From contig NC_083526.1 in the NCBI RefSeq assembly GCF_032362555.1, positions 5,910,001 to 5,974,000 on the forward strand: a stretch of DNA of 64,000 nucleotides. Direction: 5' to 3'. The stretch's first letter is position 1, and every line of letters begins with the position of its first letter. The position numbers and the translations under genes were made by a program. The notes below the pieces were generated by a model. That model saw only the letters and a program-made list of their open reading frames with translations, searched no databases and was not told the origin of the DNA. The DNA is from Amyelois transitella. Its lineage: Eukaryota; Arthropoda; Insecta; Lepidoptera; Pyralidae. Shown here one piece after another: positions 1 through 64,000 of the stretch.

Positions 1-181
1 AATGAACTAAGGTATTCTCAAGTAATGGATTACCTAAATTACGAGCCGATACTCATCTGAAACAGGTACCCAGGTACCGAAATGAAAAAAACCTACAAAT
101 ACCGGTACAGAACCGGTGTTTTCGGTACCCGTTCCAAGGCAATCTCAAGTCAACAGCTCTAAAACCTAAATGGCTAAATAC

Positions 182-3100
182 CTGGATGACAGCAATGTCG
201 GGTTGTATGATCTTCCTATGGAACAGCTTGGGAATGTCCTGTAGGAAGATGGGGATGGCGTCAGAGCGGCCCTCAGCCACCGCTTTCCGGACGTTGGCCG
301 CCATGAACAGGGAACACGACCTGGAAATGATGAAAATTGATGATCAGTGAAGTATGTACATACATATTAAAAAGTCTCCCTATTATCTCTGCCTATGTAT
401 GCATGCGCTGATCTTGGAAAATTGTGGACGGATTTTGTTACTATTTGTAATGCTTTGTTTTATTCTACCGGTCGCTAGTTTGGGAAAAAGATGAGTAAGT
501 TGTAAGTGCCGTGTGGTTCCCGGCACCAATACAAAAAAGAACAGGACCACTCCATCTCTTTCCCATGGATGTCGTAAAAGGCGACTAAGGGATAGGCTTA
601 AAAACTTGGGTTTCTTCTTTTAGGCGATGGGCTAGCAACCTGTCACTATTTATCTCAATTCTATCATTAAGCCAAATAGCTGAACGTGGCCATTCAGTTT
701 TTTCAAGACTGTTGGCTCTGTCTACCCCGCAAGGGATATAGCGGTGACCATATGTATGTATGTATGTATGTGTAAGTAAAAAGTATACAAATATACTTTT
801 AATCACATCTTCATGCCTTTCGGGGTCAGCGGGAACAGTTCGAAAGAACGAAAAGGCCACGTTCAGTTGTATAGCCTAATGGTAGGATTGAGATTTAAAT
901 AGTGAAGCTGACAAATATATTCATATTATCTTTTTAATTTTAATCACATAAGTAGTGTAAAACTTGCAGTGTGACTGGGAATGTTGGAGTAGGTAGACCT
1001 AGACGAATTATCAAATCGGGGACATTCTAGGAAAAGGTCAGGTCAAGAGTACCCGAAACCAACGAGCTTGCATGAAGAGTATGCAGGGATCGTGGCTAGT
1101 GGAAAGATGTAGTCTCTGCTAACCCCTCTGGAAAAGAGGCGTTATTATATGTATGTATGAATCTCTCCTCTCCCAGTCCTTTGTGGCGAGTTTCGGGCTC
1201 TGGGTCAGCTTTGACCGACTTAAGGCGGGACCTGTTCAAGGCTAGGCCCTCTATTGACTTGGACCGACTTAAGGCGGGACCTGTTCAAGGCTAGGCCCTC
1301 TTATTGACTTGGACCGACTTAAGGCGGGACCTGTTCAAGGCTAGGCCCTCTATTGACTTGGACCGACTTAAGGCGGGACCTGTTCAAGGCTAGGCCCTCT
1401 TATTGACTTGGACCGACTTAAGGCGAGACCTGTGCAAGGCTAGGCCCTCTATTGACTTGGACTGACTTAAGGCGGGACCTGTTCAAGGCTAGGCCCTCTA
1501 TTGACTTGGACCGACTTAAGGCGGGACCTGTTCAAGGCTAGGCCCTCTTATTGACTTGGACCGACTTAAGGCGGGACCTGTTCAAGGCTAGGCCCTCTAT
1601 TGACTTGGACCGACTTAAGGCGGGACCTGTTCAAGGATAGGCCCTCTTATTGACTTGGACCGACTTAAGGCGGGACCTGTTCAAGGCTAGGCCCTCTATT
1701 GACTTGGACCGACTTAAGGCGGGACCTGTTCAAGGCTAGGCCCTCTATTGACTTGGACTGACTTAAGGCGGGACCTGTTCAAGGCTAGGCCCTCTATTGA
1801 CTTGGACTGACTTAAGGCGGGACCTGTTCAAGGCTAGGCCCTCTATTGACTTGGACCGACTTAAGGCGGGACCTGTTCACGGCTAGGCACTCTATTGACT
1901 TGGACCGACTTAAGGCGGGACCTGCTTAAGGTTAGGTCAAGGTTGTTTGGATGGCGTTAAGAGGTTGACGGGCGTGTCTGAATTATTCAGACATCTCTAA
2001 ATAACATAATGTTTATATAATCAAGAGTCTTAGAGCGTTTTCTTATACGATATGCCAGTTATGTGTCAAATGATAAGATTGTATTACTGTGATGATAAGC
2101 TGATTTTGCAACTGTCACTAAACTGATTATGTGTAAAATGTAAAAATTATCTAAAAACGACATAATGTAGACGGACTAAATTCTTTTTTGCAAAGCTCGG
2201 AGAAAAATAGTACGAGTATGAGGGAAATGCCGTACATAATAATGCATCAAAAGTTGGCAACATTTTTAAAAGTTACAGCTTATAAATAAATATGCTAATA
2301 GAAAAGAATAAGTTATTAATAATCAAAGCTAGTTTACTTTGTCAACATATTTTAAACTGATTATTGATACACAATGATTTTGTAAAATATATTTAAAACT
2401 CTCGTTATTTAAGTCTTTTCGAAATGATATTTCAATCAATTCAATTTATTAATATAAACATTATTACATTGCCTTGTAATGCAAGTAATACTAAAATGAC
2501 TATCCCTTAAGTAAAAAAGTCGTGACTTTATGGTTGTAAGTTTGTATTAAAATTAAAACTATAATATAATTAAACCTATATAGATACATCGGCGACTAAA
2601 ACGGTACTAGATGATTATTAAACATGCAAGACTAAGCGTTCACCTTCACAATGAATACAAAATTACGTGTTGTTACCTCTATTGACATAGTTTATTCAGT
2701 TTGCTTTGAAACGTTTAGAATATTGTGAAGGTCCCACATCGTTATCATCCATTAGTAGTTAAACATTCAGCGGTGGAACTAGATACGTTGTATTTAGATC
2801 TTGATCAAGGGCGGGTGTTCCTTTCGGCGCCCCTACTACGCTTTGGCAGATGTTAATTTATTATTTACTTGTTTTTACTGTATGTTTTTCCGCGTAAATG
2901 CTGTGCGGTTACGGGAACTGTAGAATCTAACCACTCCATATCTTTCCCATGGACGTCGCAAGAGGCGACTAAGGGATAGCTTTATAAACTTGGGATTCAT
3001 CTTGTAGGCGATGGGCTAGCAATCTGCCATTATTTGAATCTCAATTCCACCATAAAGCCATACAGCTGACCGTGGCTTTTCTGTCTTTTCAAAACTGGCA

Positions 3101-6100
3101 GAGGATATAGGACACTATATGTATGTATGTAATAAGACCATTCCACATTACTTTACATATCCGAAACCATAATGAATGTGGATGAAGCGACAATGCAGAG
3201 ATCATGGCAAGTGGATATATGTAGTCTTTGTCTACCTCTCTGCCTACCTACCCTATGGGAAAGACGCGTGAATTTATGTTTATTTATTTATTTTTTTAAA
3301 CTTCATTGCACAAGATACAAATGTATAGCACAATTGGCGGACTTAATGCTAGAAGCATTATCTACCAGTCAACGTTTATATGTATGTATTCATTCTATTC
3401 TTTTTCCATATAACTTAAAATATTTTAAGCCTATTTTGCTTAAAAAAACAAACTATGGAAAGATGGCTCTGTTCTGCTCCAGGAAGAGGCATGATTTGTG
3501 TATTAATTATTTTATATTATTGGTTAATAATTAAATTAAAATCCGGTTTAAAAAGTTTAAAAAAAGGTTTTTATTTTAGCGTTCATCTAAGGGGCTTCAA
3601 ATTGATAGTTGCCCAAGATTTTTTTATGGTAGATAGGTATGCCTCATACAACTTGTAAAGTCGTGTGCATACGTTTATCTCATTGCTTTTGCTGGCGGTA
3701 TTTTTCATTTAGAATGGTATTGTGAATTGAGGAAAACGGACTAGAAAGAATCTGTTCTCTAGACTGTTAAAGTGTCCATCCTTCTTTCATAATTTATGTG
3801 ATGTGCATGTATAAGTATGAGTATAGTATGTATGAGTTACGACCATTTCGACTTGCTACAGCACGCCTTTGTTAGTTTTAAGGATTTGTTATTGTTATAT
3901 TTGTTTTGATGCCGTGTGGTTCCCGGCACCAGTACAAAAAAGACTAGGACCACTCCATCTCTTTCCTATGGATGTCGTAAAAAGCGACTAAGGGATAGGC
4001 TTACAAACTTGGGATTCTTTTTTTAGGCGATGGGCTAGAAACCTGTCACTATTTGAATCTCAATTCTATCATTAAGCCAAATAGCTGAGCGTGGCCTATC
4101 AGTCTTTTCAAGGCTGTTGGCTTTGTCTACCCCGCATGGTATATAGACGTGACCATATATATGTATGTATATTTGTTTGTGTTTGTAGCATTGTTGGTTG
4201 CATAATCCGTATGTATTTAAATATGAGCGAACAAATATGAGATGTGACAGTCATATTTGAATACCACTATTGAAATGTCACTATACATACATACATACAT
4301 AAACTCACGCCTCTTTCCCGGAGGGGTAGGCAGAGACTACCTCTTTCCACTTGCCACGATCCCTGCATACTTCCTTTGCTTCATCCACATTCATAACTCT
4401 CTTCATGCAAGCTCGGCGGTTTCGGGCACTTTTGACCTTTTGACTTTTGAAATGTCACTATTTGAATCTCAAATCTATCAATGAGCCAAAGAACGTTGCT
4501 TGTAGTGGGTAATTTATCAAAAATACACAAGAATAAGGCTAAGAAGTTTCACGGGGAATAACATAAAAATAACTTTACATCTTATCAGCATTAAATTATC
4601 ATTACTTAATAAGCTAACTACGGAAAATTATCACAAATCATTGAACTATCATGAATCAATAAAACATTAATTTATAATTAATCATTATAACAAAATTTCA
4701 CACAGTCATTAAACATTATTAATTATGTCTTATTGTTTATTTTTTCATTTTCAAATGAGTAGCGGAGATAAGACGGCAGTCGCTTCACGTAATTATCTGA
4801 CTTTTTCATTATTTTATATAATAATAGTATTATAACCATCATATAATAACCATGATCCAATATGAGTTTAATTCATCAAATTCATCTATTCTCTCACGGG
4901 TCTACTGGAAGAGATTTCAATTGAAATAAGTAGCACCTTTGTACTCGAATTACTGTATAAAATGCTACTGTTATATAATTTTGTGTACCTACATAAATCT
5001 ATACATAAAATAAAACAATAAAAATATTTTGTCTGAACATTTAGTATTTTTGACTGAAATGGATAGAGGGACACTTTGAATGAATAATAGAAAACAAATT
5101 TTTTTTTTGTCTGTCTGTCTGTATGTGTAATCACGCTTATCACCGAAAGTACTGAACCGATTTACTTAAAACTTTCACAAATTGCTTTGTTTTAACTCAG
5201 AACAAAACATTTAAAGTTTGTTTCATCAAAATCGGTTCACTAAAAAAAAGTTATCGTCATTTGAATGAACTCAAGGCATGAGTTTGAAATTGAAAAATTG
5301 AAATTTAAGTTTACACGGAAGAATTTGAAATTTAGAAATTTACGCGGACGAAGTCGCGGGCAACAGCTAGAAAATAAATAAAAGTAAGGATATTATAACC
5401 GGGACTAACGCCAGGAGGAAGAAGAATAATCACAGACCGCATAACGACCGCAGTTTCTATAAAGAGGAAAAATTAAGACAGAAAATGTGTGAGTATGATT
5501 CTTGTTCTCCGTAGCTAGGCTACTCTATGCTCGACGTGGCGCCTGGTCAAGTGTTGGGTCTGATGACCTTTTAGCGGACTTTGCGCTTGAGATAATGCTT
5601 ACATAAATAGAATCATATGGATTTAACTTTATTGGCGACGTAATGGTGAAATCCTTAGAGAAAAAAAGAGATGAAAAAAAAATCGATACTCTTGCGAACT
5701 CGCTGAAATCATAGTTGATTTGGGGGCAGGGGTGTATTTACCCTAGGGCCAGAAGGGTTATAGCCCGGGGCGGCAGGCCGCGAGGGGCGGCCCAGGGCTA
5801 GGGCTTTGGTTTGGAAGTTTGAAAAAATAAAAAAAATATTTTCAGACTTAAGCCTAGAACGCCCCTGAGCCACCTTTCCACATGTTGATTTAATGTCTGA
5901 AGAAATTTGAAATTCAATTAAAGTATGAAAGCCGCCCCTTGTCTTGTGCGTGGATATCATGTCTGGAGAAATTCGAAATTAATTGAAGTATGCAAGCCGC
6001 CCCTTGTTCTTTCCTGAACCGGTTGAACCGTCTATTTTTTTCCGCCTCGGTTTTTTTATTTTATGTCTGAAGCAAGTCTGAAGCAAAAAAAATAATTTTA

Positions 6101-9100
6101 GTATTTAGCCTAAGTCGCCTTGCGCAAGTTAATTTCTAGAAGTTCTAAAAGCAAGTTAATTTCTAGAAGTTCTAAAAAGGGCAGCACCTCTTACTTATCA
6201 TTTGCAACATATGAAAAAATTATTAAAATTATGGCTGACAAAGTTACCGAAACAATAATTGAGCAACTACAAAAAGCCAAATACTTTTCTTTTAGTGTTG
6301 ATTCTACTCCGGACATAACCCATGAAGATCAACTTTCTTTAATTGTGCGATTTGTTCAAGATAATGCAGAACCAGTTGAACGTTTCCTTTGCTTTCTGCC
6401 AAATACTGGTCACAAAGCAGAAGACATGTTGCAAGCAATTTTGAAGACTTTTGACAAACTAAATATCGATATTGCCAATTGTAGAGGTCAGTCTTATGAT
6501 AATGCAAGCAACATGTCGGGGCAGTATAACGGCCTGCAGGCAAAGATTAAAGAAAAATGCCAGTATGCAACATATATACCTTGCGCCGCACATTCCTTAA
6601 ATTTGATCGGATCCTCAGCAGCTGAGTGTTGCCCAGAAGCTACAAAGTTTTTTGGAGTACTGCAAAATCTGTACGTATTTTTTACAGGATCAACGGAACG
6701 TACAAAAATATTGCAAACATTTTTAACGGAACCTGAAAATGCAACCGTTAAAAGTTTGTCACATACGCGGTGGTCGGCAAGAGATGATGCTTGCTCGAGC
6801 CTGAATAAAAATTGGGAACAAATAATAATTAAAGCTCTGGAAACAATAAAAAGTAACTCTTCGCAACAAAAAGCCTTAATCAAAAATGAAGCTACAGGTT
6901 TATTGGCTCAACTGAATTCCTTAGAAACAGCGATATTATCGGAATTCTGGGGATCAGTTCTAAAACAATTTAATACCGTTTCTAAAGTTTTGCAAGGTGT
7001 GGACACAAACGTTGAGGTAGTCTCCAACCTTTACGATTCCCTGATTACTTTTGTGAAAAATCAACGCGAATTATTCGATGCATTTGAAAAAGCTGGAAAA
7101 GAAAAGTGTACTGAAGATTACAAAGATAGCCGGAAAAGGATAACAAAAAGAAAAAAACGAGACGATGAGCAACGCGAAGGAGAAGTAATTTTACAAGGAC
7201 GGGACTATTTCAAAGTGAATACTTTTTTGCCAATATGCGACCAATTGTTGGGCGAGTTAAGGAGGCGTAAAACATCCTATGACGCTGTAACCGCAAAATT
7301 TGCATTTCTATCCAATTTAATTACACTATCTGAGGCGGAAATTAAATTGAACGCATTATCACTCCAAAAGTCTTATCCTACTGATCTTGCGGATGATTTA
7401 AAGGATAAATGCATACTATTAAAGAATTTTTTGCCGTCTCAGGGACAAGAAACTGAAACAAGTTTACGCGAACTAAACTTATTAATTAATAAAAAGGATC
7501 TGAAAGTGGCGTTTCCTTACATTGAAATTGCGTTGCGCATATTTCTTTGTACTGCAGTAACGAATTGTAGTGCAGAACGCTCATTTTCGGTACTCAAACG
7601 GTTAAAAAACTATTTAAGATCGCGTCTTATCGAAGAACGGCTTAATAATTTGGCAATTTTGAACATCGAAGCCGATTTAACAAATAAAATTGATTATGAC
7701 GATGTAATAAACGAATTTGTCAAAAATTTTGTCCACAGAAAAAAAATGTAAAATATCAAATCGATAACTTTTTTTTTGTTTTCTTTCATTCCTTGATGGG
7801 ACGGAAAGCTGCAGGAGCCCGGAGCGCGCAATCTTAAAATACGCCCCTGTTTGGGGGAGTACACATAGCGCTTCAAACTGATAGAGTAACTACCTTGAAA
7901 ACAGATCAGAAACGTTATCAGAAGACCACATGGTTGGTCCTGTTGAAATTCATCCTCTACGTGAGAAAGAACGCACTACTAACTACCGTCTACTATTTGC
8001 GATATTACTTAGTAACCTAACCCAGCACATTTACTTATATTTTATTTTTTCTTCATAATTATTATTACAGTGAAAGGCGACTAAATGACAGGTTATAAAC
8101 TTGGGATTACACTATTTGAATCTCAATTCCATCATGAAGCCATACAGCTTCAGCTTCAGTCTTCGAGACTGTTGGCTCTGTCTACCCCGCATGGGGTATA
8201 GACATAACTAAATATGTATTATTGTACTCTCTACATACTTATCAGGAACACGAATGAAGAATGCAAGACTAGAGGTAAAGCACGGTCTATTCTGTACAAA
8301 GCGAAACCTAACGTCACAGTCCAGTCTCCCTCGTGGCATCTCCCTACTCCAGCTAGTCCATTTAAGGATTTCCTCCCATTTTTTAAAACCAACGGCCTCT
8401 GTGGCGCAGCGGTAGTACGCTTGTCTGTGACACCGGGGGTCCCGGGTTCGAATCCCGGCCGGGGCATGATGAGAAAAGAACTTTTTGTGATTGGCCTGGG
8501 TCTTGGATGTTTATCTATATAAGTATTTATTATAAAATATAGTATCGTTGAGTTAGTATCTCGTAACACAAGTCTCGAACTAACTTCGAGGCTGACTCAA
8601 TCTGTGTAATTTGTCCCGTATATAAAAAAAAACCTGAATATGTCCTTGCACTCTGGAGCGGCATAGGCGGCTTCCTTCTCCGTATGCATGTGGACTACTT
8701 TTATATCCCGGAGAGACTTGGCTTTCCCGACCGCCGTCATGGCGTCCAGGAGCGGCGCTGGTGTCGCCGCGGCGCCCTGGGAGAATACCGTTTGACCTGG
8801 AAAAGAATTGTTAAGTGGCAATGTAATACAAAAAAAACTCTTTAAAATAATGAGGGTAGAATGTGCCTTGTGGTACTGGACACTTCAGAATAGGACTATT
8901 GGCATAGATGTCGTAAAAGGCGAGTGTGTTTTCCGGCACTTAAATATATTAGGAGCACTCCCTCCCATACCCACGGAAGTCGTAAATGGCCACTAAAGGA
9001 ATAGACTTATACATAACCAGCATTTAATATGTTCCAATATGGATTACGTTTCCCAGCAAAAGTAGCGCAGGTCAGACGGGTATCGCTTAGTGTAAATAAA

Positions 9101-12100
9101 CACCTGACGACTCACGTCTCTGAACTGAACATGGAGGAACTGTTAAAAATGTTATTACAACAATTAGTCAAAATTAACATACTACGTAATACATATAAAT
9201 ATTCTAAAGTTGTGATGTGTTCTTGGTAGATGAGATACTCTTTAGTGCAGAATCCACTTAAAATAGATTTTGTAAAAACTTTAACAACTATTTGGAAACT
9301 GTAGAAAATAAATAAAACATTTCGTTTTATCACACAAGAATGGCGTTAACCCAATGTTGAGATAACGTTATCAATATGTTTGTACGACCCTTTACGGAGC
9401 AAAATCATTACATTGGAATGACAAAAAAAAAATAACATGTTTTTTTTTCAGTTCATATAACCATTATCGATACAATTAATGAGTGTTTTTAAGAAAAAAA
9501 AAAAACAAAATAAAGTACAATTGGTGTCAAATGAATCTGATCTCCGTGACTCGATAGTTGCTATTGCTACTGACCTTTGAAGATGATATGATAACTTAGT
9601 TGTTCCGGCAAACGTCGTTTTGCCATATACCTACATAAATAATTTTTAAGTAACTTCTAGTTAAAAAAAAAAATTTAAGGGTGGATAAACCTTATCACTA
9701 TTTGAATCACAATTCTATCTTAAAGCCAAATAGCTGAACGTGCCCTATCAGTCTGACTGTTGGCTCTGTCTATGTAGACGTGATTATTATCTATGTACAT
9801 ATGTATATGTAATTTCTTGTATCTTTGTAACAACATTTTCATGACGTTTGTAGTAGTAGTGGGTACTTACTGTAGATGTATGTACTTTCTATTTAAGTTC
9901 CTAACTAACAAAAAATTTTTCTCTGGCTTAATGATAGAATTGAGATACAAAATAAATAAATAAAGCATCTAACAGCGGTTCCAAAACACGACTTTTGTTT
10001 AGATGATGTTAAGTTAATAAATTTTATTTAATCTAAGCCTAATCTGCAGAAACTTTGATTGCGCGATCTAAATAAATAATCGAGGACAAATATACATACA
10101 GGTCGAACTGAGAACCACTTATTTTGAAGACGTAAAAAAATAACTTGTATGAAATATCGAAGTTGTAAACAGGGTTTGTTCAAACAACAAATTTAATACG
10201 TAATTTACATGTCTGTTTATCTGTGTATTTATAAGACTTCATAAATATTCATAATATGATAAAGTAACCAAAACATATTAAACGTAAATAATAAAATAAA
10301 AAAACCCGGTATAGATAATGTGCTTGTATTTTTTTTGCTTGTTTATGGATGACAGAAATATTACTTAATAGCAAAAAAAATGAACACACCCAACATTTCA
10401 CTATCTTGTTATGCTATTTCATATTATTAGTATACGACATCATATTATTTACGACATCCATGGAAAAGAGAGGAAGTGGACCTATTCTTAAGTGCCGGAA
10501 ACCATAGGCATGGCTTTTTTAATAATTATTAATTTTATTAATAATTATAATTGAGTACAATTCTCCTTTCCTTGATAGCTAGAAATATATTATGTTATAT
10601 ACTTTGTATGTATCAATATTAAACAGGTGCAAGTGTCAATACAATATCATACCAAGGTCAATTGTACATATGTATATACAATTGTACTAATTCCTTAAAA
10701 CACTGCTAGGTATTACAGGATTATCCCATGTAGGTATGTATTAAAACATAAATATTTCAAAACCCCACCCAGTTATAAAAAAAATTAACTCTTAAAATAG
10801 AGTTAGGTCAAGAGTACCTGAAACTGCCGAGCGTGCATGAAGAGAGTTATGAATGTGGATAAAGCGAAAGAAGCAGAGATAGTAACCATAGGAGAGATGA
10901 GACCTCTGCCTACCACTCCAGCAAAACAGTGTGATTTTATGTATGTATGTATTTATAATAATAAAATATTTTAATGGAATCACCCTTGCCTAAATTTTGT
11001 ATGCGTTTAAATAAATTTAAGGTTGATTGGAAGAGTTTCAACTCAGAGATATGCCAGCCATGGCATGTTTTTACATGCTCTATTGAATGAACAATAAAGA
11101 ATTTACTTACTATTTTAATTCATAAAACCTAATTTTCTTGTTACTATGGTATATGAGGGATTATACTATAGAGACATATTTTTACAAACAAGTTTATATC
11201 AAGAGAAGTAGTTGGGCAACTTGCCAATTGCCAATGACTCAATGTTATCTTATAGGTATATGTATGTCCAAAAATACTTGGGCGAAACATATTGTGTTCT
11301 TTTTTTTATTGACCATGTAATAATTTTTGTTTTTACTCAACTAGTGACCTGTACCAGGTTCTCATGGTGAATATTTTGTGCGTATAAAACTCAGGGAATA
11401 AATTGTAAACATGTTGTGTGGTTTGAAAGAACATTCAAATAAAAAAGTGGTTGTAAGAAACAAACCACTGTGTACAGATATCTTATGGATATTAACAAAC
11501 TGATTTATGGCTAAAATTAGTATACTTAATGTGAGTAGTTTACTTATTTTTTTTATTAAATCTGTGAACATAAAAAAGCAAAAGTCAAAGTCTGTACTGT
11601 TTCTGTAATAATTTTTTTTTTTTAATTTGGTACCGGTGATGTTTAAATGATCATAAACTAAATGGTTTTAGAAGTGTTCAGTGCCACCATGTTTCAACTG
11701 AACAAAGTGAAAAGTCCAAAAGTGAAGGCGAAACTTTTGATAATGTCTTCAGATTTTGTCTTTTTGACAGTAATAAATATCCATTTGGTGATAAAGATAT
11801 TATCACCAAATGGATATTTATTTTGTGTTCATCAACTGTGAGCAAATGTATATATAAGTATGAAAAGAGTAATTTGGAGTAAGCAGGACTGAAGGGCTTG
11901 TTGCAAGTGGAAATCCAGTCTCTGCCTGCTGCCTACCTGAATGGGAAACCAGGGTGATGGATGGTATGTATGTAATTATTGATGTACCTATGTGAGGTAA
12001 TGGGGAAGGTAAAGGTGTTAAAAATTTACAGAAGATGGCACAGGCAACACTAATAAAACATAAAATACCATTACATATTCAACATACAAAGGAATGCAGG

Positions 12101-12808
12101 AATATATCAAAATAACATAGTTGAGCAAGCTTATAATTCCAAAATAAACAATCTCAACTTTGAACTTTACTGTTTGGCAAATAAAGTTTAAAACAACATA
12201 CCTACATTGTACAACCTGAACTTTAGACCATTGTAATTGATTGCCGCCCAAGTTGCATATCATAGACAAATAGATAATAGTCCATAATAGTTTGATTTGT
12301 TTGTTCCTATCTATTCTATCTTATTTATACATCTGGGATGCAGTGTGCATTATATGCAACTCAGATTCCTATTAGAAAAAAAGATTTATGTACATATGGT
12401 AATGTAGGGAATTTACCTTACATTAGTAAATTTATTGGTACCACGTCAGAAGATGTTAAGCAGTGTAAATTAAAATATTTTTTAATAGTACCAAGTTTCC
12501 TACATACATACGGATTATGTAGTTAATAAATTGATCAGCAGCTGAACCAACTATACAGAACCTTTTAAATTAGAAAGAAGCTGAAAGTAAAATATTACAC
12601 GTAAAATCTAATGATACGTACCAGATTTCAAGCATTTCTCAAAGACCTCAGTCGCCGAAGCGTAATCGGGTTTTCTATCCAAGGGCTGCGATAACTCCTG
12701 GGTGTAAGTAAAGTAGGTTCTTTTGACTTTTGAACTTGATATAGCAGCGTTTAATCGACCCAATCGACTAAGCGGTGAGACATGAGGCAAAATTTTACCG
12801 ACAGACAT
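182..12808 (-). CDS. 4-hydroxybutyrate CoA-transferase / acetyl-CoA hydrolase family enzyme, 5' part (3 exons)
   Basis: Coding exons on the minus strand are 12808-12622, 8796-8634 and 320-182 (187, 163 and 139 nt; phases join as 1, 2, 0), giving residues 1-163. The gene runs off the left edge of the window. The reading has the family's N-terminal landmarks: a segment with GQTVFSQGAAATPAPLL, then VVHMHTEKEAAYAAPEC, then NVRKAVAEGRSDAIPIFLQD and RKIIQPDIAVIQ. These belong to the acetyl-CoA hydrolase/transferase N-terminal domain. Members move CoA between acyl groups; insect and mammalian relatives are mitochondrial. The first ~40 residues are rich in Ser, Arg and Lys with no acidic residue, as a mitochondrial presequence would be (inference). 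The full-length family is about 450-480 aa, so roughly a third is seen. Introns are 3.8 and 8.3 kb and full of repeats. The donor after exon 2 is poor (GTTTTTTTTT) because an S2 SINE tail lies against it. The start is the first ATG of the conserved frame. Confidence 0.9.
506..770 (+). repeat. S1 copy
   Basis: Near full-length copy with an extended ATGT tail. A short repeat, TGTAAGT, occurs at both ends (501-507 and 771-777) and is a likely target duplication. It lies in intron 2 of the CoA-transferase gene, antisense to it. Confidence 0.85.
985..1160 (+). mobile_element. RTE tail (LINE 3' end)
   Basis: Degenerate copy of the RTE-type 3' end. It keeps AGGTCAAGAGTACCCGAAAC, the GGATCGTGG block and TGTAGTCTCTGC, and ends in ATGTATGTATG. 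Severely 5'-truncated, as usual for LINE copies. Confidence 0.75.
1211..1935. repeat. 49/50-bp minisatellite, about 15 units
   Basis: Head-to-tail array whose unit carries GACCGACTTAAGGCGGGACC followed by TGTTCAAGGCTAGGCCCTCT and ATTGACTTG. Units are 49 bp, or 50 bp where the junction reads CTCTTATTG. In the first four units the two lengths alternate, hinting at a former two-unit period. Units are nearly identical apart from single changes (GACTGAC, GCGAGACC, AAGGATAGG). The last unit decays into AGGTTAGGTCAAGG. It lies in an intron of the CoA-transferase gene. Confidence 0.97.
1936..2898. other. AT-rich intronic DNA, no feature seen
   Basis: Unique-looking AT-rich sequence within CoA-transferase intron 2. 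I find no exon, recognisable repeat or RNA gene here. Confidence 0.5.
2899..3131 (+). repeat. S1 copy, diverged
   Basis: Keeps the TCTTTCCCATGGACGTCG, GGCGATGGGCTAGCAA and CTCAATTCCACCAT blocks but has a diverged head and a shortened 3' part. Confidence 0.7.
3145..3380. repeat. Diverged RTE tail (+) beside a CR1-like LINE 3' end (-)
   Basis: 3145-3275 matches the RTE tail (ATGAATGTGGATGAAGCGA, GTAGTCTTTG). 3280-3380 is a minus-strand repeat with TTGCACAAGATACAAATG and GCGGACTTAATGC. It recurs in diverged form near 38360, and plus-strand relatives of its terminal block appear at 23262, 11035 and 57450. It resembles 3' ends of CR1-type LINEs (family name is inference). Confidence 0.55.
3907..4167 (+). 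repeat. S1 copy with 11-bp target duplication
   Basis: Near full-length. TATATTTGTTT stands at 3896-3906 and again at 4168-4178, exactly at the two ends, as expected after target-primed reverse transcription. Confidence 0.85.
4283..4445 (-). mobile_element. RTE tail (LINE 3' end)
   Basis: Minus-strand copy. It reads from GAAACCGCCGAGCTTGCATG through GAATGTGGATGAAGC to GGAAAGAGGCGTGAG and an ATGT tail. Confidence 0.8.
4446..5010. other. AT-rich intronic DNA, no feature seen
   Basis: AT-rich sequence of CoA-transferase intron 2 between two repeats. No coding or RNA signal recognised. Confidence 0.4.
5011..5370 (+). mobile_element. HLE-type repeat, ~360 bp
   Basis: Shares its whole length with 53911-54264, from AATATTTTGTCTG through the TGTCTGTCTGTCTG run and ACTGAACCGAT to a GACGAAGTCGCGGGCAACAG + CTAG end. 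A CTAG (CTRR) 3' end is Helitron-like. Confidence 0.65.
5727..7849 (+). mobile_element. hAT DNA transposon, 2,123 bp, with TSD
   Basis: Ends are short inverted repeats, CAGGGGTGTATTT at the left and CAGGGGCGTATTT (reverse complement) at the right. The 8-bp duplication TTTGGGGG lies outside both ends (5719-5726 and 7850-7857). An 8-bp duplication, CAGGGG-type termini and the internal transposase place it in the hAT superfamily. The 5' leader holds a degenerate direct repeat (about 5895-5941 and 5959-6006) and a shorter tandem duplication (6125-6180). Inserted in CoA-transferase intron 2, antisense to the gene. Confidence 0.93.
6120..7751 (+). CDS. hAT transposase, zinc-finger-less N terminus
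   Basis: Uninterrupted 543-codon reading frame filling most of the hAT element. Domains in order: RNase-H-like region starting near residue 59 (FSVDSTPD), CRGQSYDNASNM, the PCAAHSLNLIG segment, SHTRWSARDDA, and a C-terminal hAT dimerisation region near residues 478-510 (TNCSAERSFSVLKRLKNYLR). It resembles transposases related to the vertebrate ZMYM1 and DUF4371 proteins. These usually begin with a TTF- or BED-type zinc finger, which is absent. The N terminus instead repeats KLISRSSK, the product of a tandem duplication. The frame begins at a TTG, so the true start is uncertain; an in-frame ATG lies at 6231. The intact frame and exact target duplication suggest a fairly recent insertion. Without a DNA-binding finger, activity is doubtful. 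Confidence 0.85.
   Translation: MRKLISRSSKSKLISRSSKKGSTSYLSFATYEKIIKIMADKVTETIIEQLQKAKYFSFSVDSTPDITHEDQLSLIVRFVQDNAEPVERFLCFLPNTGHKAEDMLQAILKTFDKLNIDIANCRGQSYDNASNMSGQYNGLQAKIKEKCQYATYIPCAAHSLNLIGSSAAECCPEATKFFGVLQNLYVFFTGSTERTKILQTFLTEPENATVKSLSHTRWSARDDACSSLNKNWEQIIIKALETIKSNSSQQKALIKNEATGLLAQLNSLETAILSEFWGSVLKQFNTVSKVLQGVDTNVEVVSNLYDSLITFVKNQRELFDAFEKAGKEKCTEDYKDSRKRITKRKKRDDEQREGEVILQGRDYFKVNTFLPICDQLLGELRRRKTSYDAVTAKFAFLSNLITLSEAEIKLNALSLQKSYPTDLADDLKDKCILLKNFLPSQGQETETSLRELNLLINKKDLKVAFPYIEIALRIFLCTAVTNCSAERSFSVLKRLKNYLRSRLIEERLNNLAILNIEADLTNKIDYDDVINEFVKNFVHRKKM
8393..8632 (+). repeat. S2 SINE abutting a splice donor
   Basis: The tRNA-like head starts CGGCCTCTGTGGCGCAGCGG and has a B box GGTTCGAATCC. 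The body contains TTGGCCTGGGTCTTGGATG and the tail CTGTGTAATTTGTCCCGTAT followed by nine A. The tail touches the minus-strand donor of CoA-transferase exon 2. Confidence 0.85.
8864..9010 (+). repeat. Two diverged S1 5' fragments in tandem
   Basis: The GATGTCGTAAAAGGCGA and GAAGTCGTAAATGGCCACTA blocks show two decayed S1 head regions one after the other. The second is preceded by TTTTCCGGCAC. Confidence 0.5.
9601..9800 (+). repeat. CCGGCAAACGTCGTTTTGCC repeat followed by an S1 3' fragment
   Basis: 9605-9685 matches a repeat also present at 34328-34560 (GTTTTGCCATAT, AAGGGTGGATAA). 9689-9800 is the 3' half of S1. Confidence 0.55.
9801..10790. other. AT-rich intronic DNA
   Basis: Long AT-rich stretch in CoA-transferase intron 1. 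It holds a short minus-strand S1 fragment (10448-10508). Nothing else recognised. Confidence 0.4.
10800..10955 (+). mobile_element. RTE tail (LINE 3' end)
   Basis: Diverged copy with GGTCAAGAGTACCTGAAAC, GAGTTATGAATGTGGAT and a GTGATTTTATGTATGTATG end. Confidence 0.75.
11772..11822. repeat. Perfect 22-bp stem, 7-nt loop inverted repeat
   Basis: The left arm 11772-11793 and right arm 11801-11822 are exact reverse complements (outer end AATAAATATCC, inner end TTGGTGATA), with a 7-base loop. It lies in intron 1 of the CoA-transferase gene. It may be a short palindrome of transposon origin or an RNA hairpin. No longer imperfect pri-miRNA-like stem is apparent around it. Confidence 0.8.
11872..11975 (+). 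mobile_element. RTE tail, strongly diverged
   Basis: Keeps GGAAATCCAGTCTCTGCCTG, a GGGAAACCAGGGTGATGG remnant and a GTATGTATG end. Confidence 0.45.
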
Positions 12809-13243
12809 TTTGAATGATAATAAATTCTAATTTATTTTGGTAAAAGTTGAGACTTTATGGACAAATTACACTTAATGACTACGAAAGTTGATCAAGCACT
12901 ATTAATTCTTCAAATGTTCATCACACACATTAAACCCTTATATTTATAAAATTTAATATAAATATGTAAAAATTTTAGTAAACAATACACCAGTCACGCC
13001 CACCGCTAGAGACAAACTATTTTCTTTTGACATCAAACGTCAAACCAGCAGACGTCATCATTCGTTTCGTCCCCCCCCCCCCCTCTCCTTCTTTCCTTCT
13101 CCGCCATGCATCAAACAAGTCAACAACGGCGTCATCGTCATCATCTCTCAGCTCAGCGTAGTACCTAGCGACCCACTAGCTAGTAGTCGGTAGATATTAT
13201 GTATACTGAATAATTAAATAATACAAGGAATTTAATACTAGCA
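12809..13243. other. Presumed 5' flank of the CoA-transferase gene
   Basis: Upstream (minus-strand sense) of the CoA-transferase ATG. It holds a run of 13 C at 13071-13083 next to a CT-rich stretch. No defined promoter element is recognised. Confidence 0.4.
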
Positions 13244-13730
13244 CGGCTGCCCCATTTCAAAACCTAGTAAGTCTTCAATAAAGGTAAATTTCGTTTTTTA
13301 GCCTAATGCGATAACCTAGTAAGGCTCAATATATTGCAAAAACACCTGTATCGATAGCACGCTTCAATAAAAAGTTTCAAGGTGTCTCAAACCTAGTAAG
13401 AGCATCAACTTTATGCGATTAACCACTTCAAAACATAGTAAGTCGCAAAACCATTCCAAAAACTTAGTAAGTGGACAGACTTACTAGTTTATTGAAATGG
13501 TTAAATATACATACTAGGTTCTGAAATGGCCAATAGGGACAAGAATTATTAATAATTAATTAATTAGTAAGACATAAAAACTTGTGTTACTAGAATAATA
13601 AAGAGGCTTTTTACTAAGAATGAACTTCGTCAATATTTTTGTTTCTAAAATATCTATTCTCTGTTCGCTACTTTCGACCCGACCTCTTCTCTCCCCCGCT
13701 GCCGGCAGGCGCCATATTATTTTTAATTCT

Positions 13731-13999
13731 TAATCTCTTATAATAACACTTTGGACGGCACCAAACGGGCCAAAAAGCTGCCACAGCACACTCTCCTCGG
13801 TATCAGCTCCAATGTTGTATACAAAGATACACCAGCCGGAACCACCCAACGCATAACCTTGGATCAGGGGATCTGCTAATGGAGAAAACCTTTGAAGACC
13901 TTTGTTGATGGCCAAAAGAGCCTTGCCTGCAGGTCCTACGAAGCGTCGGGCAGCTGTTGGAGCCAAATATGTAGCTAATGGAGCTAAAGCCTTGTTTTG
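13731..13999 (-). pseudogene. ELAV/Hu-type RNA-binding protein fragment captured in a TIR element
   Basis: The minus frame reads [11 protein letters not shown], then [20 protein letters not shown], then [19 protein letters not shown] and [18 protein letters not shown], followed by a stop. This is the hinge and the start of RRM3 of ELAV-family proteins (elav, fne, Rbp9 in flies); RNP2 is IFVYNI. RRM1, RRM2 and the rest of RRM3, including RNP1, are absent, so it cannot be a functional ELAV protein. After VQSV the reading has lost one residue relative to the expected V-K-[IV]-I-R-D and stops. No intron interrupts it. It lies head-to-head with the LINE endonuclease piece inside the same TIRs. Confidence 0.85.
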
Positions 14000-14973
14000 C
14001 TTGCGTACTTGGTTACGAACCGGTAAGCGATCGCATAATCTCTATGAAACTTAAAGCTCTACCTGTCAACTTGAACATCGTCCAAATATATGCCCCTACT
14101 AGCCGATCTACAGAGCAAGATATTGAGAGGTTCTATACTCAGTTGCAGATTACCATTGAAAAAATACCCAACAGAGAGCTACTTATTATTTTGGGTGATT
14201 TTAATGCAAAAATTGGTGCTAACGCCCGACAACACAGTGACTCAGTAGGGAATTTTGGACTTGGTATGAGAAATGAGAGAGGTGGAAATTTAAGCAGTTC
14301 GCAGATGAAAATAACCTGGTAGTGGCCAACAATCTATTCCCGCACCATCCTCGTAGATTGTATACTTGGACATCGCCTACTGGACATCGCAATCAGATAG
14401 ACTACATCCTTATCCAATCGCGTTGGCGCACATCCGTCCTCAATGCCCGGTGCCTGCTGCGGCTCGGATCATGAACTTTTGATCATGAAAATGCGATTAA
14501 AACTCAAATATGCCAGAACTCCTTGTAAACAAAAAAGGATTGAAGTCACAGATATAGAGAAATTCACTTTCACCATCGAGAATAAGTGGACGGAATGGGT
14601 AGAAACAAAACACGGTACGCCAAACCCAAACGTCATGTGGGAAAAGGCCAAACAGCTTATCCAGCAGGCAGCAACAGAGTCTAAAACGCAATCAAAGGCC
14701 CACAAGCGGCAACACTGGATGACCGAAGGTACTCTTGCTCTTGTTGAAGAGAGACGTCGGAAGAAAGCTCAGGGAGCAGACATGAGGACTATTAACAAAC
14801 TGTCTGCTGAAGTCCAAGCAGCATGTAGACGAGACCACAACAACTACCTTCATGCCATCTGTCACGAAATCGAGTCTCATGCTGGAAGACACGAATCGAA
14901 AGACATGTACCCCAAAATTCGGGTTATCACTAAAACCTTACCATCTAAAACCTGGGCTGTTACTAGGTTTTGA
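13990..14973 (+). pseudogene. RTE-type LINE endonuclease fragment, frameshifted
   Basis: It begins abruptly at [14 protein letters not shown] and continues LNIVQIYAPTS and LLIILGDFNAKIGA, the hallmark of the apurinic endonuclease domain of RTE-like LINEs (also annotated as craniofacial development protein 2-like). A frameshift near 14290 moves it to a frame with FADENNLVVANNLF and NQIDYILIQSRW. A second near 14450 moves it to CGSDHELLIMKMR and the linker before the reverse transcriptase. It ends near 14935 where element-end sequence resumes. There is no reverse transcriptase domain. Non-functional cargo. Confidence 0.85.
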
Positions 14974-15514
14974 TATAGTTTTTATGGTCTAGAATGTCAT
15001 TCTTGTTTTTGTCTCAAGATGTTTTTTTTTATAAAACATGTAATATAAAACTTTAAAAAGAAAAACGCTTATACTATGAATGGTATGATACCTCTCTTTG
15101 TCCTGCATATTAATTTCTGGTAAGATACTTAGTAGTTCACAACGGCTAACACAAAACATGTTCCTATAAAATTTTGTCGAAAATACTTACTAGGTTTTGA
15201 AATGGGGCAGCCGAGCAGATTTGAGCCTGTCTAGCGAGTTGTATGTGGCACAACGAAACCGCGGCAAATCTCGAAATCATTTTATTTCTAACTTCTAACT
15301 CTAAATGTAGATCAAAATATAAATTTTATGTAGGTAGTCTTGACTAGTAAAATATGTCACGAAAAAGGATTCCGTAGTATATTTAATGCAAATGCTAAAT
15401 GATACGAGTAATAAAAATTTGAATTTCATTTTAAATTTGCCTTGTGTTTAGTTGCGCTCGGACTCAGTTCACTTTTATTCTCTCGTCCACATTTCTATTC
15501 TAAGTTGTGAAGTT

Positions 15515-15690
15515 GATGTTGTTCAAGAAAATGCTGTTGTGCAGTTTGTTACCGCTTCATCTGCACTGACGTTTTGGAAGCGGCAGTAAACTTAGTTTTA
15601 AATAATTTATTTGACGTCAACCAAGTTGTAATACCAAAAGATATGACAGTATGAAGTATCCTATAATAATTAATAAAATTTTTGAATTTG
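15515..15690 (+). repeat. R4 copy
   Basis: Shares GCAGTTTGTTACCGCTTC, TTTGGAAGCGGCAGTAAAC and TTATTTGACGTCAACC with copies near 21035, 22555, 37650(-) and 39318. Ends TTTTTGAATTTGAATT. Confidence 0.65.
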
Positions 15691-16422
15691 AATTATATAT
15701 CTTCTAATAACATAGTTATTTCTTTCGAAATTGTATAAATAAATAAAGACATGGAAATTAAAACCTTACATTTATTATTACTAGCAATATCTCTTTTTAG
15801 ATTGTGGTTCTGAGTACTTTTTCATAAAGTGTAAACGATATGTAAAACTTGCCATCTTACGGAGAATTAAAATAAAAGGTAGATTTAAAATATATGCAAT
15901 TTCCGATTCCGAGCGTTTTGAGTCTCTTTATATACCGATACATAGGTAACCGATACATTTAGGCAACTGAATGCGAGTTAAAAATAATGGAAAGCAAAAA
16001 ATTAATAAGTAAGATAATGGAAGGACTAAGTTCCTACATAAAGAAATAGACATAGAAGCGGAACAGGTTATGGGATAAGAAGAGCTCAGAAAAATGGCAA
16101 GTGAAGAAGTATTAACCTGCCCAGAAACGTTGTTCAGTCTTTTCAAGAATATTGGATGTTTACCCCGCAAGGGAAATAGACGTGACTATAATTTAATGTA
16201 AGTATGTAAAGGAATCACGAAATCTCAATCGAATGACTTTCTCGACTAGCGTCGTTTAATTACACACGTTCAGTCAGATCAGACCTAGGTCGGACGAAGT
16301 CAGCGGCACCCTGCACGAGCCCTATGTCAAATATATTAGATCAATGAATATGATGCTGTTAGTACCTAGTTTACTATATGGTAGAAAAATAAAACACAAT
16401 GGCAACAATTTTCTTGTGATGG

Positions 16423-16440
16423 GTCACGTGACGGCACGTG
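16423..16440. promoter_or_regulatory. CLEAR-type E-box pair upstream of V-ATPase subunit B
   Basis: GTCACGTGAC at 16423-16432 is a perfect match to the published CLEAR palindrome bound by TFEB/MITF-family factors. A second CACGTG core follows at 16435-16440. Both lie 100-117 bp upstream of the ATG. Drosophila Mitf is known to activate V-ATPase genes through such sites, so a conserved lysosomal/acidification control is likely (inference). Confidence 0.85.
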
Positions 16441-16467
16441 AAGGACCATAGACAAAACATCCATTCG

Positions 16468-16473
16468 TCAGTT
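16468..16473 (+). promoter_or_regulatory. Candidate initiator (TCAGTT)
   Basis: Matches the arthropod initiator TCAGTY, 35 bp downstream of the CLEAR palindrome and 70 bp before the ATG. No TATA box is visible. The start site is inferred only. Confidence 0.4.
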
Positions 16474-16539
16474 TTCGGGCGAGGAGGCAGCGTAGTTTGG
16501 TATTTTATTGAACGGGCTGCCCAAAAAGTGAATCCGAAA

Positions 16540-25522
<8,983 letters not shown>

Positions 25523-25720
25523 ACCCCACGCGTGAAACGGAACTCGCAAAAAAATCGACAATCGATAAAATAAGAGCGAGTTTTCGTAGTAACAACTCAC
25601 GCTTCCCGCCGCTCGACGTTCCAAACTTGAATTTTGAATTCTTTTTTTTTTATTTATCTATTGTAGCATTAATTGCATTTTTACATCTAAGAACATCGAG
25701 CCGCGGTAATTTGTAAGATA

Positions 25721-25726
25721 AATAAA
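25721..25726 (+). terminator. Poly(A) signal of V-ATPase B
   Basis: AATAAA about 200 bp after the stop codon, followed by a T-rich stretch. The last-exon 3' end is inferred from this. Confidence 0.6.
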
Positions 25727-25829
25727 ATATTGTTTATTATTATAATAAAAGTTGTTAATAGTTTATTGTAATGTGTATTACATGTATTACGATCAAGTTA
25801 CAAAATTATAAACAATCGTGTTGCTATTA

Positions 25830-26688
25830 AAGTTGTCTATGGTAAGATTCTGCAAAGAAAATGTTGCCGTCTTGTATATAATTTCCCAGTTACAAAATAG
25901 TGTGATTTAGCCTGAATGGTAGAATTAAATATATTCTGAATTAATGCAATCTTTCTTTTGGTGCTTCGTCCACTTTGAAATTTTATTATTTATTTTCTGC
26001 ACAAATTGTTGAGATGTGTTCAAAGTATGTAATCTAACAGAAGTACGTTTACGTGATGATTCGCTTAATGGATATTTAAAAAAGCAGTTATACTAATAAA
26101 TATATAATGTAAATAAACATGTAGACGCCTGCCCCGTAACGTGTGTTACATTCCAAATTATTTCCTATTCACTTCAACGCTAGTTATCCGTGAAAAAAGT
26201 GAAATTAGGATACTGTTGTTTTCAATGGAAATAAAGTATAGAAAGTTAATTTGATTTTTATTTTTCTATTTCTAGTAAGAGTTCCCTCGCACTTATCGTT
26301 TTCTAATGTCGTTGCTGCGTCGAAGTAGCGGTAAATGTGCCTAAACTTCTCAATCTGCCACCTTTTTTATTTTCAATATTAAATGCACTACTATGAAATT
26401 GGCAATAATCCTTTCTCCCGTGAAAAATTGATTTCCCGGCAGCAGATGCGGGTGTAAACCGTGTAAATTGGATCGCGGGTTCGGTAGCTCAGAGGTAAAA
26501 CAGTAGTAAACGTAAGCGCTAGCAATACAACCGAACCGACGCTTGAAAGACGCCAAATGTGAGCCCTAAGTAGATAGCCCTACCTACTATAGATTTAACT
26601 TCTCTGAGTACTCACAAAAACCGCTGTAGAGCATGATAATGTCGTGATGCATCAGTGTATTGTTGATAAGCGAGCATAGGATAATATA
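25830..26688. other. Intergenic, no gene seen
   Basis: AT-rich spacer between the V-ATPase B 3' end and a MITE. A tRNA-A-box-like string (GGTAGCTCAGAGGTAAAAC near 26481) lacks a matching B box and fold, so I do not call a tRNA. Confidence 0.45.
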
Positions 26689-27147
26689 CAGGGTGACATT
26701 TAAAACAACTGCATCCTTTTAAACATAGACTATACCCATGCTTCTGAGCCGTTTGAGCCTATTTTTATTTAAATTAAACGTCATCATTTTCACATTTAAA
26801 AAACCCTCAAAACTACGTCACACGCATTATTAAAGACCAATACTACAAAAAGAAATTAAAACTAAACATGTAAAAAATTTCTGAAAAAAATTTTTTTTTC
26901 TAGTATCAAGATCAAGTAAAGTACAGAGTTGTCAAGATCGCTCAGCTGAATGAATTGTATCCTTGACCTCTGAATCTTACGCGTCGCTTTCCCGCCGACC
27001 GGGGTGATATTACGTATTTAGGATCGTGGATTTTAATACTTTTATTTTTAATCGTACTTTCTGAAATATGAACCAATATTTTTATTATTATATATTTTAT
27101 TATCCTTTAGATGAGTACACTTAACAGTTAAATTAAAAGTCACCCTG
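26689..27147. mobile_element. 459-bp MITE with TA target duplication
   Basis: Ends are CAGGGTGAC and its reverse complement GTCACCCTG, with TA on both sides (26687-26688 and 27148-27149). The match continues imperfectly as WTTTAA. No coding capacity. TA duplication suggests a Tc1/mariner-type or related transposase. Confidence 0.75.
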
Positions 27148-27149
27148 TA

Positions 27150-28215
27150 TACATACGTTGACATTTTTCACGCTTTTGCCCTTTAAAGAGGGAAGAGATG
27201 GCTTTGAATATGGTTAAAATATAGGTTTATAATATAAACATAATGCTTTATTTGTTCGTAAATGCCCCGGTGCGAAGAAACCTTGTACAGCTCGTAAAAG
27301 CGTGGAACAAGACTTTCATAACCAGATAAATTATGGTTATAATGGTGTGTAGTTAGTCAATATGGTGTATTATGTATCATAGTCAGCGTGTAAATAAAAG
27401 TCAAGTCATGGATTTTCATATTTTATTCACATTACGAGGTACAAATTATCAAGTTTTCGGAATGAAATTATAACTACGACACCGACTTATTCGGTTCACT
27501 AATTACATACAGTGTGACCAGTAGCTCTAATAGTAAAAGCACTACAAAAAATACTGGGTTCCAAGATTATGACCACAAGTGGTCGGGGCTTGATACAGGG
27601 ATAACCCTGGTCAGTTCAAGTACCGGTACTTTCCTTTTAACTATTCGGGTACCGATACTAAACCTTAAGATGTATCGACCCCTTTTGCGCATGAGGTGTC
27701 ATTTCGCCTTTTCCATTGTTGGTATTAATTAGTAGCGGTATTTTTTGATACTAGTATGGTTTCAGTATCACGAAAGGCAGTGGTATCGGTACCCAAAATA
27801 CAAGTATTTTTGCACCTCGTGCGTTTTAATAGAGCTCTTACTGATAGCACTACAAACCTTAATAAATATAATTACTGTAATTTCATAATTTCAAATGCTA
27901 GCAAATTTGCTCATGTAAGGGTGTTAAGTTTTTAGGATAATTTTGTTATTTGATTTTAGAACTAAAAACATGCTAGGTAGTCTGTTAAAGTATTGTGTTG
28001 GAAAATTAAAAAGTCCAATCTTACTTATCTCTTGGATGGTCAACATTTTGAACAGATATTTATTTTTATGAAACAAAGATGGCAACATTTTTTTACAGTG
28101 CCACAAGATGACATGAACTTACAAATTAGCCGCAGTTTCTATAACACCTCAACTTTCCAACACAATTCTAACACAAAGTAACTAGTACGTTCCTAGCAAA
28201 TATTAATTAAGTAGA
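27150..28215. other. Intergenic spacer with a decayed repeat
   Basis: 27530-27850 contains repeated GGTACCGRTA-like phrases (TCAAGTACCGGTACTTTCC, GTGGTATCGGTACCC) similar to 63-140 at the start of the window. Their spacing suggests a decayed transposon but I cannot set its ends. The rest is AT-rich without features. Confidence 0.4.
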
Positions 28216-28223
28216 TAATATAT

Positions 28224-28229
28224 TTTATT
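28224..28229 (-). terminator. Poly(A) signal candidate of PP2A-A
   Basis: AATAAA on the minus strand, only about 10 nt after the stop codon. Unusually close, so a later signal may be the one used. Confidence 0.4.
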
Positions 28230-28239
28230 TTAATGGCAA

Positions 28240-31200
28240 TTAACCAGCTATGCCCGCAATCGCTTCGGAGGCGAAATATTTTACGTCCACATCTGGATCC
28301 ACATTGAGTTTCTCCAAAACAGGTTTCACTTGAGGCTGGATCACGGCCGGGTCTAGGAAAGGCGCCATTTTCTGCAACGTCTTGGCCACGTTGAATCTTA
28401 CGTTGGCAACATTGTCATCGGCCATAGACAAAACGGTTGGTAGCAAAACTCTAGTGGTCACATCTTTGCCGCACACTTCTGATAGAACATTTATGCAGAA
28501 TAAATAAGTCATGCGGTGTAAATAGTTCTGTTCACGCGACATGGCCAGTACTTTAGGAATAACGTTGGTTTCAGCCCATTGGGATCCGTACTGCTCGACC
28601 AACTTCTTCAAATTGAGCGTTGCAGCTTCACGGATTGCGTAAACGTGATCGATGAGCCAAGACATGCACAATCCTGTCAGTTTCTCGTCAAAGAATTCCT
28701 GTCCAAGTTGTCCGGCTAATAGAGGCATATGTTCGATGATAGCTAAGCGTACACGCCATTTTGTGTCTTCAGCTAGTTCGACGATCGCTGGCAAGAGGGA
28801 TTGGACTAATTGTTGTATTCCGATGACTTCGTTGACACATTCCAGGTTTGAAATTATATTCAGTCTCACTTCTGGGCATTCGTCTTTCAACTGTGTGAGG
28901 AATAATGGCAATAAATGCTCAATAGTGTTCTGCCGGCCTACGATAGGACTTAGGCCCATGATGACTGAAGCGAGGGCAGATTTGACGTGTTGGTTGGGAT
29001 CGCAGACTAAATCCTTGATTTGCGGGAGGATCATTGTCATTATAATGTGCTCTTGGTGCGCCTTGTCCAGATTCTTGCAGAAGTCTTTCACCTGAAGAGT
29101 AAACAGGACATATTAATGATATAGAAGAAGAATGTGCTTAAAGAGTTCGATAAATCTCATTTCGAGAATGATTTTTTAATAGAATTTTGAGATAATTTCT
29201 AATTTTCGAATGGTGTCGTTTGGTTTCCGACTCTTTAGAAATAGTACCTCTCCACGTGCCCATAGATGTCGTTAAAGGCGATTAAGGGAAAATTGCATCA
29301 TCTAGTGTAGCATGTACCCGGGATTACCGCTATGAGGTTTATTGGTATATTTATTATGTGCAGTGTAGTTTCTGGCACTTTAGAATAGAACCACTCACAT
29401 ATCTTTCTCATGGATGTCGTAAAAGGCAACTAAGTGACAGGCCTATAAACTTGGGATTCCTCTTATAGGCGATGGGCCATCAAACTGTCACTATTTGAAT
29501 TCCATCATGGAGCCATACAGCTGAACGTGGCCTTTCATTCTTTACGAAACTGTTGACTGTAACCCTGCAAGAGATATTATATGTTTATAGTTTGAAGACT
29601 TACTTTCCCGGCGGCGGCGGCCCTCACTTCCGCCTCTGTGTCCTTCAACAGAGCCTGGAAGATCTGCGCCAGATCAGTGCGAGTCAGTTCGGGGCCCACG
29701 GCTTGTTGGAGCTCCACAAACCTGTTATTAAATACATATTTTTAGTGCCTTAGTATTAAGAAAGATTAAAATCATTCTATATAAGAGGATAATACATTAT
29801 ATGAATATAGAACACAGAAAGTGGTGAAATAAAATATGTGTTGTCAGCATGTCTTATATGCTTGGGATTATTCTTTAAGGCGATAGTGTTATTTATATTT
29901 AGTTAGCAGTAAAATATCTACTCACTTGTCGACCACCATGTATTGGACCCTCCAGGACGTGTCCCCAGCTACAGTGGTGACAAGATTAGAAGCAACCTTC
30001 TCCATCCCCCTTCATCATGACTCTACAGAATCAATTGTCTTATCTATATTTAGTTACTTCTTCTTAGTCGTGTCACTCTTGACAGAGTGGTCGTGGTCAT
30101 CATGTAGTGTTGGAGGCGGGCGCCAATGTGCGCCTTACGATGTCACGCCATTTCTCCCTGCTGGAAGTCATCCCGCTGCACTCGTTAAGTGAACCGCCAA
30201 TCATAGACTTTATTCGGTCGGTCCATCGCATGGGTGACCTCCCGCGCGGTATTTAGTTAACATAGCAGTAAATTCACTCACTTGTCGACCACCATGTATC
30301 GGACTCTCCATGATGTGTCCCCAGCGCTGGCCCTCACGGTGGGCATCACGAGCTGCTCCATGTCCTCGCGAGGCAGCAGGGCGGCCACGGCAGCGCAGGC
30401 CTCCGCTGCTAGCAGGCGCACCGAGTCTTGTTCATCCTGGAATGGACAATATTAAAAACTATGTCAAATAATCACTTCCCTTGATGTTGTAAACGCATTT
30501 GCATAACAAACACATAAATAATCCGGTGTCTATTAGAGTAAAGAAAAAAGGTTCCCCTAAAAGGTTGTGCAGTTCAGATGGGAGTCACTTGATGAGCTAT
30601 CTTTAGAGAGGATGCCTTAGGAACAAAAGACAAGTAGTATGATTAGCAAGTACCCGGTTCACCGAGCTTTGCTCGGTCTACCAGAGATCGCTGATATAGT
30701 TTCTTAAAACGCAGTTTTGAAAATGTTTATACATCTTGGGAACCGAGCTTTTCTCGAACCTAGGACCTTGATAAATCGATTCCTTGAGCCGAAAAGCCCC
30801 TAATCTGTAACTTTCATGAAAATCGTTGGAGCCGTTTCCGAGATCCTGATTATATATATACAAGAATTGTTCGTTTAAATATATTAGATATTCGTTACAA
30901 GTATTACCTGTGCCAAATTAACGAACATTGGTATCAGATCGCTCTTCACATACTCCACTTCGACGACCCTCGCGAACTCTCCCAGCTTGTAAGCGGCCGC
31001 GCGGCGCACCATAGGCGTGTCGTCTTGACACAGCGAGCAGAAATGTTGGCGCAGTTCAGCCTTGACCGGCGCCGATACGCGGGGGTAGCAGACGCTAGAA
31101 TCGTAGAAGAGAAGTTAGTATTCAACCTGTTGATAATCTGTCATTCCAATGGCTTTTGGTATAGTGCTAACTTAAAACTGTCTCGGTCAGGTTAAGATGG

Positions 31201-32660
31201 GAAAATGATCCTATAATACAAGATACAAACTTGTGATTTTGTGTTTTAAAAATTATTTATACATTGAGATCAGGCCAAAAAGACATTTACAATAAATTAA
31301 TTTCCTTAACTGATTAAATTCTAAAAATAGCAGGGCTAAGGCAAACTACATTATAAAATTTAAGCAATTTTTTTATACCAATAAGACAGATGAAGTAAGT
31401 GACTATCTATTATAGTAAAATAGTGTAAGCAATAATAACTTTAAATATATTTTTGCAATAAAGCAATTTTACCTGAAGAGTCCGCAAGCCGAGGCTCTAG
31501 AAGTAAACCAATCACCACCGGCCAGGCGCTGCACCAACGGAACAAAATGCTGCTCCAGAGCCTGAGGAGTGTGGTGCGCGGCCACAGCTCGGAGAGATGT
31601 CACGGCCTTGTCCCGCACCACGGTCTCCTCGACCGTAGCCAGGGACTCGAGGGGAGGGAGTAGGCAGTGGGCATATTCACCACCACCAACCAAGTTGATG
31701 AAGTTTCCTGTGAATAACAAAATAATATAAAAAAATTAAGAACAATAATAAGGTGGTGAAGTGGCAAGAAAATATTTTTACTATGTTCAATACTAATTGA
31801 AAAAATTATTCTATGATGTAGGTACTATAATATTAGTTTGTATAAAATTAAAGTGTAAGTTAAAAAATAATTAATTGAAGAGCCTTATTAGCAGATCATA
31901 TAAATATACCTAGCTTTTGTGAGGGGCTTTGCTCCTGTGGGAAATTTAAAACTGTCTAATTTCATAAAACTCAGTCCATTTGTTTTTGAGATGCAGGGAG
32001 TTATATTTTTTATGTTCATAACATACAAAAATATAAATCATTATTAGTATGGATATGAACACAAAAGCTATAATTGAAATACATTTTGTATTGTCAGGAT
32101 AATTGAAAGATTATGAATTTGTCATACAGGTGAATTGTATTGATAGATAGTAATATATTGTGTGAGATAAAAATACAAAGCTTACTAAAATTTTAATACA
32201 TAGATAGTAGGAGTGGACAAAAGGGGTCGAAGACTGACTAAGTCTGTATTTATTATAAATCATTGAGAAATGGATCTTTGCTGAATTGTAACCTTCAATC
32301 TTACATGAAGTGTTTTTTTATGTAAAATGTACTAACATAAAGTTACCGGTATATGGTATGAAAATCTGTGAAATAATGAAATACTGTGAAAAACGTTAAA
32401 GCCTTACAATAGCGCAAAATGAGGTAAAACTTACCGAACTGTTCTGCCAGAGCCAGCAATACTTCGTCTTCATCATAGATGGTTTCGGTCAGAAACGGGA
32501 TCAGTTCGGACCTGGTACGCTCCACACCCAGTGCAAGGGCGATTGTGGACAGTTTCTTGATGGAATTGAGGCGAAGTTGGACATCTTCGTTCTTCAGTTC
32601 GTCAATAAGTACCGCAATGGGATACAGTGACTCATCTGTCCCGGAGTCGCTTGCTGCCAT
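28240..32660 (-). CDS. Pp2A-29B: PP2A 65-kDa scaffold subunit A (6 coding exons)
   Basis: Coding exons on the minus strand: 32660-32435, 31707-31473, 31094-30908, 30436-30282, 29721-29604, 29091-28240. They sum to 1,773 nt = 590 aa, the normal length for this family. All borders are GT-AG and phases join. The product is the constant scaffold (A) subunit of protein phosphatase 2A, a horseshoe of 15 HEAT repeats that holds the catalytic C subunit and a regulatory B subunit. Landmarks: [20 protein letters not shown] at the start, [125 protein letters not shown] and [20 protein letters not shown]. The last exon encodes almost half the protein. The start is the only ATG before the conserved frame. 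It is divergent from the membrane-protein gene at 33716. Confidence 0.97.
29355..29595 (+). repeat. S1 copy, diverged
   Basis: Carries CATGGATGTCGTAAAAGGCA, AACTTGGGATTCCTCTTATA and GCTGAACGTGGCCTTTCATT. A second decayed head lies at 29218-29330. In PP2A-A intron 5. Confidence 0.7.
29926..30005 (-). pseudogene. Broken duplicate of the 3' part of PP2A-A exon 4
   Basis: The minus frame reads [18 protein letters not shown] then RVQYMVVDK, next to a GT donor in the same place as in exon 4 ([27 protein letters not shown]). The duplication continues about 30 nt into the intron (TATTTAGTTA, CAGTAAA). Directly upstream in frame are two TGA stops and no exon 4 counterpart, so it cannot extend as coding sequence. 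It sits in intron 4, 277 nt downstream of the real exon. About 30060-30250, between the two copies, is unfamiliar, GC-richer, repeat-like sequence. Confidence 0.8.
30640..30893 (-). repeat. Interspersed repeat, unclassified
   Basis: Contains TTTGCTCGGTCTACCAGAGA, TGAAAATCGTTGGAGCCGTT and TCCGAGATCCTGATTATATA. Its style matches interspersed elements common in Lepidoptera, but only one clear copy is present here. In PP2A-A intron 3. Confidence 0.45.
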
Positions 32661-33715
32661 ATTTTACTGTGTGTTGATTATAAAATGCAACTAAAAATCT
32701 TAGATTTCACGAAACACTGCGATTTTCAGGCAATTTTTTCTAAAAAACGCAAGTTATAATCAAAAGAATCCCACAAAATGGCAGCAACAGCAACGATATT
32801 TACTTTTTTTATTATTTTTTACTCTATGGTACTATTGCCAACTGTCTCTTATGAAAAGGCGCTACCTTAGAACACAGACATAGCGCCAAATTGCCAAGAT
32901 TTTTAAATAAAAAAAGCCTCTCATTATAGGCATGATATTGTAAGTTTTTGACGAGCAAAAAGAAAAGATCATCCGTCGAGGTTTGTAAAAAATTGGTAGT
33001 AATTAAAGTAAACAACGTGCTTTTAATGGCCTCTTCTGCTTATTCCGCTTTTGGCACAATCAATTCAAAACTGCTTGTTATCTTTAACCATTTAAAAATG
33101 ATGATAGATTGTTGTTACAGGACCCATAAAAGTACAATAAGAAAATACAAATTATTTTTAATTATTATTAACCTTGCACACACAATAATTAAATTAAAAA
33201 TATTTTTTTTACTATTTAAACTAATTAATTATACTGTTTTTAATTGTATAATTTTCTTATTAATTATTTTTGAAATTAAACTGTGAATTTTGGTCTCTGA
33301 CGCCAAAAAGCCCTAATTTTTGTGTCGACAGCGCTAAGTTGGCTACACTTCTCTATGGTTTATTTTTTTAATTTTCAAAGTCTTGGTACTCAGGATTTTT
33401 GCTTGCGTATGGTTTGATAGTGCGAGTTGAGATTGGAGAACAATAAAAAGACTAAAGAAACATACCTATTTAATAATTTTTATTGCAACCGCATAATTTT
33501 TTATAGCGAAATGCCAACCAATATATATGTGTAGATAATTAATATACGTGTATTATATTAGCGGATGGTTTATCTAATTTATTAAAATATTCAAACCACC
33601 TTCATAAAACTAAAATAATTCTAAATAAAACTTTCTGAATTAGTAATAATTAAAGAAAACTGAAAGATAAATCTATAAATAGTCCCAAATATAAAACTAA
33701 CACTTATTTTCAAAA
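32661..33715. promoter_or_regulatory. Shared 5' region between PP2A-A (-) and the membrane-protein gene (+)
   Basis: About 1.05 kb separates two divergent ATGs. The sequence is AT-rich, especially 33150-33290. No TATA box, CLEAR motif or other convincing element recognised. Confidence 0.4.
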
Positions 33716-35169
33716 ATGCAAGTCCCGGCAGATCGAAGTGTTGAGGTAAAGTGCCCAGAAGGCTGGCGGATTGAAGGAAGACTAAATATTGCTTACACTA
33801 AGGCTCTTTTACTTTTACTACAATACCAGGCGGGAGAAAAAGGTATACCTACCTGCTTCTTGAATCATGAAAAATAAAAGACATGTGTCAGTGGATAATG
33901 CCACGGAAAACATTGTTTTTTTGCTAATAATTTTCGAGATGATTTTTTAATTTAATTTTATTGATGCTGATGTGATATGGGTCAGGATGAAAACCTTGAA
34001 GCGTCGCTTGCGCATATTATACTGTGCTGTGTGGCGGGAAGAGGGATCAGCCGATGGTCGTCAAGGTCTTTCATACATCCAGGAATGCACGCCAATTTCT
34101 TCATACACGGACTTCTTGGACTAATTAACTTTCAAAGTAATGTTTTGGACGTTATAAGCGTTTAATACTTTCTTTTTGTTTATTGGTTGTAAGAATTATC
34201 ATCTTTCTTCTGGCGTTGTTGTTGGGATCTACTCTATGGTAGTAAGAGAACCTGTGTATAGTGTATGTATCTATCAATTCAATAAGTTTTATAAGTAGGT
34301 ATTTATTTATACTATACTGCTAGTAGCTGTCCCGGCAAACGTTGTTTTGCCATATAAACAATTTTTAAGTAATTTCAAGTTAAAAAAATATGTTAAGGGT
34401 GGATAACCTTTATTACTAAGGGGTTTAAAAAATAGATGTTGGCCTATTCTCAGACCTACTCAATATACTCACAAAACTTCAATGAAAATCGGTCAAGCTG
34501 TTTCGGAGGAGAATGGGAACGAACATTTTGACACGAGAATTTTATTTATAAGATTCCCACTGTCCCACAAAACCCATACCCAAACCTTCCTTTTATACCA
34601 GCCAAATCATGGGAGGAGTAGCGCACTCTGCCCATGTAGCGCGCTCTCGAGTTTGTTCTCTAACAGCGCATTCTTTCTTGACTCAAAATCTATACAGGCT
34701 CCCTTAAGTTCTGTATTTCTCTATAAATTTTATAATTAACGTAAAGTTTCCCTTCTCAGGTTCGGCATTTGGGAGCGATGTCAGCGCAGCCTACAAATTG
34801 AGTGTCAAAGCGACGCGTTACCTCGCCCTGCCCTGTCTCATGGCGGACATGTACAGGGGGCCTCTAACTGGCAACGATTCCCTGGTAGCCATTCACTTGG
34901 CGTCCGGATTAATTCCAATGTTACTTGCAGTGAGCGGAAAGGACAATCCGCATTTGGGTAATTTAATGGTAGCGGCCAATATAATCTCTCTGGTACATTT
35001 CTCTGTCCAGAATTCGAGAGATTGGGGTTATTATACGGCTTTGGCGGGGTTTTTGGCGTATTTTGGAGCGACTAATGCTGGTCACCCCATCTTTTATCCA
35101 ATAGCGTTAGCCGTTATGGAGTACTTTGCGTACAGGCTGTACCATTACGAGCCACCGCCGAGGAGGTAG
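33716..35169 (+). CDS. Multi-pass membrane protein of unknown function, ~196 aa (3 exons)
   Basis: Proposed exons: 33716-33745, 33986-34136 and 34760-35169 (30, 151 and 410 nt; phases 0 and 1; 591 nt = 196 aa). Exons 2 and 3 are well supported by frame and splice sites. Exon 1 is inferred from an ATG (MQVPADRSVE) followed by GTAAAG. I do not recognise the family. The protein has hydrophobic spans around ANFFIHGLLGLINF, SLVAIHLASGLIPMLLAV, MVAANIISLVHFSV, YYTALAGFLAYFGA and IFYPIALAVMEYFAY, so four to five membrane segments, and a basic, proline-rich end (YEPPPRR). There is no evident signal peptide. Intron 2 carries an interspersed repeat. Codon use and clean splicing argue for a real host gene. 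Alternative: exon 1 may lie further upstream and the short N terminus be wrong. Confidence 0.7.
34324..34560. repeat. CCGGCAAACGTTGTTTTGCC repeat
   Basis: Same family as 9605-9685, here longer, with AAGGGTGGATAACC, GAAAATCGGTCAAGCTGTTT and TTTTATTTATAAGATTCCCA. In intron 2 of the membrane-protein gene. Confidence 0.6.
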
Positions 35170-35193
35170 ATGTGCATTTGTTAACGTTTATTA

Positions 35194-35199
35194 AATAAA
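35194..35199 (+). terminator. Poly(A) signal of the membrane-protein gene
   Basis: AATAAA 25 bp after the stop codon with a TG-rich stretch (GTGTGCATGGAGTTTTGTTT) following. Confidence 0.65.
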
Positions 35200-35550
35200 A
35201 ATGTGTGCATGGAGTTTTGTTTTGTTTATTGGTACAGTCAACGGCACCTGAGCATACCCTAATTCATTGCAAATTCGCGTCAAAGAGTTTCATGAAAAGT
35301 ATCTAACTTGGTGCTGACTGTACAATGTGTACAATTAGTCTTCGCTGTGAGCCGCTAGTAGGTAATACATACAAATAAGCACGTCTTTATCCCTTTCGGG
35401 GTAGACAGAGTAGTAAAATACTTAAATATTTAATGCATTCCATAACTTATAATATACTTACTAAGATATACTTGCCGGGCACAACAATTAGAAAAGAAAA
35501 GGTCACACGCAAAATATTATTTTATAAAGATTTTCTGGTTGTTTTTCGTG

Positions 35551-35800
35551 CGCCGTGTGGTTTCCGGCACTAATAAAAAAAGAATAAGTCCTTTTCTTTC
35601 CCGTGGATGTCTTAAAAGGCGACTAATGGATATGTTTATGAACTTGTGATTCCTCTTGTAGGCGACGGGCTAGCAAGCTGTCGCTATTTAAATCTCAATG
35701 CAATGCAACTGAACGTTGCATTTCAGTTTTTTCAAGACTGTAGGCTCCTTTATCTCGCAGGGGATATAGACGTGGCTATATGTAGGTATGTATGTAGGCA
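35551..35800 (+). repeat. S1 copy
   Basis: Head GCCGTGTGGTTTCCGGCAC, full outline, tail GTAGGTATGTATGTAGG. First repeat of the gene-free region that follows. Confidence 0.8.
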
Positions 35801-36089
35801 GCCTAAAGTAAAACAATACAAATCAATCAGTGGGAAACGAAGCGTCTCTGCACAGAGTGGCTTAATGTGAGGACCTCCCGGGGGAGTCGGCTTTTACTTT
35901 ACCACACAACAATTGTGTTAGCCGACTACACGAAATACGAGGGGTACCTATTTATTTGTATATTTGTGGACGTCAAGGAAAATACGACTAGAACTTAGAC
36001 TAAGGAGAAACTTTGTACAAGGACACTTGTTATTTCTATAAAATTTTTTTCCAGTAGGCCCACGACATGATATAAAGAAAGGCATTGGC

Positions 36090-36338
36090 ATACATACATA
36101 CATATGGTCACGTCTATATCCCTTGCGGGGTACACAGAGCCAACAGTCTTGAAAAGACTGAATGGCCACGTTCAGCTATTTAGCTTAATGAAAGAATTGA
36201 GATTCAAATAGTGACAGGTTGCTAGCCCATCGCCTAAAAAAAGAATCCCAAGTTTGTAAGCCTATCCCTTAGCCGCCTTTTACGACATCCATGGGAAAGA
36301 GATGGAGTGGTCCTATTCTTTTTTTGTATTGGTGCACC
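36090..36338 (-). repeat. S1 copy, 5'-truncated, 12-bp target duplication
   Basis: AAAGGCATTGGC stands at 36078-36089 and 36339-36350, exactly outside the element. The head lacks GTGCCGTGTGGTTCCC, a 5' truncation typical of target-primed reverse transcription. Confidence 0.88.
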
Positions 36339-36539
36339 AAAGGCATTGGCTTGTGTACATAATAATATGTATGAGTATATATTAAAGACTTATTATTTAT
36401 TAATGAAGATACAGTCAGGTCCTATCATGATTATTCTGAGAGACTAATCGATATTTTTATATGGTCTGGTTCACCGGACATCTTAATACTTAGCACCTAC
36501 CAAAGGACAAAAAGTGGTGCCCTGACCACTGGAGATGTG

Positions 36540-36770
36540 CACCTATAATTAAGGACGATCCTGGATTGAGTAAGTCAGGTAAGGGTTATTGGCAGATTTG
36601 TTTCGCTTATAAGTGGTATTGAATCAAAATTCCGAAAAAGGTCAGATAAGAGTCACTTCTTGTAAAAACCTGACTCACCAAATCCAGGATCAATAGGCAA
36701 ACTGGACCTGGACTATCTCTAGAGTTATTAGGGTGCAATCGGACTAAAGCCAGGAGGAAGAAGAAGTATA
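36540..36770. repeat. Two S3-derived fragments head-to-head
   Basis: GATCCTGGATTGAGTAAGTC (from 36555) is inversely repeated as CTGACTCACCAAATCCAGGATC (broken into two runs: CTGACTCACC and AAATCCAGGATC, near 36670). The end GACTAAAGCCAGGAGGAAGA recurs at 5404 (+) and 60230 (-). Confidence 0.5.
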
Positions 36771-37220
36771 TCTATGAGTAACCACAGTAATGGAGTAAGT
36801 ATTTCCTAAGCCGTTAAAATCTGAGTCTGAGCCTTGGCGGGAAGTAGTGAACAAAGATAGAGTTGCGACAGACGGATAAGGGCTCGTTCACATATAAAAG
36901 TAGCGCATGCGGCATTGTTCTTTGATAAAACTATATTACTGTAAATCATCTCAATCCGTACAGCACATAGAGATGGGAATACATAGTTATACATGTTTCA
37001 TGTATTTATTCCTTAGGGACTAGAGAGACTTAAGTCTTAAATCTAGAGAAAGAAACTTAAGTCTAATAAAATAAAGGTAAACGATCTTGATACTTGATTA
37101 AGAATGAACAACCGATATCGTAATGTAATTATATTTGCTATTAACTTTCCTTTATTTAACAAACGCATTTATATATTAAAATACATTTCAGGTTTACCTT
37201 TATTTCCGTACCTAAAGAAA

Positions 37221-37423
37221 TCCTACTAATATTATAAATGCGAAAGTTTGTCAAGTATGTCAGGATGTCAGTATGGATGTTTGTTACTCTTACACGCAAA
37301 AACTACATAACCGATTACGATGAAATTTGGTATGTAGGTAGATGAAGACCCAGAATAACATATAGGCTACCGGACTCCCCGCAGGAATGATTCCACGCGG
37401 ATGAAGTCGCGGGCGGCCTCTAG
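37221..37423 (+). mobile_element. HLE, 203 bp
   Basis: Starts TCCTACTAATATTATAAATG after a host A and ends GCGGGCGGCCT + CTAG before a host T. Internal ACGCAAAAACTACATAACCG and GAAATTTGGTATGTAGGTAG. Non-autonomous. Confidence 0.78.
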
Positions 37424-37649
37424 TGTATTATTATTAGGCGCATGCGAGAAAAGTCATCGCATCTGACTGAAGCCTTATAGTCACACCTGCACACTCCCGC
37501 GCGTCCATTTGTGATATCGAGATGGCACTTTTTGTAACCAACACCCAAATGGCTATCGTGTCGTTTAGATTTACTACTTTACACACAATTCATGTAGAAT
37601 TGTTTTACTTTATTTACAGTCAAGTCTTGGTAATGTTAATAGAATAGAT

Positions 37650-37800
37650 TTCTTTTCAAAATTGGATACGAGTTATTACTTATTGACGTCACAGCACTTA
37701 AATGTCTATATCTACTACCGCTTCCAAAGCGCATGTGTAGAATGAAGCGGCGGAACAAACTATGCTGCAGCATTTTCATCGGACGTAAATTTACAAATAG
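37650..37800 (-). repeat. R4 copy
   Basis: Minus-strand copy with GCTGCAGCATAGTTTGTTC and CTTTGGAAGCGGTAGTAG, between two HLE copies. Confidence 0.65.
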
Positions 37801-37972
37801 ATAGATATATAGATAGATAATTCATTTATTTGATTTGCTACACACGATTTTATATGAAATACAAATTAATAGGGTGTGAGTTGCAGCAATACAAAAAGGT
37901 CACAACAACGAATTTATTGCTGTAGAAGCAATACGCTGATTTTCAGTTATGACCTAGGTGCTAGTATATTGA

Positions 37973-38177
37973 TCCTACTACTATTATAAAGGCGAAAGTT
38001 TGTATGGATATATGGATGTTTGTTACTCTTTCACGCAAAAACTACTGAACCGATTACCATGAAATTTGGTATGTAGGTAGCTGAAGACCCAGAATAACAC
38101 ATAGGCTACTTTTTATCCCAGAGTTCCCGCGGGATTGATAGGGTTTCCATGCGGACGAAGTCGCGGGCGGCCTCTAG
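37973..38177 (+). mobile_element. HLE, 205 bp
   Basis: Starts TCCTACTACTATTATAAAGG after A, ends with CTAG before T. Closely related to the copy at 37221, same strand, about 550 bp apart. Confidence 0.78.
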
Positions 38178-38229
38178 TATGCTATAATATTGATCTTTTA
38201 AATCTGAATCGTGGACGAATGCTCATTGT

Positions 38230-39310
38230 CTATTTTTTATTTAATTATCTAGATATTTCATAAAAGTGGACTGTCTGACTGTCTGATTGCCTGACAAATC
38301 AACGCACTACCCAAACTGTTGGTTCTAGATATTTAAACTCGGCGTGTCGGTTTCTTTTTTGGTCTATTTATTTATTTAAAACTATATTGCACAAAAATGT
38401 TCAAAAGGCGGACATACAAGACACATAAAATACATACAAAATACATTATAAATACATATACATACATTAAATATCAAATTAGGATGACCCATTACGAGTA
38501 TTGATCTGCAGAAGAAATAACCCATTCACAGCATGTTTGAAATTCATTTTATCTATCTAGAATATCTATATAGAAAAAAATATCTACTTATTTTGGGTAC
38601 CTACATAATAATATATATTTTTTTCAAACTTTCAGCTTTTAGGCACACATGTCGTGGATAACAGTCTCGACCTAAGCATTGTCACTCTTATTTGGGATTG
38701 TTATCTGTCTTGTATATGTTAATAAAAATAAAAAATCTCTCAAGTACACAACCAAAGGATTACTAGAAATTGACAGAAATTAACGGGATATTGGCGTACC
38801 TACAATATTTATATGTGCCTACCCGAAATCCACGAGTTTTTATGAAGAAAGTAATGAATGTACCTATGTATGTATCATGCGAAAGAAATATGCAGATTTT
38901 GGTGAAGTTTCATGTTTGCATACCCTGTGGGACCCTACCTAAACATTCTTGTATTTCTGCGTAGCATATTATTAAAGCCTTTAGAAAAAATATACTGCAA
39001 TATAATCGCTCCAACCCCTTTCAAATGCATAACCCATCTTTTTGGATCAGAGGTTAAACAGAGTAATGGAAAGTGATGTCGATAAAACCGCGTAAACCGA
39101 ATGGCGGAAAATTATTAGGAATTCTTGGGCCCGAAAATTGGCGTTTCGGGGAAAATTTCACTTGCTTTGCCGTTTTTTCCCCAATATTGATAAGAGCAAC
39201 CGACAAATCTTTTGACGGAGTAAGGACTGTCGGCATAAAAAGTGGGTAATTTAATTATATATTAATAAAATCTCCTTATTCTATCAGTTTTTATTGTTTG
39301 TATACTTAAT
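38230..39310. other. Gene-free AT-rich DNA with decayed repeats
   Basis: 38360-38420 is a CR1-like 3' end (-). 38815-38950 is a strongly decayed RTE tail (AGTAATGAATGT, GAAATATGCAGATTTTGG). The rest shows nothing recognisable. Confidence 0.4.
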
Positions 39311-39317
39311 CTTAACA

Positions 39318-39596
39318 ATGAATTGAGAGATCTATATTTGTTAATTGACGTTTGGTGAAATTGCTGCAGTGTAGTTTGTTCCGCCGCTTCTTCTACCCAT
39401 GCGCTTTTCTACACAAGTAGGTAGTAATAATTAGATTTAAGTGATGTGATGTCTACAAATGATACATTTTATCCAATTTTGAAAATAAATCTATTCTATT
39501 CTAAAAAGCCTAACAGCTGAACGTGGCCTATCAGCATTTCAAGACTGCTGGCTCTGTCTACCCTGCAAGGGATATAGACGTAATTATATGAATGTA
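39318..39596 (+). repeat. R4 copy followed by S1 3' fragment
   Basis: 39318-39495 is R4 (GCTGCAGTGTAGTTTGTTCC, ATAAATCTATTCTATTCTA). 39506-39596 is the S1 3' third, with a GACGTAATTATATGAATGTA end. Confidence 0.65.
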
Positions 39597-39906
39597 TGAA
39601 CTCTCATAATGTGCACAAAAATGTAATAGAAAATTGGAATGTTGCTCTACAATTAGATGACTAGGGTCCAACGTAAATCTTTGTACGCAGAAGTTGATTC
39701 AGCGTTTCGGCCAAACGGGTCTATTTACTTTGCTGAGATTGCAAGGTCAATGAAACGGATATTGAGACGTTTACTCAGTCGTAGAAAAACAAAAAATTCG
39801 AGGGGAAAATAATTAAAATTCTTTTCATTTAAATATTTGATGGAATGATTACGTTTTGTATCTTGTACATATTTCAGTTCATTTTACTGCTACGAGTATA
39901 TTTAGT

Positions 39907-40171
39907 GCTGTGTGGTTCCCGGCACTCGGCACACGGCAAAAAATAATAGGACCACTCTATCTCTTTCCCATGGATGTCGTAAAAGGCGACTAAGGGATAG
40001 GCTTACATATTTGGGATTCTTTTTTAGGCGATGGGCTAGCAAACTGTCAATATTTGAATCTCAATTATATCATTAAGCCAAATAGCTGAACGTGGCCATT
40101 CAGTCTTTTCAAGACTGTTAGCTCTGTCTACCCCGCATGGTATATAGACGTGACCATATGTATGTATGTTA
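39907..40171 (+). repeat. S1 copy
   Basis: Full copy with a small insertion of head-like sequence (CTCGGCACACGGCA) after the head. Confidence 0.82.
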
Positions 40172-42146
40172 GAAAAATATTGATAGCAGGGATGTATTCT
40201 CTGCTTACTTTATGACGTCTTAGGAGTAGCACAAGTCGTGATGTATGTATGACCGTTTTATTTTGTAATCAATATGTTAAAGGAAACAGTATAGAAACTG
40301 AACTAGGAACTGATTCAGAGCAATCACAGAAAAAATAATCGTAGATTTTCCGTAACAAGGAATTTTCGAAGCATTCGTGAAATTCCTTATACTTCACGTA
40401 ATTAAGTTTGTAATTCCATGCCGATTACGGAGTAATAGCCGCCGCTGTAAAGGAGACGTGTTAAAATTATACTGTACATAAAGTGAAATGAGATTTCTGG
40501 GCGGGTGCGAAGGAAATTGGTTTAGTTATGAACGTAATTTTGCAATTAAAATAATATATATTTTAATATTAAATACTTATTATTTTTTTTATAAGATTGG
40601 TTTAGCTTGAATTTTTTTGATGAGAAAATTACCCCAAAATAGTGGAGAAGTTGAACCTGGGTAATTATTAAGATCAAAGAAAAAAGTAAAAGTTTTTACG
40701 CTATCCCTATTCCAGGGGGGATTTTAAAAGCTGGTTCTGGACAAATGAAACAAGACAATAACATTTCAAACATTCTACGCCAGTCCAAGAAAAAAACATT
40801 GTATACGTGCCATCTTAATGCGACGTATTAAGATAATGCCGAAAAACGTAAAATGGTGAGCTGTCAATCAAACCGGCTCTGTCTACCTCGCCAGCGATAT
40901 AAATGAGACTACATGTATGTGTGTATGCTTCTCTTTATAAGTATAATAAGTAACAACTACATAATAAGTAGAGATAGTCGAATCTGCTAAGGGTTGCTAT
41001 TTGTAAAGGGAGCAATGATTCGGCTCGACCGCCACCAAAGGGAAGATCTTCCGCCAGGCTAGGCGTTATACCTGGGGAATTCGTTTTGGTGGTTGTATAT
41101 AGGTATGCTCCAATCCGTAAAATCTTTGCTTGCGCGATTTAGACTTTTTGCTGTTTTTGACAGATAGCGTAGCTTGATTTTGTTTTTGTGACTTATAGCG
41201 TAGAGATGTCGCCACACACTATTTGAAAATCATGAAAATCAATTCAATCTTTTCGTGACATTTTATTCTAACTAAACCACGAGAGACAAAGGAGTTATAT
41301 TCATGTACTTATATGTGAAATATTTGCAATACGATGAAGTTATTTAGTACCTACCTACCATACGAGCAAATGTGCCAAATGTGTGTCGCTGCGACGAAAA
41401 TATTCAATATTAATGGCACGCAATGATATTAAAAGCTTATGCGTGTTTTACCAGTTTAGGGCGGGCGCAAACGATATATTTCGCTTTCCGATCATTTGTT
41501 AGAATGACAGCCTATTACTGGTTGTCTTGGGAGGGAGAATTTATCATCTGGCAACACTGATAAGCCTGGTTGGGGGAAATCATTTGGGATTTAGGAAATT
41601 GGTTTATAATTTGTTTCAGTTTTGCGAAATGAATTGGGGATATATGTCTAACTACACTCGAGAGAATAAAAATATATTATATTTAACGCATAAAATTCAA
41701 ATCGTGTAAAACATATAGAAAAATTACTAAGAAAATATGATAAATGCAACCAAATGGTTTTCCATTTAGTGGATATCTTAAATAGCATACGTAGTCGAGG
41801 GTTATAGCTATTTCATACTAATTATAAGTTTGAAAGCCTCCTCTACAAACTTGGTCTTGAGAAATTTGACACACATAAACATACTGTAAGTATAATATTT
41901 GCGTTTAACAAAAAAAAAACGCGGGCGAATCGCACGCTAGTACTAGTACGATCGAAACTAAACGAGCAAGAATATAATGAATAGCCTTCTTAATCGTCGG
42001 GAAATTCTCACTAGCGGTGACTCCTGACTGCGCTTGAGTAACGTGCAAAGTTCCCGCTACACTGTGGAACTAATCACAAAGTTTGTCAGGAGTTTGTCGT
42101 GAAAAAAGGTTAAGTGTTACACACACTTCGTCTTTATACATTATTA
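40172..42146. other. Gene-free interval
   Basis: Contains a decayed RTE tail (about 40185-40250) and an S1 fragment (40870-40925). I see no exon, tRNA or other feature in the remainder. Confidence 0.4.
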
Positions 42147-42366
42147 TACAATACATACATACATACATATGGTCATGTCTATATCCCTTGTGGGCTAGAC
42201 AGAGCCAACACTCTTGAAAAGACTGAATGGCCACGTTCAGCTATTTGGCTTAATGATAGAATTGAGATTCAACTAGTGACAGGTTGCTAGCCCATAACCT
42301 TTTACGACATCCATGGGAAAGAGATGGAGTGGTCCTAGTCTTTTTTGTATTGGTGCCGGGAACCAC
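42147..42366 (-). repeat. S1 copy, interrupted at its 5' end
   Basis: Minus-strand copy. The head is cut after GTGGTTCCCGGCACC, where the 77-bp inverted-repeat arm begins. An internal deletion removed the TAAGCC... block. Confidence 0.8.
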
Positions 42367-42443
42367 ACATCTCTGACATTATTTCCTTCCTAAAGAAACC
42401 ATGGCAACACTTGCTATGGCGTACATAAAGAAGGTTGCCTACG
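42367..42443. repeat. 77-bp inverted repeat, left arm
   Basis: Exact reverse complement of 47097-47173. Starts ACATCTCTGACATTATTTCC and ends AAGGTTGCCTACG. Not related to copia or S1. S1 sequence (GTCCTATTCTTTTTTG) continues on the inner side. Confidence 0.95.
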
Positions 42444-42504
42444 TAATGGTCCTATTCTTTTTTGTATTGGTGCCGGGAACCACACGGCAAATTGATACGT
42501 ACCG

Positions 42505-42645
42505 TGTTAGAAATAAACGAGATTTGAATAAATAACCAGGAGTTTTATTGTAACAAAAATGACACCAGCAGATTTATTTTTTAGGAATTGACAAGCTAGA
42601 CAAAAACATAGACACAAACAACAATTTCAAATTATAAATTCAACA
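42505..42645 (-). repeat. copia 3' LTR (141 bp)
   Basis: Identical base for base to 46729-46869. Very short for an LTR. The minus-strand ends are TGTTGAATTTATAATTTG and TTTATTTCTAACA. Confidence 0.95.
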
Positions 42646-42656
42646 CTCTCTCCAAA
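42646..42656 (-). other. copia polypurine tract
   Basis: Minus-strand TTTGGAGAGAG directly before the 3' LTR; primes plus-strand DNA synthesis. Confidence 0.75.
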
Positions 42657-42738
42657 TTGTTGCGGTCCTTAACCTTCATAAATATGTAATACAATAATAG
42701 TACACACATATGTTAAAACAATAGACTTAAAACAATTT

Positions 42739-45700
42739 TTACAACATCTGACCAATTCCTAATTTATTTCTAAGATACTGATATCTAACTTTTGTTAACG
42801 CTTTCGTAAATATATCAGCACTTTGTTCAGAACTACATATATAATTCAAATCAATAATTTTTGCTTCATATTTTTCTTTAACAAATTTATATTTTATATC
42901 TATGTGTTTGCAACGTTTATGATAATTCTCATTTTTAATGACAGAAATTGCACTTTGATTATCTATGTTAAGAACAAAACAATCCTGCCTATACTCATTT
43001 ATATCTAACAAAAGCCTCTTTAACCAAATAATTTCTTTCGTTGCACAACACGCAGCCATAAATTCCGCTTCTGTCGTTGACAGTGCTACGCTTTGTTGAC
43101 GCTGACTCGCCCATGTTACAGCAGCACCATTTTTGATGAAAACATATCCCGTCATAGACTTTCTTGTTTCTGTATCATTTGCAAAATCAGCATCGCTGTA
43201 ACATTCTACTACATTTTGTTTACTTGGTTTAAAACATAGACCATATGTCTTAGTCTCTTTTAAATATTTAAATATCTTTTTCACAGCATTCCAGTGACTA
43301 TGGTCATAACAATCAAGAAATCGACTTAATAAACTCACACCAAACATGATATCAGGTCGACTAACTATAGCCAAATGCATCAAAGACCCAACTGCTTCTC
43401 TATATGGTATTTTCTTATCTACATCTGATGTATTTTTTTCTAACTTCGTGTTTGGGTCTACTGGTATACTGTTTCCATTGGCTTCACTCATATTAAACTT
43501 GCTAAGTAATTTTTCAACATATTTGGATTGATGTAAGAATATGTAGTCTTCTCCTCTGTCTATTTGAAGTCCAACAAAATTCTTAACTTCACATACTTTT
43601 ACTATAAAGTTCTCCTTTAAATCATGGATAACTTTTTCTAATATTATTTCCTCTTTACAAATTATTAATCCGTCATCTACATATAATAATAAATATACTT
43701 CAGTCCCATCAAAGTTGCCAGTGTAAACACATTTATCAGAATGACTATTAGTGAAACCGAACTTCTTTAATACTGAATCAAATTTATGATTCCAGCACCT
43801 AGGTGCTTGTTTTAGGCCATATAAAGACCTTTTAAGTTTACATACAACTCCTTCAGGTACGTCTAAACCTTCAGGTGGGGACATATATATATTTTCAGTT
43901 ATATCACCATAGAGAAAAGCTGTTTTGATGTCAAACTGTATCATTTTTAGATTATCTTGACATACTTTAGAAAGCAACACTCTAACGGAATCATATCTGA
44001 CAGTTGGTGAAAACGTTTCCTTGTAATCTATGTCATATCTTTGTGAACATCCCATAGCCCATAATCTTGATTTGTAGATTGGTGGAGAAGTATTATCTTT
44101 TATTCTAAAAACCCACTTACAACCAATAATTTTTGCACCATCAGGTTTCTTCACCAACTCCCATGTTTCATTAACTTCGTGTGCTTTCAGTTCTTCTTTA
44201 ATAGAATTTTCCCATTTTTCTTTTTCTTTTTCTGAAGATGACACTGCTTCTCGGTATGTTCTTGGTGTGTCATCTTGTTGGTCATCACCTTGACAAATGT
44301 AAGTATTAGATTCATGTTGTTTAATATTTTTACTTTTAGATCTAGTTGTTATATTACTAATCTCAGTTGTATTTATTTCTCTTTCAGGTACATACATGGA
44401 ATCATCATTTGAAAAGAACGACTCATCATTATCATCAGATGAAGTTTCTGATAACTTACTTATTTCATTACTTTCTAAAGTTTCTGTCGGTATACTATCA
44501 TTATTTTCTTTAACTGTAGTACTATTTTCACTTTCAGACAGCGGAACCGTAATGAATTTTCTTTGTATCGAGTTTTCCATAAATACAACATCTCTACTTA
44601 TAAGTATCTTTCTTGCTTTAGTATCTAATAATCTATATCCTTTAGTAGTATCTGAATAACCAACAAAAATCATTTTACTTGCCTTGCTATCCAGTTTCTT
44701 ACGTTTAGAGTCAGGTACATGTACCATTACTTCACATCCAAAAATTCTCATGTGTTTCAAATTAGGCTTCTTCCCGGACCATTTTTCTTCAGGGGTAACG
44801 TATGAAATAGATCTTGTTGGACATCGATTGGTAATGTATGCTGCTGCTGCTACTGCTTCTGCCCAATAGTATTTCTGTAAATTAGCATTCAGTAACATGC
44901 AACGAGCTCTCTCTATTAAAGTACGGTTCATACGTTCCGCTAACCCATTTTGCTGAGGGGTATATGGATTAGAAGTTTCATGTATTATGCCTGAATTTTG
45001 AATGTAATCTTGGAATTCATTACTTAGATACTCTCTCCCATTATCTGTTCTCATTCTTTTTATTTTAAGATCAAGCTGATTTTCTACCAATACTTTGAAA
45101 TTCTTGAACTTACTAAAGACTTCAGACTTGCTATTAAGAAAATAAACAAATACTTTCCTGGTAAAGTCGTCCACAAAGGTAACAAAGTATTGAGCTCCGC
45201 CAACTGACTTCACTTCTATAGGCCCACATAGATCGGAATGTATTAGCTCCAGCGGCTTTGTTGCTCGGGAGCCTACTTTAGGAAACGGCAGCCTGGACTG
45301 TTTTCCTTCTTGACAGTATTCACACACCTTATTCAAATTATTCTTACTCATTGTTATGCCTTCTGCACACTCGGTGAGTTTATTCAAATCAGAAAAATTA
45401 AGATGTGCCATCCTTTGATGCCATAAGTAACTGTCATCATGACCAATACATTTATAAGCTGATGGGCTATTCACATTAAACCTGTACATGTTATTAATTA
45501 ACTCACAAGTTACTACTTCTTCTTTGCAATTATTGAGTATTTTACAGCCATTGTTATCAAACTGTACGGAACACCCCTTCTTTATAAGTTGGCTTACGGA
45601 GAGAAGATTACTTGCTAACTCTGGTACGTATAACACATTTGTTACTTGTATAGTTTGCCTCTTCCCTTTGCTATTTGTAACAGACAGATTAATATTTCCA

Positions 45701-46668
45701 CAACTTTTCACGGTGAGCAATTTATCATTAGCGATACGGATGCTTGTAATCGGGGGTGACGATTCAGCATACAGCCAGTCCTGCCTCATGGTAAGATGCA
45801 TGGATGCTCCGGAATCGACAAACCAACTATTACCGTCGTTTTTCTTTGTTGTAGCTGAGAATACTGCGACATATCCAGTTTCTTTTTCTGTCTCCTTACC
45901 AAAATCCTTCGTTTTAGTTCTGCAATTCTTACTTATATGTCCATATTTATTGCATTTAAAACAACGTGGACCTTTGCCAACTTTCCATGTATTTCCCGAT
46001 ATTTTTGGCTTGTTTTTATTATTCTTGCCAGCATATAATGCTATAGACTCGGAGCTCTTTATCTCCTGCAAGAGCTTAGTCTTTACGGAATCTGCTGTAA
46101 TGGGCACACCGGAACTTTCGAGAGCCATAATCATGGGTTTATATTGCTCGGGCAAACCAGCTAGAAGTAATGTGCCCAACCACTCATCATTGACCTCAAA
46201 CGAAATATTTCGTAGTTTATGTGCCGTCGTCATTATTTTGTTAATATAGTCTTCTATATTCTGACAATTATCCAAACTCGTGGTTATCAAATCTTTCAGC
46301 AGCCCTACACGCCGTGTCAACCCATTATCGTCAAACGCTTTTTGTAAGTTTGTCCACACCTCTTTTGCCGTTTTTGCCTCTTGAATGTGTATGTAATTTA
46401 CCGAGTCAACTAATAATATAATTTTTGCTTTTGCTTTCAGGTCGAGCTTCGGATCTACATTTTCATTCTCGATACAACACCAAAGATCTTCATGTTGCAA
46501 ATATGTTTGCACGGCAAATCTCCATGTATTATAGTTGTCTCGTCCAACTAATTTTTCAATAAGAGTCATAGCATTTGAAGCCATTTTGTGAAACAACATC
46601 CACAAAAAATTTGACAACGGCGGCTGTAATATGTCGTATCTCTTTAGAGACCGGCGACCGAATTTCAC
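42739..46668 (-). CDS. copia Gag-Pol polyprotein, 1,309 codons, uninterrupted
   Basis: A single reading frame. Order and approximate residues: Gag of the UBN2 type (~30-220); CCHC zinc knuckle CFKCNKYGHISKNC (~234-247); aspartic protease WFVDSGASMH (~280); integrase with WHQRMAHLN zinc region (~414) and catalytic D in HSDLCGP (~477), D in MRTDNGREY (~541) and E in NGLAERMNR (~576); reverse transcriptase from VNETWELV (~836) with FDIKTAFLYGD and LLYVDDGLI (~993); RNase H with CYSDADFAND (~1156) and STTEAEFMAACCATKEIIWL. The Pro-IN-RT-RNase H order defines Ty1/copia. The true start may be the ATG at residue 29 (MASNAMTLIEKLVG), which matches the usual Gag start. No stop or frameshift, and all catalytic motifs are present, so it could be autonomous. 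Confidence 0.96.
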   Translation of the reverse strand: MKFGRRSLKRYDILQPPLSNFLWMLFHKMASNAMTLIEKLVGRDNYNTWRFAVQTYLQHEDLWCCIENENVDPKLDLKAKAKIILLVDSVNYIHIQEAKTAKEVWTNLQKAFDDNGLTRRVGLLKDLITTSLDNCQNIEDYINKIMTTAHKLRNISFEVNDEWLGTLLLAGLPEQYKPMIMALESSGVPITADSVKTKLLQEIKSSESIALYAGKNNKNKPKISGNTWKVGKGPRCFKCNKYGHISKNCRTKTKDFGKETEKETGYVAVFSATTKKNDGNSWFVDSGASMHLTMRQDWLYAESSPPITSIRIANDKLLTVKSCGNINLSVTNSKGKRQTIQVTNVLYVPELASNLLSVSQLIKKGCSVQFDNNGCKILNNCKEEVVTCELINNMYRFNVNSPSAYKCIGHDDSYLWHQRMAHLNFSDLNKLTECAEGITMSKNNLNKVCEYCQEGKQSRLPFPKVGSRATKPLELIHSDLCGPIEVKSVGGAQYFVTFVDDFTRKVFVYFLNSKSEVFSKFKNFKVLVENQLDLKIKRMRTDNGREYLSNEFQDYIQNSGIIHETSNPYTPQQNGLAERMNRTLIERARCMLLNANLQKYYWAEAVAAAAYITNRCPTRSISYVTPEEKWSGKKPNLKHMRIFGCEVMVHVPDSKRKKLDSKASKMIFVGYSDTTKGYRLLDTKARKILISRDVVFMENSIQRKFITVPLSESENSTTVKENNDSIPTETLESNEISKLSETSSDDNDESFFSNDDSMYVPEREINTTEISNITTRSKSKNIKQHESNTYICQGDDQQDDTPRTYREAVSSSEKEKEKWENSIKEELKAHEVNETWELVKKPDGAKIIGCKWVFRIKDNTSPPIYKSRLWAMGCSQRYDIDYKETFSPTVRYDSVRVLLSKVCQDNLKMIQFDIKTAFLYGDITENIYMSPPEGLDVPEGVVCKLKRSLYGLKQAPRCWNHKFDSVLKKFGFTNSHSDKCVYTGNFDGTEVYLLLYVDDGLIICKEEIILEKVIHDLKENFIVKVCEVKNFVGLQIDRGEDYIFLHQSKYVEKLLSKFNMSEANGNSIPVDPNTKLEKNTSDVDKKIPYREAVGSLMHLAIVSRPDIMFGVSLLSRFLDCYDHSHWNAVKKIFKYLKETKTYGLCFKPSKQNVVECYSDADFANDTETRKSMTGYVFIKNGAAVTWASQRQQSVALSTTEAEFMAACCATKEIIWLKRLLLDINEYRQDCFVLNIDNQSAISVIKNENYHKRCKHIDIKYKFVKEKYEAKIIDLNYICSSEQSADIFTKALTKVRYQYLRNKLGIGQML

Positions 46669-46711
46669 TTTATTTATTTTACTGAATAATTATAAATAAA
46701 ATCAGATTAAG

Positions 46712-46728
46712 GTGCTGGGCCCATAACC
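46712..46728 (-). other. copia primer-binding site, initiator tRNA-Met internal region
   Basis: The plus strand reads GTGCTGGGCCCATAACC immediately next to the LTR. This equals part of initiator tRNA-Met spanning the anticodon stem and CAT anticodon. So the primer is a cleaved tRNA-iMet half, as known for Drosophila copia, and not the tRNA 3' end. Confidence 0.88.
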
Positions 46729-46869
46729 TGTTAGAAATAAACGAGATTTGAATAAATAACCAGGAGTTTTATTGTAACAAAAATGACACCAGCAGATTTA
46801 TTTTTTAGGAATTGACAAGCTAGACAAAAACATAGACACAAACAACAATTTCAAATTATAAATTCAACA
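46729..46869 (-). repeat. copia 5' LTR (141 bp)
   Basis: Identical to the 3' LTR. Holds the presumed promoter; no TATA box obvious. Confidence 0.95.
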
Positions 46870-47096
46870 TACCGTAACAATGTAGAACAATTGATATCGC
46901 AATCTTTCTTCTAACAAAGAAAGCGGTTGGATGGCACGGGAGAAAACTGTTACTGACACAGCAATTAATCGCGAATCCCTCGGGAATAGTCGTTTTTCCG
47001 AGATAAAAGGACCCATATGCCCGCCCTAGTATTTCCAACTCTTTACGTGCGAAATTTCAAAATAGACAAATGTGCAAAAAAAGAATAGGACTACTC

Positions 47097-47173
47097 CGTA
47101 GGCAACCTTCTTTATGTACGCCATAGCAAGTGTTGCCATGGTTTCTTTAGGAAGGAAATAATGTCAGAGATGT
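47097..47173. repeat. 77-bp inverted repeat, right arm
   Basis: Exact inverse of 42367-42443. Outer side continues directly into the middle of a minus-strand S1 (AGGCTATCCCTTAGTCGCC). Inner side also shows S1-like AAAAAAAGAATAGGACTACT. Confidence 0.95.
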
Positions 47174-47276
47174 TTAAAGGCTATCCCTTAGTCGCCTTTA
47201 CGACATCCATGGGAACGAGATGGAGTGGTTCTATTCTTTTTTTTATTGTTGCCCGGAACCACACGGCACATCATGT
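47174..47276 (-). repeat. S1 5' half
   Basis: Runs from the AGGCTATCCCTTAGTCGCC block to the head GTGCCGTGTGGTTCCGGGCA (minus strand). The 3' half is missing where the inverted-repeat arm starts. Confidence 0.75.
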
Positions 47277-47640
47277 AAGTATAGTTAGGTTGGGACTTCG
47301 TAAAGCTTCTAATACGGAACCAATATTCACGACAAACAACACATAATCCCTAAATTCAACTATAATAATTCACGCGTTATAACAACCAAGTTTAGGGCTC
47401 CCGCGCACGGGTCGACGGCTCCCAATGGCAGATTTATGATAATCTCACCATATAGGTTGATATGATGACATATAATCCAATGCTCGGCCATTTTTTATTG
47501 TCCTCAGTATTGTGGATCGATCTTTGAACTTTGTCATAAGTTCACTACACGTGGAACAGATAAAAAATTGTAAAAAGAATTTAGTATTATAAGCAAAAGA
47601 AGTATTCACTACTTCACCGAGATTGAGGTGTGACATGTTA

Positions 47641-47906
47641 TATACATACATACATATATAATCACGTCCACATCCCATGCGGAGTAGACAGAGCGAACAG
47701 TCCCGAAAAGACTGATAGACCACGTTCAGCTGTTTGGCTTAGTGATAGAATTGAGATTCAAATAGTGACAGGTTGCCATCCCATCGCCTAAAAGAAGAAT
47801 CCCAAGTTTGTAAGCCTAGCCCTTAGTCCTAGTCTTTTACGACATCCATGGGAGAGAGATAGGAGTGGTCCAATTCTTTTTTCTATAGGTGCCGGAAACC
47901 ACACGG
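47641..47906 (-). repeat. S1 copy
   Basis: Full-length, minus strand, from an ATGTATGTATA tail to a slightly changed head (GTGTGGTTTCCGGCACC). Confidence 0.82.
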
Positions 47907-48236
47907 ACATGTTACATAATACTTATATTACTCTATTAATCATAGATACATATATATATAGTGACAATTCCGAACTGGTTTTAATAAAGAAGCTTTGAAG
48001 AATGAATGTTGTTAAACCCGACTAAGGGAGAGCCGAAAGACTTGTGATTCTTCTTGTCGGCGATGGGCTAGTAACCTGTCACTATTTGAATCTCGATTCC
48101 ATCATTAAGCTATACAGCTGAACGCCACGAATTTGGAAGAACCACCTAACTACAAAAGAGTACAGTTTTTTTTTTAAATCCCACGGGAACATAGTAAGTA
48201 GGTACTTACTTCTGCATTTGTAATATTAGTTTGAAG

Positions 48237-48517
48237 TAGGGTTGCCATCCGTCCGGGTTTCCCCGGATTTGTCCTAGTATAGAGGGCATCCGGGGAGCGT
48301 CCGGGGAAGGTTTTATTTGTAGACCGGGTTTTAAAATATTAATAAATAAAAAATAAATAAAAAAACATTGCTGTAGATCTAAACTATAAAAATGTTCTGA
48401 TTTGTTGTTTAATAATCAAATGTCTTTTATTGCATTGTAAATGTTTAAAAGATCTTGTTAACATGTCCGGCTTTCGCGTCTTGTCCGGTTTTCCAAATTT
48501 TAGAGATGGCAACCCTA
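48237..48517. mobile_element. 281-bp hAT MITE with 8-bp TSD
   Basis: Termini TAGGGTTGCCATC and its reverse complement GATGGCAACCCTA. GTTTGAAG lies outside both ends (48229-48236 and 48518-48525). Subterminal CCGTCCGGGTTTCC and GTCCGGTTTTCC repeats. No ORF. Confidence 0.9.
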
Positions 48518-48867
48518 GTTTGAAGTCACGTTCAGCTTTAAGATTTAGGAAGTGTCAAGTAACTAGCCCTTCGCCTAAAAGTAGCCAAAAACTGTTTTCT
48601 ACACCATTACGCTTTCGTTTTTCGGCCTATAATTATCATTTCGTAAAAGCCGACACTGTGATATATGGTAGCGACATACATCACGTTAATGAGGGAAACG
48701 GAGTCTTGTCTGTTTGTCAGTGCGTCCATTTTGTGTTGGGTAATGTAGTTTGGTAACTAACGAAAGTAGATATATATGTATTTGTATAGTGGATACTAGT
48801 TATGTCATATTATCAGTGATGATATGATATCGATAGTCATAAAATAATATATTATACATACCTAACT

Positions 48868-49070
48868 ACATAACATATGTATAATCACGTCTTTTTCCCT
48901 AACGGGGTAGACAGAGCCAACAATCTTGCAAAGACTGATAGGCCACGTTCATTTGTTTGGCATGATAGAATTGAGATTCAAATAGTGACAGGTTACTAGC
49001 TCATCGTCTAAAAGAAGAATTCAAAGTTTAGAAGCTTATACCTTAGTCGCCTTTTAAGACATCCATTTGT
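48868..49070 (-). repeat. S1 copy, 5'-truncated
   Basis: Tail ACATATGTATAATCACGTC to the AAAAGGCGACTA-equivalent block; the head is missing. Confidence 0.75.
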
Positions 49071-49074
49071 TTTT

Positions 49075-49789
49075 TTTTACCATAAAGCATCAATAAAAGA
49101 AGATTAGGTATTTAGAGATACGATTTATCGATATTAGAACTATCGATACTTCGGCATCACTAATTGGCAACGTACCTATTATGTATTGTGTTTTAAGGTC
49201 AAGAATACTTACTCATAGATTGATGATAACAAATGAGATACCATTTTTCCTTGCTTCACTTTTTTATTTCTCACGGGCTAGACAGAGCTGATAGTCCCGA
49301 TAATTCAGCTTTAAGTCTTAAATAGAAGACGCCCGTGTGAAACGAAAAACACCGTTAATTCCCGTTCTCGTGGGAATTTCGGGAAATCCTCTCTAAGTGC
49401 ACCCTAAGACGTATGGAACCTAAAATATACAATATCTAGACCAAGCGGCGTTGGCTGTGCATTCTTTGACAGTCAGTCAGTCAGTTTTTAAGTTAGATGA
49501 TGAATCGAGGTTCAAACACGCCTATTGGGGAGTCTTAATGTAATTTCGAACCCCCTTTTACAAGCAGAGCTAACAAAGTACATTACGAAAGGAGCTCACA
49601 CATGTACATACATGTAACTTGAAACCTTATCATCCGCCATTTCCTTTGATACGGACCTTTTAACGTCTGTAATGATGGATGTTCAGATACTGTCCACATG
49701 ATATATGTTAGAAAGGAAATTAGGAATAATGTCCTCATTTTGTGAAAATAACTAGTTTGAAAACGCTTAGTTTAGCTAGGTGTGTTTAG
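49075..49789. other. Gene-free interval
   Basis: No feature recognised beyond a short GTCAGTCAGTCAG run near 49470. Confidence 0.4.
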
Positions 49790-50051
49790 TGCCGTATGGT
49801 TCCCGGCACCAAATAGAATAAAGAATAGGACCACCCCATCTCTTTCTCATGGATGTCGTAAAAGACGACTAAGGAGTAGGCTTATAAACTTGAAATTCTT
49901 CTTTTAGGCGATGGGCTAGCAACCCGTCACTATTAGAATCTCAATTCTATCTTAAAGCCAAATAGCTGAACGTGGCCTATCAGTCTTTACAAGACTGTTA
50001 GCTCTATCTATAGACGAGCAAGGGATATAGACGTGATTATATGTATGTATG
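49790..50051 (+). repeat. S1 copy
   Basis: Full-length copy. GTTTAGT occurs just before it and after its ATGT tail, a likely 7-bp target duplication. Confidence 0.82.
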
Positions 50052-50065
50052 TATGTAGTTTAGTT

Positions 50066-50282
50066 AGGTCGGAGTGGCAAGGCCTAGACGAACGTATCTT
50101 GATCAGATTAGGGACGTCCTGGCAAAGGGTCAGGTCAAGAGTACCCGAAACCGCCGAGCGGGCATGAAGAGAGTTATGAATGTGGATGAAGCGAGAGAAG
50201 TATGCAGTGATCGCGGCAAGTCGAATGATGTAGTCTCTGCCTACCTTTCTGGGAACAAGGCGTGATTTTATGTATGTATGTT
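50066..50282 (+). mobile_element. RTE tail, longest copy
   Basis: Codes in one frame for RPRRTYLDQIRDVLAKGQV, then STRNRRAGMKRVMNVDEAR and DVVSAYLSGNKA before a stop. This is the C-terminal end of an RTE-type reverse transcriptase polyprotein. The tail TGATTTTATGTATGTATG follows the stop. It identifies the whole RTE-tail family. Confidence 0.85.
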
Positions 50283-50433
50283 TATATATATGAAAATGCT
50301 TGATTGTTTGGATTCATACATTATAATCCCTTACGGAAGACAGAGCCAACTGTCTTAAAAAACTGTAAGGTCATGTTCAGCTGTATGGCTTAATATTTGA
50401 ATTGAGATTTACATAGTGACTATATATGACTGT

Positions 50434-50687
50434 GCCGTGTGGCTCCCGGCACCAATACAAAAAAGAATAGGACCACTCCAACTATGGATGTCGTAAACAG
50501 CGACTAAGGGATAGGCTTACAAACTTGGGATTCATTTTTAGGCGATGGGCTAGCAACCTGTCACTAGTTGGATCTCAATTCTATCGCTAAGCCAAATAGC
50601 TGAACGTGGCCATTCAGTCTTTTCAAGACTGTTGGCTCTGTCTACCCCGCAAGGGATATAGACGTGACCATATGTATGTATGTAGAA
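50434..50687 (+). repeat. S1 copy
   Basis: Close to consensus, full-length, ending GACCATATGTATGTATGTA. A minus-strand S1 3' fragment lies just before it (50320-50420). Confidence 0.85.
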
Positions 50688-50999
50688 AACAAAATAAATA
50701 TATTTCTTTGGTAATACCACACTATACCATCTAATTTTAATTTTGTCTTTCAAAAATAAAGCCATTTCCCAAAGCTTAATTAATCTTAGCAGCGGTTACT
50801 TAATAGTTTTGATATTAAATCAGCCATCAGATGGTAAATCTTATGGAATGGATATATACATCAAAAGAGTCCGATTTCAGGAAACGGATAGAAGAAAATG
50901 TGTTTCCTTCTGTGTCCACGGGTTAGTTCCATTTATTAATAGAATTTGGAGATTTATATGTAGTCTTATAACATGATTTCTATGTCTTAATCCTCACTT

Positions 51000-51255
51000 A
51001 TAATAAAGAATAAAGATTTGTATGTTTGTAACGAATGGCCGATCAGTCATTTCAAGAGTATTGGCTCCGTCTACCCCACAGGGGATATATAGGCGTGACC
51101 ATGTGTGTATGTGTAACGAATAAATTCAATAACTTCTAGACTGATTTTCACGAAATTTGATACAGACATAGAATAGACCTTCAGGAATAACATAGGCTAC
51201 TTTTGATTATTGAAATTCCCGCGGGAGGGGAGCCCCACCCAAAAGCTTGTCAGAA
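51000..51255. repeat. Helitron-like repeat interrupted by an S1 3' fragment
   Basis: The outer repeat runs from ATAATAAAGAATAAAGATTTGT to CCCGCGGGAGG with GACTGATTTTCACGAAATTT (read in broken runs: AAAGAATAAAGATTTGT, AATTCCCGCGGGAGG). It is split at 51036-51113 by S1 sequence (TTGGCTCCGTCTACCCCACA). GTAACGAAT flanks the inserted piece on both sides. Confidence 0.65.
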
Positions 51256-51513
51256 AGAAAGGTATAGAGAGTAATTTAACAGTGTATCCTAGTTCATAGC
51301 GATGTTTTTATTCTTTGGTCGCTTCTTACAGCAAAGATTTCGGTACTACCTACTACTAGTCTACTTTATAAGGATCGGGTACACGAGTACAGTACAAGTA
51401 GTTTACAAGTATACGTTAGTTTATACTAGTACGTAGTACGACACCACTAAGGATATATCTAGGCCTCCAATCAAGGCGAGGTTTATCTCCTGAGTCCACC
51501 GTACGTTACTCAA

Positions 51514-51775
51514 CATACATACATACATATGGTCACGTCTTTGTCCCTTGCGGGGTAGACAGAGCCAACAGTCTTGAAAAGACTGAATGGCCACGTTCAG
51601 CTATTTGGCTTAATGATAGAATTGAGATTCGAATAGTGACAGGTTGCTAGCCCATCGCCTAAAAAAGAATCCCAAGTTTGTAAGCCCATCCCTTAGTCGC
51701 CTTTTACGACATCCATGGGAAAGAGATGGAGTGGTCCTATTCTTTTCTGTATTAGTGCCGGGAACCACACGGCAC
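51514..51775 (-). repeat. S1 copy, full length, 8-bp target duplication
   Basis: Bounded by TTACTCAA at 51506-51513 and 51776-51783. Complete head GTGCCGTGTGGTTCCCGGCA. A good reference copy of 262 bp. Confidence 0.9.
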
Positions 51776-52314
51776 TTACTCAAAATGGAGTCATACCCTT
51801 ATGTGTTGCTGTTATTTTATTTCTTCCACTTGGTGTTTATCTCGGCTACATCTTCACATTTCTGGAGAAAGATACTAGGGTGTGACTTTTTACTAGTTGT
51901 TCCTGAATTGGATAAGGCACGTAACGACTCCCATCTGAACTTGGCAACTTTTGCATGGCAACCAAACTCATAATGGATCATGGTGAAAGCTGCACTAGAT
52001 GAATGGCCTTTTCCCTTAAACGCCTTGTAAGACTTCCGTGGGTAATAAATGAAGTGGTCCTATTGCCGTATAATTCCCGGTACTTGTTGAAGTATGGGTG
52101 ACTCTATTATGCAAATATTAAGTGTAGACACAAAGGGACCACACCAAATAATGAGATCTTTCGTAATTTGTAGGATGCGCCGTAAATATGTCGGCGCCGG
52201 CGACCGGAGTGATGTATCGTCCGGTTTTTTGTATCCGACGCTGTAAGGTCTGTCGCACATTGAGAGATTATACACCGACAATTTGTTGTAGGTATAGGTA
52301 TATATTTTAACAGC

Positions 52315-52610
52315 TGTTGTTTTCATACATACAAACGTGAAATCATGCTCCTTTTCCGGAGGGGTAGGCAGAGACTACACATTTTCACTTGCTATGCGTA
52401 CGAAACGAAAGAAGTAGGTAAGTGTCGTAGCAAGTTGTTGTTTTCATATATACATACGTAAAATCACGCTACTTTTCCGGAGGGGTAGGCAGAGATTACA
52501 CATTTTCATTTGCTCCGATCCCCACATACTTCTTTCGTTTCGTTCTTAAAGCTATTCATGCAAGCTCGGCGGTTTCGGGTACACCTTTTGCCAGTACACC
52601 TTTATTTAGT
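52315..52610 (-). mobile_element. RTE tail with tandemly duplicated 3' end
   Basis: The terminal ~85 bp occurs twice in the same orientation (about 52315-52400 and 52436-52523), each with CTTTTCCGGAGGGGTAGGCA and GTTGTTTTCATA. Only the second continues into the upstream part (CAAGCTCGGCGGTTTCGGGT). Confidence 0.75.
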
Positions 52611-52856
52611 TAAGGTACGTCCGATAAGGTCTTTTAATTTTGATAATATTCATAAAAATCAAAAATACAATTATTAAATAATTACAGAAAGAACATTTAT
52701 AACAAAAATGTTTTCCAAAAAGTCATATCGGTGCAATGCGCGTGTTATGGTGACGAAACAAACAAAGCAACCATAGATAAGAAGAACTTGAAATCCCTAT
52801 GTTAGATGAGATCTCCTTTTAGATTCTTTTTTCGAAATAATCCATAAGGATAGTCA

Positions 52857-53097
52857 TGCCGTGTGGTTCCCGGCACCAATATAAAAAAGAATTGGACCAC
52901 TCCATCTCTTTTCCATGGAGGTCGTTAAAGGCGACTAAGGGATAGGCTTATAAACTTGGGATTCTTCTTTTAGGCGATGGGCTAGCAACCTGTCACTATT
53001 TGTATCTCAATTCTATCTTAAAGCTAAATAGCTGAACGAGGCATTTCAGTCTTTTCAAGACTGTTTACTTGTATATCATATGTGTAGATATGTATGT
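52857..53097 (+). repeat. S1 copy with ~9-bp target duplication
   Basis: ATAGTCATG at 52850-52858 recurs at 53098-53106. The 3' part has a small deletion. Confidence 0.82.
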
Positions 53098-53106
53098 ATA
53101 GTCATG

Positions 53107-53900
53107 AAAAAGTATATTTACCATAAATTCAGTTAATAAACCTAAAAATAAGAATTTTTTGTGTCATAATGGGAGACAAGCCTTACAGATAGCAACGTGA
53201 TAGTTCTCAGCAATAAAGTGCCAACTTAATAAAAAAAATTCACAATCTCTTTCCGAACCTTATTCTCAACCATTAAGGTGCAATATCGTTTGACAAACCT
53301 ACAGGTTACACGTAAGGGTCATTCAATATATCTATGTCATTTTCAGTGTTTGAAACACGTCAGCCTATATTAATTCTTTAACTGCCCCTTTATTTCACAC
53401 GGTGAAGTATAGTGCTTAAATTACTTGACACCCTAATTCCAGATAATGGCTCTGTCTACCGAAAGGATTATAAAGCCGTATAACGCCTTTAGTATAACAC
53501 CAAATTTTAAGATAGCACTTGGACAGTCAATTAAGGGAATGTCTAATAATTCTTTTATTCTCAATTTCATCATTATTAGCTGAGTCATAAAGCCATCACC
53601 TGAATGTGGGCTTTCAGTCTTCAAGAGACAGTTGGCTCTGTTTATCCAGTGGTGGATAAAGACGTGAAGTGTTGTTAGTTTGCCGCCAAAAAAGATAGCA
53701 CAATGACAGGTGTAAATTGTTATAAATATGAGAAATCTCTAACTAATGTCTGGCAATTATAATAAACAGGTTAGGTGCTCAATAAAATGGTTGTGTCTGT
53801 CATTTTAACGACCGTAACATATTGCGGAGCGGACGGAGTAACTAATGACGTATTTAATTGGCGAAGTTTAGGAGAAAGGATGAAACATGTAGACAATAAT
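53107..53900. other. Gene-free interval
   Basis: Holds a decayed S1 3' fragment near 53590-53680. Nothing else recognised. Confidence 0.4.
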
Positions 53901-53910
53901 GTCAAATAAA

Positions 53911-54264
53911 AATATTTTGTCTGTACATTTAGTATTTTTGATTGAAATGGACGAGAGGAAGACACTTAGAATGAATAATAGAAAGCAAATATATATTTTT
54001 TTTGATTTTATTGTCTGTCTGTCTGTCTGTGTGTATGTATGATCACTCTTATCTTCGATAATACTGAACCGATATACTTAAAACTTTCACCAATTGCTTT
54101 GTTTTAACTCAAAAAAACATTTAAAGCTTGTTTCATCAAAACCGGTTCCTAAAAAAAAAAAATTTATCGTCATTTAAATGAACTCAAGGCATGAGTTTGC
54201 CTGCAAATAAGTTTACGCGGAAAAATTCGATATTTACGCGGACGAAGTCGCGGGCAACAGCTAG
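53911..54264 (+). mobile_element. HLE-type repeat, ~354 bp, flanked by an 11-bp direct repeat
   Basis: Same family as 5011-5370. TGTCAAATAAA stands before it (53900-53910) and after the CTAG end (54265-54275). A target duplication is not expected for a Helitron, so the class is uncertain. Confidence 0.65.
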
Positions 54265-54289
54265 TGTCAAATAAATGAATGCACAATTT

Positions 54290-54600
54290 GAGCGTCGGTT
54301 GTCGAATCGGTAAGTGACCGGTTAAAATGTGAGATACGCAAAAAGGCGCAGGTTCCAATCCCAGCTAAGTCATGTAGGTACATATGACTATTTTCGAAGT
54401 TACGCACATTAGTTTCAACACTAACTTATGCTCTTACGGTGAGGGAAAAATCACGGGGAAACCAGCCCATTCAGGCAACTGGATGTGTAACCATGATCGA
54501 TCGGTTAAGGTTCCCCTGCAAAGGTTGCGGAGGTCAGATGGGAGTCGTTTCTGACTGACTCACCCACTCCAGGATCCATGTGATCTTGTATTATCCTGTA
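54290..54600 (+). repeat. S3 SINE
   Basis: tRNA-like head (GTCGAATCGGTAAG, GGTTCCAATCC), ACTATTTTCGAAGTTACGCA, CATTCAGGCAACTGGATGTG, and a 3' part with TTGCGGAGGTCAGATGGGAG and CTCCAGGATCCATGTGATC. Longest S3 copy in the window. Confidence 0.75.
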
Positions 54601-54766
54601 TTGTATTATTGCGTTGTTATTATTGTACTTATATCTATGGAAACTGAACACATAGAAGGCCTAAGACTGAGTGAATTATTATTACTTCATACTTGCATTG
54701 CTTTTAATAAAATAGACACATATGTATAATGTAAAAGTGTCAACTAATTCAGAGGGAAAAATGTTA

Positions 54767-55020
54767 TACATACATACATAAAATCACGTCTACATCCCTT
54801 GCGGGGTAGACAGAGACAGTCTTGAAAAGACTGATAGGCCATGTTCAACTAGGCAGAATTGAGATTCAAATAGTGACAGGTTGCTAGTCCATCGCCTAAA
54901 AGAAGAATCCCAATTTAACACGGCTATCCCTTAGTCGCCTTTTACGACATCCATGGGAAAGAGATGGAGTGGTCCTATTCTTTTTTGTTCTATTGGTGTC
55001 GAGAACCACACGGCACGGCA
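54767..55020 (-). repeat. S1 copy
   Basis: Minus strand, near full-length, with the head's CGGCA repeated three times at its end. Confidence 0.8.
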
Positions 55021-55044
55021 CGGCAAAAAGTTTATAGATACATA

Positions 55045-55986
55045 CAGAGCCGGATTAACCCTGTCATGGGCCTGTAGGCACTACCATTTTCGGGCCCCTT
55101 TTCTTTACCTATTCTGACTGATAATCATGTGATGTATTTTTTTTGCCTTCTACTAGGGTTGCCAACATTTTAGTGTCAAAATATAGTATTTTTTAAGAAA
55201 AGCTTTTAAAAATATAGTACCTTGCACATAAATATAGTATTTTAGTAGGGAACAATAAAAAATTACCTAAGTTACATTTTACTAATTTATTTTTTATTTT
55301 TTACTGGCCAAAAACTATATTTTTTTTGCACTTTTTAACAATTTTTTCTCTCCAATAAAACTGGCAGAAGGTTTATCGCAGTAAATTTTTAAATAACTAT
55401 AAATCAGAAGCTCATTTTTAGTAGGTATAAAAGATATATGTGCTCTGTTTCTTTCTTCACACCATTTAGAATTCATAATCCTTTCTATGAATGCCGAAAT
55501 AGCGGGAACACTTTTGTTTTAAATACTTTTGGTTTTGTGTATGTGAAAATCGTAAGTCTTCAAATACGGAGAACACATAAACTTTTTAAAATTTACCTTG
55601 CAATCGCAGAACTCATATCACATATTGTAATTAAAGATACGTAGGTTATAGGTATTTTGAAAGTTTCGGAACTATTACACTACAAATTATTACCACGCTA
55701 CGGAAGCTTACAGAACGCACCCAACAAATCGGGGATTCCCCCAACGTACATGAAGTCCAGTTAGTTGCGATTCGAAGGATTATATTAGTTCTTATATTAG
55801 ATACTAGATGGTTCTGTATGTATAAAGTGTTACAGGTGTTGAAAAAGAAAGAAAAGTTTTGTTAATTATCATTTTCGTTCAATTCAAAAAAAAATATTTT
55901 CGGAATGCAGTGCAGTGGGCGAGGCCCCTGTCGATGCTGGGCCCCTAGGCAGTTGCCTACTCTGCCTTAAGGTTAATCCGGCTCTG
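55045..55986. mobile_element. 942-bp non-autonomous hAT element with 8-bp TSD
   Basis: 16-bp termini CAGAGCCGGATTAACC in inverted orientation. GATACATA outside both (55037-55044 and 55987-55994). Subterminal GGGCCTGTAGGCACTACC and GGGCCCCTAGGCAGTTGCC resemble each other. No transposase frame. Confidence 0.92.
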
Positions 55987-56320
55987 GATACATATATTAA
56001 TATTTACGAAATACTTCGACAAATAAATCCCATAGAAGGTCCAAGGTTGAGTAAATAAGGGAGCGAATGTATAAAATACAGGATTTCTTCATATTTGCGT
56101 CGGCCCTTTTGATATTTATTTGGTTAGTTGGGTTATGTTTGCCCAACCCTGGCCCGGTTGATACTGGGGACATCCGTCAACCTGTCACCGGGTTAATATT
56201 AGTCCCTTTTAGCCAAGATTTTTTGCGTCATACCTACTTGATTGATTTTGCATAGGTAGGTACTTCACTCATACGTATATAACACATTTGAGGGACTGCG
56301 TCATATGTAGGCGAGATAAA

Positions 56321-56558
56321 TACATACATATAATCACGTCTATATCCCTTGCGGGGTAGACAGAGCCAAAAATCTTGAATTGATAGACCGCGTTCAGCTG
56401 TTTGGCTTAATGATAGAATTGGGATTCAAATAGTGACAAGTTGTTAGCTCATCGCCCAAAAGAAGAATCCCAAGTTAATAAGCCTATCCTTTAGTCGCCG
56501 TTAACGACATTTATGGGAACGAGATGGAGTGGTACTAAAATTTTTATTGGTGCCGGGA
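56321..56558 (-). repeat. S1 copy, 5'-truncated
   Basis: From tail ATACATATAATCACGTC to TTTTTATTGGTGCCGGGA; the last part of the head is missing. Confidence 0.78.
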
Positions 56559-56904
56559 TTATAAGAAAGTTAAATGGTGCGGTTTTTCACTTACATCATA
56601 ATGACTTGACTTTACATACATATAGCGAGTGTTTGCTTAAAATTTTAATGTATTGGTTCACAATTTTCTTGATAACGTACACTTTTATAAATTGTAAAAA
56701 GGTCAGATTATGTTCCTGACCTTTCCGAAACCCTTGGTAAAACAAACAACAACTTCTGAACCATACAAACAGATCTCATATCATATAGAAACATCGTCAA
56801 ATCAAGCGGAATGACCCCCGTTTCTGAAATGTAATCAATGAAATATCGTTCGCGACGTCACACCGAGAAAGAAAATTCGTATTGTTACGTTGTTATTAAA
56901 TAAA

Positions 56905-57144
56905 TAATAATAAATATATACGGGACAAATTACATTGATTGAGTCAGCCTCGAAGTAAGTTCGAGACTTGTGTTACGGGATACTAACTCAACGATACTAT
57001 ATTTTATAATAAATACTTATATAGATAAACATCTAAGACCCACGTCTATCAGAAAAAGTTCTTTTCTCATCATGCCCTGGCCGGGATTCGAACCCGGGAC
57101 CTCCGGTGTCATAGACAAGCGCACTACCGCTGCGCCACAGAGGT
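56905..57144 (-). repeat. S2 SINE, full length
   Basis: Minus strand. Head with GGCGCAGCGGTAGTGCG and GGTTCGAATCC, body and the TGTAATTTGTCCCGTATATA tail followed by a TTTATTATTATTTA run. Confidence 0.85.
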
Positions 57145-57819
57145 TACCGTTATATTTGTTGCGGGAAGCGCATCTGTTTGTGGCAGCGTACATACAAAAC
57201 GAACAAACCTATACATATAAATTGACAGCTACGTCTTTATTCCTTACGGGGTAGACAGAGACAATAGTAACAAGCCTAGGAGGCCACGTTTATGGTTGTT
57301 GGGAAAAAGATGCAGTGAAAAGTTGCCAAATTACCCCTGAAAAAAAGACTTTTCTTTATTTGTATTGGGTTCGGTATTAAATCTTATAGGATCTTATAGA
57401 TAAATATATTTATTAAGTTTGACCCCACATAAAGTTCTCGGTTAGACCCTATGGTTGACTGGTAGATAAAGCTCCTAGCATTAAGCCGATCGATTCGATC
57501 ATAATCATTTGTAATAAAGTATTTATTCTAAAAAAAAAAAGATCATAATCCACTTAAATACTTGTCATACCTATTCTACGAAGACCATTGACCTGCTTTG
57601 AAGCGGAATAGTTAGATTAATTAATCATAATCAAACTACATGTTCCGCCAACAGGCGTGCGTAAAAATAATAAATCGTAAAGCCCTTTCTATTATTAGTA
57701 AGTGCGCGTCTGAGATGAAAAAGAAGTAGATATGTCAAGTGGTATTTCTTTGTTTAAATGCTTGACAGTTTTTTTATTTACGAACATAAAATCCCGCCTT
57801 TTTCCTCGCCTCGTCGCCT

Positions 57820-57975
57820 TCGCCTCATCTATATCCCCTGCAGGGTAGACAGAGTTAACAGTCATGAAAAACCGAAAGGCCACGTTCAGCTGCATGGCTT
57901 TATAATGGAATTGAGATACTAATAGTGACAGGTTGCTAGCCCATCGCCTACAAGGAAAAATCACAAGTTTATTAG
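57820..57975 (-). repeat. S1 copy, 5'-truncated
   Basis: Covers the tail-proximal 60 percent (ATCCCCTGCAGGGTAGACAG to TAGGCGATGGGCTAGCAACC equivalent). Confidence 0.75.
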
Positions 57976-58268
57976 ACAATCCTATTTAAAAAAATTTAAA
58001 GAAACATAATGCCGTATCTTCCATTTAGTTTTCATCTATGATTGTAGTAATACTAGTTTCTTGGAATCTGTCTTTGAAGATGGCTAGACCGCGTGTGGGA
58101 CATTTTGATTCATGTTCTTAGCAAATTATGTAGTTGTGTAGGGTTGACCAATTTATCCAAATATTAACCCGTTTTTCCTCGTATAATGTGAAACTACGCT
58201 TTTTCCTGTTTTTGTGCGATTTCGAAAATTACATTCTAATTTAAATCAACATAGAACTTAAATCTTGA

Positions 58269-58400
58269 CGGCCTGAGTGGCGCAGCGGTAGAGCGCTTGT
58301 CTGTGACACCGGAGGTCCCGGGTTCAACTCCCGGCAATTGCATTGCAACGTAACATGGAAATTATGAGAAAAAAGTTTTATTGTTGAGTTAATATATATT
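58269..58400 (+). repeat. S2-related SINE with a variant head
   Basis: GGCCTGAGTGGCGCAGCGGT, AGAGCGCTTGTCTGTGACAC and GGTTCAACTCCCGG make the most tRNA-like head in the window, but the body differs from S2 and is short. Confidence 0.65.
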
Positions 58401-58402
58401 CA

Positions 58403-58669
58403 CTAGCTGTGCCCGCGACTACGTACGAGTGGAACAGTTATTTTGGGCATCATTGAAGCCCTCAAGGATGATTAATTTTCCCCGTTTTTTCACATTTTCC
58501 ATTATTTCTTTGCCCCTTATAATTGCAGCGTGATGTTATATAGTCTTAAGCCTTCCTCGATAAATGATCTATTCAACGCAAACAGAACTTAAATTCGAAC
58601 CAGTACTTCATGAGATTAGCGCGTTCAAACAAACAAACAAACTGTTCAGCTTTATAATATTAGTATAGA
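58403..58669 (-). mobile_element. HLE, 267 bp
   Basis: On the minus strand it starts TCTATACTAATATTATAAAG after A and ends GTCGCGGGCACAG + CTAG before T. Lies directly after the S2-related SINE. Confidence 0.65.
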
Positions 58670-59599
58670 TATATACAGTGGCAAAATTAGTTATTCTGTA
58701 ATCACAATAGTCACATAGAAATAGTGGATGCAAGTGACATTCTTCAACAGGTGAGTCTTCGAGTTCTAACAGATCATACTGCCAGTAATGTGTCTAAAGT
58801 CATTTATATCGAGGTGTTATGTAAAGAACAAACAAGAACATTTTCACCCCTGCCAAATGTCAGGAGAAATAAACATACATATATACATGTCTTTATCCCA
58901 TACGGGGTAGACAGAGCCAACAGTCTCGCAAAGGGTGAAAGAAACTAAAAGAGAAATAATTCTTTTTTGGTTCAGTACCTAAAAAAAAACGGGACCCTAT
59001 AACAACAAATATTGAAAATTAAAATATAAAGGGCCACGTACTATAAATGTGCTTTGTTTTTTGCTCAATTTTAATAACGCTAACATGTAGACGCTTAAAT
59101 TATTTTAACGTCATTTCTAAACATAAACCGTCAATGGCACAGAAGCGGCGCAAATCAAAAGGCTTGCCAAGATGTCCCGTAATTTAACCACTGAGTTATG
59201 TATGATGCAATTTCAGACTTATTGATTTTGACTAATGTTGAACTTTTGTTAACAGACAGGCAGACACGCTTGTTGCACGTTGCGTTTGAGATGCGCTGGC
59301 GCAAGTAGTTGAATGGCTTTGTAGAGTGATTAATGTTTGCGAGTATACATAGGTACATACATATGATCGCGTCTATATCCCTTGCGGGGTAGACAACACT
59401 CCGGGGAAGACGTGTGATTTTATATATGTGTTACATATTACAGAATGCAGAAATAAATGTCCTCGTGATGATTCAGAACTTGCAATACTTGGAAGCCGGG
59501 TCATTCGGTAACTTCTTGAAACAATGAATGAATGTATTGTTGGCATTGGATTTTTTTTAAAGTAACTATTTATTTTGAGAATATGTGTAAATTTATACA

Positions 59600-59885
59600 G
59601 CGCTGTGTGGTACAAAGCACCAATACAAAAATAGGACCATTCCCATCGCTTTCCCATGGATATCGCAAAAGGCGACTAAGGGATAGGCTTATATACTTGG
59701 CTGTTGCTTCAGCTGTTTGGTTTAATGATAGAATTGAGATTCGAATTATATTAATTATAGAAATTAGGAATCACAAGTAAACAAGCCTATCCCTTAGTCA
59801 CTTTTTACGACATCTATGGGAGAGAAGAAAGAGATGGAGTGGTGCTATTTTATTTTTCTAATGGTGCCGGGAACCACACGGCACA
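59600..59885. repeat. Two S1 fragments in opposite orientations
   Basis: 59600-59700 is a plus-strand 5' half and 59762-59885 a minus-strand 5' half, joined through a short S1 3' piece. Together they form an imperfect palindrome of about 280 bp. Confidence 0.7.
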
Positions 59886-60312
59886 ATCAATTGAAGGTCG
59901 CCTATTAGTATTTTCGTAACTATTGGCTTTGTCTACACTGTTAGGACTAAAGCTGTGTTATATATGTACATTTGACCAGCTCATTACTCATCCACTATCT
60001 ATCTTTAAGAGTACCTATAATAGTAATTATTTTTAATAACTTTTTCCCTATCAATAGCACCGTGGGAATATAGCGTTTCCTGAAATTCAGATAATGCTGT
60101 AGGTCAGAGCATAAATGGGGTATAAATAAAATGATCTGAGTCATTGTCATTGGGCATGAATCATGGCATTGAGTTTTAACCGGCTGCGGCGAAGAAATGA
60201 AGGGTAATGAGTGTAGTTTTTCTTCCTCCTGGCTTTAGTCCCGGTTGCATTCTTTTGAGACTGTTGGTTCTATTTAGCCGTAAGGGATAAAGAAGTGATT
60301 ATCTGTTTTTGA

Positions 60313-60585
60313 ATACACACATACGAGCAGTCACGTCTATATCCCTTGCGGTGTAGATAGAGCCAACAGTCTTGTAAACACTGTTAGGCCAGGGTCAGCT
60401 GTTTGGTTTAATGAAAGAATTGGGATTCAAATAGTGACACATGTGGATAGTACCTAACAGGTAGCTAGCCCATCGCCTTAAATAAGAATCTCAAGTTAAG
60501 CCTATCCCTTGATCGTCTTTTACGACATCCAGGGAGGAAAAAATGTGGTTCTTTTCTATCGGTGCCGAGATCGGCACTTAATTTT
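60313..60585 (-). repeat. S1 copy
   Basis: Minus strand, complete outline with a ~15-bp insertion near 60440 and a changed head. Confidence 0.75.
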
Positions 60586-61104
60586 TGCTTTGTATAAGAA
60601 AACGCTTTTTTTTATTCTTTTGAGAACACAGAGCGAGAGAGAAGTATTATTTGAGAATATCCTATATACAATATTTTATTACTTTTAAGAATTAATTAGG
60701 TAGATTTACTTTACTAGAGTTTTACTACGATTTTTTTACTAGAGAGTCCTAACAATGTATCATTGTACAGTTTGTTGTAAAAGAAATAAACGAATTATTT
60801 ATTTATTAGATTTATTATTAGTATAGTTTAGAAATTGTAATAGAACACATTTTGTCTACTTTATTCGGAAGTCCGTTGAAATATCTCCGGAGGCCTATCT
60901 TTGTCCAAACAACGTCACGACGTAAATTTTAGCATTTTTGTGACAGCGGCGGTCAAAAAAGAATTTAATTATAACGGCTAATGGTTTATCGCTTTGACAC
61001 TGTCAGATCTTACCAAAGAAGGACTTACAATATTTATAGCAGAGTTTGGCGCGTAGGTCTTGGAATTACAACTACTCCATCTTCTCTTTCTTTCCTCAGA
61101 TTTT

Positions 61105-61252
61105 AAAAGTCTGTAGTGTGAGGTTGCTATCCTATTGCCCTAAAGAAGAATAGTTTATAAACCTATCCCTTAGTCGCCTTTAACTACAACTATTTCGAAG
61201 TAGGTGGAGTGGTCCTATTCTTTTTTTATTGGTGTCGGGAACCACGCGGCAT
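61105..61252 (-). repeat. S1 5' half
   Basis: Minus strand, from the GAGGTTGCTATCCTATTGCC block to a head reading GCCGCGTGGTTCCCGACACC. Confidence 0.72.
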
Positions 61253-61591
61253 GCTTACTTAAGGTGTGGTAAATAAAAGAAATCCCAACTCTATTTGCCT
61301 CTCCCTTAATTGACTATTACGATTTACACTGTAAGAGAGGTAGCATCAAAGCTTTTCAGGCTTATCAAAACAAAATTCAAAACCAGCTAATAGCAAAAAC
61401 AGTGTCTAATTAAATTTAGCAAAACAAATTATAATTGGCACAGAATATAAACAGGCTGGCCGTAAATTAGGCGGGAAAACATACAATTTGATAATTCCTT
61501 CTGTTTTATGTCTCACAATTTATCGTTTGTTTATTGCTTGCGATGCGACGTTTTATGATTTATTTTTATATATAAAACATATACTAGTTTT

Positions 61592-61823
61592 GTGTGTGGT
61601 TCCCGGCACCAATACAAAAAAAGAATAGGACCACTCCATCTCTTTCCCATGGATGTCGTAAAAGGCGACTAAGGGATAGGCTTGCAAACTTGGGATTCTT
61701 TTTCAGGCGATGGGCTAGCAACCTGTCACTATTGGAAAGCTGAACGTGGCCATTCAGTCTTTTCAAGACTGTTGGCTCTGTCTACCCCGCAAGGGATATA
61801 GACGTGACCATATGTATGTAATG
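61592..61823 (+). repeat. S1 copy
   Basis: Starts GTGTGTGGTTCCCGGCACC. About 25 bp before the GCTGAACGTGGCC block is deleted. Ends GACCATATGTATGTA. Confidence 0.82.
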
Positions 61824-61852
61824 GTTATAGTCCCGATTGTATCCTCACTAGT

Positions 61853-62060
61853 CCGGAGAGGAGCCCGGGGTATGCTTTTGACCGTGCATCCTAGATTGGG
61901 TGAGTCAGGTTTTTACACGAAGCTACTCTCATCTGACCTCCGCAACCTTTGCAGGTAAACCTAACTTGTATTGGATCGATCATGGTTGCACATCCAGTTG
62001 TAAGTGCGCCGGTTTCCTGACAACGTTTTCCCTCACCGCAAGAACATATTAGTATTCAAA
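61853..62060 (-). repeat. S3 SINE, 3' part, host of a nested S1
   Basis: Minus-strand S3 from GATTGGGTGAGTCAGG to CTTGCGGTGAGGGAAAACG and further. The remaining S3 sequence resumes after the S1 at 62346 with ATAGTCATTGCTACATGG and GAGG. Confidence 0.7.
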
Positions 62061-62073
62061 CTAATGTATACAT

Positions 62074-62332
62074 GTGCCGTGTGGTTCCCGGCACTTGTAC
62101 AAAAAAGAATAGGACCACTCCATCTCTTTCCTATGGATGTCGTAAAAGGCGACTAAGGGATAGGCTTCCAAACTTGGGATTCTGTTTTTAGGCGATGGGC
62201 TAGCAACCTGTCACTATTTGAATCTCAATTCTATCATAAAACCAAATAGCTGAGCGTGGCCTATCAGTCTTCTCAAGACTGTTGGCTCTGTCTACCCCAC
62301 AAGGGATATAGACGTGACCATATGTATGTATG
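62074..62332 (+). repeat. S1 copy nested in S3, exact 13-bp target duplication
   Basis: CTAATGTATACAT at 62061-62073 and 62333-62345 bounds the 259-bp element exactly. It fixes both ends of S1: GTGCCGTGTGG at the 5' side and ATGTATGTATG at the 3' side. Confidence 0.95.
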
Positions 62333-62576
62333 CTAATGTATACATATAACCTCTAAAATAGTCATTGCTACATGGCCGAGGTAAAAAGCTTGTAAATTTA
62401 TTACGCTAAAAATTACTCTTGTGTAAGGAATTGAGAAACTAATGCGATATTTTGACATGATTGGACAGTTATATCAATTTCAATGAACTTCTGTCCACCC
62501 TTCTCATCCCGGATCAGTTGGCACAGTTCCGAGAGATGCCTTAAAGTATAAAATAAAGTAAGTGCAGATCTTAAGA

Positions 62577-62765
62577 TCACTACATAGTATAAAACAAAGT
62601 CGCTATTTTAGTCTGTTTGTCTGTATGCTTAAATCTTTAAAATTACGCAACGGAATTTTATGCGGTTTTTTGTAACAGGTACATAGAGTGATTCAAGAGG
62701 AAGGTTTTTATGTATAATAACATTTATAATTTTGCACCCGTGCGAAGCCGGGGCGAGTCGCTAGT
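62577..62765 (+). mobile_element. R5 repeat with GAAGCCGGGGCGAGTCGCTAG end
   Basis: Starts TCACTACATAGTATAAAAC, contains AAATTACGCAACGGAATTTT and ends CGGGGCGAGTCG + CTAG before T, a Helitron-like end. Flanked by near-identical AAGTGCAGATCTTAAGAT (about 62560 and 62785), so part of the surroundings is duplicated. Confidence 0.6.
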
Positions 62766-62834
62766 GAAGCATAAAATAAAGTAAGTGCAGATCTTAAGAT
62801 TCGGAATAATATAAGAACTTGATCAAATCACTAA

Positions 62835-62992
62835 TGTCCTGGCGAGAGGTACCCTAAACCGCCGAGTTGGCATGCACATGAGTTGTGAAGGAATTGTGTA
62901 TGAAAGTAGGATGCAGGGATCGTGGTCAGTAGAAGGGTGCAGTCTCTGCCTACCCTCCGGGATAGAGGCGTGATTTCATGTATGTATCCTTC
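62835..62992 (+). mobile_element. RTE tail, diverged
   Basis: TAAACCGCCGAGTTGGCATG, GATGCAGGGATCGTGG and GATAGAGGCGTGATTTCATG; ATGTATGT end. Confidence 0.72.
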
Positions 62993-64000
62993 TAGATCCT
63001 GATAATTTCTGTTCCTTCGGAAAATCCTCCCTTAGTGCTCCGATAGACCACATAAGAAATCTACATGTCAAATTTCTCTTGAAAGTTATGGGCTGTGCAG
63101 TGAACATTAGATATATTTTCACAGCTTTACAAAATGTTGAAATACTTAGACTAATTTTATCTATGCATCATTACTACACATCATTGCTATAGTTTCAATA
63201 TGGAATTTTGCAAAGAAGGGAAATAAATCGGAACCCAACCCAAAAGAGCAGTGAATGATTAGACTAAGTATAGTGTAGATTTATATTGATATAAATATTT
63301 AAAAAAAACAATGACGTATAGTCTAGTCTGTAAATTCCTTAGTTCCTGTTCGAATGACAAATTGCGTCTAACAAGAAAATCCATTTCAAAACCAGCCATT
63401 TCGATTCCGCCTTTTGATTGTATCAAAATTTTCATATCTTCCATATGGTTGTTAAAAATAAATATAGAAAAGAGGTTTATTGAAATACATGCCATAATTA
63501 AGTAGAGGAAAAAACAACAAAAAAATCTCGCTCATGGTTTTTTTTTTAAATTAAAATACCTGTTTCTGATTTTTTTTTATGTGGGCTGTTTATTAATTTG
63601 ACGAGAAAACAAAGGAAATTAAGAAAATTATCTTCTCTATGGTTCATTAAATTAAAAAAAAAACCTGTTTCTAACATTTTCTTTCCTCCATAACGATTAA
63701 TTGTGTTACAGGCATATTTTTATGCGAGCAGAGTTGCGGGCAAGCAAGCAAGTACGTTGGAAATAAATTCAAATAAAGAAATGACCTCTTATTAGTAAAC
63801 GCCAAGGTTCCTACTAATACGGGCCTGATTAAACTATCAACAGGTCATAAAAAAGGCACGAAATAATGGCTTATTGTTCTAAATCTAGACGAAACGTGTG
63901 TAGATTTAAATAATATGTTGTCTGTTGTGAACACTAGTATACACCCGCGGCTCCACTCGAAAATGTCCCGTTACTTTTTTCCTTACATGAAAATTTATCA
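62993..64000. other. Gene-free AT-rich interval
   Basis: No gene seen. A phrase with AAATTAAA and ACCTGTTTCT recurs at about 63548 and 63648. A decayed GAGTTGCGGGCAAGCAAGC string near 63733 resembles an HLE 3' end. Confidence 0.4.

What the first reader, a model, noticed from the sequence alone, without database searches (positions are those of the whole stretch)
13244..15213. TIR transposon carrying an ELAV-type gene fragment and a LINE endonuclease fragment
Seen: exact 29-bp inverted ends, a possible AGCA duplication, about eight subterminal AACCTAGTAAG-type motifs, and inside them an intron-free fragment of the ELAV hinge/RRM3 start on one strand plus a frameshifted RTE endonuclease on the other, with no transposase. 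Known: gene-capturing elements (Pack-MULE/Pack-TIR) are well described in plants and little described in insects. Inference: this is an insect Pack-type element that captured pieces of a neuronal RNA-binding protein gene and of a LINE. If the family is multicopy, it could spread ELAV-like sequence or antisense RNA.
Basis: partly seen in the sequence, partly recalled or inferred. Interest (0 to 1): 0.8.

Follow-up and report, generated by a model that had tools for sequence, protein, structure and literature searches.

The report
Insect transposon carrying captured gene pieces
A cut-and-paste transposon in what looks like a butterfly or moth genome has lost its own transposase gene, holds instead a piece of a gene for a neuronal-type RNA-binding protein and a piece of another mobile element, and has been placed on several chromosomes, which makes it an insect example of a gene-shuffling process best known from plants.

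Summary
Window 13244-15213 is a 1970-bp element with exact inverted ends, an AGCA duplication and nine subterminal motifs (shuffles: mean 0.045). The host genome holds seven elements with the same perfect ends (14 of 14 ends), each with its own 4-bp duplication (7 of 7). Two of the seven are one insertion duplicated with its flanks, so six insertions are independent. Five elements carry the same cargo: ELAV and LINE pieces. The ELAV piece (272 bp) is 97.5% identical to one intact, uninterrupted ELAV-like gene on another contig. The LINE piece (958 bp) matches 15 genomic places over its whole length at 96-97%. Junctions 1 and 3 are present in 5 of 5 cargo copies, junction 2 in 4 of 5, so the cargo was acquired once and then transposed. 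Relatives with the same ends carry a broken transposase of the DUF7869 kind, whose predicted fold has a DDE/integrase-like core. One site is found empty elsewhere. Best reading: a multicopy Pack-TIR. Tan et al. 2021 report none in their insect reference genomes, four multicopy cases in 100 animal genomes, and Ssk-FB4 in flies. Capture by template switching is inferred; an antisense RNA effect is untested.

The parts
13240..13243 (.). target-site duplication AGCA, left copy
   Evidence: 7 of 7 elements have a matching 4-bp pair
13244..13272 (+). terminal inverted repeat, left, 29 nt exact
13244..13730 (+). retained left end of the carrier transposon (98.2% to positions 1-484 of the L009 element), with seven AACCTAGTAAG-type motifs, the first inside the TIR
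13731..13732 (.). junction 1 (carrier to ELAV): no overlap, about 2 filler bases; present in 5 of 5 cargo copies
13733..14004 (-). captured ELAV-like piece: hinge and start of RRM3, 97.5% to C13:8898863-8899137
14001..14004 (.). junction 2 (ELAV to LINE): 4-nt overlap TTGC beside one mismatch; present in 4 of 5 cargo copies, deleted in L013
14001..14958 (+). captured LINE endonuclease piece, broken in this copy; 15 genomic places over its whole length at 96-97%
14956..14958 (.). junction 3 (LINE to carrier): 3-nt overlap GCT; present in 5 of 5 cargo copies
14956..15213 (+). retained right end of the carrier transposon, two AACCTAGTAAG-type motifs, one of them inside the TIR
15185..15213 (-). 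terminal inverted repeat, right, 29 nt exact
15214..15217 (.). target-site duplication AGCA, right copy

Best explanation
The element is a non-autonomous, multicopy Pack-TIR of a small, young family of cut-and-paste transposons that make 4-bp target duplications and whose transposase is of the DUF7869 (PF25273) kind. SHOWN: seven elements with identical ends and own 4-bp duplications; five with one chimeric cargo (ELAV piece joined to LINE piece) and shared junctions; a cargo that lies where the L009 relative has its transposase gene; donors of both pieces; one insertion site found empty elsewhere. INFERRED: in one carrier copy a break (after excision, or at a stalled replication fork) was repaired by copying first a stretch of an ELAV-like gene from another chromosome and then a LINE copy, with short-overlap template switches, before closing on the carrier's right end. 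The new element kept both ends and the subterminal motifs (probable transposase-binding sites), so transposase supplied in trans moved it to the five sites now seen. The ELAV piece is too short to make a working RRM and lies antisense to the former transposase gene.
Confidence: 0.88

Rival explanations
1. The LINE had already inserted next to or into an ELAV copy, and a single switch captured both pieces from one chimeric locus that is absent from this assembly.
For: The two pieces abut with only a 4-nt overlap, and this LINE is common in the genome (15 places over the whole stretch, 26 with shorter matches, 93-99%).
Against: No place outside the elements joins the two pieces in the scored list (40 of 47 candidates scored, so lower bounds). 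The LINE piece begins and ends inside LINE coding sequence and shows no LINE 3' end.
Confidence: 0.2
2. The cargo was gained by transposition-independent gap filling at a fragile site inside a resident copy, as Tan et al. propose for most single-copy animal Pack-TIRs, and only later mobilised.
For: Short junction overlaps fit any template-switch model; movement after capture is shown by distinct duplications.
Against: The cargo replaces 81% of the L009-type carrier (positions 485-3711 of 3977), whereas Tan et al. report small gaps (median 4.6% of the TE) skewed to the inside of the TE, and mostly nearby donors, for that class. Here the ELAV donor is on C13 and the cargo copies lie on C22 (two), C10, C32 and C6.
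Confidence: 0.2
3. The ELAV piece is kept because it is functional, as antisense or small RNA acting on the ELAV-like gene, or as a short peptide.
For: The ELAV coding strand is opposite to the transposase gene direction, so read-through from the left end would be antisense. The ELAV frame is free of stops in the four copies with the full piece.
Against: Only a hinge and part of one RRM remain. With so few changes an open frame is expected without selection. No RNA data are available here.
Confidence: 0.05
4. Chance inverted repeats or an assembly artefact around an ordinary ELAV pseudogene.
For: None found.
Against: Seven elements, perfect ends, own duplications, an empty site.
Confidence: 0.01

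Closest known systems
Multicopy Pack-TIRs of animals, e.g. Pack-hAT-N8_XT with a CAPSL piece in the western clawed frog (Tan et al. 2021, PMC8277862)
   Same: Captured host fragment between TIRs, distinct duplications at dispersed copies, distant donor, short junction overlaps.
   Different: Carrier is hAT there and a DUF7869-kind element with 4-bp duplications here; here the cargo is double (gene plus LINE); host is probably lepidopteran.
Ssk-FB4 of Drosophila melanogaster (Tan et al. 2021)
   Same: Insect, multicopy, dispersed by transposition.
   Different: Nearly whole gene captured, 9-10-bp duplications, TIRs of about 700 bp, polymorphic, signs of protein function; here a fragment only, 29-nt ends, no sign of function.
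Pack-MULEs / Pack-TYPE elements of plants (PMC8903248, passages seen)
   Same: Non-autonomous TIR elements with gene fragments between their ends.
   Different: Transposase kind and duplication length differ (MULE duplications of about 9 bp are recalled); the family here is tiny, five cargo copies.
Gene-fragment-carrying Helitrons of Lepidoptera (PMC3789558 and PMC6544945, search listing only)
   Same: Mobile elements that carry host gene fragments in Lepidoptera.
   Different: Helitrons lack TIRs and target duplications (recalled); this element has both.
Sola2-type transposons (Repbase)
   Same: 4-bp AT-rich target duplications, as described for Sola2 in passages of PMC3627910.
   Different: Homology of the transposases was not tested: no Sola2 protein was at hand.

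Membership tests
Pack-TIR (animal) | two matching terminal inverted repeats and a target duplication | tested here: met
Pack-TIR (animal) | captured non-TE host sequence with an identifiable parental copy | tested here: met
   ELAV donor C13:8898863-8899137, 97.5%, in an intact ELAV-like frame
Pack-TIR (animal) | carrier TE identified outside the captured copy | tested here: met
   L009 and L010/L011 elements: same ends, transposase gene (broken) instead of the cargo
Multicopy Pack-TIR | copies with one chimeric structure and distinct duplications | tested here: met
   five cargo copies: AGCA, TGCT, TAGT, AAAA, TTAT; junctions 1 and 3 in 5 of 5, junction 2 in 4 of 5; shared changes
DDE/D transposase | RNase H-like core with conserved acidic residues | tested here: met
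DUF7869 family (PF25273) | Pfam score above the gathering cut-off | tested here: inconclusive
   local broken piece 21.0 bits against cut-off 26; its 64% homologue P0001 36.4 bits, above cut-off
Sola2 | 4-bp target duplications | tested here: met
   definition taken from passages of PMC3627910
Sola2 | Sola2-type transposase | not tested
Pack-MULE | target duplications of about 9 bp (recalled) | tested here: not met
   4-bp duplications in 7 of 7
Helitron | no TIRs and no target duplication (recalled) | tested here: not met

The most novel reading that the evidence does not exclude
The family still moves, and read-through from its left end makes antisense ELAV RNA (siRNA or piRNA) that damps the host's ELAV-like gene, so a transposon has turned a neuronal gene fragment into a heritable regulator; DUF7869-kind transposons, of which this genome holds near-identical copies with long open frames, would then be a habitual gene-capturing class in Lepidoptera.
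Probability: 0.05. Interest if true: 0.75.

Novelty: new member of a known kind. Interest (0 to 1): 0.45.

Why it matters
Tan et al. 2021 found no Pack-TIR in their insect reference genomes and only four multicopy cases in 100 animal genomes. A multicopy case with a known gene donor, carrier relatives, clean shared junctions and an empty site gives a well-resolved example of gene-fragment capture and spread in an insect, and ties it to a transposase kind (DUF7869) whose name a full-text search of the held library did not find. The known junctions, donor and retained ends make the capture step open to test.

Tried and rejected
RNA-mediated origin of the ELAV piece: not needed, because the donor stretch is itself one open frame. 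A virus as carrier: a 21-nt end pattern had 0 exact matches in viral contigs, which says little. A named superfamily: left open; literature searches gave no Sola2 sequence. Foldseek against PDB gave no match at E<=0.001; only the VIA-align second look supports the integrase/transposase core. Ends of ten related loci: the scan kept only pairs with a duplication of 4 bp or more, so it cannot test the duplication length independently; by eye, plausible pairs in 5 of 10 (L049, L050, L051, L054, L055); L048 and L051 also listed longer inverted repeats taken to be other repeats; L047/L048 needed a comparison of copies: ends CTGCCC with TATA on both sides in the two copies read, either a duplication or part of the element; L052, L053 and L056 gave nothing convincing. 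ELAV paralogues in the host genome: search not answered and not repeated. A second empty site, for L012: not completed.

Statements about what is not in print rest in an open-access library; others (20 of 44 papers listed; 15 of 128 listed) were seen in part.

Full report
OBSERVATION. The window is G000:C22:5910001-5974000 of a 327-Mb genome in 33 contigs. The best named relatives of the donor ELAV protein are lepidopteran (Pararge aegeria 91%, then Papilio xuthus, Pieris rapae, Bombyx), so the host is probably a butterfly or moth; the species is not known. The finding's coordinates are exact. A 29-nt end occurs once on each strand, at 13244 and 15185-15213, and nowhere else in the window with up to 7 mismatches. 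AGCA flanks both sides. AACCTAGTAAG with up to one mismatch occurs 9 times in the element and once in the rest of the window; 200 dinucleotide shuffles of the element give a mean of 0.045, maximum 2.

FAMILY. A 28-nt end pattern with up to three mismatches allowed finds 14 ends in the genome, all perfect, seven in each orientation, and no match to the reversed control. They form seven elements: window 1970 bp, L016 1973, L017 1970, L012 4744, L013 1361, L009 3977 and L010/L011 13,102 bp; the 4-bp duplications are AGCA, TGCT, TAGT, AAAA, TTAT, AATA and TATT. L009 and L010/L011 have the same flanks in opposite orientation, so they are one insertion present twice in contig C32, and the family shows six independent insertions. 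The L009 flanks joined with one AATA match three other places over 300 of 300 bp at 96-98%, and 3 of 3 hold the exact uninterrupted 23-nt site: an empty site that fixes the ends and the duplication.

CARGO. Compared with the L009 element the window element keeps 1-487 and 1713-1970, and the stretch with the transposase gene is replaced. Element positions 490-761 match C13:8898863-8899137 at 97.5% including a 3-nt gap. Positions 758-1715 match 15 genomic places over the whole stretch at 96-97%, 26 places if shorter matches at 93-99% are counted, and three more at 68% (counts are lower bounds, 40 of 47 candidates scored). The donor ELAV-like gene is one open frame of 373 codons with RRM matches, so 'intron-free' carries no information on RNA origin. 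The LINE piece in a genomic copy is an open endonuclease frame. Junction 1 has no overlap and about two extra bases; junction 2 shares TTGC beside one mismatch; junction 3 shares GCT. A total of 7 or more overlapping bases over three junctions has a chance probability near 0.014 in a simple model: suggestive, not proof. Junctions 1 and 3 are present in 5 of 5 cargo copies and junction 2 in 4 of 5; L013 lost it with an internal deletion. The four copies with the full cargo share two substitutions and the 3-nt deletion in ELAV against the donor, and nine substitutions in the LINE piece against 4 of 4 LINE copies compared; the nine may partly reflect an unsampled donor copy. So the capture happened once, and the chimera then moved at least four times. 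L012 was later hit by another LINE.

HOW IT WORKS. Shown: ends, duplications, donors, shared junctions, empty site. Inferred: a break in a carrier copy, template switches onto the ELAV-like gene and then a LINE copy, closure at the right end, and later movement with transposase supplied in trans. The replaced part is 81% of the L009-type carrier, which fits abortive repair after excision, or the FoSTeST model of Tan et al., better than their transposition-independent gap filling (small, internal gaps and mostly nearby donors). The ELAV strand is opposite to the transposase gene, so read-through would be antisense; there is no RNA evidence. The ELAV frame is stop-free in the four copies with the full piece, but too short for a working domain and too young for that to mean constraint.

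LITERATURE. Tan et al. 2021 (PMC8277862; abstract, Results parts 1-2 of 4 and Discussion read) scanned 100 animal genomes and report 370 Pack-TIRs, none in insects, four multicopy cases in frog and alligator, and Ssk-FB4 in fly populations. 'Pack-TIR' occurs in that one paper of the held library, 'DUF7869' in none. Seen as passages only: plant Pack-TYPE papers, an arthropod MULE survey, a Sola2 description and a Trichoplusia ni TE-expression paper. Helitron papers on gene fragments in Lepidoptera were seen as listings.

VERDICT. It is a clean new member of a known kind that is rarely recorded in insects.

Noticed in passing
window 6114-7751 (+): Open frame of 545 aa with DUF4371 and hAT dimerisation domains: a hAT transposase.
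   Followed up: partly
window 42739-46689 (-): Uninterrupted 1316-aa Copia-type gag-pol frame, so probably a young copy.
   Followed up: partly
window 28240-29112 (-): Coding stretch with PPP2R1A-like HEAT repeats, probably the PP2A scaffold subunit.
   Followed up: no
L047, L048 and L037-L044: A related DUF7869-kind group at eight places on several contigs, 99.7-100% identical over the pieces compared, most with frames of about 600-811 codons; ends CTGCCC with TATA on both sides in the two copies read: looks recently active.
   Followed up: partly
L009 and L010/L011 (contig C32): The same insertion lies twice in C32 in opposite orientation about 0.93 Mb apart. C32 holds 28 of 85 transposase matches on about 4% of the genome and may be a sex chromosome (guess).
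   Followed up: no
P0079: A protein named putative otopetrin in Operophtera brumata matches the transposase query over 68% of its length: probably a mis-joined gene model or a fusion.
   Followed up: no
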